This document shows positions 1 to 64,000 of a stretch of 64,000 bases of DNA, one piece after another. The notes below the pieces were generated by a model that did no database searches, was not told the origin of the DNA, and saw only the letters and a list, made by a program, of their open reading frames with translations. Within the stretch, counting starts at the first letter, position 1, and each line of letters begins with the position of its first letter. A program made the position numbers and the translations under genes. Location of the stretch: positions 248,001 through 312,000 of the forward strand of contig NZ_SSMQ01000002.1 of assembly GCF_005144585.1 (NCBI RefSeq), in the 5' to 3' direction. Origin of the DNA: Polyangium fumosum. Lineage in GTDB: Bacteria; Myxococcota_A; Polyangia; Polyangiales; Polyangiaceae.

Positions 1-751
1 TCTGGTGCACGATGCCGCTCTCGGTCGCGACGATGTAGGCCTCTGCGTCGTCGGTCTGCGTGTACTTGAGCAGCGCGGTCGTCGAGCCGATGAACGCGGC
101 CATGCGGAGGAGCGCCTCTTCGCACTCGGGATGCGCGATGAGCTTGGCCGTGGGGTGTTGCTCGCGCAGGGCGATGATCTTGCGCAGGCTGAAGGTCTCG
201 TGCACGACGCAGCTCCCCTGCCAGAGCCGCATCTTTCGGCCGGTCTTCTGTTCGAGCCAGCGGCCGAGGTTCTTGTCGGGCGCGAAGAGGATCTCCTTGT
301 CCTCGGGGATCGCGCGGACGATCTTCTCGGCGTTCGACGAGGTGCAGATGTAGTCGCTCTCGGCTTTCACCTCGGCCGTGCAGTTGATGTACGTGATCGA
401 GACGGCGTCGGGGTATTTCGCGCGCCAGGCGCGGAACCGGTCGACCGGGCAGCCGTCGGCGAGCGAGCAGCCGGCTTCGAGGTCGGGCACGACGACGATC
501 CGATCGGGGTTCAGGATCTTCGCGGTCTCGGCCATGAAGTGCACGCCCGCGAAGAGGATGACGTCGGCCGTGGTCTTCTTCGCCTGCTGGGCGAGCTGGA
601 GCGAGTCGCCGAGGAAGTCCGCGAGATCCTGGATGTCGCCCTCCTGGTAGTAGTGGGCGAGCAGGACGGCGTTGCGCTCCTTCTTGAGCCGCACGATCTC
701 GGCCTCGAGATCCAGACCCGGGTCGATCTTGCCTCGGACGGTTTCGCTCAT
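1..751 (-). CDS. nadA: Quinolinate synthase NadA (5' part; C-terminus outside window)
   Basis: Condenses iminoaspartate with dihydroxyacetone phosphate to quinolinate in de novo NAD synthesis, using a 4Fe-4S cluster. The reverse-strand translation begins [12 protein letters not shown] and carries family hallmarks: [16 protein letters not shown] near the N-terminus, [14 protein letters not shown], a first cysteine region in [20 protein letters not shown], and HPECEEALL. About 250 of an expected 310-370 residues are present, so the last cluster cysteine lies beyond base 1. The ATG at 751 follows the stop of the acyltransferase gene by only 8 bp, which suggests co-transcription from the upstream gene. 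Confidence 0.93.
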
Positions 752-759
752 CGTGGGCC

Positions 760-1692
760 TCAACGTAGAGGCTCCGCGGGCGCCGCGCCAGGGGGGCGCA
801 GGACGGCGCGCGCGAGGCGTTCGAGGGCGAGGCGCAGGTGCGTGGAGGGCTCGGCGCCAAGCTCCGCGACGTCGAGCGCGGGGCCGATCGTGACACGCAC
901 GTCGACGTCGCCGAAGCCGGGGAGCGTGAGCTGGAGGAGCGGCACGAACGCGTCGGTCAACCCCGCGCGGCCCGCGAGCGCGGAGGCGAAGGCGCGCGCG
1001 CGGAGCGAGACGACCCCCGAGACGATCACGGGCACGACGACGAGGTCGGGGCGCGCGCGCGCCGCGAGCGTGACGAGCGCGTCGAGGCCGGGTTGAAAGG
1101 CGTGGAGCGCGCTTTCGCCGGGAGGGACGAGGCGTGGGTCGGGCTCGATGCGGCCCGCGGGGAAGTGCAGGAGCGCGCCGCCGCGCGTGAGGTGACGGGC
1201 GGCCGCGCGGAGGGCGAGGCCGGCGCGCGCGTCGGGCGGCGCGGAGAGGAGGTGCTTGCGGACGTGGGGCAAGGCGAAGAGCAGATCCCGCGCGGCGGCG
1301 ATGACGGCGAGGTCGTCGCGGCCCACCGCCGAAAAGAGCGCGAGGGCGTCGTAAAGGCCGGGGTGGTTCGACACGACGAGGAGAGGGCCCCGCTCGGGCA
1401 GCGCTGCGCGTCGCGCGGTGAGGTCGTGCGGGCCGCCGGAGGTGTCGGCGAGGCGCGCGTGCACGCCGTACCGATCGAGCATGGCGAGCGAAGCGCGGCG
1501 GAGCGAGCCGAGGCGCGCGAGGTCGTGGTCGAAGGCGACGAGGTGTTTCGCGAGCGAGAGCGCCGCGGGGTGGAGGAGGATCTCGGCTGCGCGATGGGCG
1601 AGCGGGCCGCGATCTTTCGCGAGGTGCCCGGCCATCTCGGCGCGCGCGATGTGGAGGATCTCGGCGAGGTCGGCAGAGCGCGCGGCGTTCAC
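760..1692 (-). CDS. PlsC-like 1-acylglycerol-phosphate acyltransferase family protein
   Basis: Likely transfers an acyl chain to a lyso-lipid or similar acceptor at the inner membrane. The 310-residue product contains the HX4D acyltransferase motif in [10 protein letters not shown] and a later FPAGRIEPD block that corresponds to the family's FPEG(T)R substrate-binding motif. The glutamate of that motif is replaced, so the substrate may differ from lysophosphatidate. The start appears to be GTG at 1692. It lies immediately upstream of nadA on the same strand. The sequence does not fix the exact substrate. Confidence 0.7.
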
Positions 1693-1740
1693 GACGGGCC
1701 CAAGATACTCCGGTTGCAGCGGCCGAGCGTGCTCGACATG

Positions 1741-2133
1741 ATGCGTTTCATGCTCGACGTTTCACGCCGTTTCGCCCTTGTCGTCACGCTCGCCGGAGCG
1801 GTGTTTACGCCAGGCTGCCGCGAGGCGGCGAGTCCGCCCCCGGGGGCCGAAGAGCCAAAGGCTGCGTCCGCGCCGAAGCAGGCCGAAGAGGGCGTCGAGA
1901 CGCGCGAGGGCGAGCTTCATCCGAGCAAGGGATTCGGGTCGGTCGCCGATGTGTTGATCCCGCGCGACGACCTGAAAAAGCACCTCGGCGAGGATTGGCA
2001 GAAGACGACCGTGGGAAAACGCGTGCGGGTGCGGGGCAAGCTCCGGATTCACAAGTGCGGGCCGCAAGAGCAATGTCTCATTCAGGGCGAATTGCCCATT
2101 CTCACGCCGGATTCGATCGAGGTGCTCCCGTGA
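1741..2133 (+). CDS. Small predicted lipoprotein
   Basis: A 130-residue product with an N-terminal hydrophobic segment ([14 protein letters not shown]) ending in TPGC, an imperfect lipobox, then a Pro/Ala/Lys linker. The C-terminal half ([13 protein letters not shown] and following) looks like a small beta domain that includes a Cys pair (KCGPQEQC). Two adjacent ATG codons (1738 and 1741) and another at 1753 are possible starts; 1741 is used here. It is divergent from the acyltransferase gene and convergent with the toxin/immunity pair. No function is recognised. Confidence 0.65.
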
Positions 2134-2182
2134 AGCAGCCCCCGAGCGCGCGTCTGCGGGCCGGCTCTCCGCAGCAAACGCG

Positions 2183-2842
2183 TCAGTCGTCGTCACATGA
2201 GAAGCGCGCCATGAACTTCTCGGGTCCGGAGCCAAAGCGCCTCTTGGTCTTCGCCTTCTCCCGCTCGAAGCATTCGCGGCACCTGTCCTTGCACCCGAGC
2301 CGCTTCCAGAGGATCGCGGCATAGAAGAGCTCGAGCGTATCGGCAAAGGGCACGACATGTCGGTCCTCCTTCTTTCGGGGCTGCGAGAGGAACTCCGCGA
2401 CCGCGCGTTCGTCCGGAAATCGATCGAAGAAGGGCAGGGCCGCCGTCTCCACGAGCCGCCGCAGCTCCTGCCCTATTTCATCGTCCTTTTCGGGCCCATC
2501 GCTGGACGTGAGTTCAAACCACCCTTTGCCTCCCGGTATGAGCTGTTGGGGCCGCACGTTCAGGACTCCGTCCGCTGCGTCAGGCGCCTTGGGTTCGACG
2601 CTGCCCGGGCCCCAGTAGGCAGTTTTGACCCCCGGAACGTAAATCCCACAATTCGTCGTGAAGCTGTACTTCTCGGCCGTATTGAGGTCGTCACTCTCGT
2701 GTTGGAAGAGGTGCTGGACGCTCCCCAGCTCCCGCACGTACACGATTCCTCGTTTCTTGAAGCCCGCCGCATGGAGCATAGGCGTGACCCAGACCTTGAA
2801 GGTGTGACTCATTCGGTCCCGCAGGACTCGCTTAGGGTTCAT
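2183..2842 (-). CDS. DUF4304 family protein, probable immunity protein (SitI-like)
   Basis: A cytoplasmic 219-residue protein with no signal peptide or membrane segment. Its start (MSHTFKVWVTPMLHAAGFKKRG) and the following VYVRELGSVQHLFQHE block resemble DUF4304 proteins, which are often found next to polymorphic toxins and proposed as immunity proteins. The C-terminus is basic and Cys-containing (CKDRCRECF). Its start overlaps the 3' end of the preceding toxin-like gene by 11 bp, so the two are probably translationally coupled. That order, toxin then immunity, is typical of such pairs. The immunity role is inferred from context. Confidence 0.65.
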   Translation of the reverse strand: MNPKRVLRDRMSHTFKVWVTPMLHAAGFKKRGIVYVRELGSVQHLFQHESDDLNTAEKYSFTTNCGIYVPGVKTAYWGPGSVEPKAPDAADGVLNVRPQQLIPGGKGWFELTSSDGPEKDDEIGQELRRLVETAALPFFDRFPDERAVAEFLSQPRKKEDRHVVPFADTLELFYAAILWKRLGCKDRCRECFEREKAKTKRRFGSGPEKFMARFSCDDD

Positions 2843-4079
2843 AATAGATCACCCGTCCCTTCTTCTGATACGCGTCTTCGTACTTCTTCATCTGGCGTTT
2901 GCCCGCTTCTCTGCCCGTCGGCGTGTTCGGCTTCAGCTCGATCGGGTTCTCATTTGGTGTGAGCGCATCGGGCCTCAGCTCCTTGCCATCCTTCTTGATC
3001 CGCGGGTTTGGGTTCCACCCCTCTCCCTCCTTCTCCTTCACCTTCTTCTTGAACTCCTCATGCACCTCCCTCCCACGCTTGGTCGCCGGCGTCTCGCCTC
3101 CCCGCTTCGGTTTGGCCGGCGGTGGCGTGTCCGCCGCGCTCCCCTTGCCCCCCTGCCCTGCCGCACCCCCGTTCGGCTTCCCGACCGGCTTGGTCCTCGT
3201 CTTGACCGTCGACTTCGGCGCCGGCTGCGGCGAGCCACTCCCCGTTGACAAAGACTGCCCATGGTGCTTCCCGGCGGGCTTCTTCTTGTCCTTCGGAATG
3301 AAGTTCTGGTGCCTCGCATGGCAGACGCCCTGGAGGCACTCGTAGGCGCGATCGAGCCGCGCGGTCTCCTCCGGGGTTTGGCTCCACTCCTCATACCTCC
3401 ATACTTCACCCGGCTGCACCTCGCTCGGGTCCTTCGGCACGGGCGCCTCGACCGGGCGCGGTCGATTCTCCGCGACGGCCGGCTCTCCGCCGGGCCGCTT
3501 GACCAGAATCCTCGTGCACGTACGTGAACCCGTGCCGCGGCGTTGCCGCGTCTGGCCTGGCTCCCGATACGCCGTGCACCGCTCCCGCTCCGGCGGTCTC
3601 GCAATTGGTCGCGGCAGCGGTTTCGGCAGCGGCTTCGGCCGCTCGGTCTCCTTGGTCTCGTCCTTCTTCTCTGCGCCCTCCTTCTCCTTCTCCGCGAGCT
3701 TCTTCTCCAGCGGGGGCGGCGGCGGCTTGTCGCAGGGGAGATGCTGGAACGCAATCCCTAGAAGCTTCCGGCTCTCGGAGGGCGCGTTGGCATCGTGGAT
3801 ATAAACGGCCTTGGCCTCGCGGCTCTCCAAGAGCTCGTCGAGCGAGAGGAACGTCGTTCGAGGCGTCCCGTCCCCCACGTCGTACCAATAACGCGCATTC
3901 GGGTCGACGTGGGGATGGCGCCGACAGATACGGAACAACCTGATTCCGTTCGGCGTTTTCTGCGCCCACGCCTGCGTATTCGTGCCTGTCGCGGCGCACC
4001 CGAGGAGCCATACCGAGACGCCAAAAGCGACGAGCACGAGGAGCCAAAGCCGTACAAAGCGGTTCGACAACCAGGCCAT
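2832..4079 (-). CDS. SitA-like lipoprotein with C-terminal PD-(D/E)xK nuclease toxin domain
   Basis: A 415-residue predicted lipoprotein. The signal peptide ends in LLGC, with Cys28 as the lipidated residue. A domain with several Cys follows, then a long Pro/Lys/Glu-rich, low-complexity linker (about 115-335). The last 80 residues look like a restriction-endonuclease-fold toxin: GREVHEEF near 336, RPD with Asp371, and IELK with Glu381/Lys383, followed by QMKKYEDAY. This spacing matches the D...ExK catalytic core. A lipidated N-terminus with a variable C-terminal nuclease is the layout of Myxococcus SitA toxins, which pass between kin cells by outer-membrane exchange. The coupled downstream DUF4304 gene would be the immunity partner. 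Toxicity is inferred. Confidence 0.7.
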   Translation of the reverse strand: MAWLSNRFVRLWLLVLVAFGVSVWLLGCAATGTNTQAWAQKTPNGIRLFRICRRHPHVDPNARYWYDVGDGTPRTTFLSLDELLESREAKAVYIHDANAPSESRKLLGIAFQHLPCDKPPPPPLEKKLAEKEKEGAEKKDETKETERPKPLPKPLPRPIARPPERERCTAYREPGQTRQRRGTGSRTCTRILVKRPGGEPAVAENRPRPVEAPVPKDPSEVQPGEVWRYEEWSQTPEETARLDRAYECLQGVCHARHQNFIPKDKKKPAGKHHGQSLSTGSGSPQPAPKSTVKTRTKPVGKPNGGAAGQGGKGSAADTPPPAKPKRGGETPATKRGREVHEEFKKKVKEKEGEGWNPNPRIKKDGKELRPDALTPNENPIELKPNTPTGREAGKRQMKKYEDAYQKKGRVIYYEP

Positions 4080-4239
4080 GGAAGTGCCTTCCGTGTGCGC
4101 AAGGCCTCACCCGGCCACCCCCGTGGCGCCGTGCGCGGGCCCGCGTTCTTCCTGGCGATCCGTTCTGCAACAGCCGCCGACGCTGGCGCAAGATCGAGCG
4201 TCGGCGGCTCGGACGCACAATGTCCGAAAGCACGAGATT

Positions 4240-4533
4240 GCACACCACCGCTCCCGCGCGGCAACCCCCTCCCCCGCGGATGCATCCCCAAACCCCGTCA
4301 CGGCACGCCATCCACGTGTGACGGCACACGTTCTCCTCGCGAAGGCACGCTCGCTCCACCCGAAGGCAGGCCCTCGACGTGTGGCGGCACACATCGAACC
4401 CATGAAGGCACGCGCCGACCGCAGGAATGCAGCGCGCCGACGGGTGCATGCACGCGCGCGCTCCGCCGCGGCAGACGTCTCCGTCACAAAGGCACAATTT
4501 CAACCCATGAATGCACGCTCGGCTTCGTCGAAC
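4240..4533. repeat. Phased 21-bp degenerate repeat array, 14 units
   Basis: A GCA triplet (TGC on the other strand) recurs at exactly 21-bp steps: 4240, 4261, 4282, 4303, 4324, 4345, 4366, 4387, 4408, 4429, 4450, 4471, 4492 and 4513. Fourteen units have no indel. Many units read GAAKGCAC followed by a more variable GC-rich stretch. The array fills most of the 516-bp divergent gap between the toxin gene and the next gene, and a TTGACA hexamer follows at 4552. Read on the minus strand it gives Cys every seventh residue. That frame has no good start codon and runs out of frame into the toxin gene, so it is treated here as non-coding. Confidence 0.85.
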
Positions 4534-4595
4534 GCTCGCGCTGACGGCGCCTTGACAACCTCAGAACCGCGCACATGCGCAGGTAGGACACGAAC

Positions 4596-5369
4596 ATGCC
4601 CCTCGATCTCACGACGATCTCCCCCAAAGGCCGCGACCGTTACCTCCGCATCGGCCGCGCGTACGGGTCCAGCGACACGCTCAAGCAGGCGAACAAGACC
4701 CTCCACGCCCTCGATTCGTACGCGTCGGTTCTCCTCGACTGCGGGTTCGCCTCCGAAGACGTGGTGCTGCTCGAAGCCGCGCGGAATGCGCTGATCGACG
4801 CAGGCGTGGGGCGCGACGAGGCCGCCGGGAAAAAGAGGTCGACGAGCCAGGCTTATCTCGCCGCGACCACGGAAGCGAAGGCCGCGCGCGCACGCGCACG
4901 ATCGGTCCTCGCAGCCACACACCGCGTGCTGGAGGACGCGGGGTACGAGGACGCGGCGCGCACGGTGGAGACGGCGCTCGATCGCGCGAGCGTGTTGCCC
5001 GACGACGCGGAGAAGCTCGCGACGCAGCTCGACTCGCTCCGGGCGACCTTGAGCCGCGAGACCGTGGTCGAGGTCGCGAAGAAGCGCGGGGGGATGACGG
5101 CGTTGCTATCGCTCGCCGCGGCCGCCGCCTCGCTGCGCAATGCCGCGGAGGCGCGCGAGGGGACCGGCACGCAGCTCTCCACCGAGCAGATGGATGTCAT
5201 CGACGGGATCATCGTGACCCTGTGCCGCTCGGCGAGAAACACCGCGCGGCTGGCGGCAGCTTCCCAATCGCAACCCGCGCTCCTCAAGGCATTCGCGCTC
5301 ACCCACATCAAGCCGCCAAGCCGCGCCGTCGAGGATGACAGCGCGGACGACGCCCCCGCGACGGGCTGA
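4596..5369 (+). CDS. Hypothetical protein beside the 21-bp array
   Basis: A 257-residue, mostly helical, Ala-rich cytoplasmic protein with no signal peptide and no recognised domain. The N-terminus (KGRDRYLRIGRAYGSSDTLK) is basic, and the middle (about residues 85-165) is rich in charged heptad-like helices. The start is supported by an AGGA box 7 bases upstream of the ATG. A TTGACA hexamer at 4552, just past the last 21-bp unit, could be its -35 element, though no good -10 is visible. Its position suggests the array may belong to its control region. Function unknown. Confidence 0.7.
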   Translation: MPLDLTTISPKGRDRYLRIGRAYGSSDTLKQANKTLHALDSYASVLLDCGFASEDVVLLEAARNALIDAGVGRDEAAGKKRSTSQAYLAATTEAKAARARARSVLAATHRVLEDAGYEDAARTVETALDRASVLPDDAEKLATQLDSLRATLSRETVVEVAKKRGGMTALLSLAAAAASLRNAAEAREGTGTQLSTEQMDVIDGIIVTLCRSARNTARLAAASQSQPALLKAFALTHIKPPSRAVEDDSADDAPATG

Positions 5370-5405
5370 CCGGCTGCCCCTCTCCCGCCCCCCCCGCGAG
5401 CTACA

Positions 5406-5846
5406 TCATCCCCATCGCAGCGCCATGACCCACCGGGGGTCCTTCTCGCCGAAATAATACGGATCCTCGCCGATGACCTCGAATCCGAGGTTCCGGTAAA
5501 GCGTCACGGCCGGGTTGTCCGGGTGCACCGTGAGCTTGGCCGAGGACGTGCCGCGGGCCTTCATGGCCGCGAGCAGCTCGTGCATCAGCGCTTTGCCAAT
5601 GCCGCGCCCCCGTGACGCGCCTCGAACGGCGAGGGAGAGGACCCACATGACGCTGGGCTCGTGCGAGGAGACGCCGAGGACGTATCCGTCGAGCGAGCCG
5701 TCTTCGCCGTCGGCCACGAAAAAGGTGTCGCCCCAGAGATCGAACGCCTGCCGGAAGAAAAAGTCCGGATAGACGTGCGTGCCGAAGACGTCGCGCTCGA
5801 CGGCGAAGACGGCCCGGAGGTCGGTGAGGTCAGCGCGACGGATCAT
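5406..5846 (-). CDS. GNAT family N-acetyltransferase
   Basis: A 146-residue single-domain acetyltransferase of the Gcn5 fold. The acetyl-CoA binding motif A is visible as SLAVRGASRGRGIGKALM (Q/RxxGxG/A type), followed by the helix LLAAMKARG and the LYRNLGFEVIGEDPYYF motif typical of RimI-like enzymes. The start MIRRADLTDLRAVFAVE is a standard family N-terminus. It is transcribed alone or with the isochorismatase-like gene 56 bp upstream on the same strand. The acceptor substrate cannot be deduced. Confidence 0.88.
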   Translation of the reverse strand: MIRRADLTDLRAVFAVERDVFGTHVYPDFFFRQAFDLWGDTFFVADGEDGSLDGYVLGVSSHEPSVMWVLSLAVRGASRGRGIGKALMHELLAAMKARGTSSAKLTVHPDNPAVTLYRNLGFEVIGEDPYYFGEKDPRWVMALRWG

Positions 5847-5902
5847 GTTGCGAGTACCTTCGAGCCATTTCGATGCCGTTGACGCGCCCCCTTCGCTGCC
5901 GA

Positions 5903-6400
5903 TCAGCCGAGGACCTGCTTCAGCGCGCCATAAGAAATGACGTCGCCGATGCGCTCCACGAACGGAATGTTCTCCGCGACGCCGCTCGCGAGCGAGCCCC
6001 GAAGGAGGATCGGCGTGAAGTCGTGGTCGAGCGCGCCGCGATACGTGGAGAGCACGCAATGCTCGGCGCAATACCCGGTGAGGATGACGGTATCGACGCC
6101 GAGCTCGCGCAAGGCGCCCGCGAGCGGCGTCTTGTTGAACGAATTTCCGTACGTCTTGTGAATGTGCAGGTCCGAGGGGAGGACCTTCACGCTTTCGGGC
6201 ACCTCGAAGCGCGTGGTGCCCGGGACCCGCTCGTCCTCTTCGCCGATGTCCTGCACGCAGACGACAGGCAGGTTTTTCGCGCGAAAGAGCGCGATGCCGG
6301 CATTGATGTACTCGATCGCGTTCGTCAGCGAGCGCGCTGTCTCGGGGCTTTCGTCGAAAAACTGCTTCTGTACGTCGATGACCAGGAGGGCAGGCTTCAT
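5903..6400 (-). CDS. Isochorismatase/nicotinamidase-like cysteine hydrolase
   Basis: A 165-residue cysteine hydrolase. The N-terminal PALLVIDVQKQFF supplies the catalytic Asp. Lys in HKTYGNSF and Cys in TGYCAEHCVLST complete the Asp-Lys-Cys triad of the isochorismatase superfamily. The start at 6400 is chosen because GAGGAG lies 7 bases upstream; an in-frame codon at 6430 is less likely. Substrate unknown: the family includes nicotinamidases and other small amidases. Confidence 0.85.
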   Translation of the reverse strand: MKPALLVIDVQKQFFDESPETARSLTNAIEYINAGIALFRAKNLPVVCVQDIGEEDERVPGTTRFEVPESVKVLPSDLHIHKTYGNSFNKTPLAGALRELGVDTVILTGYCAEHCVLSTYRGALDHDFTPILLRGSLASGVAENIPFVERIGDVISYGALKQVLG

Positions 6401-6582
6401 CGGGAAACTCCTCGTCGCAGGCGCGTTCATGCGCGCCCGCGCACGGCAGGTGCGACCTTAGCGCGGCGGGACGAGGGTCGTCCACGGCACGATTTCCTCG
6501 GCGCGAGCAGCCATCTCCCTTGACGATGCTGGTCGACCAAGCCCAAGTAACGCTTGCGGCACCCAAGGCGCCGCGCCCCCGC

Positions 6583-7977
6583 ATGGCCGACGACAAGCCC
6601 AAGGACAAGCCGCCGACCTCTCGACTCGGCCGGATCGCAAGGCTCGCGAGCCTCGCCCCGCGCTCGATCCCCTTCGCCCTCGAAGGCGCCAAACGCGCGC
6701 TCTCGAAGAGCCCTCGCACCGAGGACGAGGAGGCGGCCGCGAAAGAGCGCATGGCCGCCGAGGTCAAGAAGACCGCCGAGGCGATGCTGAAGACGCTCGG
6801 CGAGATGAAGGGCCTGCCCCTGAAGCTCGGCCAGATGGCGAGCTACATCGACGGCCTCGCCCCGCCCGGCCACGAGGACAAATTCCAGGCCGCGCTGAAG
6901 AAGCTCCAGGACAAGGCGCCGCCGCTCTCGGCCGAGTCCGCCGCGCAGATGATCCAGACCGAGCTCGGCGCGCCGCCCGAGGAGGTCTTCGCGAAGTGGG
7001 AGCGCGAGCCCTTCGCCGCGGCGAGCATCGGTCAGGTGCACCGCGCCGTCACGAAGGCGGGCGAGCGCGTGGCCGTGAAGGTGCAATACCCCGGGATCGA
7101 CAAGGCGATCGAGAACGACCTGAAGAGCATCTCGCTGCTCGAGACGATGATCAAGCCGCTCTCGCGCAAGCTCAACGCGACGCAGACGCTCGACGAGATC
7201 CGGCAGGTCTTCCTGGCCGAGCTCGACTACGGCCGCGAGGCCGAGATGGCCGACCTCTTCCGCCGCCTCAACACGGACGAGCCCGACATCCTGATCCCCG
7301 AGGTCCACCACTCGCTCACGACGAGGCGCGTGATCACCACGAGCTTCGCCGACGGCGCGCCCTACGCCGACTTCTGCAAGGAAGGCAGCCAGGAGGCGCG
7401 CAACCGCGCGGGCGAGGCGATCTGGCGCTTCACGTTCCGGTCGATGCTCCGCTACGGCGTGCTCTACGCCGACCCGCACCCGGGCAACTACCGCTTTCTG
7501 CCGGACGGGCGCGTCTGGTTCCTGGATTTCGGCTGCGTGAAGATGCTGCCGCCCGACCTCGTGAACGACATGAAGCGCTACATGCGCGCCGCGCTCGACG
7601 GGGACTGGGTGGAGTTCGATCGCGCGTGCATCGAGGTGCTCGGCTACGACCCGAACGACGAGACCTGGGATCTCTACCGGAGCTACACGATGGAGCTCAT
7701 GATGCCGCTCACGACGAAGGGCACGTGGGTCTGCTCGCGCGAGAAATCACGCGAGACGGTGCAGTTCCTGGCGCGCGGCATCAAGAGCCTGGCCTTCAAG
7801 GAAGGCGAGGCGATCCCGAACATCCCACACGTGCCGAAGATGCCGCAGGACTTCACGTTCGTGAACCGCCTGCAATGGGGCCTCGCCTCGGTGATGGCCG
7901 GGCTCGGCACGGAGGCGTCGTTCCGCACCATCAGCGAGGGCTGGATCCGCGACGGCGTGCACCCCATCCCTGCCTAG
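6583..7977 (+). CDS. AarF/UbiB (ABC1) family kinase-like protein
   Basis: Member of the atypical kinase family tied to ubiquinone or isoprenoid-lipid metabolism. Family hallmarks are LPLKLGQMAS (the KxGQ motif), the Ala-rich loop AAASIGQVHRA in place of a Gly-rich loop, VAVKVQYPG with the catalytic Lys, YADPHPGNYRFL and WFLDFGCVK (the metal-binding DFG). About 464 residues from the ATG at 6583. Codons at 6520 (TTG) and 6526 (ATG) give longer forms and no start has a convincing Shine-Dalgarno. selD starts 15 bp downstream, so the two may be co-transcribed. Confidence 0.88.
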   Translation: MADDKPKDKPPTSRLGRIARLASLAPRSIPFALEGAKRALSKSPRTEDEEAAAKERMAAEVKKTAEAMLKTLGEMKGLPLKLGQMASYIDGLAPPGHEDKFQAALKKLQDKAPPLSAESAAQMIQTELGAPPEEVFAKWEREPFAAASIGQVHRAVTKAGERVAVKVQYPGIDKAIENDLKSISLLETMIKPLSRKLNATQTLDEIRQVFLAELDYGREAEMADLFRRLNTDEPDILIPEVHHSLTTRRVITTSFADGAPYADFCKEGSQEARNRAGEAIWRFTFRSMLRYGVLYADPHPGNYRFLPDGRVWFLDFGCVKMLPPDLVNDMKRYMRAALDGDWVEFDRACIEVLGYDPNDETWDLYRSYTMELMMPLTTKGTWVCSREKSRETVQFLARGIKSLAFKEGEAIPNIPHVPKMPQDFTFVNRLQWGLASVMAGLGTEASFRTISEGWIRDGVHPIPA

Positions 7978-7992
7978 GACGTCGAGGCAACC

Positions 7993-9042
7993 ATGACCGT
8001 ACGGCTCACCCAGGTCGCCAAGCGCGCCGGCTGCGCGGCGAAACATCCGCCCGGGTATCTCTTCCCGCTCCTCCGAGGTCTGCCGCCGATCACCGATCCG
8101 AACGTGATGATCGGGACGAGCACCGCCGACGACGCGGCCGTCTACCGGCTCTCCGCCGACACGGCGCTCGTGCTGACGACGGACTTCTTCACGCCCGTCG
8201 TCGATGATCCGTACGACTTCGGCGCGGTCGCCGCGACGAACGCGCTCAGCGACGTGTACGCGATGGGCGGCAAGCCGCTGACGGCGCTGAACCTCGTGGG
8301 CTTCCCCGACGAAACCCTCGACGCCTCGATCCTCGCGGAGATCCTGCGCGGCGGCGCCGAGAAGGCGCGCGAGGCGGGGATCGATCTCGTCGGAGGTCAC
8401 ACGATCAAGACGGACGAGCCGATCTACGGGCTCGCCGTGACGGGCGTGGTGCATCCGGATCGCGTGGTGTCGAACGCGGGAGGTCGTCCGGGCGATCTGC
8501 TCGTGCTGACGAAGCCGCTCGGGATCGGGATCCTGACGACGGCCGCGAAGCAGAACAAGGACACGCGCGGCGCGATCGGGAAGGCGATCCAGCTCATGTC
8601 GACGCTGAACCGCGGGGCCTGCGAGGCGATGACGGCCGTAGGCGTGCACGCGGCGACGGACGTGACGGGCTTCGGGCTGCTCGGGCACCTGCGGAACGTG
8701 GTGGCCGCGAGCGGATGCGGCGCGACGGTGTGGCTCGACGCGGTGCCCGTCGTGGAGGAGGCGTGGGCCTACGTGAAGGAAGGCATCGCGCCCGGCGGGA
8801 CACACGCGAACTGGCGCTTCCTGAAGGATCACGTGAGCTACGAGGACGGGATCGACAAACCCGCCGAGCTCGTGCTCTCCGACGCGCAGACCTCGGGCGG
8901 GCTGCTCATCGCGGTGGAGCCGGCCCGCGTGGACGCGCTCGTCCGGGAGCTCGAAGCACGCGGCACGCCGGCGCGGGCGATCGTGGGCAGGCTCGATGAC
9001 GGGCCGGCCGGGAAGATCCGCGTCGCCGCGAAGCGCGGTTAG
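7993..9042 (+). CDS. selD: Selenide, water dikinase
   Basis: Makes selenophosphate from selenide and ATP, the selenium donor for selenocysteine and selenouridine. The 349-residue product has the catalytic N-terminal pattern as GCAAKHPPG: Cys and Lys are kept, while the second Cys of the E. coli GCGCK motif is Ala. Further family blocks are TSTADDAAVYRL, LTTDFFTPVVDDPYDFG, NALSDVYAMGG, GGHTIKTDEP and DVTGFGLLGHL. Presence of selD implies the organism uses selenium, but no selenoprotein or selA/selB is seen in this window. Confidence 0.95.
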   Translation: MTVRLTQVAKRAGCAAKHPPGYLFPLLRGLPPITDPNVMIGTSTADDAAVYRLSADTALVLTTDFFTPVVDDPYDFGAVAATNALSDVYAMGGKPLTALNLVGFPDETLDASILAEILRGGAEKAREAGIDLVGGHTIKTDEPIYGLAVTGVVHPDRVVSNAGGRPGDLLVLTKPLGIGILTTAAKQNKDTRGAIGKAIQLMSTLNRGACEAMTAVGVHAATDVTGFGLLGHLRNVVAASGCGATVWLDAVPVVEEAWAYVKEGIAPGGTHANWRFLKDHVSYEDGIDKPAELVLSDAQTSGGLLIAVEPARVDALVRELEARGTPARAIVGRLDDGPAGKIRVAAKRG

Positions 9043-9048
9043 CCCGCG

Positions 9049-10539
9049 TCAGGGCGAGAGCGCGAAGACGAAGCCGTCGTTGCCGCTCGTGCCGCTGTTC
9101 GTCAGCACCTCATCCGCGGACAGCGACAGCGAGCGCTCGAACCAGCCGCCGACGAGGACCCGATCCTTGTTGTCGAAGCCGACGGTGGTCGCGCCCTGCC
9201 AGTCTTCAGCGCCAAAGCCCTTCCCCCACAAGACCTGCCCTGCCGCGTCGAGCTTCAGGACGAACACGTCGCTCGGCGATCCGCCGCTCTGGACGTTGGT
9301 GACCGCGTCCTCGCCGTAGAACTCGAGCACGCCACGGAACTCGCCGCCGACCACGATCTCGCCGCTCGGCGCGACCGCGATCGATCGGCCGGTCTGGTTG
9401 CCGTACGAGCCGAAGCGGCGGCTCCAGAGGTGCTTGCCCGCGGCGTCGAGCGCGAGCACGTAGAGGTCGGTGCCGCCCCGGCTCTTCAGCGTGGCGTTCC
9501 CGCCGAGGTCGAACGTGCCCGCGAACTCGCCCGTCACGAGGATCTCGTTCGACGGGCTGATCGCGAGGCCGTACGCGCGCTGATCCTCGGCCAGGCCGAA
9601 GGTCTTTCCAAACACGCAGGAGCCGTCCGGCGCGAGCCGCACGACGAACGCGTCGGAGCCGCCGTACTGCGGGAGCGTGCAGCCCGAGAACGTGAGCGTC
9701 TCGGTCAGGTTGCCCGCGACGACGATGTCGCCGCTCGGCATGACCTCGACCGACGCGCTCGGGTTGTTCGGGTCGTCGCTCGCCGCCCTGCCGACGCGCT
9801 GGTGCCAGAGGTGCTTGCCCGCGGGGTCGAGCTTGACGACGAAGATGTCCGTGCCGGGGTCCGGCGCGCTCGGGACGCCGTCGCCGAAGTCGACGGTCCC
9901 CTTCACCACGCCGACCACGATCACGTTTCCCTCCGGATCGAGGGCGACGTCGGTCGCGAACTGCACGTCGACGTCGCCGGCACGGTAGATCCACTGGGCC
10001 ACGCCGCTCGTATCGAGCTTCATGGCGAACACGTCGAGGCCGCCGCCGAGCTCGGCGGCCGACTTCTCGTCGACGACGAGCGGGCCCTCCCACCCGCCCG
10101 CGAGCACGACGCTGCCGACCTTGTCGACCGCCACCGTCGACCGGATCTGGTTGTAGGTGTTGCCGAGCTGCTTGCCCCAGAGCGCGTCGCCCTCGACAGC
10201 GGACATCTTCACGAGGGCCGTGTCCACGACGCCCGCGGTCGTGAACGGCGCCCCCATGACGTTCGGGATCTCGATCTGGTTGTCGAAGTCCACCACGGCG
10301 AACAGGTGCCCCTCGTCGCGCAGGACGGCCATGTCGCGCACGACCTGGTGCGAGTCGATGCCCGTTTGGCCGAAGCTCTTCTGCCAGACGAGATCTCCGC
10401 CCTCGCGCCCGCCGCCGCCGGTCGTGGTGTTGGGGACCCGGGTCCCCGGCTGGGCGTCCTCGGCCGCGCACCCTGGCGCGCCGATCGCCGCAAGCCCGAG
10501 GGCCAGCGCGAGGAGAGCTCTGCGATCCGTGCGGTCCAT
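9049..10539 (-). CDS. Lipoprotein with SBBP-like beta-propeller repeats
   Basis: A 496-residue exported protein. It starts MDRTDRRALLALALG and has a lipobox-like APGC. The body is built of repeated 45-55-residue units of the form DVFVVKLDPAGKxLWxxxxG...GNVIVVGxxxGTVDFG, the signature of SBBP-type beta-propellers common in myxobacterial surface proteins. Its ATG overlaps the TGA of the TPR/PEGA-like gene by one base (TGATG), placing it third in an operon after a Ser/Thr kinase. Exact role unknown; probably a cell-surface binding or structural protein. It is convergent with selD. Confidence 0.8.
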   Translation of the reverse strand: MDRTDRRALLALALGLAAIGAPGCAAEDAQPGTRVPNTTTGGGGREGGDLVWQKSFGQTGIDSHQVVRDMAVLRDEGHLFAVVDFDNQIEIPNVMGAPFTTAGVVDTALVKMSAVEGDALWGKQLGNTYNQIRSTVAVDKVGSVVLAGGWEGPLVVDEKSAAELGGGLDVFAMKLDTSGVAQWIYRAGDVDVQFATDVALDPEGNVIVVGVVKGTVDFGDGVPSAPDPGTDIFVVKLDPAGKHLWHQRVGRAASDDPNNPSASVEVMPSGDIVVAGNLTETLTFSGCTLPQYGGSDAFVVRLAPDGSCVFGKTFGLAEDQRAYGLAISPSNEILVTGEFAGTFDLGGNATLKSRGGTDLYVLALDAAGKHLWSRRFGSYGNQTGRSIAVAPSGEIVVGGEFRGVLEFYGEDAVTNVQSGGSPSDVFVLKLDAAGQVLWGKGFGAEDWQGATTVGFDNKDRVLVGGWFERSLSLSADEVLTNSGTSGNDGFVFALSP

Positions 10540-11592
10540 CAGAAACGACCTCCGATCCCCGCGCCCGCGCCATCCGGGCCGACCCACGGCCACGTCGTGA
10601 GCTTCGCCGTGCGCGACGCGCCCGTCTTCGGCGCCGTGACGAACCCGACGACCGCCGCCGAGAGCGCCGCGACGCCCCCGATGCCGAGCCCGATGAAGAG
10701 GGCGTTGCTGCGGTTCTTGCGCGTGTTGTCGGGCGCGGGGTCGTAAAACGCGAGCGGCGGGCAGTTCTTCTGGACGTCGCCGTCGCAGATGCCCGACTGC
10801 TTGCCCTCGATGTAGGCCTGATCGATCCGGAACGCGGCCGCGCCCGCGAGCAGCGCGACGCCGGCGCCCCCGGCCGCCCATGCCCAGATCGGGATGCGCC
10901 GGCCTCCCGCGGCCTCTTCGTCGGTGCGCAGCGCGATCACGACGTCGAGGACCTTGCCCTCGGCGACCTCCACGGTCTGCGTGAACGGCTCGTAACCTGG
11001 TGCGTCGGCGCTGATCGACTGCTGGCCTGGATCCACGGGGATGACCGTGCCGAGCAGCGCGATGGGCACGTCCTTGCCGTTGTGCGTGACGCGCAGCCCC
11101 GGGGGCGCGCTGCCGTTGATGGCGATCTTGATGCGCGGCAGGCGCGGCTCGATCTTCGCGAGCCCCTTCTGCGCCACGTCCTCGAGCGCGCGCTTGCGCT
11201 CCTCCCCTTGTGTCTCGCGGTTCAGGACGATCGCGCGCTGGTAGGCCGACCACGCGAGCGCGAGCTTTCCTTCATGCTCGTAACATCGCGCGATGTTGAG
11301 CAGGGTGCTCGCCGCGGGGTAGAGGATCATGCTCGCCTCGAACTTGGCGCAGCCCTCCTTCCAGTTGCCGCGATCGAGCAGATCCCGGCCCGCCTGAAAG
11401 AGCGCGGCGGCCGCAGGATCGGGGACCGACGCGCTCTGCGCCTGCGCGGCGCGCGGCGGCGCCGCGACGAACGACGCTCCGAGGCACGCGAGGAGCACGG
11501 ATCCGACGCGCGCACGTCGAGCGCCCGCCGAGCGGGTTTTCCGCGGGGAGCGAGCGACGTCTGTGCACGACAGCGCAGCGGGATCGCGTGGC

Positions 11593-11615
<23 letters not shown>
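10539..11615 (-). CDS. TPR and PEGA-like domain membrane protein
   Basis: A 358-residue protein: basic N-terminus and signal-like segment ending in AQA, a TPR-like section (ALFQAGRDLLDRGNWKEGCAKFEASM and YEHEGKLALAWSAYQRAI), then a beta-rich PEGA-like domain (GLRVTHNGKDV, PVDPGQQSISADAPGYE). Two hydrophobic segments follow (PIWAWAAGGAGVALLAGAAA and the GLGIGGVAALSAAVVGFV stretch). This architecture commonly accompanies Ser/Thr kinases in myxobacteria. Its start overlaps the kinase gene's 3' end by 23 bp. It probably acts at the cell envelope with the kinase; this is inferred from operon position. Confidence 0.75.
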
Positions 11616-13098
<1,483 letters not shown>

Positions 13099-13214
13099 GG
13101 GATCTTCCTTCTAAGCGTGCAGTCTTCCGCTTTCAATAGCCGCGCCGCGCCGCTCGCCTTCTCGCGCGAACGGCCGCCCGACGCGCGGAAAACAGGCGCG
13201 CTGAGCCGCCAAAT

Positions 13215-13231
13215 TTACGTAATTGTTACAA
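13215..13231. promoter_or_regulatory. Two adjacent AT-rich palindromes, candidate operator
   Basis: Between the kinase gene and guaB the GC-rich sequence is interrupted by an AT-rich island (13211-13245). It contains two abutting palindromes, TTACGTAA (13215-13222) and TTGTTACAA (13223-13231), plus a second TTTACG copy at 13235. The island could hold the guaB promoter, the kinase promoter, or a shared operator. No convincing -35/-10 pair is resolved. Confidence 0.4.
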
Positions 13232-13326
13232 ATATTTACGACTATGCCGTGGGCACCGACACACCGATGCCCCGGATCCGTGGCGTTCGCGGCGGGCACG
13301 CGCTAGACCCGCCCCCCTCCGCTCGA

Positions 13327-13376
13327 CGCTTGGGGGCTCCGCTCGGCAAGCGAGCTACGCCCCCAAACCCCCGAGG
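13327..13376. repeat. Dispersed ~50-bp hairpin repeat (copy upstream of guaB)
   Basis: Structure: TTGGGGG, then an inner hairpin GCTCG-gcaag-CGAGC, then CCCCCAA followed by ACCCCC. The outer arms pair and the tail offers an alternative partner for the G-run. Related copies lie at 32570-32619 and, in tandem, at 53493-53645. This copy ends a few bases before the GAGGTAG ribosome-binding site of guaB, so it would sit in the mRNA leader if transcription starts upstream of it. Confidence 0.65.
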
Positions 13377-13379
13377 TAG

Positions 13380-15592
<2,213 letters not shown>

Positions 15593-15666
15593 ACGCTGGA
15601 TATTTCTTCGTTGGCAAGGACGGACGACGCTTGACCAGGCGGCCGCCTTTTGCCATCTTCGCCCGC

Positions 15667-15753
15667 GGAGAGGTGACCGAGAGGCCGAAGGTGCCTGATT
15701 CGAAATCAGGTGTACCCTCACGGGTACCGCGGGTTCGAATCCCGCTCTCTCCG
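15667..15753 (+). tRNA. tRNA-Ser (anticodon CGA)
   Basis: Folds as a class II tRNA. Acceptor GGAGAGG pairs with TCTCTCC (one G-U), the anticodon stem CCTGA/TCAGG encloses loop TTCGAAA (anticodon CGA, reading UCG), a long variable arm with TACCC/GGGTA follows, and the T-arm is GCGGG-TTCGAAT-CCCGC. The discriminator is G, typical of serine tRNAs. The 3' CCA is not encoded; the next bases are CAC. Confidence 0.95.
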
Positions 15754-15822
15754 CACAGACCAGCGTAAACGTGACGCGCGCCGATGGCTCCTAGCTACCG
15801 GCGCGTTGTCGCGAGTGCGCTT

Positions 15823-15912
<90 letters not shown>

Positions 15913-15954
15913 AACGATAACGCGCTCGATGATGCGTCCGGACGCACGCCGCAC

Positions 15955-17205
15955 CTACTCGATGCGGAGCGCCTCGATGGGATCGAGCCGCGCAGCACGC
16001 CAGGCTGGGTAGAAGCCGAAGATCACGCCCGTCACGAGCGCGAGGCCAAGACCGAGGCCGATGGACCACGGCTCGACGTGGTGATCCCAGCGGCCCACCA
16101 CCTGCGTCATCACCTGGGCCAAGAGCCACGAGATGCCGACGCCGCCGAGCACGCCGAACGCGCCGCCGATGGAGGAGACGGCCGCGGCTTCGAGGAGGAA
16201 CTGGGCCAGGATGGCGCGGCGTGGCGCGCCGACGGCGCGGCGGATGCCGATCTCGCGCGTCCGCTCCGTCACGGTCACGAGCATGATGTTCATGATGTTG
16301 ATGCCGCCGACGAGCAGAGCCATGAGGCTCGTGCTCAGGAGCAAGAGCTCCACGACGCTCAGGATGAGCCGATCCTGACTGCTGCTCTCGTCGTCCTCGA
16401 TCTTGAAGTTCTTCACGCCGAGGTGCCTGCGCAGGAGCGTCGACGAGACGATGCTCCGCAGCGTGGAGAGCGGCGTCGTCACCTCGGCCGTGTCCGTTCG
16501 TCGCACGTAGATGCGGTTCACCGCGTGGTTCGGCGAGAGGATCGCGTCGTAGGTCGTCTCGGGGACGAGCACCTTCCGGTTCCAGATGTCGGTGCTGTCC
16601 GTCGAGCCGAAGATCGGACGATTCACGAGCACGCCGATCACCGTCCACGTGTGCCCCTCGACGAGGATCCGAGGGAGTTCGTCGGCTTCGAACCCCGCGA
16701 AGCCCCGATCGCCGAAGAGCTTCTGCCAGACCTCATGGCCCAGGATGCAAACCCTCGCGCGACGTTCGAGGTCCGCGTCGACGAAGAAACGACCTCGCGC
16801 AAGTTCGAGGCGATAGAGCGAGCGCGCGGCCGGCGTGGCGCTGACGAGCGTGATGCTCGTCTTCTTGTCGCTCGCGTGTGCCTCCGTTCGCTTCGTCGAC
16901 TCGCTCTGCGCATCAAAGCCGCGGATGCCGCCGGACGCGCGGAGCGCGCGGGCATCGTCACGCGACAGTTCACGCCGCGTGCGCTTGCGGTCTCGCGCGT
17001 TGGCCTCTTCGCGGCGCACCTGGACGAGGTCGCTCTCGGTGGCCTCCTGGCTGGCGCGCAGCAGCGCGGCTTCGCCGCTTCGAAGGAGCGAGGCGAGGAC
17101 CACGATGGAGCCCGATCCGATCATCACGCCGAGCAGCGTGAGCAGGGCGCGCAGCCGCCCGCCGACGACGAACCGCACGGACCGGAGCAGATCGAGGAAC
17201 CTCAT
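15955..17205 (-). CDS. MacB-type ABC transporter permease (second permease)
   Basis: A 416-residue permease with the MacB/LolC topology: N-terminal transmembrane helix (RALLTLLGVMIGSGSIVVLASLL), a large periplasmic domain (about 45-285), and three C-terminal helices. The FtsX-like core shows MALLVGGINIMNIMLVTVTERTREIGIRRAVGAPRRAI. It is the last gene of a four-gene operon, with an ATGA overlap with the preceding permease. Two different permease subunits suggest a heterodimeric exporter. The substrate is unknown; the divergent RiPP cluster makes peptide export or self-protection plausible. Confidence 0.85.
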   Translation of the reverse strand: MRFLDLLRSVRFVVGGRLRALLTLLGVMIGSGSIVVLASLLRSGEAALLRASQEATESDLVQVRREEANARDRKRTRRELSRDDARALRASGGIRGFDAQSESTKRTEAHASDKKTSITLVSATPAARSLYRLELARGRFFVDADLERRARVCILGHEVWQKLFGDRGFAGFEADELPRILVEGHTWTVIGVLVNRPIFGSTDSTDIWNRKVLVPETTYDAILSPNHAVNRIYVRRTDTAEVTTPLSTLRSIVSSTLLRRHLGVKNFKIEDDESSSQDRLILSVVELLLLSTSLMALLVGGINIMNIMLVTVTERTREIGIRRAVGAPRRAILAQFLLEAAAVSSIGGAFGVLGGVGISWLLAQVMTQVVGRWDHHVEPWSIGLGLGLALVTGVIFGFYPAWRAARLDPIEALRIE

Positions 17206-18425
17206 CGACGCATCGCCACGACAGGATCGAGGCCACCCGCGCGACGCGCCGGCAACCAGCCAAAACCCACGCCCAGGCCGAGCGAAACGAGCAGCGCGGC
17301 CGTGGCCGCTCCCGTCGAGACGGAGCCGACCCAGGTCGGGATGGCCGACGCGACCAGCGGGGCCGCGACCAGCGCGACGAGCGCGCCTGCGGCCGTGCCG
17401 AGCAGACCGCCGAAGCCGGAGAGGAGCATGGCCTCGACGAGGAACTGCGCGCCGATATCGCGCGGCGTCGCGCCGAGGGCCTTGCGGATCCCGATCTCGC
17501 GCACGCGCTCCGAGACGCTGACGAGCATCATGTTCATCACGCCGATCCCGCCGATCAGGAGCGCGACGCCGGCGATCAGGCCGACGACGGCCTCCATGAT
17601 CAGGAAGATCATCTCGAACTTCCCCATGATCGAGCTGAAGTCGTAGATCGTGAAATCGTCGACGCCGCGATGGCGCGCGACGAGGCGCGCGTTGACGATG
17701 CGCTTGACCGCGTCGTTCTGCGTCGCGTCGTCGGTCTTCGCGACGACCGTCGTTTCGAATCGCGTGCGCGGCAAAAGCTCCGCCACGGTCTCGAGCGGCG
17801 CGATGAGCAGGTCGACCCAATCGAACCCGAACCCGACGCCGAAGCGCTCGTTGTTCGCGAGGACGCCGACGACCCGGCACCGCAACACGCCGATGGTGAC
17901 GTTTTGCCCGAGCGGATCACCATCCCAGAGTTTTTCCGCGAGCTTGTGGCCGACGACGCAGACCCGCGCGTGGCGTTTGTTCTCCTCCTCGGTGAACGCG
18001 CGGCCTCGACCGATGCGCATCCCGTATGCCGCGAAGAAGCTCTCGTCGCTGGCGACGAGGGACGTGCGCTCCTGTTTCCCTTTCGACGAGAGGATGTCCT
18101 TCGTGCCCAGCGACGCGTACATCGCCGTCTCGACGACATGCGGGACCTGATCGAAGTACCGCGCCTTGTCGCGCAGTTCGAAGCCGAGCGTGTACATGCC
18201 CTGCTTGCGCGCGGCGCGCTCCGGCACCTTGGGCACGAAGAGGAGCAGCCGAGCGCCGCCGATCTCCTCGATGCCGCGGCTGAGCGTCTGGAGCCCGCTC
18301 TCGGCGAGCGACGACATGAGGACGATGGCGAACGCGCCGATCATGATGCTCGTGACCGTCAGGAGCGAGCGGAGCTTGTGCGCCACGAGCGCCTTGGCGG
18401 CGATCACGAGGTGACTCGTCCACAT
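17202..18425 (-). CDS. MacB-type ABC transporter permease (first permease)
   Basis: A 407-residue MacB-like permease: N-terminal helix (RSLLTVTSIMIGAFAIVLMSSL), periplasmic MacB domain, and C-terminal FtsX-like helices with ALLIGGIGVMNMMLVSVSE then REIGIRKALGATPRDIG. It is a paralogue of the downstream permease and much closer to canonical MacB in its C-terminus. Its ATG shares one base with the TGA of the membrane-fusion protein gene (TGATG), and its own stop overlaps the next start (ATGA), so the operon is tightly coupled. Confidence 0.88.
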   Translation of the reverse strand: MWTSHLVIAAKALVAHKLRSLLTVTSIMIGAFAIVLMSSLAESGLQTLSRGIEEIGGARLLLFVPKVPERAARKQGMYTLGFELRDKARYFDQVPHVVETAMYASLGTKDILSSKGKQERTSLVASDESFFAAYGMRIGRGRAFTEEENKRHARVCVVGHKLAEKLWDGDPLGQNVTIGVLRCRVVGVLANNERFGVGFGFDWVDLLIAPLETVAELLPRTRFETTVVAKTDDATQNDAVKRIVNARLVARHRGVDDFTIYDFSSIMGKFEMIFLIMEAVVGLIAGVALLIGGIGVMNMMLVSVSERVREIGIRKALGATPRDIGAQFLVEAMLLSGFGGLLGTAAGALVALVAAPLVASAIPTWVGSVSTGAATAALLVSLGLGVGFGWLPARRAGGLDPVVAMRR

Positions 18426-19543
18426 CACATCTGCGTCTCGTTGGCGGCGGCAGACCCCGGCTCGAGCAGGACGCGGTTCCCCTCCTCGATCCCGCGCACC
18501 ACCTCGACCTCGCGATCGGTGCGCGCGCCGAGGACGACCTCGACCTCCTCCGTCGTTTGTCGGCCCTCGGGGCCATCGTGGACGCGCGTGACGCGCGCCT
18601 TGCCGCCGCTCTCCCGGACCGCCTCGATCGGCAGCGTGAGGACGTCGCGGCGTACGTCGAGACGAATCCGCACGTCGGCGGACATCCCCGGCTTGATCTG
18701 CGCGTCGGCCGCCGTGAGCTCGGCCTCGATCGGGAACACGTCCACGTCCCTGCCCTGCGGGCGCGTCGACGCCGGCGCGATCTTCGTCACGCGCGCCTCG
18801 TAGGTTTTCCCGGGGAGCGCGTCGAGCGTCAGGGTCGCGGCCTGCCCGAGTTGAATCTTCGCCACGTCGATCTGATTGACCTCGATTTTGACGACCAGCG
18901 TCGAGAGGTCGGCCACGACGAGCAGCGCCTCGCCATTGAAGGTGGCCTGCACGCCGGGCGTCACGACCTCCCCCGGCTCGATTCCGCGCTGGATCACCGT
19001 GCCGGCCATCGGCGCGACGATCTTCGTGTATCGAAGGCGATCCCGGGCGATGTCCACCGCGACGCGCGCCTGCCGCACGGAGATGTCCTTCGTGGCCAGG
19101 TCGTGCCGGGCCGCATCGAGCTCGTGCGCGGGGACGACGGACCCCTCGACACCCGCGGTTTTCCGGCCGAGGACGAGTTTGGCATAAGCAACGGACGCCT
19201 GCGCGTTCGCGAGCTCGGCTTCGGCGCGGGCGAGCTCGCGTTGATAGTCCGTCGGATCGAGGACGACGAGCAGGTCTCCCTTTTTCACCTGCGCGCCTTC
19301 GTCCACGAGGACCTCGGCCACCTGGCCAGGGACCTTCGATTTGAGCTCGACCTTGTTGCGCGCCTCGACCTTCCCGGTCTCGACCACCTCCAGGACCAAC
19401 TCCGAGCGTTTCGCCGTCACGACGAGCGCGGGGTCGAGCGGGGCCGCTCCTGCGCCGCCCCGCTGCGAAATGACGACGCCGAGGGCGACGATCACGACGA
19501 GCGCGAAGAGCCACGGCCACCGCCGTTTCCGCTTCGCGCTCAT
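18425..19543 (-). CDS. MacA/HlyD-type periplasmic adaptor (membrane fusion protein)
   Basis: A 372-residue adaptor bridging an inner-membrane ABC pump to an outer-membrane channel. One N-terminal anchor (PWLFALVVIVALGVVISQ), then the split biotinyl-lipoyl domain (KVPGQVAEVLVDEGAQVKKGD and, later, APMAGTVIQRGIEPGEVV), an alpha-helical hairpin (about 110-175) and beta-barrel domains (TLTLDALPGKTYEARVTKI). Second gene of the exporter operon, with an ATGA overlap with the ATPase gene. Confidence 0.9.
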   Translation of the reverse strand: MSAKRKRRWPWLFALVVIVALGVVISQRGGAGAAPLDPALVVTAKRSELVLEVVETGKVEARNKVELKSKVPGQVAEVLVDEGAQVKKGDLLVVLDPTDYQRELARAEAELANAQASVAYAKLVLGRKTAGVEGSVVPAHELDAARHDLATKDISVRQARVAVDIARDRLRYTKIVAPMAGTVIQRGIEPGEVVTPGVQATFNGEALLVVADLSTLVVKIEVNQIDVAKIQLGQAATLTLDALPGKTYEARVTKIAPASTRPQGRDVDVFPIEAELTAADAQIKPGMSADVRIRLDVRRDVLTLPIEAVRESGGKARVTRVHDGPEGRQTTEEVEVVLGARTDREVEVVRGIEEGNRVLLEPGSAAANETQM

Positions 19544-20274
19544 GCCGTGGCTCCCTGCGCGGCTGCGGCCGCCCCTGGGTCGGCCTCGACAGACCTCGCC
19601 ACGTCGGAGAGCAAGGTCCCGTCCTTGAAGGTGATGACCCGGTCCGCATAAGCGGCGATGGCCTCGTCGTGCGTCACGACGACCACGGTCATTCCCTGGG
19701 CGTGGAGCTCGCGAAAGAGGCCCATCACCTGCACCGTCGTGGCGGAGTCGAGCGCCCCCGTGGGCTCGTCGGCGAGCAGGAGCAAGGGCTCATTGACGAT
19801 CGCGCGGGCAATGGCGACGCGTTGCTGCTGGCCGCCGGAGAGCTGGTTCGGCAGATGATCGATACGCTCGGCGAGGCCGACGCGCACGAGCGCGCGCCGC
19901 GCGCGTTCTCGGCGTTCCGATGGCCGGATACCCGAATAGATCATCGGCAGCTCGACGTTCTGGAGGGCGTTGTCCCGGGGCAGGAGGTTGAACGACTGAA
20001 AAACGAACCCGATCTTGCGGTTTCGGAGGTGCGCGAGCTCCACCTCGTCGAGCGCCCCCACATCCTCTCCATCGAGACGATATCGCCCCTCTGTCGGCCG
20101 GTCGAGGGTCCCGATGACGTTGAGCATCGTCGACTTCCCCGACCCGGAGGCGCCCATGATGGCGACCATCTCGCCCTTCCCGATCTCGAGCGAGACATTG
20201 CGGAGCGCGTGCACCTCGATCTGCCCCATCCAGTACACCTTCGTGATCGACTCGATCTGGATCAGGGGATCCAT
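19540..20274 (-). CDS. MacB/LolD-type ABC transporter ATP-binding protein
   Basis: A 244-residue ATPase that heads the exporter operon. Walker [10 protein letters not shown] (about 41-49), Q-loop VFQSFNLLP, signature [14 protein letters not shown], Walker [13 protein letters not shown] and the H-loop VVVTHDEA are all intact. In classic MacB this domain is fused to the permease; here it is separate, as in LolD-type systems. It is divergent from the RiPP precursor gene 293 bp away, and the two transcripts may share regulation. Confidence 0.92.
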
Positions 20275-20514
20275 GAACGGAACCTCTTCCGGCCGTAGCG
20301 GTCGCGCCCGCGGAAGGGGCCGATGCTACGAGACTTCGTCTCACGCCACCCAGAAATTTCATCGCTCCGCACAAAAAACGCAGGAACAGCATCGTCGCAG
20401 GCTTCCCCGAGCATTCCGTTGCAACATAAATTGAATTCTACAACACGCGCCCACCCCAAGCCTTCTCCGAAGACGACGCGCCAACGAATGTTCTTGTGGG
20501 ACGACGCGGAGATT

Positions 20515-20520
20515 GATAAT
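20515..20520 (+). promoter_or_regulatory. Candidate -10 element for the RiPP operon
   Basis: The 293-bp divergent gap before the precursor gene is locally AT-rich. GATAAT at 20515-20520 is a 5/6 match to a sigma-70 -10 box and would start transcription about 40 bases before the precursor ATG. The upstream TTGTGG (20494) is only a partial -35 with a 15-bp spacer, so an alternative sigma factor or activator is possible. A second AT-rich patch lies at 20420-20445. Confidence 0.35.
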
Positions 20521-20567
20521 TCTGGGTATTGCTCCTCACCGGAGTAATTCACGAGCAGGAGAAAACC

Positions 20568-20720
20568 ATGAACGACATCGAGAAGCAGATCCAGGATCGT
20601 CTCGCCGACGAGGACAGCATGGACTTCGAAGGTGCCGAGGACCTCATCGAGGCCCACATCGACGAGGTCACGGGCGGCGGCTTCAGCCTGCACGTCCAGT
20701 TCAAGCAGCAGCAGAAGTAA
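20568..20720 (+). CDS. RiPP precursor peptide with double-glycine leader
   Basis: A 50-residue peptide preceded by AGGAG 6 bases before the ATG. The leader is acidic (net negative, rich in D/E) and ends in DEVTGGG. Aligned to the double-glycine consensus with cleavage after Gly37, it gives Leu at -12, Ile at -7, Val at -4 and Gly at -2/-1. That leaves the core GFSLHVQFKQQQK. Phe39, His42 and Phe45 recur every third residue, giving FSL, HVQ and FKQ triplets of the aromatic-X-X form used by cyclophane-forming radical SAM maturases. The genes that follow encode such a maturase and a C39 exporter. No Cys, so not a sactipeptide or lanthipeptide. The modification pattern is inferred. Confidence 0.8.
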   Translation: MNDIEKQIQDRLADEDSMDFEGAEDLIEAHIDEVTGGGFSLHVQFKQQQK

Positions 20721-20749
20721 ACCTCCACCACGTGGAGTGAGTCCGCTGG

Positions 20750-20781
20750 GCGCGGCCTCCTTCTTTATAAGGAGGCCGCGC
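20750..20781 (+). terminator. Strong hairpin between precursor and maturase genes
   Basis: A perfect 13-bp stem (20750-20762 with 20769-20781) and a 6-base loop (ctttat) lies 30 bp after the precursor stop and 47 bp before the radical SAM start. There is no U-run, so it may act as a partial terminator or as an RNA-stabilising hairpin that keeps precursor mRNA in excess over enzyme mRNA. A smaller CTCCAC/GTGGAG hairpin precedes it at 20723-20737. Confidence 0.7.
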
Positions 20782-20828
20782 TCGGTGGCTCGAACGCGGG
20801 CCTTGGATACGAAAGGAATCAGCGCGAG

Positions 20829-22076
20829 ATGCTTCAGGACATCCGTCGAACCGCCGAGTATCTGAACATCGTATTCAAGGTAAGTGAGCGCTGCAACCTC
20901 AAGTGCGACTATTGTTATTTCTTTTTCGCCGGCGACGACAGTTGGAAGAAGCATCCCCCGCTTGTGTCGCCCGAGGTCGTCGACGCTCTCGGGGCGTTCT
21001 CGGCGCGAGCGGCGAAGAAGTACGGCATCGAGCGGGTGACGCTCATCTTTCACGGCGGCGAGCCGCTGCTGATGCCACGCGCACGATTCGCGGACATGTG
21101 CGAGAGGCTCCGCAAGCACGAAGACGGATTCCGCTTCGACTTCGGCCTGCAAACGAACGGGGTCCTCGTCCGCGACGAGTGGATCGATCTCTTCGAGAAA
21201 TATCAGATCTCCGTGGGTGTATCGCTCGACGGGCCACCCGCCGTGAACGACAAGCACCGGCTCGACCTCAAGGACCGCGGCTCGTATGACCGCACGGTCG
21301 CGGGGCTACGCCTGCTCCAGGAGGCCGCTGCACAAAAAAGGATCAGCGCGCCTGGGCTCCTCGCGGTGATCAACCCCGGGGCCGACGGCGGCGCCGTGTA
21401 CCGTCACTTCGTCCACACGCTGGGCGTGAACGACATGAGCTTTTTGACCCCGGATTACACGTGGGATTCGGGCGTGAACGAGGAGATCGTCCGCGGCGTC
21501 GAGCGATATTTGCTCTCGGCGTGCCGCGCGTGGCTGCGCGACAAGAACCCCAAGGTCCACATCCGCGTCTTCTCGGAGCTCCTGTCCGCGATGGTGAGCT
21601 CGCAAGCCATGGACCTGCTCCGAACGTATCGCGACGACTATCGAAACATCATCTCCGTCTCGTCGAACGGCGACCTGGCCCCCGAGGATACGCTGCGCGT
21701 CGTCGATCCGCGCTTCGCCTCCATGGGCCTCAATATCGAGACCCATGGCCTCGAAGACCTCGTCGAGTCGGACGCCTGGCGCGAGCAGGCCGAGGCGTCG
21801 CTGAGGCGACCGGAAGGGTGCAAGGCGTGCGGATGGTGGAACATCTGCAAGGCCGGGCGACCGATCAATCGTTTCTCCAAGGCCCTCCGGTTCGACAACA
21901 AGTCGCTGTATTGCAAGGGCCTGCAGGACATCTACGCCGAGATCGCCGCATTCCTCGTCCGGAACGGGATTCCCCTCTCCGAGATCACGAGCAGGATCGC
22001 CGCGATCGACCCTGCGCCCGCGCCCGAACCGGGGGTCGCCCCGGAAAACGGGCAACTGGCGTCCCCTCCACGCTGA
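20829..22076 (+). CDS. Radical SAM/SPASM peptide maturase (FxsB-like)
   Basis: A 415-residue enzyme. The radical SAM 4Fe-4S motif CxxxCxxC is at Cys22/26/29 (CNLKCDYC), in a setting (LNIVFKVSERCNLKCDYCYF) typical of FxsB/anSME-like maturases, followed by FHGGEPLL and QTNGVL. The C-terminal SPASM region contains GCKACGWWNICKAG and a late Cys in SLYCKGL, for auxiliary clusters. It sits between the precursor and an HExxH protein, the trio seen in FxsB-type RiPP loci. It probably installs carbon-carbon cross-links at aromatic residues of the core. The product chemistry is inferred. Confidence 0.88.
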   Translation: MLQDIRRTAEYLNIVFKVSERCNLKCDYCYFFFAGDDSWKKHPPLVSPEVVDALGAFSARAAKKYGIERVTLIFHGGEPLLMPRARFADMCERLRKHEDGFRFDFGLQTNGVLVRDEWIDLFEKYQISVGVSLDGPPAVNDKHRLDLKDRGSYDRTVAGLRLLQEAAAQKRISAPGLLAVINPGADGGAVYRHFVHTLGVNDMSFLTPDYTWDSGVNEEIVRGVERYLLSACRAWLRDKNPKVHIRVFSELLSAMVSSQAMDLLRTYRDDYRNIISVSSNGDLAPEDTLRVVDPRFASMGLNIETHGLEDLVESDAWREQAEASLRRPEGCKACGWWNICKAGRPINRFSKALRFDNKSLYCKGLQDIYAEIAAFLVRNGIPLSEITSRIAAIDPAPAPEPGVAPENGQLASPPR

Positions 22077-22089
22077 GCCGGACAAACCC

Positions 22090-23256
22090 ATGGCAGACAT
22101 CTCCTCCCACGCGGACATCTTCGCGTCGCCCGTCCACGGCGACGCCGTCGGCGCCGTGCGTTCGCTCGCGGCAGGTCGCCTCCATGCCACGCGCCGCCGG
22201 GTGGCGGACGTATTGACGCGGGCCGGAAAGGACGAGGCCGCCCGCGCCCTCGTCGCGTTCACCCCGGGCCGAGGCAGCGCGTGGCGCCCCGAGATGGGTT
22301 TGGCCCTGCTCGCCCTGCGAAACGACGCGCCCGCGCTCGCCGCGCTCCAGCTCGCCGCGCTCCACGGCGGCATGGGCGGGTCGGGCGTCGTGGAGGTCGA
22401 TATCGACACGCCGCAATGGCTTTACCTCGACGGGTGGCTCGAACCCATTCAAGGGGCGTGTCGCCTCACGGCGGGGGAAAACAAGACGACCGTTCATTCG
22501 GACCTGGGCCACGCGACGTACGTCCTCTCGGCGGAGAAAAACCTCGTCCCGGCCGAGGCGCCGGGCGGCCCGTGGAGGGTTTTTCCGAGCGGCGGTCTCG
22601 CGCCGCGGTACGTCACGGTCAGCGGGCTGCGCCATTCCGTCGAGGGATTCCCCTGGATGGCGGCCCCCCCGCCCGCCCCGCCTGCGACCGTAGCCGCGCC
22701 GCAGGAGCGCATCGACGTCATTCGCGCCGCGTGGCGGCTCTTGCTGGAGAGCGCGCCGCTCTTCGCGCCGTGGGTCGCGAGCACGGCCGCGGGGTGCTTG
22801 CTCCTCGACCGGAGCGGAAGTCACGAGGCCCAATCCGGCAGCTCCTACGATCATCCCGGGCTCATTGCGATCGAAACGCCCGACGACGCGGCGTTCTGCG
22901 GCGAGCTTCTCGTCCACGAGTGCGCCCACCAGCACATGCTGCTCTACTCGATGGTCGCACCGTTCGTGCAGACAGGGAGCGACGAAGTGTACTACTCTCC
23001 CATCAAGCGGGCGCACCGGCCGATCGAGCGGGTCCTCTCCGGGGCGCACGCGGTGGGGAACATGATCGTTTACTACCACGCGCTCCGCCGGACGACCGGG
23101 CTCGACGCTGCCTCGCAGGATCGATTCAACGTCCATCAGCGCTGGTTCGACGAGGATTACCGGCCCGCCCTCGACCAGAGCAAGACCCTCACGGAGAGCG
23201 GCCAGCGATTCTGGCGGGGCGTGTGCAACGCGGTCGATTCCGCAGCACGACAATGA
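22090..23256 (+). CDS. HExxH-motif peptide-modifying enzyme (mod_HExxH-like)
   Basis: A 388-residue cytoplasmic protein with a HECAH motif in LLVHECAHQHMLLYS (about residue 278) and no signal peptide. Proteins of this HExxH type accompany FxsB-like radical SAM enzymes. Some recent members are reported to be iron/2-oxoglutarate peptide beta-hydroxylases rather than proteases. A metallopeptidase role cannot be excluded. The N-terminal part (40-230) is variable. It starts 13 bp after the radical SAM stop and overlaps the next gene by ATGA. It likely acts on the same core peptide. Confidence 0.72.
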   Translation: MADISSHADIFASPVHGDAVGAVRSLAAGRLHATRRRVADVLTRAGKDEAARALVAFTPGRGSAWRPEMGLALLALRNDAPALAALQLAALHGGMGGSGVVEVDIDTPQWLYLDGWLEPIQGACRLTAGENKTTVHSDLGHATYVLSAEKNLVPAEAPGGPWRVFPSGGLAPRYVTVSGLRHSVEGFPWMAAPPPAPPATVAAPQERIDVIRAAWRLLLESAPLFAPWVASTAAGCLLLDRSGSHEAQSGSSYDHPGLIAIETPDDAAFCGELLVHECAHQHMLLYSMVAPFVQTGSDEVYYSPIKRAHRPIERVLSGAHAVGNMIVYYHALRRTTGLDAASQDRFNVHQRWFDEDYRPALDQSKTLTESGQRFWRGVCNAVDSAARQ

Positions 23257-23471
23257 GCGAAAGCAAGGCGAGCGAGAGCCAGGAAAAAGGCGGCAAGAGC
23301 AACCGGCGGGACAATCATCGACTCTACCGCCCGGAGGCGGTGGCCGCGCACGCCACGCGTGGCGCCGGCGAGCCGTGGGAAGGCCGGCTGCCCGCCGAGC
23401 ATGGGATTCTCGCCGTCCTGACGTTGCTGGCGGCGGCCGGCCTCGTCGCGTTGTATTGGGGAGCCCGCTGA
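23253..23471 (+). CDS. Small single-pass membrane protein of the RiPP operon
   Basis: A 72-residue protein: hydrophilic Ser/Lys/Glu-rich N-terminus (first ~45 residues), then one C-terminal transmembrane helix (HGILAVLTLLAAAGLVALYW) ending GAR. The ATG overlaps the stop of the HExxH gene (ATGA) and its stop is 4 bp from the exporter gene, so it is translationally tied to both. It could tether the maturation enzymes to the exporter, or act as an immunity peptide. No family recognised. Confidence 0.65.
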   Translation: MSESKASESQEKGGKSNRRDNHRLYRPEAVAAHATRGAGEPWEGRLPAEHGILAVLTLLAAAGLVALYWGAR

Positions 23472-23475
23472 GCCC

Positions 23476-25587
23476 ATGGCCAGCGTCGCCGAAAGCGAAG
23501 CCTCGCCCCCCCGCCCCGCGCGAGCCGTCCCCATCATTCTGCAAGGAGAGCCCAGCGAATGCGGGCTCGCGTGCCTCGCCATGGTCGCCTCTTCCTGGGG
23601 GCTCGAGGCCGACCTCGCGGCGCTTCGCGCGAAGCTCACCACCACGCCGCGTGGACTCAGCCTGCGCATGCTGATGAGCCTCGCGGCGGCGCTCGGCCTC
23701 GCGGCGCGCCCCGTGCGCATCGGCCTTCACCGCCTCGGCGATCTGAAGACGCCCGCCATTCTCCACTGGAACATGGACCATTTCGTGGTCCTGGAGAAAC
23801 TCACGGGCGACGTCGCGTCGATCGTGGACCCTGCGCGGGGCCGCGTGCGCATGAAAATCGACGCGGTATCGCCCTCCTTCACCGGGATCGCGGTCGAGCT
23901 CACGCCCACGGATGCGTTCTCCCGCGAGCCCATCGCGCTCTCGCGGAGCTTCCGGCGGGCGTGGATCGACGACCCGCACCTGCGCTCGGTCGCGCTTCGG
24001 GCCCTGTGGCTCACGGTCCTGCTCCAGGCATCCATTGTCTCCCTGCCTTTCGCATATCGGTCCCTGATCGACCGTCACCCCACGGCCGGCACATCGGACC
24101 CAGCGATGCTGACGATCCTCACGGGCATTGCCTTGATGATCGTGGTGCAGGCAGGCGCGTCGTGGACACGCGGGGTGCTGGTCACGCGGTTCGGCAATCT
24201 CTTCGTCCACCGCGTCTCCGCGCACATCGTCGGGCGTCTCTTCTCGCTCCCGGTGTCCTTCTTCCAGCGTCAGATCCTCGGCGACGTGCTCGCGCGCGTC
24301 CGATCGGTCGACGCGATCCGGCGCTTCGTCACCGATCGGGCGATTCCCCTGCTCATCGACCTCGCGGTCAGCGTGGTGACCGCCGCGCTGATGATCCGGT
24401 TCAGCCCGAAGCTCGCTGCGATCGTGATCCTCGGCCTCGCGATCGAGACCACGATGCGGTTCGCAGCGCTGCCGCGGCAACGCGAGCTCTCCGACGAGCT
24501 CTTGCACGCCGAAGGAAAAGAGCTCGCCCGCCTCCTCGAATCGATCCGCGCGGTGCAAGCCATCAAGCTCGCGGGGCGCGAGGCCCAGCGGTTCGCGTTG
24601 TGGGAGAACGACCTCGTCCGTGTCCTCAACGCCAACATGCGCCTGAGCCGCCTGCAGACCGGCGTGGAATCGGCAGCGTCCACCATCGGGGCCCTCGAAT
24701 GGGTGCTCGTCCTCGGCATCGGGGTGCTCGGCGTGGGCGCCGATCCCGTGCCGCTCGGCACCCTCTTCGGCTTCCTCGCGTATCGCGGCGTGTTCCGTGA
24801 GCGGTTCGGGACGCTCACCGAGAACCTGTCCTCCCTGCAGCTCGTCGGCGTCCACCTGCGTCGGCTCGACGACCTCATGCTCGCCGAAGCGGAGCCCGTG
24901 GGCGGACGCGACATGCCGGTCGACGGCGCGGGCGCGCTGTCGCTGAAGAACGTCCGCTTCCGGTACGCGGCGACGGAGCCGCTGGTGCTCGACGACGTCT
25001 CGCTGGAGGTCCCGGCCGGCGCGTGCGTGGCGATCGTGGGTCCGTCCGGGAGCGGGAAGTCCACGCTCATCAAGATCATCCTTGGCATCGAGACGCCGAG
25101 CGAGGGCGACGTGCACCTCGACGACGCCTCGATCCGCGACGTCCACCGGCACGGCTGGCGAGAGCGCTTCGGCACCGTCATGCAGGACGACACGCTGCTC
25201 GCCGGCTCGATCGCCGAGAACATCGCCTTCTTCGACGCGACGATCGACATGGACCGGGTCCGCGCAGCGGCCCGCGACGCCTCGATCGCCGACGAGATCG
25301 AGGCGATGCCGATGGAGTACGGCACGCTCGTCGGGGACATGGGCGCGCAGATCTCAGGGGGCCAGCGGCAGCGGATCCTCATCGCGCGCGCCCTCTACCG
25401 CCAGCCGAAGATCATCCTCTTCGACGAGGGCACGGCGAACCTCGACGCCGACAACGAGACGCGCATCGCGGCCGTCCTCGCCAACCTGGCGCCGACGCGC
25501 ATCGTCGTCGCGCATCGTTCGCACCTCGTCTCGGTCGCCGACATCGTCTACGAGGTCCGCGGCGGACGCGTCACCCGGATGCGCTGA
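23476..25587 (+). CDS. C39-peptidase-containing ABC exporter (PCAT)
   Basis: A 703-residue bifunctional transporter that cleaves double-glycine leaders and exports the core. The N-terminal C39 peptidase has catalytic Cys in GEPSECGLACLAMV (about residue 33), His in WNMDHFVVL and Asp in IVDPARG. A six-helix type 1 exporter membrane domain spans about 175-460. The ATPase has Walker A GPSGSGKST, signature ISGGQRQR and Walker B ILFDEGTANLD, where Gly replaces the usual Ala/Pro after the catalytic Glu. It ends the RiPP operon. Its specificity matches the GG motif in the precursor. Confidence 0.92.
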   Translation: MASVAESEASPPRPARAVPIILQGEPSECGLACLAMVASSWGLEADLAALRAKLTTTPRGLSLRMLMSLAAALGLAARPVRIGLHRLGDLKTPAILHWNMDHFVVLEKLTGDVASIVDPARGRVRMKIDAVSPSFTGIAVELTPTDAFSREPIALSRSFRRAWIDDPHLRSVALRALWLTVLLQASIVSLPFAYRSLIDRHPTAGTSDPAMLTILTGIALMIVVQAGASWTRGVLVTRFGNLFVHRVSAHIVGRLFSLPVSFFQRQILGDVLARVRSVDAIRRFVTDRAIPLLIDLAVSVVTAALMIRFSPKLAAIVILGLAIETTMRFAALPRQRELSDELLHAEGKELARLLESIRAVQAIKLAGREAQRFALWENDLVRVLNANMRLSRLQTGVESAASTIGALEWVLVLGIGVLGVGADPVPLGTLFGFLAYRGVFRERFGTLTENLSSLQLVGVHLRRLDDLMLAEAEPVGGRDMPVDGAGALSLKNVRFRYAATEPLVLDDVSLEVPAGACVAIVGPSGSGKSTLIKIILGIETPSEGDVHLDDASIRDVHRHGWRERFGTVMQDDTLLAGSIAENIAFFDATIDMDRVRAAARDASIADEIEAMPMEYGTLVGDMGAQISGGQRQRILIARALYRQPKIILFDEGTANLDADNETRIAAVLANLAPTRIVVAHRSHLVSVADIVYEVRGGRVTRMR

Positions 25588-25629
25588 GCCGGATCGAGCC
25601 CCCCGCGGTCGACCCCGCTCCGTTTGACG

Positions 25630-26853
25630 TCAAAACGACTTCAGGTTCGACACGATCCGCTTCGAGATGACCACGCGCTGGATGTTCCCGGTGCCCTCGA
25701 AGATGTCGTAGACCTTGATGTCGCGGAACCACTTCTCGAGCAGCGCGTGCTCCGCCTGGAGCGTCCCGTGCGCGCCGCAGACCTCGATCGCATCGATACA
25801 CGCGAGCGTCGCGGCTTGCCCCGCCGCGGCCTTCGACATGCTCGCCTCCTTCGCGTTCGGGATGTTCATGTCCGCGAGGTACGTCGCGCGATGCACGAGC
25901 AGCCGCGCCGCCTCCAGACGTCGCCCGATCTTCGCGAGCTTCTCCGCGATCGCCGCGTACCTCGGGATTGGCCGCCCGAGCACGTAGTTCTGCTTCACGA
26001 AGTCGCGCGCGTACTCGTATGCCGCGCGCCCGATGCCCACGGCCATCGCCGCGACGAGCGGGCGTGTGTTGTCGAAGGTCTTCATCGCCGTCATGAAGCC
26101 CTCCTTCGATCGATACGCCTCCTCGCCGCCGAGCAGGTTCTCCTCGGGCACGCGACAATCCTCGAGCACGAGCTCCGCCGTCTCGTTCGCGCGCAGCCCC
26201 ATCTTGTCCTCGATCTTGCCGACCTCGAACCCGGGCGTCCCCTTCTCCACCACGAACGCGCGATGCCCCGCGCGCCCGAGCGAAGGATCCACGGTCGCGA
26301 AGATGACGGTCCACACCGCGCGGCCGCCGTTCGTGATGTAACACTTGCGCCCGTTCAGCACCCAGTGCGCGCCGTCCTTGCGACAGCTCGTGCGGATGCC
26401 CGCCACGTCGCTGCCCGCATCCGGCTCCGTCAGCCCGTACGCGCCCCACTTGAGCGGGCCCGTATCCATGTCGCGGAACATCCCGAGGAACCGCTTCTTC
26501 TGCTCCGGCGTCCCCGTCGCGCGCACCGGCGGCGCGCCGAGCCCCGGCCCCGGCATGCTGAGCGGGATCGCCGCGTCGGCCCACGCGAGCTCCTCGGCCG
26601 CGATCACCGCCGTGCGGTTCGCCTCGGAGGGCTTGCTCGGATCTCGCTCCTTGCGCGGCGCGCCCTCCTGGAACTCCGCGATGTCGTCCGAGCGGAAGCC
26701 CCTCGACATCATCATGAAGTTGCGCAGGAACGACTCCGGCACCTCCTTGGTGCGATCCATGTCGAGGCTCATCGGCCGGATCACGTGACGTCCGAGCGAT
26801 TGGAGCGCCTCTTTCAGCTCGTGTTGCTTCTTGCTCAAAGCAAATTCGATCAT
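25630..26853 (-). CDS. Acyl-CoA dehydrogenase
   Basis: A 407-residue FAD-dependent acyl-CoA dehydrogenase. Recognisable blocks: GAYGLTEPDAGSD (flavin/substrate region), NGRKCYITNGG, KMGLRANETAELVLEDCRVPEENLLG, the arginine-containing YVLGRPIPRYAAIAEKLAK, and the C-terminal VYDIFEGTGNIQR, which holds the usual end-of-family pattern. It lies 22 bp downstream of a second, divergent member, so the two probably form an operon in fatty-acid or other acyl-CoA catabolism. Confidence 0.92.
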   Translation of the reverse strand: MIEFALSKKQHELKEALQSLGRHVIRPMSLDMDRTKEVPESFLRNFMMMSRGFRSDDIAEFQEGAPRKERDPSKPSEANRTAVIAAEELAWADAAIPLSMPGPGLGAPPVRATGTPEQKKRFLGMFRDMDTGPLKWGAYGLTEPDAGSDVAGIRTSCRKDGAHWVLNGRKCYITNGGRAVWTVIFATVDPSLGRAGHRAFVVEKGTPGFEVGKIEDKMGLRANETAELVLEDCRVPEENLLGGEEAYRSKEGFMTAMKTFDNTRPLVAAMAVGIGRAAYEYARDFVKQNYVLGRPIPRYAAIAEKLAKIGRRLEAARLLVHRATYLADMNIPNAKEASMSKAAAGQAATLACIDAIEVCGAHGTLQAEHALLEKWFRDIKVYDIFEGTGNIQRVVISKRIVSNLKSF

Positions 26854-26875
26854 CGTCGGCTCCTCGTTCGGTCCG

Positions 26876-28099
26876 TCAGGTGAAGATCGCCTGGGTGTCG
26901 GGGGTGGGCAGCACGAGCGCGGGATCGAGCTTCTGCCCGAGCTCGATCGCGCTCGCGAGCTGATCGAGCTGCTCGGCCGTCGGCGCGGCGAGCATGAGCT
27001 GCTTCGCGTCGCGCATCAGCTTCTCGGCCACGAGGTCGCGGATGAAGCCCGAGCCGCCGAAGAGCTGCACGCAGTCGTCGGCCGTGCGCATCGTCGCCTC
27101 GAACGCGTGCGCCGCCGCGCGCGCCGACGCGAGCAACGCGTCCCGCTCGGACTGACCTGCGTCCCACGCCGCCGCCGCCTTCCACACGAGCCAGCGCGAC
27201 GTCTCCACGTCCATCGCCCGATCCGCAAGCGTGAACGCGACGGCCTGAAAGTGGCCGATCGGCTTTCCAAACGCGACGCGCGTATCGCAGTGCTCGCGCG
27301 CGAGCTCGAACGCGAAGCGCGAAAGCCCCACTGCCCGCGCCGCCACGACGAGCGCGTGCTTCACGAAGAAACGCAGCGCCGCGCGGGTAAAACCTTCCTC
27401 GCCTCCGTCGCCGAGCAGCCGATCGGCGTCGCGCACGACCGCGCCTTCCAGCACGACCTCACCGAAGCTCGCCGCGTCGAGCCCGAGCGTCTTGTGCCGC
27501 TCCCCGACGCGGATCCCGGCGTTGTCCCGCCGCACCACGAACGCGCCGATCCCGCCCCAGCCGCGCTCGGGCTCCACCTGCGCGAACACGACGAACCGAT
27601 CGGCGAGCGCGGCGTTCCCCACGAACGCCTTCTTCCCCGTGATCCGGTAGCCCTCGTCGGTCCGCTCGGCCTTCGTCGCGAAGCCTTCGTGCGTGCGACA
27701 CGGCGCGGGCTCGCTCCACGCGACCGCGCCAAACCGGTCCCAGCCGCCTTCCTCTGCGAAGCCGGCGAGCAGCTCTGCGGCGCGCTCGGGTCCGCCGAGC
27801 TCGATCACCGCGCGACCGAACGCGCCTGGCCCTGCGAGGCCAAACGCTGCGGCGGCGTCGGCGGCGCCGAGCTCCTCCTCGATCAGCACCGTGGTCACGA
27901 GCCCTTGGCCCTGGCCGCCGGCGGCCTCGGGGACCGAGACGAGCCCGAGCCCCATCTCGTGTGCCGTGCGGCGGATGTCCTCGGACACGCCGCGCGCGTG
28001 TTCGAGCTCGCGTGTCCGGGGCAGAAGCGTGGCTTTCGCGAATTCCGCCACGGCGTCCTGCATCAACCGCTGGTCTTCGGTCGGTTCGAAGGCAATCAT
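26876..28099 (-). CDS. Acyl-CoA dehydrogenase family protein
   Basis: A 407-residue relative of the downstream enzyme but clearly divergent. MIAFEPTEDQRLMQDAVAEFA begins the family N-domain. GKKAFVGNAALAD, KTLGLDAASFGEVVLEGAVV, RVAFGKPIGHFQAVAFTLADRAM and LFGGSGFIRDLVAEKLMRDAKQL are diagnostic. The final block has GGSGFIRD in place of GGxGY. Paired dissimilar members sometimes form heteromeric dehydrogenases. The ATG at 28099 is preferred over 28111. Confidence 0.88.
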   Translation of the reverse strand: MIAFEPTEDQRLMQDAVAEFAKATLLPRTRELEHARGVSEDIRRTAHEMGLGLVSVPEAAGGQGQGLVTTVLIEEELGAADAAAAFGLAGPGAFGRAVIELGGPERAAELLAGFAEEGGWDRFGAVAWSEPAPCRTHEGFATKAERTDEGYRITGKKAFVGNAALADRFVVFAQVEPERGWGGIGAFVVRRDNAGIRVGERHKTLGLDAASFGEVVLEGAVVRDADRLLGDGGEEGFTRAALRFFVKHALVVAARAVGLSRFAFELAREHCDTRVAFGKPIGHFQAVAFTLADRAMDVETSRWLVWKAAAAWDAGQSERDALLASARAAAHAFEATMRTADDCVQLFGGSGFIRDLVAEKLMRDAKQLMLAAPTAEQLDQLASAIELGQKLDPALVLPTPDTQAIFT

Positions 28100-28220
28100 G
28101 GGTCCCGGCAAGGTCGGCCAAGGGTGGCGTCGCCGTCAACGCGGCGGGTTTTACGCACCTTCCGGGTGTGAGGACGGGTGGATCACGAACGATCCGATGC
28201 GGTTTTGCCCTCGTCGATCC

Positions 28221-28249
28221 TTGACAGACCGCCACCCCGCCTGTAGAAG
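28221..28249 (+). promoter_or_regulatory. Sigma-70-type promoter of rplM-rpsI
   Basis: TTGACA at 28221-28226, a 17-bp spacer, and TAGAAG at 28244-28249, followed by GC-rich leader and an ATG at 28293 with GGAG upstream. The perfect -35 and optimal spacing, in front of ribosomal-protein genes, make this the best promoter seen in the window. Confidence 0.75.
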
Positions 28250-28292
28250 TTGCGACCCTTTCAGCTAGCCGGTGTCCCTCGGAGTCCGAGCG

Positions 28293-28736
28293 ATGAATCC
28301 AGTCCCCAAGTCGTACAGCGCGAAGCCTGCGCAGGCGCTCGCAGATCGTAAGTGGTGGGTGATCGACGCGGAGGGCAAGCCCCTCGGCCGCCTCGCCTCG
28401 CAAGTCGCGACCATTCTGCGTGGCAAGAACAAGCCCACGTTCACGCCCCACGTCGACACGGGGGATTTCGTGATCATCGTGAACGCCCAGAAGGTGGCGC
28501 TCACGGGACGCAAGCTGGAGCAGAAGCAGTACGTCCGGCACAGCGGTGAGCCGGGTGGCTTCCGGACCGAGGCCTACGGTCACCTGCTCGAGCGCAAGCC
28601 CGAGCTGCCGATCGTGAAGGCGGTCAAGGGAATGCTCCCGAAGAACGTCCTCGGCCGCGAGCTCATCACGAAGCTCAAGGTGTACGCCGGACCGGATCAT
28701 CCCCATGCGGCGCAGAAGCCGCAGCCCCTTGCGTGA
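28293..28736 (+). CDS. rplM: 50S ribosomal protein L13
   Basis: A 147-residue L13. Hallmarks: [55 protein letters not shown] and [11 protein letters not shown]. The ATG at 28293, preceded by GGAG, is used rather than the GTG at 28272. Forms the usual L13-S9 operon with rpsI 14 bp downstream. Confidence 0.97.
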
Positions 28737-28750
28737 ACTGAGACCGATCC

Positions 28751-29146
28751 ATGCCCGAGAACAATCGCATCTACGCTACCGGTAAGCGCAAGACGGCCGT
28801 CGCGCGCGTGTGGATCTCGCCGGGCTCCGGCAAGATCTCGGTGAATGCTCGTGGCGCGAACGACTACTTCGTGCGCGAGACGAACCAGATGATCATGCGT
28901 CAGTCGCTCGAGCTCCTCGAGCTCGTCGACCAGTACGACGTGCAAGCGACGGTGTCCGGCGGCGGGCACAGCGCGCAGGCCGAGGCGATGCGCCACGGCA
29001 TCGCGCGCGCCCTCTGCCTCGCCGACCCCGAGCGCCGCGCCTCGCTGAAGCGCGCCGGCTTCTTGACGCGCGACGCGCGCAAGAAGGAGCGCAAGAAATA
29101 CGGTCAGCCGGGCGCCCGCAAGCGCTTCCAGTACTCGAAGCGCTGA
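28751..29146 (+). CDS. rpsI: 30S ribosomal protein S9
   Basis: A 131-residue S9. [28 protein letters not shown] at the N-terminus and [21 protein letters not shown] at the C-terminus are diagnostic; the basic tail reaches the decoding centre. Follows rplM and is followed by a strong terminator. Confidence 0.98.
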
Positions 29147-29164
29147 TCGCTGCCCGTTCGGTCC

Positions 29165-29209
29165 CCAAAACCCCCTCTCCCCCTTCACGGGAAGGACAGG
29201 GGGTTTTGG
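29165..29209 (+). terminator. Terminator of the rplM-rpsI operon
   Basis: CCAAAACCCCCT (29165-29176) pairs with AGGGGGTTTTGG (29198-29209) over 12 bp, with a short inner CCTT/AAGG hairpin, then TGTTTTG. It begins 18 bp after the rpsI stop. Confidence 0.75.
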
Positions 29210-29254
29210 TGTTTTGTCTCGAAGCGTTCCCCGCCCAAGGAAAGACCTTCGCGT

Positions 29255-29692
29255 TTAGCTCGTCTTCGACACGAGCTCGGCGCGCTGCGCGTGAAGCCAG
29301 GCTCGCCCGATCTCCTCGTCCGGGAAGAAACGCACCTGCACCTCGGTGCGCGTGAGCGAGCGCATCGCGCGCACCGCGAGGTCCGAGAGGACCTGCACGT
29401 AGTGGTTGCCGCCGCAGATCGCGATCGCGCGGTTGTGCGTCCCGAGCGCGGGCTCGGTGGACGCCTTGCGCGCGTCCATGGTCGAGCTCATCTGGCGCGA
29501 GATGTCGACCAGTACGAGCAAGTAGCGCTTGCCCTCGTTCCACTGGCCTTCGGCCACGCGCAACGTCCGGAGCTGGTGCCCCTCGACGACCCCGCCGAGG
29601 CGGTAGATCACGAGATCGGGCTCCTCCACTTCGAGCACGCTGTCGCCCGCCTGCGCGATCTGCACCGGCTTCGACGATTCGTTGCGGCTCAA
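29255..29692 (-). CDS. STAS/SpoIIAA-like domain protein
   Basis: A 145-residue cytoplasmic protein with the short alternating beta-alpha pattern of STAS/SpoIIAA-like proteins: DLVIYRLGGVVEGHQL, YLLVLVDISR, NRAIAICGGNHYVQVLSDLAVRAM and a C-terminal VQVRFFPDEEIGRAWL. It resembles the two proteins at 50809-51243 and 51366-51812 in the same order of blocks. It apparently starts with TTG, 16 bp after the M23 peptidase gene, and is likely co-transcribed with it. Role unknown. Confidence 0.6.
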   Translation of the reverse strand: MSRNESSKPVQIAQAGDSVLEVEEPDLVIYRLGGVVEGHQLRTLRVAEGQWNEGKRYLLVLVDISRQMSSTMDARKASTEPALGTHNRAIAICGGNHYVQVLSDLAVRAMRSLTRTEVQVRFFPDEEIGRAWLHAQRAELVSKTS

Positions 29693-29708
29693 ACGAACCC
29701 CGCCGCGC

Positions 29709-31778
29709 TCAATGTGCCTCGGACTCTTCGCCCGGATCGTCCGGGGGCGCGTCCGGCGCAGGCTGTGCCGGAGGCTTCTTGCCCGCCGCAGACCCGATCG
29801 GCGTCGCCGACGACGGTCCCATGGGCAGGCCGTTCAAGAGCGGCGCGGGGATCGGCTGGCCGCCGCCTTCATCGTCATCATCGCCCGTCTCCTCGACGAA
29901 GCCGGGCTGGGCCGCGGCCGGCTCCCCCGCAGGCTGCGACGGCGGCACGCCCGGCGCGGCAGGCGCGGCGCTCCCCGCGGGCGACGGCGGCGCGCCTGGC
30001 GCGGCGGCCGCGGGCGCAGGCTTCTCGGGCGGCGGCTCCGGCAGCGGGATCGCGTCGAGGCGCCGATCGAGCTCGGCCTTCGCCTCCAGGAACGCGGCGC
30101 GATCGATCGGCGGCAGCACGCGCTCGCCGTCCATCTGCAGCGTCAAGGCGTCGAAGAACTTGCCGTCCTTCTTCGCGCTGAAGTGCAGGTGCGGGCCCGT
30201 CGATCGGCCCGTCGAACCGACGTACCCCACGAGCTGGTGCACGCCGAGCTTCATGCCGACCTTGATGCCGGCCGCGAAGCGCGAGAGGTGCGCGTAGCCC
30301 GTCTGAACGCCGTTCGGGTGCATGATCGTCACCAGGTTCCCGCTCGGCCCCGCGGGCCCGACCCAGTCGACCGTGCCCTTGTAGGCGGAGTACACCGGCG
30401 TCCCCGTCGGCGCGCCGAGGTCCGTGCCGTTGTGCGGCATGGGCCTCTTCAGCACCGGGTGCAGCCGCTTCGGGTTGAAGTGCGACGTCACCGGCGCGCC
30501 CGGGAGCGGCGAACGCCAGCCGCCCGAGTAGGGCTGTTTGCCGTGATCGTCCCAGTAGCCGCGCGCCTCCTGCCCGTGGAAGGCGTAGATGCGGATCGGC
30601 TTCTCCGCGGGATCGGCCGGCCTGTACTCGAGCGCGACGATCTTCTTGTATCGCGCGAACATCCCGAGCGCCGTCTCCTCCACCGCGATCACACGTACCG
30701 TGGAGCCTTCCTCGAACGCCTCCGACGAGATACGACCGCCGAGCGCGTCGTCGATCGTCGTGAGGATCCCGTCCTCCAGACCGCCGGCCAGAGACGACGC
30801 GACGACGTCCTTGCTCACGTAGAACGCGCCCACGACCTCGGCCTCGGCAACCTTCATGTCGAGCCGCGTGCCGGCGAGAATGCCGCCTTGATCCTCGCGC
30901 GCCTGGTAGACCTCGAGCGACGAGACCTCGTACTCGAAGGCGCGCACGCGCTTCGTCGCGCGATCGAGCGCCGCGAAGAACTTGTCCTTGCGGCCGCACT
31001 TGTCGAACTTCCGCGTCCCCTCGAAGGCCTTCATGATCCGGTAGGTCTGGGCCTTCGGGACGTCCTTCTCCGCGAGCGCCTCCACGAAGCTCTTGCGATC
31101 GATCGTGCCCGACACGATCTGCACCGACGGATCCTTCGCGAGCTCCGACAGCCGCCACGGACCCGGGACCGGCTCGCGCTTGCGCTTCATCGGCTGCGCG
31201 TTCGGCCCGCCTTTCGCGCTCTCCTGCGTCGAGGCCTGCGTGAGCCCGGCGCCTGCGATGAGCGCGCGCTCGTTGCGCGGCGGCACCACCTGGATCAGGA
31301 GCGCGATGATCGACGTCACCGTCGCGAGCCCGAACAGGCCGCCGAAGATCGCCGTCATGCGCGGCGTGAGGTACACGCCTCCGTGCGCGCGGGGCAGCGG
31401 CCTCGCCGACGGGCCTTCGAGCCCGGACGACGGCGACGGACCTGCGCCGCCCGAGAGGCCCGAGAGCGGCCCTCGTGGCGCGGCGGGCGGCCCCTCGGCT
31501 TCGCGCCTTCGCAGCGGCACGACGAGCCGTGGACGTTTGGACCTCGAAGCGTCCGCGACGCTCCCTCCCGGCTCGGGCGACGGATCGTTCATGTCGTCGA
31601 GCTCGGGCCCCTGCGGACCTCTACGCTCTTCGACGGGGATGATCGGCTCCGGGACGTCCGCCACGGCATGCACGTACCCCGAGCAGACGAAGGCGGCAAG
31701 AGCGGCGTGCATGCGCACCTCCAGGCTTCCGCCTCGGTCGAAGTACTGGAAAACGTGGGCTTTTTTGCCGTCGTACAT
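29709..31778 (-). CDS. Membrane-anchored M23 family peptidase
   Basis: Probable peptidoglycan endopeptidase. It has a long disordered cytoplasmic N-terminus, one transmembrane helix near residues 140-165 (TAIFGGLFGLATVTSIIALLI), a middle domain (about 210-420), and an M23 LytM domain with HNGTDLGAPTGTPV (HxxxD) and GPHLHF (HxH), all zinc ligands intact. A Pro/Ala-rich tail ending DDPGEESEAH follows. The start at 31778 gives 689 residues; the ATG at 31592 is an alternative that keeps every domain. It is divergent from a TPR gene and upstream of a STAS-like gene. Confidence 0.88.
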   Translation of the reverse strand: MYDGKKAHVFQYFDRGGSLEVRMHAALAAFVCSGYVHAVADVPEPIIPVEERRGPQGPELDDMNDPSPEPGGSVADASRSKRPRLVVPLRRREAEGPPAAPRGPLSGLSGGAGPSPSSGLEGPSARPLPRAHGGVYLTPRMTAIFGGLFGLATVTSIIALLIQVVPPRNERALIAGAGLTQASTQESAKGGPNAQPMKRKREPVPGPWRLSELAKDPSVQIVSGTIDRKSFVEALAEKDVPKAQTYRIMKAFEGTRKFDKCGRKDKFFAALDRATKRVRAFEYEVSSLEVYQAREDQGGILAGTRLDMKVAEAEVVGAFYVSKDVVASSLAGGLEDGILTTIDDALGGRISSEAFEEGSTVRVIAVEETALGMFARYKKIVALEYRPADPAEKPIRIYAFHGQEARGYWDDHGKQPYSGGWRSPLPGAPVTSHFNPKRLHPVLKRPMPHNGTDLGAPTGTPVYSAYKGTVDWVGPAGPSGNLVTIMHPNGVQTGYAHLSRFAAGIKVGMKLGVHQLVGYVGSTGRSTGPHLHFSAKKDGKFFDALTLQMDGERVLPPIDRAAFLEAKAELDRRLDAIPLPEPPPEKPAPAAAAPGAPPSPAGSAAPAAPGVPPSQPAGEPAAAQPGFVEETGDDDDEGGGQPIPAPLLNGLPMGPSSATPIGSAAGKKPPAQPAPDAPPDDPGEESEAH

Positions 31779-31813
31779 CGCCGAGTCGGCCTGGCCGACG
31801 TAAGCTTTGGGGC

Positions 31814-32569
31814 ATGGATGAGCGCCTCAAGGACCTGCTCCGCGTCGCGCGCGAGCACTACCAACGACGGGATTACGACCGCGCCGAGCCCGCCCTGAGA
31901 GAAGCGCTCGCGCTCCACGGCGAGCTCGCCGACGTGCACGACATGCTGGGCGTGATCCTCCATGATCGCGCGGATCTCGTGGGCGCGCGGTTTCACTTCG
32001 CGAACGCCGCGCGCATCAACCCTGCCTACACCGAGGCGCTCATGAACCTCGCGGTCACCCACGCCGACCTCGGCGACTACGAGGCCGCGCGCGAGGTCTA
32101 TCGGCGCATCCAGTCGGAGCACACGGGCACCACGTCGGACCCCTTCGTCCGCGGCAAAATCGCCAACATGCACGCAGATCTGGCGCAGGCCTACCTCGAC
32201 GCCGGCAGCCCGCGCGACGCCATCGCGGAGCTGCGGCGCGCCGTCGATCTCTGCCCGCGTTTCCCCGATTTGCAGGCTCGCCTCGGCAACCTCTACCGCG
32301 ACCAGGGCAACCACGCCCTCGCCCGCGAGCACTACACCGCGGCCATCGAGGCGAACCCGCGGTACGCACCGGCGCACGTCCTCCTCGGCCTCACGATGCT
32401 CGCCCTCGGCAGCCCGGATCAGGCCATCACTTGTTTCCGCGCGGCGCTCTCGGTCGACCCGGACAACAAGAGCGCGAAGATGTACCTTCGCCTGGTCGAG
32501 GCCCAGCGCAACGCGCGCGCGGCCAAGCAGACCCGACGCTCTCGCGAGGGCGCATCAACTCCAACTTGA
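31814..32569 (+). CDS. Tetratricopeptide repeat protein
   Basis: A 251-residue cytoplasmic protein made of about six TPR units (for example REHYQRRDYDRAEPALREAL, MNLAVTHADLGDYEAAREVY, LGNLYRDQGNHALAREHYTAAIEANPRYA, LGLTMLALGSPDQAITCFRAAL). No enzymatic domain. TPR arrays of this size are protein-interaction scaffolds. It is followed immediately by a ~50-bp hairpin repeat and the DUF2062-methyltransferase gene. Confidence 0.9.
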   Translation: MDERLKDLLRVAREHYQRRDYDRAEPALREALALHGELADVHDMLGVILHDRADLVGARFHFANAARINPAYTEALMNLAVTHADLGDYEAAREVYRRIQSEHTGTTSDPFVRGKIANMHADLAQAYLDAGSPRDAIAELRRAVDLCPRFPDLQARLGNLYRDQGNHALAREHYTAAIEANPRYAPAHVLLGLTMLALGSPDQAITCFRAALSVDPDNKSAKMYLRLVEAQRNARAAKQTRRSREGASTPT

Positions 32570-32619
32570 CGCTCGGGGGTTTCGCTCGGACAAGCCGAGC
32601 TACACCTCCCAAACCCCCA
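32570..32619. repeat. Dispersed ~50-bp hairpin repeat (copy after the TPR gene)
   Basis: Same plan as the copies at 13327 and 53493: G-run (CGGGGG), inner hairpin GCTCGG-acaag-CCGAGC, then CCTCCCAAACCCCC. The inner stem differs from the 13327 copy by a compensatory base pair. It starts right after the TPR stop codon and ends 8 bases before the next start, so it lies between two same-strand genes. Confidence 0.65.
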
Positions 32620-32627
32620 CCGAAGAC

Positions 32628-33839
32628 TTGGCGACCTTTTCCCTCTGGCGCGAGGAGCTCCGGCGCGCCTTCCGTGACCTCCAAGGCGAGGACCTCTCTC
32701 CCGCGCGGCTCGGCGCCGCCGTCGCCATCGGCCTGTTCATCGGCTCGCTCCCCGTCTTCGGCTTCCACCTCCTCCTCGTCCTCGTCGTCTGCCTGAGGCT
32801 CCGCCTGCACGCCGTGCTCGCGTACGCCGCGGCGAACGTCTCGAACCCGTTCTTCGCGCCCTTCCTCATCACCGCGGAGATCCAGGTCGGCGCGCGCCTC
32901 CGCACCGGCGCCTGGCTCCGCCTCGATGCCCCGATCGAAGCCGGCTACCGCACCCTCGTCGACTTCGCCGGCTACATGCTCGTCGGCGCTCCCCTCGTCG
33001 GCCTCGCCCTCGCCGCCGCGGGCTTCGCCCTCACCGTCGCGTTTGTCCTCGCGAAACGCGCCATCCGCCCTGCCTCCGGCGCGCTCCCGCCCTACCGCCT
33101 CCCCGCGAACGCGCCTCCCTGGATCGTCGCCGCCGAACGCGTCGCCTCGCGCTTCGCCTCGCCCGAGAGCCCTTCTGCTGCCGACAAGAGCCTCTTCCAC
33201 TACGTTCGCATCAAGCTCTCGCTCGACCCTGTCGCGCGCCTCATCGCCGACATCGAGGGCCCGCGCGACGGCGCGCTCGGCGACGTGCTCGACATCGGCA
33301 CCGGCCGCGGCCAGCTCCCGATCCTCCTCCTCGACCTCGGCCGCGCCACGCGCGCGCATGGCCTCGACTGGGACGAGGCCAAGATCGAGGCCGCGCGTCG
33401 CGCCGCCGCCACGCGGCCCGAGGGCGCCGGGCCCGCCGCGGCCACGTTTGCTCGCGAGGACGCGCGCCGCTTCGAGGCCACGCCGGCCGACACGGTGCTC
33501 CTCATCGACCTCCTCCACTACTTCACGATCGAAGAGCAGGACGCGATCCTCCGCTGCGCCGCCGACCACGTGAACCCCGGCGGCCGCCTGCTCGTGCGCG
33601 AGGCCGACACCGAGCGAGGCGTCCGCAGCTTCGCCACCTTGCTCGAAGAAAAAATCTTCACGGCCGTGCGGTTCAACCGCGGCGAGCGTGTTCGTTTCCG
33701 GCCCGCGCAGAGCATCACCGCGCTCCTCGAAGCGCGCGGCTTCCACTGCGACGTCCTGCCGGCGTGGGGCTCCACGCCCTTCTCCAACGTGCTCATCGTT
33801 GCGCGACGACCCGCGCTGGAGAATGCCCCCGCAGCGTGA
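32628..33839 (+). CDS. DUF2062-methyltransferase fusion protein
   Basis: A 403-residue fusion. Residues 1-145 are a DUF2062 membrane domain with several helices (GAAVAIGLFIGSLPVFGFHLLLVLVV, ANVSNPFFAPFL, AGYMLVGAPLVGLALAAAGFALTVAFVL). From about 190 onward is a class I SAM-dependent methyltransferase: DVLDIGTGRGQLP (motif I), HGLDWDEAKIEAAR (motif II), VLLIDLLHYF (motif IV) and PGGRLLVREAD. The apparent start is TTG at 32628. The fusion suggests methylation of a lipid or other membrane substrate. Confidence 0.82.
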   Translation: MATFSLWREELRRAFRDLQGEDLSPARLGAAVAIGLFIGSLPVFGFHLLLVLVVCLRLRLHAVLAYAAANVSNPFFAPFLITAEIQVGARLRTGAWLRLDAPIEAGYRTLVDFAGYMLVGAPLVGLALAAAGFALTVAFVLAKRAIRPASGALPPYRLPANAPPWIVAAERVASRFASPESPSAADKSLFHYVRIKLSLDPVARLIADIEGPRDGALGDVLDIGTGRGQLPILLLDLGRATRAHGLDWDEAKIEAARRAAATRPEGAGPAAATFAREDARRFEATPADTVLLIDLLHYFTIEEQDAILRCAADHVNPGGRLLVREADTERGVRSFATLLEEKIFTAVRFNRGERVRFRPAQSITALLEARGFHCDVLPAWGSTPFSNVLIVARRPALENAPAA

Positions 33840-33905
33840 TCTCGCAGCAAGCCGCGATACGTGGATGCCGCATGCGTTCGTCCGGGTGTGATACCGTCCC
33901 GCCCG

Positions 33906-35534
33906 ATGTTCTCCCGCCGCGCGTTCCGGCTCCTTTCGCCGCTCCTCCTCGCTCTTCCCGCCTGCGCCTCCTCCTCGACCTCCGCGCCTCCGAGCTCGCC
34001 TGCGAAGGCCGAGGCGCCTTTTCCCGACGTCCCCTTCCCCTGGGAGGCGCGCCCCTCCACGGCCGCGGGCATCGAGACGCCTGCCGCCGCGTCGCCGCCG
34101 GTCCTCATCCGCAATGCGACGCTCTGGCTCGCCACGGGCAAGACGATCCCGCGCGGCAGCATTCTCCTTCAGAATGGCAAGATCGCGCAGGTCGCCGAGG
34201 GTGACCTCACGCCGCCCGAGGGCGCGCGAATCCTCGACGCCGCCGGCAAGTTCGTCACGCCCGGCATCATCGACACGCACTCGCACATTGGCGTCTATCC
34301 GATGCCGGACGCCGTCGCACACCTCGATGGCAACGAGGCGAGCTCACCCGTCACGCCCGACGTGCAGACCGTCGACGGCTTCTGGCCTCAGGATCCGGCC
34401 ATCGAGCGCGCCGTCGCCGGCGGCGTCACCACGCTCCAGATCCTCCCCGGCTCGGCGAACCTCATTGGCGGCCGCGCCGTCACCTTGAAGCTCCGCCCCG
34501 CCCTCTCGCCCCGGCAAATGCATTTCCCGGGCGCGCCGGACGGCCTCAAGATGGCCTGCGGCGAGAATCCCAAGCGCACCTACGGCAAGGGCCGCCACGC
34601 GGCGCCCGGCACGCGCATGGGCAACCTCGCCATGCAACGCAAGGCCTTCCTCGACGCGAAAAAATACGAAGACGACTGGCGACAGCATCGCACCATCGAG
34701 GCGAACCGCCTCCGCGACGACCAGAAGAAGCGCGCCGCCTACGAGGCCGACGTCGCGTCCCGAAAGCAGCAGCAGGCGCAATGCAACGACGACCCCTCGC
34801 TCTCTGCCTGCGCCGAATGGCAAAAAGGCTGGGACAAACCCCTCGATCCCCCGCGGCCGAGCGACCCGGACGCCGCGCCCGCGCGGGACCTTGCCAAGGA
34901 GACGCTCGTCGGCGCCATGCGCGGCCGCGTCCTCGTCCACATCCATTGTTATCGCGCGGACGACATGCTCGCCATGCTCGCGCTCGCCGACGAGGTGGGC
35001 TTCCAGGTGCGCAGCTTCCACCACGCCCTCGAGGCCTACAAGATCCGCGACATCCTCGCGAAAAAGAACGTCTCCGTCTCCACCTGGGCCGATTGGTGGG
35101 GCTTCAAAATGGAGGCGTACGACGGCATCCCCGAGAACATCGCGCTCCTTCAAGAATCGGGGGCCCTCCCGATCGTGCACACCGACTCGGCCGAGGGTGT
35201 CCAGCGCATGAACCAGGAGGCGAGCAAAGCGCTCGCCAGCGGCCGGCGCGCCGGCATGCCCCTCACGGACGAGGAGGCCATTCGCTGGCTCACCCACAAC
35301 CCGGCCTGGGCCCTCGGCATTGAAAAACGCGTCGGCACGCTCGAAGTCGGCAAGGACGCGGACGTCGTCCTCTGGGACCGCCATCCCTTCTCGGTCTACG
35401 CCTCGGCCGAGGAGGTCTGGATCGACGGCGCCACCGTATATCAAAAAGGCAACAAACGCCCCCCCTGGAGCGACTTCGAACTCGGCCAGGACACCGGCCG
35501 GCCCACGACCCTTCTGCCCGGAGGTGCGCCGTGA
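33906..35534 (+). CDS. Amidohydrolase lipoprotein
   Basis: A 542-residue exported metal-dependent hydrolase. Signal peptide LLSPLLLALPAC gives a lipidated Cys. The amidohydrolase fold shows the HxH in TPGIIDTHSHIG, later His ligands in LVHIHCY and RSFHHALEAYK, the catalytic Asp in VHTDSAEG, and the closing GTLEVGKDADVVLWD. A charged insertion (about 250-325) contains two Cys (QCNDDPSLSAC). It is followed by a paralogue with a GTGA overlap. Substrate unknown; imidazolonepropionase-like or peptidic compounds are possible. Confidence 0.85.
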   Translation: MFSRRAFRLLSPLLLALPACASSSTSAPPSSPAKAEAPFPDVPFPWEARPSTAAGIETPAAASPPVLIRNATLWLATGKTIPRGSILLQNGKIAQVAEGDLTPPEGARILDAAGKFVTPGIIDTHSHIGVYPMPDAVAHLDGNEASSPVTPDVQTVDGFWPQDPAIERAVAGGVTTLQILPGSANLIGGRAVTLKLRPALSPRQMHFPGAPDGLKMACGENPKRTYGKGRHAAPGTRMGNLAMQRKAFLDAKKYEDDWRQHRTIEANRLRDDQKKRAAYEADVASRKQQQAQCNDDPSLSACAEWQKGWDKPLDPPRPSDPDAAPARDLAKETLVGAMRGRVLVHIHCYRADDMLAMLALADEVGFQVRSFHHALEAYKIRDILAKKNVSVSTWADWWGFKMEAYDGIPENIALLQESGALPIVHTDSAEGVQRMNQEASKALASGRRAGMPLTDEEAIRWLTHNPAWALGIEKRVGTLEVGKDADVVLWDRHPFSVYASAEEVWIDGATVYQKGNKRPPWSDFELGQDTGRPTTLLPGGAP

Positions 35535-36874
35535 CGAACCCCCGATCCTTGCAAAAAACGTTTGTCTCGTCCCTGTTCGTCCTGATCGCCCATTTCGCGG
35601 CGACGGAGGCCCTCGCGCAGCCCGCCCGCCCCGCGCCGGCCCCGGCCCCCGCGGCGGCGAAGGCCGCCACTCCTGCCGCCGCCGCGCCCCTGGCGATCGT
35701 CGGCGGCCGTGTTCATACGGGCACGGGCGAGGTCCTCGAAGACACCACGATCCTCGTGGAAAAAGGCCTCGTACAGAAAATCGGCAAGGGCCTCGCCGTC
35801 CCGGCCGGCGTCACGACCATCGACGCCAAGGGCGCCATCGTCACGCCTGGCTTCGTCGACGCGCTCACGTCCATCGGCCTCGTCGAGATCTCGCTCGAAG
35901 ACTCCACGCACGACGACGACCGCGGCGGCAAAGACCCCATTCGCGCGGCCTTCCGCGCCGCCGACGGCTACAATCCCGCCTCCACCGTCGTCGGCATCAC
36001 GCGCGCCGAGGGCGTCACCTCCGCCGCCGTCGTCCCGCTCGGCGGCCTTTTTTCCGGACAATCCGCCTGGGCCGACCTCGACGGCGATACCCGCGAATCG
36101 GCGCTCGCCGCGGGCCCGCTCGCGCTCCATGTCCACCTCGACGGCAGCCTCGACGGCGATCGCGGCGGCCCTGCGGCGGCCTTGCACCTCGCGCGGGAGG
36201 TCTTCGACGACGCCCGTACGTTCCAGAAAAACCGCGCTGCCTGGGAACGCAACCAAAGCCGCCCTTTCGCGGCGAGCCGGCTCGACCTCGAAGCCGTCGG
36301 CGACGCGCTCGCCGGCCGGGTCCCGGTCGTCTTCCACGTCGATCGCGCCTCCGACATCCTCGCCGCCGTCGCGCTCGCCAAGGAGTTCGGCCTCCGCCCC
36401 GTCATCGCGGGCGGCGCCGAGGCCTGGAAGATCGCGCCTCGCCTCGCCGAATCGAAGGTCCCGGTGATCGTCAATCCCCTCGAACCCGGCCCCACGACCT
36501 TCGACACCCTCGGCATGCGGAACGACAATGCCGCGCTCCTCCACGCCGCCGGCGTCCCCGTCGTCATCACCACGAACGACACCCACAATGCGCGCAAGCT
36601 CCGCCAGGTCGCTGGCAACGCCGTCCGCGCGGGATTGCCGCACGCAGCGGCCATCGCGGCCATCACGAGCGCCCCGGCCGCGGCGCTCGGGGTCGGCGCC
36701 AAATACGGCACGCTCGCGCCGGGCAAGGTGGCGAACCTCGTCGTCTGGTCCGGCGATCCTCTCGAAATCGCCTCGCGCCCGCTCGCCGTCGTCATTCGCG
36801 GCAAAAAGGTCGACCTCGGGAACCGCCAATCGGCTCTGTTCACGCGCTACCGAAAACTCCCCATCGCCCGGTGA
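35531..36874 (+). CDS. Amidohydrolase-like protein lacking key metal ligands
   Basis: A 447-residue exported paralogue of the preceding gene. It has a signal peptide (SSLFVLIAHFAATEALAQ), the family's beta-sandwich (LAIVGGRVHTGTGEVLEDTTILVEKG) and the ending GTLAPGKVANLVVWSGDP. The metal-binding HxH is replaced: DTHSH of the partner reads DALTS here. The FHH and HTD sites also read AGG and TND. It therefore probably lacks normal hydrolase activity and may act as a partner or scaffold of the upstream enzyme. GTG start overlaps that gene's stop (GTGA). Confidence 0.78.
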   Translation: MTNPRSLQKTFVSSLFVLIAHFAATEALAQPARPAPAPAPAAAKAATPAAAAPLAIVGGRVHTGTGEVLEDTTILVEKGLVQKIGKGLAVPAGVTTIDAKGAIVTPGFVDALTSIGLVEISLEDSTHDDDRGGKDPIRAAFRAADGYNPASTVVGITRAEGVTSAAVVPLGGLFSGQSAWADLDGDTRESALAAGPLALHVHLDGSLDGDRGGPAAALHLAREVFDDARTFQKNRAAWERNQSRPFAASRLDLEAVGDALAGRVPVVFHVDRASDILAAVALAKEFGLRPVIAGGAEAWKIAPRLAESKVPVIVNPLEPGPTTFDTLGMRNDNAALLHAAGVPVVITTNDTHNARKLRQVAGNAVRAGLPHAAAIAAITSAPAAALGVGAKYGTLAPGKVANLVVWSGDPLEIASRPLAVVIRGKKVDLGNRQSALFTRYRKLPIAR

Positions 36875-37239
36875 ACGCGCCCGCCCCGCCTCGGTTTCGG
36901 GTCCGCCTCTTCCTCGAACGCCTCGCCGTCGGGCATGTCTTCGGTTACCCCCTCGCCTTCGTGTGGGCTGTCGCCTCGATGCCGCTCGCGATCCACCTGC
37001 ATTTCGAGCGCCTCTCCGCGATCGAGCACGACACCGAGGCGATGGGCCAACTCGTCGTCCGCCTCGTCGCGTGGCCCTCCGGCGTGGTCTTCGTCCTCGC
37101 GCACCTCTTCGCGCTCGCGTGGGGGCTCGCGCAGGAGAAGAAGCGCGGGCAATGGACCTTCCTCGGCGGATTCGGCGTGCTCCTCGGGACGGGCGTCCTC
37201 TTCGGCGCGGGGAGCTGGCTCTGGCTCTACTTGCGCTGA
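36871..37239 (+). CDS. Small multi-pass membrane protein
   Basis: A 122-residue protein with about three transmembrane helices (VFGYPLAFVWAVASMPLAIHL, RLVAWPSGVVFVLAHLFALAWGL, GFGVLLGTGVLFGAGSWLWLYL). A GTG start overlaps the stop of the amidohydrolase-like gene by GTGA, so it is translationally coupled to it. No family recognised. Confidence 0.6.
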   Translation: MNAPAPPRFRVRLFLERLAVGHVFGYPLAFVWAVASMPLAIHLHFERLSAIEHDTEAMGQLVVRLVAWPSGVVFVLAHLFALAWGLAQEKKRGQWTFLGGFGVLLGTGVLFGAGSWLWLYLR

Positions 37240-37264
37240 GGGATCTGTTTGGCGGGACAAGATC

Positions 37265-38473
37265 CTACCGAATCTCGATATACCGCAAATCCACGCTCTC
37301 CTGCGGACCGTCGTTGTCGCCGAGCAACCACGCGGTCTCGTCCTTCCCGACGGGCTCGACCCGCCCGAGCTTCGACACGGTCGTATCTCCCTTCGTCGCG
37401 CCCTTGAGCGAAATCAGCCGCCGGTTCGGCAGGTATTGCGCCCGCACCTCGAGCTCCTGATCCCGCGCCCAGTCGAGCCCCTCGATCCGCAGGTTGTCCG
37501 ACGAGCCCACCTTGAGCAGCGTCAACGTGCCTCCCATCGCTCCGGCCTTCATCCGAAAAAAGACGCTGTCGTCCTCCAGCGCGACGAGATCTTGATCGAC
37601 GACCTGCTCGCTCTGCGCGTAATGCGGCGCGTACCGGATCGTCACGTCGAAATACCCCGACGGGGCCAGCGTCTCCATCTCGACGTGCAAAAGGTCCGCC
37701 TCCCGGAGCGCCGGCGCCCCGGTCGTCGGAAGGAAGCTCGAAGGATAGGTCCCCACCTCCACCTGCGCCGCATACACGGTCATCGCCGTCGGCTGCTCGA
37801 TGGCGGGCTCTGCCCCGACCGCCTCCGTCGTCAATCGAAGGACGGGCTGCTCCTCGACGGTCCTCACCTCGTAGCGCTTCCATGCCGCGTCGCCCACGGT
37901 CACGAAAGCATTGCCATACGCGAAATACGCAAATGGTCCCGTCCCCTGCGTGCCCGCGATCCACGCCGACGCGATCGCACCATCCACGATCATCCCGGGG
38001 GACGACTGCTTTCCTGCGGAGAGCAGGGCCACGCCATCCATCCCGCCTGCGGGATCGGGCGCGTCCTGCGTGGCCATCATCGCCTGGGCCGGCGTGACCC
38101 ACCCGGCGCCGCCCCACCTGCTCCGCGGATTCAAATTCGTCCGCTCCGTCTCCATCGCGAGCCCCCAGCCCGTCCCCACGTTGCGGGGCCTCGCCTCGTT
38201 CTTCTGGTATCCGATCCGCAGCGTATTCGGACCCACTTGCGACGTGCGCGGCGTATCGGTCTTATTGATGTAAATGAGCCAATCGGGCATCGTGTAAACC
38301 ATCTCCGGCCCGGGCTCGATCGCCTCCCACACCAGCGGATCCCGCGGCGGCAGGCTGCCCGGGTCCTCGTCGAGCGAGAGCTCGCCGGGCAGCCCGCCCA
38401 CGATCTGGCAGCCAAACGACGAGGCCCCGAGGAGCCCGATCCACCAAGCTCGTTTTGCTTTCCACGCGCGCAT
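37265..38473 (-). CDS. Predicted lipoprotein, unknown function
   Basis: A 402-residue lipoprotein: signal peptide RAWWIGLLGASSFGC gives a lipid-anchored Cys. The body is beta-rich, with NPRSRWGGAGWVTPAQAMMATQDAPDPAG resembling the carbohydrate-binding or lectin-like folds of surface proteins, and ends in a short DLRYIEIR strand, fitting a concanavalin-like sandwich. The ATG at 38473 is chosen because it directly precedes the signal peptide; an upstream in-frame start is less likely. Divergent from the DUF938 gene. Confidence 0.65.
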   Translation of the reverse strand: MRAWKAKRAWWIGLLGASSFGCQIVGGLPGELSLDEDPGSLPPRDPLVWEAIEPGPEMVYTMPDWLIYINKTDTPRTSQVGPNTLRIGYQKNEARPRNVGTGWGLAMETERTNLNPRSRWGGAGWVTPAQAMMATQDAPDPAGGMDGVALLSAGKQSSPGMIVDGAIASAWIAGTQGTGPFAYFAYGNAFVTVGDAAWKRYEVRTVEEQPVLRLTTEAVGAEPAIEQPTAMTVYAAQVEVGTYPSSFLPTTGAPALREADLLHVEMETLAPSGYFDVTIRYAPHYAQSEQVVDQDLVALEDDSVFFRMKAGAMGGTLTLLKVGSSDNLRIEGLDWARDQELEVRAQYLPNRRLISLKGATKGDTTVSKLGRVEPVGKDETAWLLGDNDGPQESVDLRYIEIR

Positions 38474-38519
38474 CTTGCTAAGCTCCACGCGTCCGAGGAT
38501 ACACGACCCGGAGGCCCCC

Positions 38520-39116
38520 ATGAAGCGACGCGCCCCTGCAGCCGAGAGAAATCGCGATCCCATCCTGGACATCCTCCGCCGTGTCCTCTCGGACGGCGCC
38601 TTTGCCCTCGAAATCGCGAGTGGCTCGGGTCAGCACACGGCCCACTTCGCGGCGCACCTCCCCGGCGTCACGTTCCAGCCGACCGACCCTGATTCCGACG
38701 CGCTCGCCAGCATCGAGGCGTATCGCGCCGAGCTCGACCTCCCGAATTTCCTCCGCCCGCTCCAGCTCGACGCCTCCGAGGACACCTGGCCCGTCTCGCG
38801 CGCCGACGCCGTCGTCTGCATCAACATGATCCACATCGCCCCCTTCCGCGCGTGCGAGGGCCTCTTCCGGTGCGCCGCGCGCATCCTGCCCGCGGGCGGC
38901 GTGCTCTTCACGTACGGCCCTTATCGATTCTCGGGCTCGTTCACGGCGCCGAGCAACGAAGCCTTCGACGCCTCGTTACGGGAAAGGGACCCGTCCTGGG
39001 GCGTGCGGGACCTCGACGACCTCCAGCGCCTCGCGCGGCAAACGGGCTTCGTGCACGAGGAGACCGTCCCCATGCCTGCCAACAATCATTCGCTCGTCTT
39101 CCGCAAAACGGCCTGA
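38520..39116 (+). CDS. DUF938 family SAM-dependent methyltransferase-like protein
   Basis: A 198-residue protein of the DUF938 family: ERNRDPILDILRRVL, LEIASGSGQHTAHFAAHLPGV (SAM-binding motif I), CINMIHIAPFRACEGLF, LFTYGPYRFSG and SNEAFDASLRERDPSWGVRDL are diagnostic blocks. GGAGG lies 6 bases upstream of the ATG. The methyl acceptor is not known for the family. Confidence 0.92.
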   Translation: MKRRAPAAERNRDPILDILRRVLSDGAFALEIASGSGQHTAHFAAHLPGVTFQPTDPDSDALASIEAYRAELDLPNFLRPLQLDASEDTWPVSRADAVVCINMIHIAPFRACEGLFRCAARILPAGGVLFTYGPYRFSGSFTAPSNEAFDASLRERDPSWGVRDLDDLQRLARQTGFVHEETVPMPANNHSLVFRKTA

Positions 39117-39120
39117 GCGC

Positions 39121-40839
39121 TCATTCACATTTCACGAGCGGCGCGAGCGGCGCGAAATCCCACTGCGTCAGGTTCATATCGTCGTACGTCTTGAGCTCCG
39201 ACGACAGGATCTGCGTAATCTCGTCCCACGTCTGCCCAAACTTGTTCGTCGTGTTGCCGCCCGTCTCGGCCACGCACGCGAACTTCGCGGCCCCGCAGAT
39301 ATCGAGCGCCTCGCATCCCGGCATTTGCGGCCCGATCGCCGCGAGCACGGAATCCCCGTAAAGCGGCACGCCGTTCACCACGACGAGCGAAACGTCCTTC
39401 GGCCGCGCCGCGAGCACCGTATCGAACGGCACGCTCCCGTCCCCCGTGATCACTGTCACGTCCGCCTTTTTCCCGACCTCGAGCGACCCGAGCACCTCCG
39501 AGAGCCCCAGCGCCTTCGCCGCGTTCACCGTCACCATGCGGACCAGCATGGCCGGCGAGAGCACGTCGCCGAAGGCCTCATTGTCGACCATGTTGGCGAA
39601 GCGCAGCTCGTCGAGCAGGTTCTGGCTGCCCCCGAGCGACCAATCCGGCGCCAGCGCCACGTTGATGCCCAGCGACAAGGCCAGCGGCACGTTCGTCGTC
39701 TTATTGAAGTCCGTCCCGCCGCCGTACAGAAACACGTTCGACCGCGGCGACCACACGAGGCTCATGCCCCTGTCCGCCATCACCCCGAATTCGTCGGCCC
39801 CGAACGCCGTCCCGTGAACGATCGTCGTCTCCGCCGCGTAGAGACAGCCGTTCGGGTTCGTCGTCGTCCCGAGCGTCGTGAACTCCTTTTTCGCCGTCTC
39901 GTCCACGCCCTCGCCGCAATGAATGACGTACGCGTCCGTCTTGTCGACGAGGAAGTTGCCACAGACGGCACTGCCGCTCGACGGCGGGAACAACGTCGAG
40001 ACCTGCACCTTGTCCGCGCCGAGATCATTCGCCTTCTGATCGATCGTCCGGGCGAGCGACCCATAACACGTCTTGTCGATCGGGTTCGCCGCGCCGGCGA
40101 TGCTCGTCGTCCCGGCGACGAGACCCTTCATCTCGCCGTACTTGTTCATCTCGCAGCCGAAGCCCGGGTCGAGGTTCGGCGTCCCCTCGCCGTTCAGGTA
40201 TTGCTTCGCGTCGACCATCGCCTGGTAACGCGGCTCGTTCGGCCACTGGTTGTGATTGCCGTACGCCTTCGAGGGGCTCCAGTCCGACTCGTCGAAAATG
40301 TCGAACAGGATGTGGTTGTGCGTGTCGATCATCCCCGGCAGGATGATCCCGTGCGTCTTGACGACCGTCGCCTCCGCGGCGCCCGGCGCGCCCTCGCACG
40401 ACGGGCCCACGCACGTCAGCGTATCGCTCTCGATGAGCACCTCGCCCGCGAATGCCTTGTCCGGGGTGACCACACACCCGATGAGCCGCAGCTTCCCGGG
40501 CACCCCCACCTTGGACACCTCGGGCGTACCCAGGTCGGCGGTGCAATCGGTCTCGACCGGGACCCCGTCGCCGCCGCCGCTGCCGCCCGCGCCCCCTGCT
40601 CCGCCCGCGCCGCCCATTCCCCCGACGCCGCCCATTCCCCCCGCGCCGCCTGTCCCGCCGACGCCGCCGACGCCGCCCATGCCGCCCACGCCGCCCGACC
40701 CGGCGTCGCCGCCGCTACCGCCATTGCCCTCGTCGTCCACCGGAAGGGGGTTGCTCGGCGTGAGCACCGGCTCGTCCGAGCAACCCACGACCGAGACCAA
40801 CCCAAGAGCCCAAAGGATGAAGGTTCGGGAGGAGGCCAC
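39121..40839 (-). CDS. Amidohydrolase lipoprotein with Gly-rich linker
   Basis: A 572-residue lipoprotein. Starting at the GTG at 40839, the signal peptide SRTFILWALGLVSVVGC leads to a lipidated Cys, then a long Gly-rich GGxGG linker (about 40-95). The enzyme domain has the metal-binding HxH in MIDTHNHILFD, later VIHCGEG and IVHGTAFGADEF, and the Asp region LAPDWSLGGSQN, followed by GSLEVGKKADVTVI. This looks like a functional amidohydrolase tethered at the outer surface. Substrate unknown. Confidence 0.82.
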   Translation of the reverse strand: MASSRTFILWALGLVSVVGCSDEPVLTPSNPLPVDDEGNGGSGGDAGSGGVGGMGGVGGVGGTGGAGGMGGVGGMGGAGGAGGAGGSGGGDGVPVETDCTADLGTPEVSKVGVPGKLRLIGCVVTPDKAFAGEVLIESDTLTCVGPSCEGAPGAAEATVVKTHGIILPGMIDTHNHILFDIFDESDWSPSKAYGNHNQWPNEPRYQAMVDAKQYLNGEGTPNLDPGFGCEMNKYGEMKGLVAGTTSIAGAANPIDKTCYGSLARTIDQKANDLGADKVQVSTLFPPSSGSAVCGNFLVDKTDAYVIHCGEGVDETAKKEFTTLGTTTNPNGCLYAAETTIVHGTAFGADEFGVMADRGMSLVWSPRSNVFLYGGGTDFNKTTNVPLALSLGINVALAPDWSLGGSQNLLDELRFANMVDNEAFGDVLSPAMLVRMVTVNAAKALGLSEVLGSLEVGKKADVTVITGDGSVPFDTVLAARPKDVSLVVVNGVPLYGDSVLAAIGPQMPGCEALDICGAAKFACVAETGGNTTNKFGQTWDEITQILSSELKTYDDMNLTQWDFAPLAPLVKCE

Positions 40840-40910
40840 GGCTCGAATGTACAGGTTCTCCCTCCAAACCGCACTCCGTTTTTCGTGACATCTTGGTGGC
40901 ACGCGATGCG

Positions 40911-41969
40911 TCAATTCGCAGCGCGCCCCACCCAAAGTGGACCCCGCAACGAACTGCCCTCGAACCGTTCGTCGAGGAAGACAGGCCCGCCGTCCTTTTC
41001 CACCATGATGGCGCGCACGCCCTGGTCGGTCGCGACGAGCGCCCGGTCCCCAGCCGTGGCCAGGTCGCGCGAGAAAAACGTACCAGCCCGACGAACCTCC
41101 CCCCCAAGCGCGACCGCGGTCACATCGAAGCCCCCGTTTTCCTGCGCCATCTCAACGACCCACAACGTATTCGTCGACAGCACGAGCGCCGCCCCGCCGA
41201 GCACCGCCGCCGCCTCGATCCTCTCGATTCCCGGCCCGACCCCGAGCATCACGGCTGCCCCCGCGCCCTCCGCGCCCACCTCCCGCGCGGCGACATCCCC
41301 TCCCACCACGTCCCAGAGCAGCCCGGATTCGGCCGACAGCGGAGCGAATCGCGCCGTCGGCGGCTGGAGCGCCGGTGCCCCGAGGTCGAGGCCCGTCGTC
41401 ACGACCAACCCGTTTTCCGTCAGCATCCCCGACATCCGCGTCAATCGGTCCTCGTTCACGCCGTACGAAAGCACCTCCATCCGGTCCCCCTCCCTCCACA
41501 CGGAAGCGGGCCGCGGCGCGTAGACCCCTTTTGCGATCGTGCCTTCCCGCAGCACCTTCCACCGGGGCCCGTACGTCCCCTGCTCGAACACCCACAGCCC
41601 CTCGTCCGTCGCGAAAAGCGCGGCTCCTCCATCCACCCACGCCGCGTGCGCGCACGCCCCCACGGCACCCGCGTCGAGCGGACACACCCGGATCTCGCCG
41701 CCCGACGCATCCTCGTTTTCTTCGAGCACCCACACGCGCGAGGCGCCCGGATCGACCGCCACGTCGCGCGGCGTCCCTCCGCCCCCTTCGGCCGAGCTCG
41801 TCACGGCCCCGGTCTTCCCCTCAAAGACCACGACCTCCCCCTGCAGGCCAAACCCCACACCATACCACGCTTCCTCCGTGGAAGAAATACGTTTCACCTC
41901 CAACGGATTTCCCTCCCGACACGCCGATACCCCAAGCACCCCGAGCACAACGATGGCCACTCGCGTCAT
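40911..41969 (-). CDS. Predicted lipoprotein, possible beta-propeller
   Basis: A 352-residue lipoprotein (VVLGVLGVSAC; lipobox LGVSAC). The rest is beta-rich with repeated short strands and WV motifs (ASRVWVLEENED, EGLWVFEQG, NTLWVVEMAQENGG, GVRAIMVEKDGG), consistent with an irregular propeller. No catalytic motif is seen. It lies 71 bp upstream of the amidohydrolase lipoprotein on the same strand. Confidence 0.6.
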   Translation of the reverse strand: MTRVAIVVLGVLGVSACREGNPLEVKRISSTEEAWYGVGFGLQGEVVVFEGKTGAVTSSAEGGGGTPRDVAVDPGASRVWVLEENEDASGGEIRVCPLDAGAVGACAHAAWVDGGAALFATDEGLWVFEQGTYGPRWKVLREGTIAKGVYAPRPASVWREGDRMEVLSYGVNEDRLTRMSGMLTENGLVVTTGLDLGAPALQPPTARFAPLSAESGLLWDVVGGDVAAREVGAEGAGAAVMLGVGPGIERIEAAAVLGGAALVLSTNTLWVVEMAQENGGFDVTAVALGGEVRRAGTFFSRDLATAGDRALVATDQGVRAIMVEKDGGPVFLDERFEGSSLRGPLWVGRAAN

Positions 41970-42021
41970 GCCCCTTCATCGACGCGACCCCCTCAGCAGT
42001 TGCGCGAAATTTTAGGTACGC

Positions 42022-42816
42022 TCAGGGACAACGAATGCGCGTGGGCAATGGCTCGCACCGCGCCACGCCTTTGTGGAGCACGCAACAGGCCTCGTGGGCC
42101 CCGTGGCAGGGACAATCCCTCGGCTTCGTACCGTCGCCGCAGAGGATCCCGCGTGTCTTCTCGAATTCGGCCTGCTCGGCCCGCAACAGCGGCAACTCCT
42201 TCGACGAGAGCTGCGCGAGGGTCCGCGCCACCTCGGGCTTTCGTTTCTCCGCCAAAGGCAACGTCTCGAGCAGCGCCCGCGCCTTGCAAACCGCCGCGCG
42301 CCCATCCATCCGCGCATCCGCGAGCGCCGCGCTCGCCAATTTCATCCGCTCGCTCGTGGAGAGCTGCGCGGCGTTCGCTGCCTCGATCGCCTGCTCGACC
42401 GCGCCCGGCGCCTCCACGGACACCGCGGGGCGCGCCGGCTCCGCAGATGCACTCTGCGTGGTGCTCTCGCGCCACCGATCCTCGATCTCGCGCACGATCC
42501 CGTCTTTGTTTTCGGCGACGTGGCCATACGCCACCACCGCCACGACGACCGACGCGAGCGCCACGGCCACGCGTACGAGCTCCATCCGCGTATACGCGAG
42601 CCACCGACCGCGCCGCGGCGCTCGCCCCTCGCGCGTGCTCCGCGCGACGAGCTCGTCCGCGAACGCCGGGTGATCATCGAGCGCGATCCACGCCTCCTGC
42701 CCCTCGGGCCGCACCCGCGTCGCCGAGGGCAAACCTCGCATGATGGCCCAGCGCACGGCCTCCTCGCTCATCGGGCCGAGCTTCTTTTCGCCGTCGTGGA
42801 GTTCCCATCCGGGCAT
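42022..42816 (-). CDS. GYF_2-like domain membrane protein
   Basis: A 264-residue protein: N-terminal GYF_2-like domain (WELHDGEKKLGPMSEEAVRWAIMRGLPSATRVRPEGQEAWIALDDHP), one transmembrane helix (VRVAVALASVVVAVVAYGHVA), an alpha-helical region, and a Cys-rich C-terminus (CGDGTKPRDCPCHGAHEACC). GYF_2 domains are frequent at the N-terminus of myxobacterial membrane proteins. Function unknown. Confidence 0.7.
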   Translation of the reverse strand: MPGWELHDGEKKLGPMSEEAVRWAIMRGLPSATRVRPEGQEAWIALDDHPAFADELVARSTREGRAPRRGRWLAYTRMELVRVAVALASVVVAVVAYGHVAENKDGIVREIEDRWRESTTQSASAEPARPAVSVEAPGAVEQAIEAANAAQLSTSERMKLASAALADARMDGRAAVCKARALLETLPLAEKRKPEVARTLAQLSSKELPLLRAEQAEFEKTRGILCGDGTKPRDCPCHGAHEACCVLHKGVARCEPLPTRIRCP

Positions 42817-42858
42817 GATGGTTCAAGATGAGACTACCACGAGTCTCGCGGCGAAAGC

Positions 42859-44706
42859 TCAAAGAACCTGCGCTCCCTCCACCGTCGGGACGATCGCCAA
42901 TGCGTTGACCGACGGCGCCTTCACAACCTCCCCCCGCGCCCCGTCTCGCCCACCTTCGAGCTGCCGCTCCACGAGCTTCCGATAAAGCCCGCCTTGCTGC
43001 ATCAGTGTCGCGTGGTCCCCACTCTGGACGATCTTTCCGTCCTCGATCACCACCACCCGATCCGCCCCCATCACCGTCGACAATCGGTGCGCGATGATCA
43101 GCGTCGTTCGCCCCTTCATCAATCGGTCGAGCGCTTCTTTCACGAGGTGCTCGCTCTCGGCATCGAGCGCGCTCGTCGCCTCGTCGAGCACCAGGATCCG
43201 CGGATCCTTCAGCACCGCGCGCGCGATCGCCACGCGTTGCTTCTGCCCGCCGGACAACTTCACGCCCCGCTCGCCCACGAGCGTCGCATATGCCTCGGGG
43301 AACTTCGACACGAACTCGTGCGCATTCGCCGCCCGCGCCGCTGCCTCCACCTCGGCCTCCGTCGCGGTTGTCCGGCCATACCGAACGTTGTCCGCCACGC
43401 TGCACGAAAACAGCATCGGCTCTTGCGACACCACCCCCACATTACGCCGCAGCCATTCCGGCGAAAGCTCTCGCAAATCCTTTCCGTCGAGGGCGATCCG
43501 CCCGTCCGTCGGATCGTACAGACGCAGGAGCAACGCCGCGATCGTCGATTTCCCCGATCCCGACGGCCCCACGAGCGCCACCACCTCGCCCGGCGCGATC
43601 ACGAGGTCGAGGTCCCGCAGCACGGGCAGGTCTTTCCGCGAGGGATACGCGAAGCTCACGCGCGAGAGCTCGATACGCCCCTCCACCGAACCCGGCCGCG
43701 CGCCTTCCGTGAGCGGAATCGTCGGGGGACGATCGATCAATTCGAAGACCCGCTCGGCCGCGCCCGACGCCCGCATAAGGTCAGCCCACAGCTCGCTGAT
43801 CCCGCCGAGCGAAAACGCCACCATCAGCGTGTAAATCAAGAACGACGTCAATCCGCCGGGCGTCATCGCGCCCTGCGAAACGAGCCGCCCGCCGTACCAG
43901 AGCACCAGCGCGAGCGCCGCGAACGCCGCGAACGACGAGACGCTCATGAACACCGAGCTCGTCACGATGCGCCGCCATACCACGGCGAATGCGTCCCATA
44001 CTGCCGCCGCGTATCGCTTCGCCTCCGTCGTCTCCGCGGCGAACGCCCGCACCGTCCGGATGCCCGCGATCGTCTCCTCCGCGACCTCGTTCGCCCGGGC
44101 GAGCGCGTCCTGCGCCTCGCGCGACAGCTTGCGCACCCGGCGCCCATACGCCACGGCGCCGAGCGCCACCGGCGGTACCACCCCGAGCATCACGGCCGTG
44201 AGAATGGGTGACGTGTAGACGAGGAAGCCAACGCCGCCGAGCACCTGCGCCGCGAAACGCAAGCCCATCGAGATGTTCACGCTCACCGCGTTTTGCACGA
44301 GCGTCGTGTCCGCCGCGAGCCGACTCGTCAGCTCGCCCGTCTTCCGCTCGTCGAAGAACGCGATCTCCTGCGCGAGCAGGTGCTCGAAGAGATCCCGCCG
44401 CAGGCGCGTCACCACCCGCTCGCCTGCGCTCGTGAAGAGCACGAAACGCAGCGCCGTCGCGCCCGCCTGCACGGCCGCCACCAGGATGAGCGCGAGCGCC
44501 GCGCGATCGATCGTCCAGAAGCCGCCCGCCTGGCCCACCGCGCGATCCAGGATCACCCGGAATGCCTGCGGGACGAGCAGCCCCATCAGCGTGCCGATGA
44601 CGAGGAACACGGTCCCGCCCGCGAGCCGAGCGGTCTCCGGACGAGCGAGCCCGAGCAAGCGGCCGAGCGACGCATCCTTGGCAGCAGGTTTGTCCGGATC
44701 TCCCAT
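42859..44706 (-). CDS. Type 1 ABC exporter (MsbA-like half transporter)
   Basis: A 615-residue half transporter: six-helix exporter domain (about 30-325) and C-terminal ATPase. Walker A GPSGSGKST, Q-loop VSQEPMLFS, signature [16 protein letters not shown], Walker B ILVLDEATSALD and H-loop IIAHRLSTV are intact, and DLFEHLLAQEIAFFDERKTGELTSRLAADT is typical of lipid or drug exporters. Single gene, so probably a homodimer. Substrate unknown. Confidence 0.92.
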   Translation of the reverse strand: MGDPDKPAAKDASLGRLLGLARPETARLAGGTVFLVIGTLMGLLVPQAFRVILDRAVGQAGGFWTIDRAALALILVAAVQAGATALRFVLFTSAGERVVTRLRRDLFEHLLAQEIAFFDERKTGELTSRLAADTTLVQNAVSVNISMGLRFAAQVLGGVGFLVYTSPILTAVMLGVVPPVALGAVAYGRRVRKLSREAQDALARANEVAEETIAGIRTVRAFAAETTEAKRYAAAVWDAFAVVWRRIVTSSVFMSVSSFAAFAALALVLWYGGRLVSQGAMTPGGLTSFLIYTLMVAFSLGGISELWADLMRASGAAERVFELIDRPPTIPLTEGARPGSVEGRIELSRVSFAYPSRKDLPVLRDLDLVIAPGEVVALVGPSGSGKSTIAALLLRLYDPTDGRIALDGKDLRELSPEWLRRNVGVVSQEPMLFSCSVADNVRYGRTTATEAEVEAAARAANAHEFVSKFPEAYATLVGERGVKLSGGQKQRVAIARAVLKDPRILVLDEATSALDAESEHLVKEALDRLMKGRTTLIIAHRLSTVMGADRVVVIEDGKIVQSGDHATLMQQGGLYRKLVERQLEGGRDGARGEVVKAPSVNALAIVPTVEGAQVL

Positions 44707-44760
44707 GATCCGGCCTATGTACCACGGAGCCCGCCCGCCGACGACGCTGCTCGCTCTCCG

Positions 44761-45675
44761 TTATCCTGCTTTCCTCACGCGCTCGCGCGGCGCGCGCCTC
44801 GGCGCGGCCTTCTTCACCGACGGACGCGCGCGCTCCTCCTCGGCAGGCGCCTCCTCGGCCGCGGGCTGCTCCGCTTCCTTCGGCGCGGCCGCGGCGGGGG
44901 CCTTTTGTTTTGCAGACAGGCTCTGCTTCAACGCCTCGAACAGATCGATGATCTGCGCCTGCGGCTCGGCCGGCGGCAGCGAGATCTCCTGCCCTGCCGC
45001 CTTCTTCTCGATGAGCCCCATCAACCGCTCTTGGTATTCGTCGTGGTAGTTCTCCGGGTGGAACGCATCGGTCGACAGCTCGCCGATGAGCCGGTCCGCG
45101 AGATCCTCTTCTTGCGGCCGGAAATCCACCTTGGCCGGCGACGCGAGCTCCTCGAACGGCCGCACCTCGTCCGCGTAATACACCTGGTGCATGAGGAGCC
45201 CGCCTTTGTACGGCCGCAAAAGGACGAGCTGATCCTTGCCGCGGACGCCATACCGGCCGACCGCGAACTTCTTCGTCCGCTCCATCGCGCCCGCGAGCAG
45301 CTTGTACGCCCGCGCGCCGCCCTTGTCCGGGCCCAGGTAATTCGTCTTGTCGACGTAGAGCAGGTCGACGGTCTCGGCCGGGACGAACTCCACGATGTCG
45401 ATCCGGTCCGTCCGCTCGGCGCGCACCGCGTCGAGGTCCTCGTCCGTCACCTCGACGTATTGCTCCCGCGCGTACTCGAATCCTCGCATCGTGTCCGATC
45501 GCTCGACCACCTCGCGGTCGTACGGGCAGAGCAATTGTTGCTTGACCCGGGTCCCGCATTTCTTGTGAAGCATGTGAAAACCGACGCCGTGGGAAGACGT
45601 GGCCGTGTACATCTTGACCGGAATGGAAACCAGGCCAAACGAGATGGTCCCCGTACCCGTGGATCGCGCAGCCAT
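44761..45675 (-). CDS. ku: Ku DNA end-binding protein
   Basis: Bacterial Ku, which binds double-strand breaks and recruits LigD in non-homologous end joining. The 304-residue product begins MAARSTGTGTISFGLVSIPVKMYTA, keeps VKQQLLCPYDREVV, FVPAETVDLLYVDKTNYLGPDKGG, and RPFEELASPAKVDFRPQEEDLADRLI. The C-terminal tail is Lys/Ala-rich and basic, as in other bacterial Ku tails. An AGGA box lies 9 bases before the ATG at 45675 (45681 is an alternative). Divergent from ligD. Confidence 0.93.
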   Translation of the reverse strand: MAARSTGTGTISFGLVSIPVKMYTATSSHGVGFHMLHKKCGTRVKQQLLCPYDREVVERSDTMRGFEYAREQYVEVTDEDLDAVRAERTDRIDIVEFVPAETVDLLYVDKTNYLGPDKGGARAYKLLAGAMERTKKFAVGRYGVRGKDQLVLLRPYKGGLLMHQVYYADEVRPFEELASPAKVDFRPQEEDLADRLIGELSTDAFHPENYHDEYQERLMGLIEKKAAGQEISLPPAEPQAQIIDLFEALKQSLSAKQKAPAAAAPKEAEQPAAEEAPAEEERARPSVKKAAPRRAPRERVRKAG

Positions 45676-45705
45676 ACGCATCGATCCTTGCAAAGGTCGT
45701 GGACG

Positions 45706-48285
45706 ATGCCGAAGGACCCTGTGGACGGATCGGCGAAGCTCGACGCATACCGGAAAAGGCGTGATCCCGGGCAAACCCCCGAGCCCTTCGGAGGGCCAGC
45801 CAGCTCGCCCGGCGCGACGCGGGAAGGCGCGTACGTCGTGCATCTACACGACGCTCGCCGCCGCCATTACGACCTGCGCCTCGAGGTAGGCGGCGCGCTC
45901 GAGAGCTTCTCCGTGCCCAAGGGGCCCACGCTGAACCCGGGCGAGCGCCGCCTCGCCGTCCGCACCGAGCCGCACCCCCTCGAATATCTCCATTTCGAGG
46001 ACGTCATCCCCGAGGGCAATTACGGTGCCGGACCCATGATCGTGTGGGACGCCGGCAGCGTTCGGTACCTGGACGAACCCGCCGAGGAACAGTTACACAA
46101 GGGCAAACTCGAGTTCGAGCTCTCGGGCCACAAGCTCCACGGCCGCTTCCTCCTGATCCGGCTGAAGGACTCCGAGAAAGACTGGCTCCTCTTCAAGAAA
46201 CACGACGCCTTCGCGGCGCCCGACCGCGACATCGTCCAGGAAAAACCCCGCTCCGTCCTCTCCGGTCTCGACATCGGCGAGCTCGGCCATGCCTCGGACA
46301 TCGCCTCGAAGCTCGAAGCGCGCGCCGCGGCCCTCGGCGCGCCCGTCGGTTCCATCGAGACAACCATGGTCCCCATGCGCGCCTGCCCGGCGCCGAAGGG
46401 CTTGCTCGGCTCGAACTACATCTTCGAGCTCAAGCTGGACGGCGTCCGCTGCATTGCCCGGAAAAACGGCGCGGACGTCCTCCTCCAATCGCGGACCCTC
46501 CGCGACGTCTCGCGCGTCTATCCCGAGGTCGCGCGCGCCGTCGACAAACTCCCCGCCGCCCGCCTCGTCCTCGACGGCGAGCTCATCGCCCTCGACCAGG
46601 CCGGCCAGCCGAGCTTCCAGCGCCTCGCCCAGCGCATCCACCTCGCGAATCGCGACGACATCCGCCGCGCCGAGACCCGGATCCCCGTCCATTACGTGGT
46701 CTTCGACCTGCTCGCGATCGGCGACCGCGACCTGCGCCGCCTCCCGCTCCACGCGCGCAAGGAGCTCTTGCAAAGCCTCGTCCGCGCGCCCGGCGAGATC
46801 CGCACCCTCGACAGGATCGAGGGCGACCCCACCCTGCTCTTCGATTTCTGCCGCGAGCGCCGAATGGAAGGCCTCGTCGCCAAGCGCCGGGACGCCCCGT
46901 ATCGCCCCGGCCCCTCGCGCTCGTACGACTGGATCAAGCTCAAGTGTGAACGGGACGATGATTTCGTGGTCGTCGGCTACACCCTCGGCGAAGGCGGCCG
47001 CGCCCGCCTCGGCGCGCTCGACGTCGCGGCCTACGAGGCCGGCGAGCTGCGCTACCGCGGCAAGGTCGGCAGCGGCCTCGACGCGAATTCCATCGAAGCC
47101 CTGCTCGCGCGCCTCACCCCCTTGCGCACGGACAAACCCACCGCGCGTGGCCCTTACAACGCCGCGCCGCGCGGCCGCGTCCACGTCCGCCCCGAGCTCG
47201 TCGTGTCCGTGCGTTTTTCCGGGTATACCGACGACGGCAATCTCCGTTTCCCGGTGTTTCGCGGGATCCGGGACGACGTCGCGCCCGAGGAGTGCGTGGC
47301 CTCGCCGCACGCCGATCGGGAAGAGGCCGAGATCGAGCGCCTCGCGGCGGAATCCACCCCGACGGGCGGCGCCGCGGACGAACCGGCCCGGGTCCCCGTC
47401 ACCAACCCCAACAAGGTCCTCTTCCCCGCGGACGGCATCACCAAGCAGGACATCGCCGATTATTACGCTGCCGTCGCGCCCGTCCTCCTGCCGCACCTCC
47501 GCGACCGGCCGGTGATGCTCGTGCGGTATCCCGACGGCATCACCGGCAAGTTTTTTTATCAATGGAACGTCCCTGCGGGCTTGCCCGCCTGGGTGCCCAC
47601 GCTCCGCGTCCGCCTGCCGGGGCGCGAGGACCTCCTCGAAGTCTTCCACATCCGCGACGAAGCCACGCTCCTTTACGTCGCGAGCCTCGGCGCGATCCCC
47701 ATGCACGTGATCGCCTCCCGCGTCCCGCACCTCGAAGAGGCCGATTTCTTCAACATCGACCTCGACGTCAGCGACGGGACCTTCGCCCACGTCATCACCC
47801 TCGCGCGCTCACTCATGGATCTGCTGAAACAGATCGGCCTCACGGGTTTTCCCAAGACCTCCGGCCAATCGGGCCTGCACGTCTTCGTCCCGCTCGGCCC
47901 CGCGGTCTCTTATGAGACGGCGCGCGCGCTCGCCGATCTGCTCGGGCACATGCTCGTCCGCAGACACCCCGACATCGCCACCATGGAACGCTCGAAGCAG
48001 CGCCGCGGCCCGCGCGTGTATGTCGATACCGGACAAACCGGCGCGTCGCGCACCATCGTCGCCCCGTACGCCGTCCGCGCGGTCCCCGGCGCGCGCGTCT
48101 CCACGCCGCTCACCTGGGACGAGGTCGACGACACCCTCGATCCCCGCGCCTTCGACATCCGCACGGTCCCCCGCCGCGTCGCGCGCATCTTCGACCCCAT
48201 GGCGGCATTGCTCACGGAAACCCCCTCCGTGCTCGCGGCCATCGAGCGGCTCGAAAAGCTCGCCCTTGGCCGCCACGTCGCCTGA
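45706..48285 (+). CDS. ligD: DNA ligase D (phosphoesterase-ligase-polymerase)
   Basis: Multifunctional NHEJ enzyme of about 859 residues. Domain order: 3'-phosphoesterase (HLHDARRRHYDLRLEVGGALESFSVPKGP, about 40-160), ATP-dependent ligase (adenylation Lys in FELKLDGVRCIA, EGLVAKRRD; about 215-525), and archaeo-eukaryotic primase-like polymerase (NPNKVLFPADGITKQDIADYYAAV onward, DLDVSD near the metal site). This PE-LIG-POL order matches Pseudomonas-type LigD. The ATG at 45706 precedes AKLDAYRKRRDPGQTPEPFG, a typical LigD start. It is divergent from ku with only 30 bp between start codons. Confidence 0.95.
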   Translation: MPKDPVDGSAKLDAYRKRRDPGQTPEPFGGPASSPGATREGAYVVHLHDARRRHYDLRLEVGGALESFSVPKGPTLNPGERRLAVRTEPHPLEYLHFEDVIPEGNYGAGPMIVWDAGSVRYLDEPAEEQLHKGKLEFELSGHKLHGRFLLIRLKDSEKDWLLFKKHDAFAAPDRDIVQEKPRSVLSGLDIGELGHASDIASKLEARAAALGAPVGSIETTMVPMRACPAPKGLLGSNYIFELKLDGVRCIARKNGADVLLQSRTLRDVSRVYPEVARAVDKLPAARLVLDGELIALDQAGQPSFQRLAQRIHLANRDDIRRAETRIPVHYVVFDLLAIGDRDLRRLPLHARKELLQSLVRAPGEIRTLDRIEGDPTLLFDFCRERRMEGLVAKRRDAPYRPGPSRSYDWIKLKCERDDDFVVVGYTLGEGGRARLGALDVAAYEAGELRYRGKVGSGLDANSIEALLARLTPLRTDKPTARGPYNAAPRGRVHVRPELVVSVRFSGYTDDGNLRFPVFRGIRDDVAPEECVASPHADREEAEIERLAAESTPTGGAADEPARVPVTNPNKVLFPADGITKQDIADYYAAVAPVLLPHLRDRPVMLVRYPDGITGKFFYQWNVPAGLPAWVPTLRVRLPGREDLLEVFHIRDEATLLYVASLGAIPMHVIASRVPHLEEADFFNIDLDVSDGTFAHVITLARSLMDLLKQIGLTGFPKTSGQSGLHVFVPLGPAVSYETARALADLLGHMLVRRHPDIATMERSKQRRGPRVYVDTGQTGASRTIVAPYAVRAVPGARVSTPLTWDEVDDTLDPRAFDIRTVPRRVARIFDPMAALLTETPSVLAAIERLEKLALGRHVA

Positions 48286-48291
48286 TCCCCC

Positions 48292-49254
48292 TCACGGACG
48301 CTTCCGCGCGGACGGCTCCGTCGACACGAGCGCCCCCGGGCTCCCGCGCCCCTCGCGCGCCGTCGCCACGATGTAATCGATGAGCGCGCGCGCGGGGCGC
48401 GAGGGCTCCACGCTCTTCGGGTAGAGCAGCGAAAACGGGCGGCTTTTGCCGCGAAACGAACCCAGCACCTCGACGAGCGCGCCGCGCGCCACGTCGTCCT
48501 CCACCAGAAAGTCGTACACTTGCACCAGCCCCACCCCGGCGCGCGCGAGCGTGATGATGCCGAGCACGTCGTCCGAACATCGATAAGGCGCCTCCGGCTC
48601 GAACCTCTCCGGCGCGGGCACGAAGGTCCACGGGAGCACGCGGCCCGAGCGCGGCATGACGAACGCCACGCAGGTATGCTCGTCGAGCTCGCCGGGCGTG
48701 CGCGGCGCGCCATGGCGGGCGAGATACGAGGGGCTCGCATACACGCCCAGCGCAAAATCGCCGAGCTTGCGCGCGACGAGGGTCTTGTCGTCGATCGTGC
48801 CCATCCGGATGGCGAGATCGAAGCCGTCACGCACGAAGTCGACGTTCTGGTTGGAGACGTTCACCTCGACGCCGATGCCGGGATACCGCTCGCGAAATGT
48901 GCCGAGGGAGGGCAGCAGGCGGTGATGGCCGTACGTGGTGGGCACGCTGATGCGCACGCGTCCCTCCACGGCCTTTTTTCCGCTGGCGAGCTCGCGTTCG
49001 CCCGTGGAGAGGAGCGAGAGGGCCTGCACGCAGAGGTCATAATAACGGCGCGCCGCGTCGGTCGGCGCGAGGCTGCGGGTGGTCCTGCGGAACAACGTGA
49101 CGCCGAGGGCGCGCTCCAGCCGGGCGACGCTCCGGCTCGTGGCCTGCGGGGTGACGGAGAGGGCACGCGCGGCCTTGGTGAAGCTGCCGGTCTCGTACGT
49201 GCGGCAAAAGGCTTCGAGGTTGGGGAGCGTGCCCGCGAGGCTCGGCGCCGTCAT
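48292..49254 (-). CDS. LysR-family transcriptional regulator
   Basis: A 320-residue LTTR. N-terminal winged helix-turn-helix: LPNLEAFCRTYETGSFTKAARALSVTPQATSRSVARLERALGVTLFRRTTRSL, followed by the effector-binding domain (VRISVPTTYGHHRLLPSLGTF, FDLAIRMGTIDDKTLVARKLG). It is divergent from the DJ-1/PfpI lipoprotein gene with 77 bp between start codons, a common arrangement where the regulator controls its neighbour and itself. Confidence 0.95.
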   Translation of the reverse strand: MTAPSLAGTLPNLEAFCRTYETGSFTKAARALSVTPQATSRSVARLERALGVTLFRRTTRSLAPTDAARRYYDLCVQALSLLSTGERELASGKKAVEGRVRISVPTTYGHHRLLPSLGTFRERYPGIGVEVNVSNQNVDFVRDGFDLAIRMGTIDDKTLVARKLGDFALGVYASPSYLARHGAPRTPGELDEHTCVAFVMPRSGRVLPWTFVPAPERFEPEAPYRCSDDVLGIITLARAGVGLVQVYDFLVEDDVARGALVEVLGSFRGKSRPFSLLYPKSVEPSRPARALIDYIVATAREGRGSPGALVSTEPSARKRP

Positions 49255-49331
49255 CGTTCAACACGATAGTACAAATGCTTCGACGCGGGGTCGTCTACCG
49301 AACGCCCACGGGGGCGATTATCAAGAGGGGC

Positions 49332-50174
49332 ATGTCGAACCCCGAAACGGAGCGGCCGGTCGCCGGTCGCGCCCGGCCCGTGTGGCTGCTCGCCGCGGCC
49401 CTGCTCGCGGCGTGCGGCGGACCGGCCACGTCCTCCGCGACCGCGAAGGACGTCGTTCCCGACAAACCGGAACCCAAGGAGGACACCGTGACGAAGCCTG
49501 TTTTGCTCGCGATGACCAGCCACGACAAGAAGGGCGACACCGGCGAGAGCACCGGCGCCTACCTGCCCGAAATCGCGCATCCGTACGTGGTGTTCACCCG
49601 GGCGGGCCTCGTCGTCGAGTTCGCCTCGGTGCGCGGCGGGCGTGTCCCGCTCGACGGCGTCGACCGCGCCGACGCGGTGAACGCCGCCTTCCTCGACGAT
49701 CCCGAGGCGACACGACGCTTGCACGAGAGTTTGCCGTCGAGCGCGGTGGATCCCTCGCGTTACGCCGCCATCTTTTTCGCCGGCGGGCACGGCGCCATGT
49801 GGGATCTCCCGGACGATCCGAGCTTCGTGAAGGCCACGGCGCGAATCTACGAGGCGGGCGGCGTGGTGGGTGCGGTTTGCCACGGCCCCGCGGCGCTCGT
49901 GAACGTGCGCCTCTCGGATGGCGCGTACCTCGTCGCCGGCAAGCAAGTGAATGGCTTCACGAACGAGGAGGAGCGCGCGGTGAAGCTCGAAAACGTGGTG
50001 CCCTTCCTGCTCGAAGATCGCCTCGTCGCGCGGGGCGGGCGCTTCGTCGGCGCGCCGAAATGGCAGAAGCAGGTGGTGGTGGATGGCCGCTTGGTCACGG
50101 GACAGAACCCGGCGTCCGCGGCCGGCGTCGCCGAGGCCATCGTCGCGCTCCTGCGCAAAGAAAAGACGCCCTGA
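49332..50174 (+). CDS. DJ-1/PfpI family lipoprotein (Hsp31-like)
   Basis: A 280-residue exported protein. The signal peptide ends in LLAAC and gives a lipidated Cys. The mature part is a DJ-1/PfpI fold: VLLAMTSHDKKG, AAIFFAGGHGAMWDLPDD (the acidic/His site) and the nucleophile elbow GGVVGAVCHGPAAL. Cytoplasmic relatives are glyoxalase/chaperone Hsp31; a lipid-anchored form is uncommon. A GAGGGG box precedes the ATG. Probably regulated by the divergent LysR gene. Confidence 0.85.
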   Translation: MSNPETERPVAGRARPVWLLAAALLAACGGPATSSATAKDVVPDKPEPKEDTVTKPVLLAMTSHDKKGDTGESTGAYLPEIAHPYVVFTRAGLVVEFASVRGGRVPLDGVDRADAVNAAFLDDPEATRRLHESLPSSAVDPSRYAAIFFAGGHGAMWDLPDDPSFVKATARIYEAGGVVGAVCHGPAALVNVRLSDGAYLVAGKQVNGFTNEEERAVKLENVVPFLLEDRLVARGGRFVGAPKWQKQVVVDGRLVTGQNPASAAGVAEAIVALLRKEKTP

Positions 50175-50180
50175 TCCCCC

Positions 50181-50795
50181 TCAAGGCCGCTTCCAGGCGA
50201 AGGCCTCCGTCGGCACGAGCGTCACGTTCGTCAGGCCGTACTTGTCCTGCAGGGCGAGCACCCGCTCGGTCGCCACGAGGCAAGCGCCGAATCCCCAGGG
50301 CACGAAGACATCCTCGCCGCTCCACGTCGGCTCGTCGATCGTCATTCCCTCGACCAGCATGACCTCGGCGCCTCCCATGCATTGCAGGCAATCGGGTTCG
50401 CCCTCGCGCACGACGCGGCTCCGCTTCGGGTCGATCTGCGTCATTCCGTATCCAGCCATCGCGAGGTGATACCGCGCATGCGGCGCGGCCGACTCCGGGT
50501 GAACCTTCCGGATCTCCACCTCCTTCAGCCCGTGCAACCCCGAGAGCTTCTCCGCGCGCCATGCTTCGAGGAAACGCTCGGAGATCAGCAAATCGAGGCC
50601 CGACGCGAACGCCACGTCCCCGAGCGCCTCGCCGCGCGCCCAAAGCTCGGCGCGGAGCGGCGGGATCCATTCCTTTTCCGTGAGCGCACGCCCGCAGGCC
50701 GGGCACGTGAGCCCCTCTTTGAACGAGGGTTCGAGCGGCACGAAGGCCGTCTCGTGGCTCGACCCGACGCCGATCTGCAAAACGAAAAACCTCAT
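50181..50795 (-). CDS. Double-CXXCG motif (SitI6-like) family protein
   Basis: A 204-residue cytoplasmic protein. MRFFVLQIG at the start, CPACG near residue 31, SERFLEAWRAEKLSGLHGLKEVEIRKVH in the middle, and a second CLQCMGG near 137 follow the layout of the Myxococcus double-CXXCG paralogue family (now linked to SitI6 immunity proteins). The second motif is CxxCM rather than CxxCG. No SitA-type toxin is adjacent: its neighbours are STAS-like genes upstream on the same strand. So it may be an orphan immunity gene or serve another purpose. Family assignment by pattern only. Confidence 0.55.
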   Translation of the reverse strand: MRFFVLQIGVGSSHETAFVPLEPSFKEGLTCPACGRALTEKEWIPPLRAELWARGEALGDVAFASGLDLLISERFLEAWRAEKLSGLHGLKEVEIRKVHPESAAPHARYHLAMAGYGMTQIDPKRSRVVREGEPDCLQCMGGAEVMLVEGMTIDEPTWSGEDVFVPWGFGACLVATERVLALQDKYGLTNVTLVPTEAFAWKRP

Positions 50796-50808
50796 GGCCC
50801 CTTGCCTC

Positions 50809-51243
50809 TCATGACGAGCTTCCCCCGCCTCGCCGCTCCGCCTCGACGTATGCCCGCGCCTCGGCCTCGGTGGGGAAAAAAGAAAGCGGCCTCATTTGCC
50901 GGCTCGGACGCAGGAGCGGGATCGCCTTCATCACGAGGTTCGCCACGAGCCGCTGGTGAAAGCTGCCCCCGAACACGACCGTGGCCCGGAGCCAACGTGT
51001 GGCGTCGAGCGCCAGGGGGAACTTGCGGGCGTCCGGGGTCACCTGCCCGAGACCCGAGATATCCGAGAGCCAGAAGATCGGCCGCCCTGCTTTGCCGGAG
51101 AATGTTTCGATCCGTTCGAACATGGCCTGCGTATCGGAGAGGCTGACGTCGCCCACGACACGAATGACGAAGAGGTCCGGCGCCTCGAATCGATACCGAT
51201 GCGCCCCGAGCGGCGTCCAATCCTCCGACGACTCTTCCTTCAC
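50809..51243 (-). CDS. STAS-like protein, tandem copy 2
   Basis: A 144-residue protein starting at a GTG with GGAGG upstream (VKEESSEDW). Blocks FEAPDLFVIRVVGDVS, IFWLSDISGLGQV, ATVVFGGSFHQRLVANLVMKAI and FFPTEAEARAYVEAERR match the neighbouring gene almost block for block, so the two are tandem duplicates. The pattern fits STAS/SpoIIAA-like domains. No partner is evident. Confidence 0.6.
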   Translation of the reverse strand: MKEESSEDWTPLGAHRYRFEAPDLFVIRVVGDVSLSDTQAMFERIETFSGKAGRPIFWLSDISGLGQVTPDARKFPLALDATRWLRATVVFGGSFHQRLVANLVMKAIPLLRPSRQMRPLSFFPTEAEARAYVEAERRGGGSSS

Positions 51244-51305
51244 CGCGCCTCCATACCTCGACGTACCCTCCCCCATACCTGGAAACCCTCGCCCCCTCGG
51301 GAAAC

Positions 51306-51337
51306 ATACCGACTTGCGCGACGACCGGCCAGCAAAG
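51306..51337 (-). promoter_or_regulatory. Conserved upstream block of STAS copy 2
   Basis: On the minus strand, CTTTGCT followed about 13 bases later by GCAAGTCGGTAT, 63-94 bp upstream of the GTG start. The same two blocks precede copy 1 at 51863-51895 while sequence between and around them has diverged. This points to a retained promoter or operator. Confidence 0.45.
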
Positions 51338-51365
51338 CAGGAATGCGGCCGCCGCAAGAACGCCC

Positions 51366-51812
51366 CTACGACGCGCCGTTCTGAGAACGCCGCTGCGCCT
51401 CGACGATCGCCCTCGCTTCCGCCTCCGTGGCGCAGAAGACGACCCTGTCCGTCCTCCGCTCCGGCCTGAGGACACGCAGGGCCTTCGTCACCATGGTCGC
51501 GAGGAGCCGCTGATGAAAGCTGCCCCCGTAGATGACGACCCCACGCAGGAACGGCTTGAGGTCCCGATCGAGGGCGAGCTTGCCGACCTCCTCACGCAGC
51601 TTCCCGAGCCTCGAAATGTCCGCCATCCAGTAAAGCTGCCTCCCCGTGCGCGTGGCGAGCTCCTCGACGAGCTCGAACATACGCGCCACATCAACGTCGG
51701 AGACGTCGCCCTGAACACGGCTGACGAAGAGGTCCGGCGCCTCGAAGCGAAACCCGTGCGGACGCCCCGCCCGGAGCGGCCACCAATCCTCCCGAACCTC
51801 CGGCTTGACCAT
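51366..51812 (-). CDS. STAS-like protein, tandem copy 1
   Basis: A 148-residue protein (MVKPEVREDWWPLRAGRPHG). FEAPDLFVSRVQGDVS, LYWMADISRLGKL, GVVIYGGSFHQRLLATMVTKAL and FCATEAEARAIVEAQRR align with the neighbouring copy. Likely STAS/SpoIIAA-like. It is the first gene of a same-strand run (copy 1, copy 2, double-CXXCG protein). Confidence 0.6.
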   Translation of the reverse strand: MVKPEVREDWWPLRAGRPHGFRFEAPDLFVSRVQGDVSDVDVARMFELVEELATRTGRQLYWMADISRLGKLREEVGKLALDRDLKPFLRGVVIYGGSFHQRLLATMVTKALRVLRPERRTDRVVFCATEAEARAIVEAQRRSQNGAS

Positions 51813-51862
51813 GCCTCGACGCACCTTCCGCGTACCGTGAGACCTCGTCCGCGCGAGGGAAG

Positions 51863-51895
51863 ATACCGACTTGCAGCGTACGCGGGCTAGCAAAG
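51863..51895 (-). promoter_or_regulatory. Conserved upstream block of STAS copy 1
   Basis: Same pair of blocks as at 51306-51337: CTTTGCT, about 14 bases, GCAAGTCGGTAT on the minus strand, 51-83 bp before the ATG. The spacing is one base longer than in the other copy. Likely promoter or regulator-binding site. Confidence 0.45.
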
Positions 51896-51989
51896 TGGAA
51901 ACTCGGGTGCCCACCCGCCGGAACGCCTGCCCGTGGCTTCGCGCGGTCGTGGTATGAGGGGGGCGAACGCACCCAACGAGGAGATCATC

Positions 51990-52223
51990 ATGCGACGCGC
52001 CCTCCAAACCATCGTTCTCACGTCCTTCCTTGGCCTCGTCCTCGCTGCCTGCGGCGGCTACTCGCAGGAGGAGGCGCAGACCAAGTGCGACCTCGAACGC
52101 ACCGCCAAGGCCGCCTGCATGAACGACGCGGCCTACCAGCAGTGCATGAGCTGCTTCGAGGAGTGCGGCGACACCTGTGCCATCGCCGAGTCCTGCCCGC
52201 TCCAGTACATCTGCTCCGAGTAA
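51990..52223 (+). CDS. Small Cys-rich lipoprotein
   Basis: A 77-residue protein with GAGGAG 6 bases before the ATG. Signal peptide TIVLTSFLGLVLAAC yields a lipidated Cys. The mature 57 residues contain eight more Cys (KCDLERTAKAACMNDAAYQQC, CFEECGDTCAI, SCPLQYIC), compatible with four disulfides. Such short Cys-rich lipoproteins are common but uncharacterised in myxobacteria. Divergent from STAS copy 1. Confidence 0.8.
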   Translation: MRRALQTIVLTSFLGLVLAACGGYSQEEAQTKCDLERTAKAACMNDAAYQQCMSCFEECGDTCAIAESCPLQYICSE

Positions 52224-52570
52224 CTCTCCCCACCCGTCCGCCCCTCGGACCCGCGCTGTGGTTTGGAGCACGAAACCCACGCGCGTCGAAAAAAGAACGG
52301 CCTCGTCGCTTTCGTTCGGACGAATGGCCTTCTCGACACATGCATCCAGGAAAGCAGGGGAGGTCTGATCGGCGCACGCCGGCCCGGCCTCCCTTAGGAG
52401 CAAGCCCCCAGGAGGGCGGATCCGTCCTACCGCCCTGGTCACGATCCACTCGCCGCTGTGCACCTGGCCAAACCAAAAAGTGCATACGCCGAACAGAGTC
52501 TCGTTGCCTCGGCCTTTGGGACAGTGAAACCTTCTTGAGGTTTGCCCCGTCCAACGCGCTGTACGACGCC
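52224..52570. other. Intergenic region, no feature recognised
   Basis: About 347 bp between the Cys-rich lipoprotein and the next gene. Base composition is less extreme than in the flanking genes. No convincing ORF, hairpin or promoter was found in it. It presumably holds the promoter of the gene at 52571. Confidence 0.5.
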
Positions 52571-53515
52571 ATGACCTTCGACCCCTTCCCCCACGACGAG
52601 CCGCCCGACACCCGCCACGACGCACCCACGAAGCGCGCGATGGAAGGGCTCTTCGCCGACGAAGTCGCGTCGAGCGACGGCCCCGCGACCCGCGCCATGA
52701 GCCCGGACGAACGGGAGACGGCGCTGCTCGGACACGAAGGAGATCGATACGGAGGCGACGCGGAGGCCTGGGACGACGACGAACCCGCCGAGCCGGTCCT
52801 CCCCGCGGCGTTCGCCGACTCCGACGATGACGACGCGGCGCTCACTGCCCTCGCCGGATTGTCAATACGGTCTGATCGGAAGACGTTACCCTCGGCACGC
52901 TTTACCCACCTCGGCGAGCCCCGGGCTCCGGGCCCATTTGCCGACCTCGGCTGGGAAACCTCGATGTGCGCGGACGAACCCGCGACCTCCTGGGACGAAA
53001 CCCCGATCCCGGCCTCCGAGGAGCCGCCTGCCTCCTCGCCTTCCATCTGGGGACGTGTGCAGCAATTCGTCGCGCGCCTCGCGATGAAGCGTACGCCGCC
53101 GAACCCGGCGGCCTCGCACGCGCGGAGCACGGCGCGCGCGCTCGCGGACCTCGTATGGACGATGGAGGACACGGACCTCGAGGTGCTCGCATCGCACATC
53201 GAGCGCGTGGTCTCGTTGCGCCAGCTCGGCCCCGAGGCCTACGCCGAAGCGAGGATCCTCGACGCCCTCGGCACGCTGGAGTCGGAGGACCGCGCCGCGG
53301 GCGGCATTCCGCTTTCGGCGCTGCGAGCGCACATGCCGGAGGTCTCACGCAGTGCGCTCGACACGGCGCTCTTGCGCCTGGAAGAACGCCGCTTCCTCGC
53401 GCTCGCCCCCGCGGAGGACGTACCGGAGCGTGATGCGCTGCGCGATCCGAAGCGCGGGCTCCTCGGTCGATGCGCGCTCCTCGCGTCATCCACGTTGGGG
53501 GGCTCGCGCAGCTAA
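52571..53515 (+). CDS. Hypothetical acidic protein with C-terminal helical domain
   Basis: A 314-residue cytoplasmic protein. The first ~160 residues are acidic and probably disordered (DDDEPAEPVLPAAFADSDDDD). A helical C-terminal domain (about 185-300) resembles winged-helix or effector folds (EDTDLEVLASHIERVVSL, GIPLSALRAHMPEVSRSALDTALLRLEERRFLALAP). The last residues (STLGGSRS) are encoded by the first unit of the 51-bp repeat, so the C-terminus may have been rewritten by repeat insertion. Function unknown. Confidence 0.6.
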   Translation: MTFDPFPHDEPPDTRHDAPTKRAMEGLFADEVASSDGPATRAMSPDERETALLGHEGDRYGGDAEAWDDDEPAEPVLPAAFADSDDDDAALTALAGLSIRSDRKTLPSARFTHLGEPRAPGPFADLGWETSMCADEPATSWDETPIPASEEPPASSPSIWGRVQQFVARLAMKRTPPNPAASHARSTARALADLVWTMEDTDLEVLASHIERVVSLRQLGPEAYAEARILDALGTLESEDRAAGGIPLSALRAHMPEVSRSALDTALLRLEERRFLALAPAEDVPERDALRDPKRGLLGRCALLASSTLGGSRS

Positions 53516-53645
53516 CGCTGCGCTCTGCCCCCCAAACCCCCCGCGTTGGGGGGCTCGTGCAACAAACGCCGCGCTCTGCCCCCCAAACCCCCCGCGTTGG
53601 GGGGCTCGTGCAACAAACGCCGCGCTCTGCCCCCCAAACCCCCCG
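53493..53645. repeat. Three tandem 51-bp copies of the hairpin repeat
   Basis: Units start at 53493, 53544 and 53595 (period exactly 51 bp). Units 2 and 3 are identical; unit 1 has a perfect inner stem GCGCAGC-taac-GCTGCGC. Each unit runs TTGGGGGG-CTCG...GCTCTG-CCCCCCAAACCCCCCG. Related to the copies at 13327 and 32570. The first unit lies across the stop codon of the upstream gene. Too short and without spacers, so not a CRISPR. Confidence 0.85.
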
Positions 53646-53667
53646 GGTGCCTACCGTACCCCGCCGA

Positions 53668-54267
53668 TCACTTCAGCTTGGCCGCTTCGTCCCCGACGCG
53701 TTCGAACAGCTCCGGGATCGCCTTCTTCTGTGCGGCTTCGCGGATCCAGCCGGGAAGGGCGGTGTTCGGCTCGGCGTGCACCGTGTACACGAGGAGGCTC
53801 TTCTTGCCCCCGTCGTGGGGCTTCACCTCCCAGCTCCCCTCGTTGAACTTGTAGTCGCCGCGCAGGAGCTTCCAGCGCCGCGACATCCCCTTGTCGCTCA
53901 CCTCGTGCACGGCCTCGGTCACGGCCGTCAGGTTCGAGAGCGGGAAGGGCATCGCGATCGTCACCTCGCAGGTGTGCTTGTTCCCGTCCTGCTTGACGAG
54001 CTTCGACGCCTCGATGCGCGGCATGCGCTTCTTGTAACTCGCGCACTCCGAGACCACCTGCCACACCTTCTCGGGCGGCTGATCGATCACGGCCTTCGCC
54101 ACGACCTTCGGCGTGTCGCTGCCTTTCACCTCGACCATACGGATGTCGGGCGGCGCCGAACCTCCGGCGGCGGCTTCGGGTCCGAGCAAGGTCATGCCGA
54201 CAAGGGCGGCGCCTCCGAGAAGCGCGAGGGCGCGACGCGCGAAGAGGGACGTTCGTTCGCGTTCCAT
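53668..54267 (-). CDS. Exported START/SRPBCC-fold protein
   Basis: A 199-residue secreted protein: signal peptide RRALALLGGAALVGMTLLG then mature START/polyketide-cyclase-like (COQ10-type) domain: AKAVIDQPPEKVWQVVSECASYKKRMPRIEASKLV, ALPGWIREAAQKKAIPELFERV. The domain normally binds a hydrophobic ligand such as a quinone or lipid. An exported form suggests ligand carriage in the periplasm. Function inferred from fold. Confidence 0.78.
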   Translation of the reverse strand: MERERTSLFARRALALLGGAALVGMTLLGPEAAAGGSAPPDIRMVEVKGSDTPKVVAKAVIDQPPEKVWQVVSECASYKKRMPRIEASKLVKQDGNKHTCEVTIAMPFPLSNLTAVTEAVHEVSDKGMSRRWKLLRGDYKFNEGSWEVKPHDGGKKSLLVYTVHAEPNTALPGWIREAAQKKAIPELFERVGDEAAKLK

Positions 54268-54405
54268 CTGTGCGGGCCTCCGATCGTGACAGATCGAGAA
54301 CTACCAGCGGAGCCGCATCCAGGACAAGCCCTTGCAGCACGGAAGCACGCAAAGTTCCCGACCGTTCGTCATGTACGTTTTCCGGCGGGCTGTCGCCGCC
54401 AAACC

Positions 54406-55299
54406 CTACCGGTCGAGCTCCCGCCGCACGACGGCCTCGATCGCGTCGACGAAACGCGGCCGGTCGCACACCGCCTTGGCCCGGTAGAACCGCCCGAGCC
54501 CCGCCTTCGCGGCGATCTTCGGCGCCTCGATGTCGAGGTCGTAGAGCGTCTCCACGTGCTCGGCGAGAAACCCGATCGGCGCGACGAGCACCGAGGTCGC
54601 GCCTTGGGCCGCGAGATCGGCGAACGTCTCGGCGAGGTCCGGCCCGAGCCACGGCTCGGCGCTCGCGCCCTGGCTCTGGAACGCGATACGCGCGGAAAAA
54701 CCCCGCGCTTCGAGCCGCGCCGCCACGGCGGCGGCCATTTCGCGGAACTGTGCTTCGTACTTGTCCCCCATGGCGATCACCCGGCGCGGCAGGCTGTGCG
54801 CCGAAAGGACGATCGGCACCGCCGTCCGCTCTGCCTCGGGCACGGCAGCGAGCGCCTCGTCGATCGTCTCGACGAACGCGTCGATCAGCGCGGGCTCCAT
54901 GCCCCAGGCCGGCACCGCGCGGATGGAGAGCTCCGGGTGGCTCGCGGCGGCCTCGCGAACGGGCCCGTGATACACGTCGACCGATTGCGGCGCGAGCGGG
55001 AGCGACACGATCGTCCGCACGCCCTTCGCGACGAGCCCGGGCAGGACCTCGCTCGGATACGGGTGCCAGAGCCGGCCCGAGACGACCACCGGAATGCCGA
55101 TCCGCGCTTCGAGCGCGCGCGCCTGCGCCTCGGTGATGACCATGAGCGGCGAGCCGCCGATCACCTCGAACCGGTGCGTGACCTCCGCGAGGAGCTCGGG
55201 CGGCGTCGGGCGGCCTCGGCGGATGTTGTTCAGGAACGCGGGGATGTCGGCGGTGCGGGAGACGGTGCCGTGGCAGGAGACGAGGACGGCGGTCGACAT
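54406..55299 (-). CDS. hemH: Ferrochelatase
   Basis: Inserts iron into a porphyrin in the last steps of haem synthesis. The 297-residue protein has the conserved VLSAHSLPRR motif with the metal-site His, YEAQFREMAAAVAARL, SQGASAEPWLGPD, and VLVAPIGFLAEHVETLYDLDIEAP with the second-site His/Glu. No C-terminal extension. Whether the substrate is protoporphyrin or coproporphyrin is not resolvable here. Confidence 0.93.
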   Translation of the reverse strand: MSTAVLVSCHGTVSRTADIPAFLNNIRRGRPTPPELLAEVTHRFEVIGGSPLMVITEAQARALEARIGIPVVVSGRLWHPYPSEVLPGLVAKGVRTIVSLPLAPQSVDVYHGPVREAAASHPELSIRAVPAWGMEPALIDAFVETIDEALAAVPEAERTAVPIVLSAHSLPRRVIAMGDKYEAQFREMAAAVAARLEARGFSARIAFQSQGASAEPWLGPDLAETFADLAAQGATSVLVAPIGFLAEHVETLYDLDIEAPKIAAKAGLGRFYRAKAVCDRPRFVDAIEAVVRRELDR

Positions 55300-55353
55300 G
55301 GGGCGTGTGTATAAGGCGAACGAGGTCCGCTGGCGAGCGGCCGGAGCGCGTGT

Positions 55354-56919
55354 CTACGACCGGCCCGCCCGCCTGCGCCTGAACAGGCCTCCGACCACCG
55401 CCAAAAACCCGAGGGCCATGCCGGCCGAGCCCGTGCCGGCCCCGGCCGCCTCGCAGCCGCATCCGCCGTTTTCCTCGAGCGCACTGCATTGGCAAGCCGC
55501 GTATCCGGTCCCGTTCTGATTGCAGGCCTGCGCCCCTGGAGATCCACCCGGACACGCGCATTCGACCTGCTCGCCCGGAATACACACCCCGGGGCTTGCC
55601 CCGCTGCCCCCCATGCCGCCGCTCCCCCCGTTTCCGCTCGGCATTCCTCCCGTGCCGCCGCTGCTGCTCCCCATGCCGCCCATGCCGCCCATACCGCCCA
55701 GGCCGCCCATACCGCCCATACCGCCCATACCGCCCATACCGCCCATACCGCCGGTCCCACAGGGCTCAGGGCATGCCGGCGGGGTCCCCTCGGTCGCGCC
55801 GTCCTTCACCACGATCGTGCTCGGCACGGCAGTTTGATTCGCCGATGCTCCCACGGTGAGGTCCGTCATCAGGCCGTCGGGCGCAAGGTTTCCTTCGAAT
55901 CGCGTCACCCAGGTCGCGTTTGGGTCGAACCCCCCGAAAATCGCGTCCAGGTCAGCCGCGCAGCCGCTCGAAGCCTCGGCCACGTCCTGCCCCCAGCCGC
56001 TCGCCGCGGGTTGCGAGGTGGCCAAGGCGAGCATGTCGCTCTTGAACGTGTTCACCGGGAAAGGCGCGGCATACTCGGCGACCCACCCCTTCCCACCGAC
56101 GACGTTGAAAGCATCCTGTCGCAGCGACGCGTAGTTGCTCGTCCCCGTGTCCCAGTTCCAAAGGAGATTGTCCAGAGAAACGGTCACCGAGGGCATGTTC
56201 TGGGTATCGGCGCGTGCGCTGGCGACGACGTAGAGCCGCGTCGGCAGGGCCATCGGCGCACCGGCCCGCGAGAAGCGCATCGGCAACGTGGGAACCGAGC
56301 CTTGCAGCGTGACGCGAATCGGGCGCGTCACCGTCACGCCCACGGGCGGGACGACCTTCAGCGCGAAGAAGCCATATCCCTGCACGGTCGCGAGGGAATC
56401 GATGAGCGTCGACGTCCCGGCATCCACGGCGAACCCGTTTGTCGCAAGCCAATCTTTGAGGGCTTGCGGGTCGCCGGGTTGCAGGAAGGCGGTGTTGTAG
56501 GGCCCGACCGTCTCCCGCGCGGGAACGACCTCCGCGGGCATTCCACCGCCCCCGCCCCCTGCGCCGCCCATGCCCCCCGTCCCGCAGTCCGAGGGTGGAC
56601 AAACGAGCGGCGGCGGCGCAATCACGGTCTCCGTGACCACGTCGAGATTGTTGAAAAGCGCGTCGGAGGAGAGATCGATCGTGGCCGACGCCGGCACCGG
56701 CAAGACCCACGCGAACGACTCCGGGACGGGCGCGAACTCGACCTGATCGACGACCGTCGTCTTCTGCGCGGAAGACACGAGCAGCGTGCGGTGCCGAGTG
56801 ACCTTCGAGGACCCGAGCGCCGACACGAAATACCCACTCGTCGCCGTCGCAGCGGGGGCATGCCCGGCGGCCAGCGCAAAGAGAGAGGCGGAAAGGATGT
56901 AGACGGGGGCACGACGCAT
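55354..56919 (-). CDS. DUF2330 protein with Gly-rich spacer and MYXO-CTERM-like tail
   Basis: A 521-residue exported protein. Signal peptide APVYILSASLFALAAGHAPA, then a DUF2330 domain (KTTVVDQVEFAPVPESFAWVLPVPA, GYGFFALKVVPP, MALPTRLYVVASARADTQNM, GWVAEYAAPFPVNTFKS). A Gly-Gly-Met repeat linker (about 395-440), a Cys-rich segment (CIPGEQVECACPGG) and a C-terminal helix followed by Arg-rich end (GMALGFLAVVGGLFRRRR) follow. The tail, preceded by CGCEAAG, fits a MYXO-CTERM sorting signal. Surface protein of unknown role. Confidence 0.82.
   Translation of the reverse strand: MRRAPVYILSASLFALAAGHAPAATATSGYFVSALGSSKVTRHRTLLVSSAQKTTVVDQVEFAPVPESFAWVLPVPASATIDLSSDALFNNLDVVTETVIAPPPLVCPPSDCGTGGMGGAGGGGGGMPAEVVPARETVGPYNTAFLQPGDPQALKDWLATNGFAVDAGTSTLIDSLATVQGYGFFALKVVPPVGVTVTRPIRVTLQGSVPTLPMRFSRAGAPMALPTRLYVVASARADTQNMPSVTVSLDNLLWNWDTGTSNYASLRQDAFNVVGGKGWVAEYAAPFPVNTFKSDMLALATSQPAASGWGQDVAEASSGCAADLDAIFGGFDPNATWVTRFEGNLAPDGLMTDLTVGASANQTAVPSTIVVKDGATEGTPPACPEPCGTGGMGGMGGMGGMGGMGGLGGMGGMGGMGSSSGGTGGMPSGNGGSGGMGGSGASPGVCIPGEQVECACPGGSPGAQACNQNGTGYAACQCSALEENGGCGCEAAGAGTGSAGMALGFLAVVGGLFRRRRAGRS
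55671..55752. repeat. 9-bp tandem repeats encoding Gly-Gly-Met
   Basis: Repeated CCGCCCATA/CCGCCCATG units on the plus strand, encoding GGM on the minus strand, nine or so in a row with one CAGG variant. Slippage at these units would change the linker length in frame. Confidence 0.8.
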
Positions 56920-56977
56920 GACGCCATCGGAACACACTCCCGAGGCCTGTCAACGCCGACGACGTGGTGCCACGCAC

Positions 56978-58897
56978 CTACACGATGCGCCCCCGCCGTT
57001 CGAGCTCCCGCACGATTCGCTCGGCGCATTCGGCCACGCTCAACTCATGGCTCGGCAGCACGAGGTCCGCGTCCTCGGGCGGCTCGTACCGGAAATCGAG
57101 CCCCGGCACGTTCGACACGTTGCCCGCCGCGGCATCCCGATAAATCCCGCTCCGATCGACCTCGCGGCACCATTCGAGCGGCGCAGCGAGGTGCACCAGG
57201 AAAAACCGCTCCGGGCCCACGAGCTCGCGCGCGCGCTGCCGAACCGCGTCCTCCGGCGCGACCAACGACGCCACGCAAAGCAGACCCGCGTCGTTCAGGA
57301 GCTTCGCGACCTCCATCGAGCGGCGCAGGTTCTCCGAGCGGTCCGACGCGGAGAAGCCGAGGTCCCGGTTCATCCCGTGCCGCATCGATTGCCCGTCGAT
57401 CGCCACCACCGCGCGGCCGAGATCAAAAAGCCTGCGCTCGACCTCCCGCGCCACGCTGGTTTTTCCGGACCCCGCGAGCCCCGTGATCAGGATCGTCGTG
57501 GGCCGCTGCCCATACCGTTTTTCCCGCTCCTCGCCCGTGACCGCGCTCTCCGCCCGCGTGAGCCTGCCTTGCGCCGGATCGTCCCAGCGCCCTTCCCCGC
57601 TCTCGACGATCATCCCCGCGCCGACGGTTCCATTCGTCACGCGGTCGATCACGATGAACGCGCCCGTCGCCCGGTTCTTCGTGTACGCGTCGAACAAAAG
57701 CGGCCGGCTCGTGCGTAGCTCCACGCGCCCAATCTCGTTCAGCGCGAGCGCCGGCGCGTCGCTCTTCTCCAGCGTGTTCACGTCCACGCGGTGCACGATC
57801 CGCGTCACGCTGCCCGGCGTGCGCAAAGGCCCGTGCTTGATCCAGTATTCGCGCCCCGGCACCATCGGCCGCTCGTCCATCCATACGAGCATCGCGAGCA
57901 CGCGCGTCGAAATCTCGGGCCGGTTGTCCGCGTGGCACAAGACATCCCCGCGGCTCGCGTCGATCTCGCCTTCGAGCGTCAACGTCACCGACATCGGCGC
58001 CGCGGCCTCCGCGAGATCCCCCTCCCACGTCACGATCCGCGCGACCTTGCTCGTGCGCCCGGACGGCAGCGACACCACCTCGTCGCCGACCCGCACCGAT
58101 CCCGACGCGATCGTCCCGGCAAACCCCCGGAACGCCTGGCTCGGCCGGTTCACGTATTGCACGGGGAACCGCAGATCCACCGTGTTCGACGCCTCGTCGA
58201 GCGGCACCGTGTCCAGCAATTCGAGCAGCGGCTCGCCCTCGAACCACGGCATGGCCGCGCTCTTCTCGACCACGTTGTCGCCCGCGAGCGCGCTCATCGG
58301 GAGGAACCAATGGTGCCGGTCCGGCAAGAGCGCCGCGAAATCGAGGTAGGCGCGCCGGATCTCCTCGAAGACCTCCCGCGAATACCCGACGAGGTCCATC
58401 TTGTTCACGGCCACCACGACCTTGCGAATCCCGAGCAGGCTCGTGAGGAACGCGTGCCGCTTCGTCTGCGTCGTCACGCCCTTGCGCGCGTCGATCAGGA
58501 TCACCGCGAGTTCGGCCGTGCTCGCGCCCGTCGCCATGTTGCGCGTGTATTGCTCGTGGCCCGGCGTATCCGCGATGATGTACTTGCGCCGCGGCGTCGA
58601 AAAATACCGATATGCGACGTCGATCGTGATCCCCTGCTCGCGCTCGCTCTTCAGCCCGTCCACGAGCAACGCGAGGTCGAGCGCGCCGCCCTGCGTGCCG
58701 AAGACCTTGCTGTCCTTCGCGACGGCCGCGAGCTGGTCCTCGTAAATGCCCTTCGTGTCGTGCAGCAGCCTGCCGATCAGCGTGCTCTTGCCGTCGTCGA
58801 CGTTCCCGCACGTGAGGAAGCGCAAGAGCTCCTTCCGCTCGTTCCGCGCGAGGTAGGCCTCGATATCGGTCTGGGCGAGGTCTTCTTCGTGGCTCAT
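56978..58897 (-). CDS. cysNC: Bifunctional sulfate adenylyltransferase subunit 1/adenylylsulfate kinase
   Basis: Couples GTP hydrolysis to APS formation and then phosphorylates APS to PAPS. The 639-residue protein has an EF-Tu-like GTPase (GNVDDGKSTLIGRLLHDTK, DTPGHEQYTRNMATGAS, NKMDLV; residues about 28-240), two beta-barrel domains (to about 440), and a C-terminal APS kinase (ITGLAGSGKTSVA P-loop near 465, AIDGQSMRHGMNRDLGFSASDRSENLRR). Same fusion as Rhizobium NodQ. It begins 1 bp after the cysD stop and forms an operon with it. Confidence 0.96.
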   Translation of the reverse strand: MSHEEDLAQTDIEAYLARNERKELLRFLTCGNVDDGKSTLIGRLLHDTKGIYEDQLAAVAKDSKVFGTQGGALDLALLVDGLKSEREQGITIDVAYRYFSTPRRKYIIADTPGHEQYTRNMATGASTAELAVILIDARKGVTTQTKRHAFLTSLLGIRKVVVAVNKMDLVGYSREVFEEIRRAYLDFAALLPDRHHWFLPMSALAGDNVVEKSAAMPWFEGEPLLELLDTVPLDEASNTVDLRFPVQYVNRPSQAFRGFAGTIASGSVRVGDEVVSLPSGRTSKVARIVTWEGDLAEAAAPMSVTLTLEGEIDASRGDVLCHADNRPEISTRVLAMLVWMDERPMVPGREYWIKHGPLRTPGSVTRIVHRVDVNTLEKSDAPALALNEIGRVELRTSRPLLFDAYTKNRATGAFIVIDRVTNGTVGAGMIVESGEGRWDDPAQGRLTRAESAVTGEEREKRYGQRPTTILITGLAGSGKTSVAREVERRLFDLGRAVVAIDGQSMRHGMNRDLGFSASDRSENLRRSMEVAKLLNDAGLLCVASLVAPEDAVRQRARELVGPERFFLVHLAAPLEWCREVDRSGIYRDAAAGNVSNVPGLDFRYEPPEDADLVLPSHELSVAECAERIVRELERRGRIV

Positions 58898-58898
58898 C

Positions 58899-59810
58899 TC
58901 AGAAGTACCCTTCGCGCTTCTTTTCTTCCATGCTCCCCGACTGATCGAAATCGATCAGCCGGCCCTGGCGCTCGCTCTGCCTCGCGAGGAGCATCTCCTG
59001 GATGATCTCGGGCAGCGTCGTCGCCTCACTCTCGATCGCGCCCGAGAGCGGATAACAGCCGAGCGTCCGGAACCGGACGTTTTTGATCATCGGCACCTCG
59101 CCCGGCCGCAACGGCAGCCGCTCGTCGTCCACCATGAGCAGCACGCCGTCGCGCTCCACCACCGGCCGCGGCGCCGCCAAATACAGCGGCACGATCGGCA
59201 GTTTTTCCTGGTGGATGTATTGCCAGACGTCGAGCTCGGTCCAGTTCGACAGCGGAAACACCCGGATGCTCTCGCCCTTGTGGACCTCCGTATTGTAGAG
59301 GTTCCAGAGCTCCGGGCGCTGGTTCTTCGGGTCCCAGCGGTGGTTCTTGTCGCGGAACGAAAACACGCGCTCCTTCGCGCGTGACTTCTCCTCGTCGCGC
59401 CGCGCACCCCCGAACGCCGCGTCGAAGCCGTATTGGTCGAGCGCGAGCTTGAGCGCCTGCGTCTTCATCACGTCGGTGTGCACCTTGCTCCCGTGCGTGA
59501 TCGGACCCACGCCCGCGCGCCGCCCCTCCTCGTTCGTGTAGACGAGCAGATCCACGCCGAGCTCGCCCTTCACGTAGCCGTCGCGATAGGCATACATGTC
59601 CCGGAACTTCCACGTCGTGTCCACGTGGAGCAGCGGGAACGGGAGCTTCGCGGGGTGGAACGCCTTCCGCGCGAGGTGCAGGAGGACCGTGCTGTCCTTC
59701 CCGATCGAGTAGAGCATCACGGGTCGCTCGAAGCACGCGACGACCTCGCGAAGAATGTGGATGCTCTCGGCCTCGAGCATCTTGAGGTGCGTGAGCTTTC
59801 CCTGGGCCAT
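58899..59810 (-). CDS. cysD: Sulfate adenylyltransferase subunit 2
   Basis: Catalytic subunit of ATP sulfurylase, which activates sulfate to APS with CysN. The 303-residue protein has the PP-loop motif in [14 protein letters not shown] (the SGGKDS site), [43 protein letters not shown], and [31 protein letters not shown] at 59810. Upstream of cysNC in a two-gene operon. Confidence 0.96.
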
Positions 59811-59910
59811 GCTGGTCTCGACGCGCTGGGTCAACGCCCGAGCGTCGGAGCAGAACATCGCGCGAACGTGGCGTCTGTCAAGGGCGTCGCGCCCTGCGCG
59901 GCGAGCCCGC

Positions 59911-61029
59911 TCACGCCGCGATCGAACACAATCGATCGCGGAGCGCGGCAAACGAAGGCGCGTGGTGCCCGACGAGGGACACGGCCACGTTCGCCGCGCG
60001 CTCCCGCGTGCCGCGGGGCGCGTCGCTCGCGACGACCCGCAGCGCGAGCTCGGCTTCGAGCGGCACGTCGCCAACGAGGCCCGCGAGTTCGAACGCGCGC
60101 ACGGCAAACGCGGCGGGGACCTGACCGAGCATCGCGAGCAGGCGCAAGGCGCGCGCCGCGAGCGCGAGATCGTCGAGCGACGCAGGAGAAGCCCGGAAGC
60201 GGTCTTCGAGGGCCTCCACGACGAACGAGGAGCGCGCCCGCGCCGCGTCGAGCTGCCCCGAAGCCGCGAGCACCTCGGCCCGCTTCTGCTCGAAGATCGG
60301 ACGCGTGGGCAGAGGCTCGCGCGCGATGGCCGACGCGAGAAACACGAGCGCCTCGCCGAAGAGGCCCATCCGACCGAGCGCGGTCGCCGTCGCCTCGCGG
60401 CGGAAGGCGTCGAGCGCAGGGGAATCGTTCGCCTCGCGGACACGGGCGACGGCGAGGGCCACGTCGTACCGCGCGCCAGAGATCAAGGTCTCCAGCGCCG
60501 CTGCGATCGCCTCGGCCGCGAGCTTCGGCCCGAGCAGCGGCGCAAACGCCCGCACCTCGGCCCACCTTGCGGCCGTCACCACGAGCGGGCCCGCTTCGAG
60601 CGAGCCGCCGAGCGGCAAGGCCGCGAGCTTTTCGAATAAGAAAAGCGCCTCGTCGTCGTGGCCGAGTGAACCTTCGATTCGACCGAGTCCAAGCGCGGCG
60701 CGGAGCGCGAGGGCGAGCGCCGTGAGATCGCCATTTTGATCAAACGATGAAGCGAGCAGCGCGATCGACGCGCGGTAGAGGCGCCGCGCGTCGATCAGGC
60801 GGCCCAGGAGCGACGCCACCCGGGCGGACTCCTCGAAGCAGAGGGCGAGATCCGGGAGGCGGCTCTCTCTCGCTTCGAGGGCGCGATCGAGGCGCGCCGT
60901 GATCTCCACGCACGCGGGCTCGATCGGCCCGCGCGGCGACCTTTCGCGCGGGGCCAGGAATTCGTCGCAAAGAAAAGCGCTCGGCCCGCCGCCCGGGGCG
61001 GCTGGCCATGCAAGAGCGAGGGCGCTCAT
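59911..61029 (-). CDS. Hypothetical helical-repeat (TPR-like) protein
   Basis: A 372-residue, Ala/Leu-rich, all-helical protein. Patterns such as [44 protein letters not shown] and [22 protein letters not shown] suggest degenerate TPR repeats. No membrane segment, catalytic motif or signal peptide is evident. It ends 101 bp upstream of cysD. Function unknown. Confidence 0.6.
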
Positions 61030-61316
61030 GAGGGCCGCCTTTCAAGTTTCGTCCGTGTTCAGGCATTGCCTGGCGAAATGGCCTCCGAAGAGGCGTGCGC
61101 CCCCGGAGAGGCGCTATCGGGGCAAGGTCTCCCAGCCCCGCGGGTGCTGCATTCGATTGTGGCCGAGCGCTGCGGACGTCAACGCTCGGTGGATTCGATC
61201 ATTACGGGATCCACCCTGGAATGGCAACGAAATTGACCTCCTGGATGGGACGGAGAATGTCCGGTCCAGGGGCGCACGTCGAGGGCGCTTGACACCGACT
61301 CGCCTGCGCGCCTTTC
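61030..61316. other. Divergent intergenic region, no feature recognised
   Basis: 287 bp between the helical-repeat gene and the Coa1-like gene. A TTGACA at 61289 is too close to the ATG to be a normal -35. No hairpins or ORFs stand out. Confidence 0.45.
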
Positions 61317-61808
61317 ATGGACGGCATGCAGCCTGTCAGCCAGCCTGCGAAGAAGCCTGCCGGCAAAGTCATGGTCACCCTGGGCGTGGTCCTTTTCTTC
61401 GCGCTCGTCCTGTCCTCGTGCGTGGGCAAGCACCTCTGGACGGTCTCGGCGCCGCCGATCACCCGGACGGTCGAGCTCCTGGAGAAGGACCCGGCCGTGG
61501 CGGCGGCGCTCGGGAGCCCGGTCTCGGTCTCGATGGCCGTGACGAAGACCCTCCGTCGCGACTTCATCCGCGCGATGCAGGGTCAGGACAACGTGACGGT
61601 GCTCGCGAAAGCATCGGGCCCGAAGGGCGAGGCCTGGTTCCGGCTCAGCGCGCAGAACCACGACGGCCAGGGCTGGGCGGGCACGTTCTCGGTGACGACG
61701 GAAGGGCGGCAGGTCCTCGAAGGCGGCTCGTACAAGGCCGAAGGCGCGGGCACCCTGATCGAGGGTGATTTCGCGCGCGACGGCACCCCGCGCGTCAAGA
61801 AGCGCTGA
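61317..61808 (+). CDS. Coa1/Tim21-like membrane-anchored protein
   Basis: A 163-residue protein: N-terminal anchor (VMVTLGVVLFFALVLSSC, possibly a lipidated Cys) and one compact domain. The pattern VELLEKDPAVAAALGSPVSV and LAKASGPKGEAWFRLSAQNHDGQGWAGTFSV resembles the Coa1/Tim21 family, cytochrome-oxidase assembly proteins in mitochondria, whose bacterial members are largely uncharacterised. ATGs at 61317 and 61326 are both possible. Convergent with the DUF4150 gene. Confidence 0.62.
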   Translation: MDGMQPVSQPAKKPAGKVMVTLGVVLFFALVLSSCVGKHLWTVSAPPITRTVELLEKDPAVAAALGSPVSVSMAVTKTLRRDFIRAMQGQDNVTVLAKASGPKGEAWFRLSAQNHDGQGWAGTFSVTTEGRQVLEGGSYKAEGAGTLIEGDFARDGTPRVKKR

Positions 61809-61817
61809 TCCCGCGCC

Positions 61818-62210
61818 TCACGGCGCGAGGAGCAGCACCTTCGGCTGGCTCGGCACGATCCGCATGCCGGGGCAATTCGTCGAATTCTGCAGGGCCATGC
61901 TCGTCATGCGCGTCGCCGGCATACCACCGACGAGCACACGAAATGCGGCCGTCAAGTGCCGCGCCGGCCCCATCACCGTCCCCGACGCCACGCCCATCGC
62001 CACGCCGGCGTTGTCGCCGTTCGTCATGGGAATACACGTGGTCATGTTGTGCGAGGGCGTGCACGTGAAGAGGACCTTGTAACAGGCCGACACGGCCATC
62101 ACCCCGACGGCGATGTTCGGATAAGGGACCGGCGCGGGCGCGGGCATGGGCGTGAGGCACACGTCCGGAAACCCGAGATCCATTCCCATCATCTGCGTAT
62201 TCGCGAACAT
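61818..62210 (-). CDS. DUF4150 PAAR-like protein
   Basis: A 130-residue protein of the DUF4150 type, related to PAAR spike tips that sharpen the type VI secretion needle and carry effectors. Patterns: FANTQMMGMDLGFPDVCLTP, PYPNIAVG, TNGDNAGVAMGVASGTVMGPARHLTAAFRVLVGGMPATRMTSMALQNSTN. Followed downstream by no toxin in this direction, but it is the last gene of a T6SS accessory operon with DUF3540 and pentapeptide genes. Confidence 0.82.
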   Translation of the reverse strand: MFANTQMMGMDLGFPDVCLTPMPAPAPVPYPNIAVGVMAVSACYKVLFTCTPSHNMTTCIPMTNGDNAGVAMGVASGTVMGPARHLTAAFRVLVGGMPATRMTSMALQNSTNCPGMRIVPSQPKVLLLAP

Positions 62211-62214
62211 GGCA

Positions 62215-62877
62215 TCACCCCAGGTGGATCTGCTCGCCGTCGACCTTCACGAGCTCCTTCGCCATCACGATCGCGTGCTCGGCGCGCATGCTCAGGGTGC
62301 GCTTGGCCGCGTGGTCGATGCTCTCGGCGCGGAGATTGTCCTGCTCGGTCACGACCCGATAGACGCGCTTCGCCTTCTGGAAGATCCGATCCGCGATCGA
62401 ATCGAGCGCCTCGGCCACGACCTTCACCACGCCGACCTCGGCATGCACCGCGGAGCTGAAGACGCCGAGGCGCTCGGCGGACACCGCGGTGTCGGCCGCT
62501 TGGATCGTGGCGCGCCCAGCGATCAGGCTGATCTCCTGCTCGGTCACGATCTCCACGCCCTCGCGCGAGAGCACGCGGACCTTGCCGGAAGGCGCCTCGA
62601 TCGAGGCATCCCCTTCCAGGACGATCCGCGAGCTCGCCTCGGCGTCCCGCTCGAGCACCGCGAGCACGTATGCCGCGCCGCTCTCCAGGAGCACGACGAG
62701 CACGGCGTCGCCCGCCGCCGGCGCGAGCAAACAGCTCGCGGCGCGCCGCGCGAGGAGAATGTCGTCGGCGACCTCGACCCGGATGAGCTCTCCCTCGATG
62801 GCGTGCACCGTCCCGACCTCCTGGACGGCGCGGCCTCGGGGGGATTTGGCTCGCTTTCGTTGCGGCTCGATATGCAT
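62215..62877 (-). CDS. DUF3540 T6SS-associated protein
   Basis: A 220-residue protein fitting the DUF3540 family found with T6SS effector modules. VRVEVADDILLARRAASCLLAPAAGDAVLVV (OB-like), then a beta-helix-like repetitive region (ISLIAGRATIQAADTAVSAERLGVFSSAVHAEVGVVKVVAEALDSIADRIFQKAKRVYR) resembling VgrG spike extensions. Probably a spike or adapter component. Overlaps none; 4 bp before DUF4150. Confidence 0.75.
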   Translation of the reverse strand: MHIEPQRKRAKSPRGRAVQEVGTVHAIEGELIRVEVADDILLARRAASCLLAPAAGDAVLVVLLESGAAYVLAVLERDAEASSRIVLEGDASIEAPSGKVRVLSREGVEIVTEQEISLIAGRATIQAADTAVSAERLGVFSSAVHAEVGVVKVVAEALDSIADRIFQKAKRVYRVVTEQDNLRAESIDHAAKRTLSMRAEHAIVMAKELVKVDGEQIHLG

Positions 62878-62890
62878 GACAAACACTCCT

Positions 62891-63937
62891 TCAGCTTGGA
62901 ACGAAGCTCTCCGCCTTTGCGAGCTCACGATCGTCGCCCAGCGCGAGCGCACGATCGGTGAAAATGGCCTGGGTCTCCACCGTGCGGTGGAACTTGGCCC
63001 GGAACAGGGTCGCGCCGGAGAAGTCGGCCTTCGACACATCGGCGTTCGAGAAATCGGCGTACGTGAGGTCCGCGGCAGGCAGGAGTGCCCCCACGCAGCG
63101 CGCGCGGTGGAAGTTGCACTGCCCGAGCTTCGCCTTCGCGAAGTTTGCCCCCGAGAGATCCGCGTCGGCGAAGACCGCCTGATGAAAATCACCGCGACGC
63201 GCCCGCGCGGAGACGAGCTTCGCCTCCACGAAGAGCGCGTTCTTCGCGTTCACGTCGTCGAGGTTCGCACCCGAGAGATCGGCGCCCTTGAAATTGGCCT
63301 GCACGAGGTACGCGCCCGAGAGATCGGTCCCGCGGAGATCACACTCCATGAGCTGCGTCAGGCCCAGCTCCACGCCGGCGAGCGACATCCCCGCGAGGTT
63401 CGAGCCGACCAGCACGGCCGTCTCGAAGCGCGCCTTTTCCAGGACGACCTTGCGCAGATCCGTCTTGAGCACGGCCGTTTGTTTGAGCGCGCTGCGCGTG
63501 AACCGCAGCCCCGAAAGGTCACACGCGACCAGGGCCGACCGGTCGAGCACGACGTCCACGAAGCTCGCGCCTTCGAGCTTCCCTTCGAGGAGGTTCGTGT
63601 TGTGCACCTTCGTGCGCTCGAACTTCGCGCCCGCGAGGTTGCATTTGTTGAAATTCGCGAACGAGAGATTCGTGTCCTCGAATGACACGCCTTCGAGGTT
63701 GCACTCCACGAACGACGCGTGGCGCGCGTCCACGCCCGCGAGGTTCACGCCCCGCAGATCACTGCGATGCACGATGACCTCGCGCAGGTTCGCCCCCGCG
63801 AGGTTCGCCCCGGAAAACTTGCTCTCCTCGGCGATGAGGCCCCCGATGGACGCGCCCCGCAGGTCGAGCCCCGAGAAATCCAGCCGATCGAGAACCTCTC
63901 CGCGCCCGACGAGGCGCTCGAGCTCTTCCTTGTTCAC
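62891..63937 (-). CDS. Pentapeptide-repeat protein of the T6SS module
   Basis: A 348-residue right-handed quadrilateral beta-helix protein: repeated A(D/N)LXX units such as FSGANLAGANLREV, DLRGTDLSGAYLVQANFKGADLSGANL, FSNADVSKADFSGATL. A GTG start at 63937 overlaps the stop of the preceding gene (GTGA). In T6SS loci such proteins accompany DUF2169/DUF3540/DUF4150 genes. Confidence 0.9.
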   Translation of the reverse strand: MNKEELERLVGRGEVLDRLDFSGLDLRGASIGGLIAEESKFSGANLAGANLREVIVHRSDLRGVNLAGVDARHASFVECNLEGVSFEDTNLSFANFNKCNLAGAKFERTKVHNTNLLEGKLEGASFVDVVLDRSALVACDLSGLRFTRSALKQTAVLKTDLRKVVLEKARFETAVLVGSNLAGMSLAGVELGLTQLMECDLRGTDLSGAYLVQANFKGADLSGANLDDVNAKNALFVEAKLVSARARRGDFHQAVFADADLSGANFAKAKLGQCNFHRARCVGALLPAADLTYADFSNADVSKADFSGATLFRAKFHRTVETQAIFTDRALALGDDRELAKAESFVPS

Positions 63938-64000
63938 GCCCCGCCCTCCCGCGAAAAGCGCACCTGGGTGACGTTCGCCGCGTCGAAGCTCGTCTTGTCG
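63934..64000 (-). CDS. 3' end of an upstream pentapeptide/DUF2169-type gene (partial)
   Basis: The last 21 codons on the minus strand read DKTSFDAANVTQVRFSREGGA then TGA. The F-D-A-A-N-V stretch fits the end of a pentapeptide-repeat protein. Its stop overlaps the next gene's GTG, so it belongs to the same operon. The rest lies outside the window. Confidence 0.55.
   Translation of the reverse strand, partial: DKTSFDAANVTQVRFSREGGA

Follow-up and report, generated by a model that had tools for sequence, protein, structure and literature searches.

The window (the whole stretch of DNA analysed, 64,000 nucleotides) probably carries a gene cluster for a cyclophane RiPP of the Xye type, that is, a triceptide-like peptide, with a hydroxylase added to the usual set; this assignment is drawn from sequence comparison. 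Novelty seems to lie in the family of the precursor and in how the parts are combined; the basic plan is already known. A literature search, which left subscription papers mostly outside its reach, found no title or start of an abstract on this cluster. The preliminary description of this DNA had reported five packed genes beginning at position 20275, and all five open reading frames are where it placed them, with gaps of 108, 13, -4 and +4 bp from the precursor through the radical SAM maturase, the HExxH enzyme and a 72-aa protein to the C39-ABC exporter; position 20275 itself is where the divergent intergenic region in front of them begins. The comparisons likewise support its proposal of a short peptide that leaves through a C39 exporter and is probably cross-linked and possibly hydroxylated.

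Precursor peptide and radical SAM maturase

The precursor (50 aa; 20568..20720, + strand) is composed of a conserved 37-residue leader, ending in DEVTGG, and a variable core, GFSLHVQFKQQQK; C39 cleavage is predicted after residue 37, between VTGG and the core. The leader has V34, I31 and L26 at positions -4, -7 and -12, which fits the rule of hydrophobic residues at these positions of C39 leaders given in passages of PMC10885120. Conservation of the precursor among homologous loci, on which the preliminary description had made its proposal depend, was found: tblastn recovered it in five of five Acidobacteriota loci with a close maturase (L006-L010; E 3e-8 to 1e-15), and congener G339 encodes the same 50 residues with one synonymous change, the intergenic stretches around the gene being 89% (before) and 94% (behind) identical. 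In the alignment the leader, ending TGG or SGG, is more alike than the fast-changing core. Recovery across loci and the identical copy in G339 indicate that the precursor gene is more than a chance reading frame. The XyeA model TIGR04495 did not match the precursor (P0005, 0 families); in the precursor set it matches one of seven members, presumably the XyeA row itself. No match to the precursor was found among plasmids.

The maturase (20829..22076, + strand) is a radical SAM protein with SPASM-type cysteines; C22, C26 and C29 (CxxxCxxC) as well as C331, C334, C340 and C362 are invariant in six maturases, and Pfam's cut-off is passed by Radical_SAM and missed by SPASM (15.6 vs 21.5 bits). The enzyme had been called FxsB-like. 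However, its best curated NCBIfam model is XyeB with 327 bits (below the cut-off of 450), against 232 bits for FxsB (below the cut-off of 370) and 106 bits for DarE (cut-off 650). It is 65-71% identical to the Acidobacteriota copies and 37% identical to XyeB. A tree of 25 maturases joins the window group (six rows) and XyeB in one 12-row clade (support 100/99), with FxsB, YhhB and a haaA-linked maturase on the opposite side (13 rows, 100/99). Model scores and tree position place the maturase with XyeB, the triceptide/xenorceptide enzyme, and away from FxsB/YhhB. The best solved match to its profile is the radical SAM domain of ChlB, which the title of a reference terms a multiple cyclophane synthase. 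PADLOC matches the maturase to viperins, which is general radical SAM similarity.

An FxsB-type system, consisting of an FxsA-like substrate, FxsB and the HExxH protein, with the exporter incidental, is highly improbable. The FxsB model does match the maturase, and FxsB-side maturases with HEXXH-annotated neighbours occur in Rhodococcus, Nocardia and two Rhizobium, the neighbours being confirmed by TIGR04267 in all three of those records that were searched; but the score under the FxsB cut-off and the position outside the FxsB-side clade led to the rejection of FxsB membership, the core ends in QQQK without an FxSxx terminus, and the leader ends in GG. As kinship with FxsB is not supported, the earlier case for a GG leader being unusual beside such an enzyme falls as well. 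A precursor was read in five of six other Xye-side rows (L003 left out), annotated in Xenorhabdus and chosen by eye in Paracoccus, Pseudoalteromonas, Roseateles and Xanthomonadaceae, and all five leaders end in GG or GA; as the Xenorhabdus locus also has a C39 exporter, the combination seen in the window is mostly the usual Xye layout.

A Xye-side radical SAM enzyme would join an aromatic residue to the β-carbon of the residue two positions on, which predicts for the window core tandem three-residue cyclophanes, His42-Val-Gln44 and Phe45-Lys-Gln47, and perhaps a third, Phe39-Ser-Leu41. The motif H-x-[NQ]-[FY]-x-[QEDK] is held by five of six precursor types, and occurs in 0.015-2% of shuffles of those five cores; it is missing from the L009 core. 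A looser tandem aromatic-x-x motif is found in all six types, and in 1-4.5% of shuffles for four of them, 11% for the window core and 43% for L009. These motifs were defined post hoc with the cores already in view, and as the precursors are homologous the six types are not independent. That the maturase makes some other modification (another C-C or a C-O link, or epimerisation), triceptides being just its nearest named kin, is unlikely: its 37% identity to XyeB and precursors outside the XyeA family would be compatible with this, and passages of PMC11002830 describe C2(His)-Cβ(Ala) and C2(His)-Cβ(Arg) and hold no precedent for a His-to-Gln cyclophane, but the enzyme lies in a clade with cyclophane-forming enzymes, and all six core types have aromatic-x-polar motifs, two of them weak against shuffles.

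The HExxH enzyme and its covariation with the core

The third gene (22090..23256, + strand) encodes a stand-alone, αKG-HExxH-type putative peptide β-hydroxylase with H276-E277-x-x-H280 (H-E-C-A-H) and a conserved H320; it passes TIGR04267 (aKG-HExxH) with 76 bits vs a cut-off of 40, and the motif and the downstream histidine are kept in seven of seven aligned family members, two of which are near-identical copies. The one solved match to the HExxH part below E 0.001 is 22nu, named a radical SAM protein. Otherwise, a stand-alone aKG-HExxH protein was found in the sample only beside FxsB-side maturases.

Presence of the enzyme goes with the sequence of the core: FSLH[VI]Q[FY] is found in three of three precursor types with HExxH and in none of three without it, cores of the two groups differing at FSL and, in two of three, by Q vs N, and leaders by E vs A at position -5. 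In the enzyme tree, L007 and L010, which have HExxH, cluster with the HExxH-less L006 and L008 (86/92); the branches of this tree that part the window, L009 and the rest have support below the star level. The enzyme would β-hydroxylate at least one residue of FSLH[VI]Q, likely after ring closure. The sample behind this covariation is the six precursor types, and the same pattern would arise if a few lineages had simply lost HExxH and changed their core. TIGR04267 has no match anywhere in the genomes of L008 and L009; the L006 genome carries two HExxH genes, that of the L010 cluster and a second at another place, so that the enzyme could act there in trans. The HExxH census applied TIGR04267 to a choice of 12 genomes or records; a tblastn search of plasmids with the HExxH protein gave one record and overlooked annotated HEXXH genes of further plasmids, and scanning 282 genomes with the A4 profile is no census either.

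Passages of a preprint (PMC12636437) describe the aKG-HEXXH enzymes PflC/PosC as β-hydroxylating consecutive glutamines and cutting the backbone. The window's enzyme might by that precedent be a protease or an oxidative backbone cleaver which trims the QQQK tail; the other two HExxH-associated precursors, however, have no QQQ (their tails are TEPPKPPVLM and TDPPVPPGPIRRY), and there is no ARMD motif, so this role has a small probability.

Export and the 9.7-kb block

The exporter (23476..25587, + strand) is a C39 peptidase-ABC protein (PCAT) in which the Pfam cut-offs are passed by Peptidase_C39 and by both ABC domains, membrane and ATPase. Judging by these domains and the leader, its C39 part would cut after GG and its ABC part would take the 13-residue product from the cytosol. 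The 72-aa protein encoded ahead of it (23253..23471, + strand) has an [FY]RPEA motif and one hydrophobic stretch; it could be an HlyD N-terminus without the periplasmic part. Pfam gives no HlyD domain, and there is neither a periplasmic barrel-sandwich nor a hairpin. HlyD adaptors are marked at the N-terminus by an FRxE motif and a transmembrane helix; profile against profile, the likeness of the 72-aa protein to HlyD reaches E 2.3e-5 and a probability of 76%, falling to 4.5% against a single HlyD (hhalign); with an HlyD HMM, three of six stubs beat all 3000 shuffles, those of the window, L006 and L007 do not, and the reverse search fails. It may be a stub of an HlyD adaptor that resides in the membrane and perhaps aids export. 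The L006 copy had no match among plasmids. Searching the window's own genome with the Xenorhabdus HlyD gave one weak match (23 bits) and missed the window's fusion protein, so an adaptor could still be encoded elsewhere. An outer-membrane duct is out of reach for such a stub, and the product would therefore be released in the periplasm.

A candidate for the next step lies on the opposite strand. There, a MacAB-type pump is encoded by two MacB-type permeases with MacB_PCD and FtsX domains (15958..17169 and 17205..18422), a MacA-like membrane fusion protein with HlyD_D23 and HlyD_3 (18425..19543) and an ABC ATPase (19540..20274), all identified by Pfam. ATPase and permease are on separate genes; in E. 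coli, MacB is a fused ATPase-permease. The pump operon and the RiPP cluster form a 9.7-kb block (15911..25619; blastn, junction sequences, ARAGORN), flanked by a tRNA-Ser(GGA) on one side and an acyl-CoA dehydrogenase gene on the other; it is present in G000 and G339 and absent at this site in congeners G778, G368 and G370 (blastn). No direct or inverted repeat of at least 11 bases was found at the block ends (stretches of about 310 bases compared), and there is no integrase among the identified genes of the block. The precursor, maturase, 72-aa protein and exporter are also found together in G339 and at the five Acidobacteriota loci. The intergenic region from which pump and precursor diverge (20275..20567) has 56% GC vs 68.5% for the window; no sigma-70-type promoter was matched in 20200-20900. 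In the gap between precursor and maturase there is a stem-loop (20738..20792, + strand; 24 pairs, 20 uninterrupted, 4/24 G-U, z -5.8), with correspondingly placed hairpins in L006, L007 and L010 and a weaker one in L008; Rfam gave two tRNAs and nothing else over 15600-26000.

The pump may carry the released peptide onward or protect the producer, a weaker suggestion than those above. That the MacAB operon is an unrelated neighbour at the same site is a serious possibility, somewhat short of an even chance. FtsX/MacB permeases are very common, and congener G370, which lacks the maturase, has a MacAB operon of 68% identical DNA on another contig. Yet pump and RiPP genes are present or absent as one block at one site, the divergent intergenic region is common to pump and precursor, and an orthologous MacB_PCD/FtsX permease (65-68%) lies 15-25 bp behind the exporter in L006, L008 and L009, three of the four Acidobacteriota loci that extend far enough to reveal one; L007, which has HExxH, has no such permease within its 17.1 kb.

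Relation to known systems and meaning

The nearest described layout is that of the Xye triceptides of Xenorhabdus, the xenorceptides, which are the XyeA products; the order there is xyeA-xyeB-287 aa-HlyD-C39 ABC. The maturase clade, the GG leader, the C39 ABC exporter and a short core that holds aromatic-x-x motifs (WVNVFARWDKAI in XyeA) are shared. By contrast, the window's maturase is 37% identical to XyeB and under the XyeB cut-off, its precursor is outside the XyeA family, its core has His where Xye has Trp, its cluster has an HExxH enzyme not found in the Xenorhabdus plasmid (TIGR04267), its + strand genes include no full HlyD gene, the third Xye gene (287 aa) has no evident equivalent in it, and MacB-type permeases lie beside it. 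In view of the layout, an undescribed RiPP class was rejected as too strong a claim; the better fit is a novel branch of the Xye-type triceptides to which an HExxH enzyme has been added.

Other systems share single traits. Fused radical SAM-aKG-HExxH proteins of the ChlB type, which in passages of PMC12636437 form a cyclophane before β-hydroxylation, resemble the maturase in their radical SAM domain, but the window has two separate proteins, a GG leader and a C39 exporter. Triceptides of the FxsB/YhhB/HaaA type are made by related cyclophane-forming enzymes, some with stand-alone HExxH neighbours; their maturases, however, lie across a starred tree branch from the window's, and the HExxH-paired precursor candidate of Rhodococcus (one read) has no GG leader and ends in ESAPFFE. 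PflC/PosC belong by name to the same enzyme family as the HExxH protein and set a precedent for Gln β-hydroxylation, but differ in their MNIO-nitroreductase partner and NHLP-type leader. The daropeptides (DarA-DarE-DarBCD), described in passages of PMC9055067, likewise combine a cross-linking radical SAM enzyme and a short peptide with an ABC pump and membrane fusion protein; unlike them, the window has a C39 exporter and a maturase far below the DarE cut-off.

BamA was considered as a target of the window peptide; three of the six cores end in F or Y, and the window core does not. The fullest reading, which we hold to be rather doubtful, is a new branch of bamabactin-like peptides with tandem imidazole- and phenyl-Cβ(Gln) cyclophanes, a β-hydroxyl group set by a stand-alone HExxH enzyme that recognises this same core, and export in two steps, into the periplasm through C39 with a mini HlyD stub and then outward by a MacB-type pump. 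If true, this pairing of stub and MacB would offer a simple route of export in two steps. The six precursor types provide a natural experiment on what the HExxH enzyme needs in its substrate, as cores with and without it differ at few shared positions. According to passages of a review (PMC12971899), xenorceptides kill Gram-negative bacteria via BamA remodelling; novel families of Xye-side precursors are therefore leads for such peptides.

The gene cluster and its proposed chemistry

The five closely packed genes of the preliminary description were confirmed on the plus strand at 20568-25587, where a precursor, a radical SAM maturase, a HExxH protein, a 72-residue membrane protein and a C39-ABC exporter are encoded with gaps of 108, 13, −4 and +4 bp. 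The leader of the 50-residue precursor ends in DEVTGG and has V34 at −4, I31 at −7 and L26 at −12, which fits the rule stated for these three positions in C39 peptidase substrates (PMC10885120). The maturase contains a Radical_SAM domain, with SPASM scoring under the Pfam cut-off; the HExxH protein lies above the cut-off of the curated model TIGR04267, and the exporter combines C39, transmembrane and ABC domains.

The radical SAM enzyme would cross-link the precursor, guided by its leader, the HExxH enzyme would hydroxylate it, and the C39-ABC protein would cleave and export it, the order and the sites of all three steps being presumed. HaaB and YhhB are precedents for His C2-Cβ links, and XncB, OscB and MscB for Phe C4-Cβ links (PMC11002830); no description of a His-to-Gln link was found in the literature consulted. 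For HExxH enzymes, hydroxylation of His and Asp following cyclophane formation, and also of Gln, is reported (PMC12636437). The cluster is probably an Xye-type cyclophane RiPP cluster with an added hydroxylase.

Conservation of the precursor in homologous loci was borne out, as each of the five Acidobacteriota loci with a close maturase has a precursor gene and the leader is shared by all. The cores read GFSLHVQFKQQQK in the window, AFSLHIQFTEPPKPPVLM in L010, AFSLHIQYTDPPVPPGPIRRY in L007, LLIVHFNYVEVVEPPHPGPIF in L006, YIIIYHVNFTKVVEHF in L008 and LYFEQSFWSFGQSFSRYIDHQ in L009; five of the six contain H-x-[NQ]-[FY]-x-[QEDK], a motif defined after inspection of the cores. In L009 the precursor gene (2860-3030) lies 3′ of the maturase gene, not 5′, and its SF-rich core perhaps carries several rings.

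By tblastn, the HExxH gene was found in the window, in the congener G339, in L007 and in L010 (a second cluster in the L006 MAG), and not at the L006, L008 and L009 loci; maturase and 72-residue gene are 37 bases apart in L006 and 9 in L008. Whole-genome searches with TIGR04267 gave no match in the L008 and L009 genomes, while the L006 genome holds two, one in its L010 cluster (contig C114) and one elsewhere, which makes L006 the weaker negative. The HExxH genes that this genome holds outside the L006 locus, and the poor standing of the window core against shuffles, take a little weight from the main reading and lend it to the alternative that the radical SAM enzyme makes another modification, which we nevertheless regard as improbable.

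The three precursor types accompanied by the HExxH gene have [GA]FSLH[VI]Q[FY] in common, and residue −5 of their leaders is E; the types without it, also three, have A at −5 and no FSLH. In a tree of concatenated maturase and exporter, L007 and L010 join L006 and L008 (86/92), and the window pair and L009 stand outside this group; pairwise, L007 is 79-84% identical to L006 and L008 and 70% to the window. Set against this kinship, the pattern suggests that core type follows the presence of the enzyme, or that HExxH was lost together with a change of core; with six types and modest support, it is suggestive, not proof.

The maturase groups with XyeB

The label FxsB-like did not hold. A tree of 25 maturases places the window group and XyeB of Xenorhabdus in one clade of 12 rows (100/99), together with those of Paracoccus, Pseudoalteromonas, Roseateles, a Xanthomonadaceae MAG and G367 (locus L003), whereas FxsB, YhhB, a haaA-linked maturase and HExxH-partnered maturases of Rhodococcus and Rhizobium occupy the opposite side of 13 rows (100/99). 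The rows were chosen by hand: 14 of the 20 records listed (23 matched), six of nine scan loci (omitting the broken L010 and the distant L013 and L014) and four loci of other genomes from the phylum search; L026, from a search around the Acidobacteriota carriers, is not among them.

The Xenorhabdus locus runs xyeA, xyeB, a 287-residue protein, HlyD and a C39 ABC gene, and the five Xye-side precursors read have leaders ending in GG or GA. A GG leader with a C39 exporter, previously taken as an odd combination, therefore fits the Xye layout; what appears unusual on this side is the HExxH partner. TIGR04267 found no match in the Xenorhabdus, Paracoccus and Pseudoalteromonas records or the Roseateles genome. 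The Xanthomonadaceae MAG has a match under the cut-off about 13 kb from the maturase, and G367, a draft genome of the same class, has three above it on contigs C193 and C44 (two in tandem on C44), other contigs than that of L003. All three FxsB-side control records match, and a HExxH match also adjoins L004, a locus on that side.

Precursor-like reading frames lie 5′ of two Xye-side maturases. The one on a Pseudoalteromonas plasmid (L017, 5692-5931), unannotated in PLSDB, combines a GG leader with several repeats of a Y-x-Q motif (YAQ, YGQ, YDQ, YTQ, YSQ); that of Roseateles (L012, 7559-7822) has a leader ending in LDAVSGG and the core REWWVQATWTMRF. Genome G102 carries a tandem pair of HExxH-family genes (L047, 6867-9438, minus strand) and gave no match to query P0001 at 1e-30. 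On two Rhizobium conjugative plasmids (L065, L066), radical SAM and HEXXH genes overlap by 4 bases, 3′ of a gene for a large uncharacterised protein.

Distribution and genomic setting

Scanning genome contigs for the maturase gave 44 pattern matches, reduced to nine loci: L006-L010 (65-71% identity), spread over four Acidobacteriota MAGs, two at 32-34% and two at about 26%. The maturase branch is rare in the sampled genomes. The close form occurs only in P. fumosum and G339 (97%), both among 97 relatives and among 377 genomes of the phylum, where two more have kin at 32%. Around the Acidobacteriota carriers it was found in 1 of 396 genomes (with one distant match besides), 1 of 300 and 3 of 257, none of them a new carrier. 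The samples overlap with one another, most of them are subsets of larger groups, and the wide searches scored only a few candidates in each genome. The L010 maturase (968-1976) is broken: it is split between two frames and lacks about 50 codons, through either decay or assembly error.

The RiPP genes and a divergent four-gene MacAB-type operon form a block (15911-25619) that G339 shares (96% over 20 kb) and that the congeners G778, G368 and G370 lack. In these three, respectively, 64, 56 and 157 bases separate the same two flanks, of which the left one terminates at tRNA-Ser(GGA); G292, with its right-flank gene unmatched at the cut-off, is uninformative. Either gain in two genomes or loss in three would give this pattern. 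The block stands directly behind the second of two tandem tRNA-Ser genes (CGA, 15667-15754; GGA, 15823-15910), and a site directly behind a tRNA gene is a usual kind of insertion site. Its GC content (67.5%) is close to that of the window (68.5%); no end repeat was found at its ends and no integrase was identified within it.

In L006, L008 and L009 the gene 15-25 bp behind the exporter encodes an orthologous MacB_PCD/FtsX permease (65-68%); L007 has no such gene in 17.1 kb, and the L010 contig stops before that position. G370, which is without the peptide genes, has a MacAB operon of 68% DNA identity on another contig (L039, 6084-10369). A comparable pump, DarBCD of darobactin, adjoins a radical SAM peptide gene and is dispensable for peptide production (PMC9055067).

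The 72-residue protein and the intergenic hairpin

G339 and each of the five Acidobacteriota loci retain the 72-residue protein (40-53% identity in the Acidobacteriota), in which a [FY]RPEA motif precedes a single hydrophobic stretch. An N-terminal FRxE is present in seven HlyD adaptors of six genera, hand-chosen from search matches and from L015 and all encoded beside C39-type exporters. Profile-profile comparison with these seven gave E 2.3e-5 and a probability of 76%, and with the Xenorhabdus HlyD alone 4.5%. With an HMM of the HlyD N-terminus three stubs outrank 3000 shuffles, and L007 (8.7 bits), the window (4.6) and L006 (4.3) stay under the best shuffle (9.6); the reverse HMM search gave no match. 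The protein is a possible, unproven HlyD adaptor stub.

Between P. fumosum and G339 the precursor shows no amino-acid change and one synonymous change, a single change in 50 codons that says little by itself; the remaining four RiPP genes have dN/dS values of 0.10-0.12, and the pump genes values of about 0.04-0.27. The stretch between precursor and maturase genes can form a stem with 24 pairs, of which four are G-U and 20 follow each other without interruption (z −5.8), and hairpins occur at the same place in all four other loci tested (z −5.1, −4.9, −4.1 and −2.4), a set that leaves aside L009 because its precursor gene sits behind the maturase gene. Such a hairpin would allow the precursor to be produced in excess of the enzymes.
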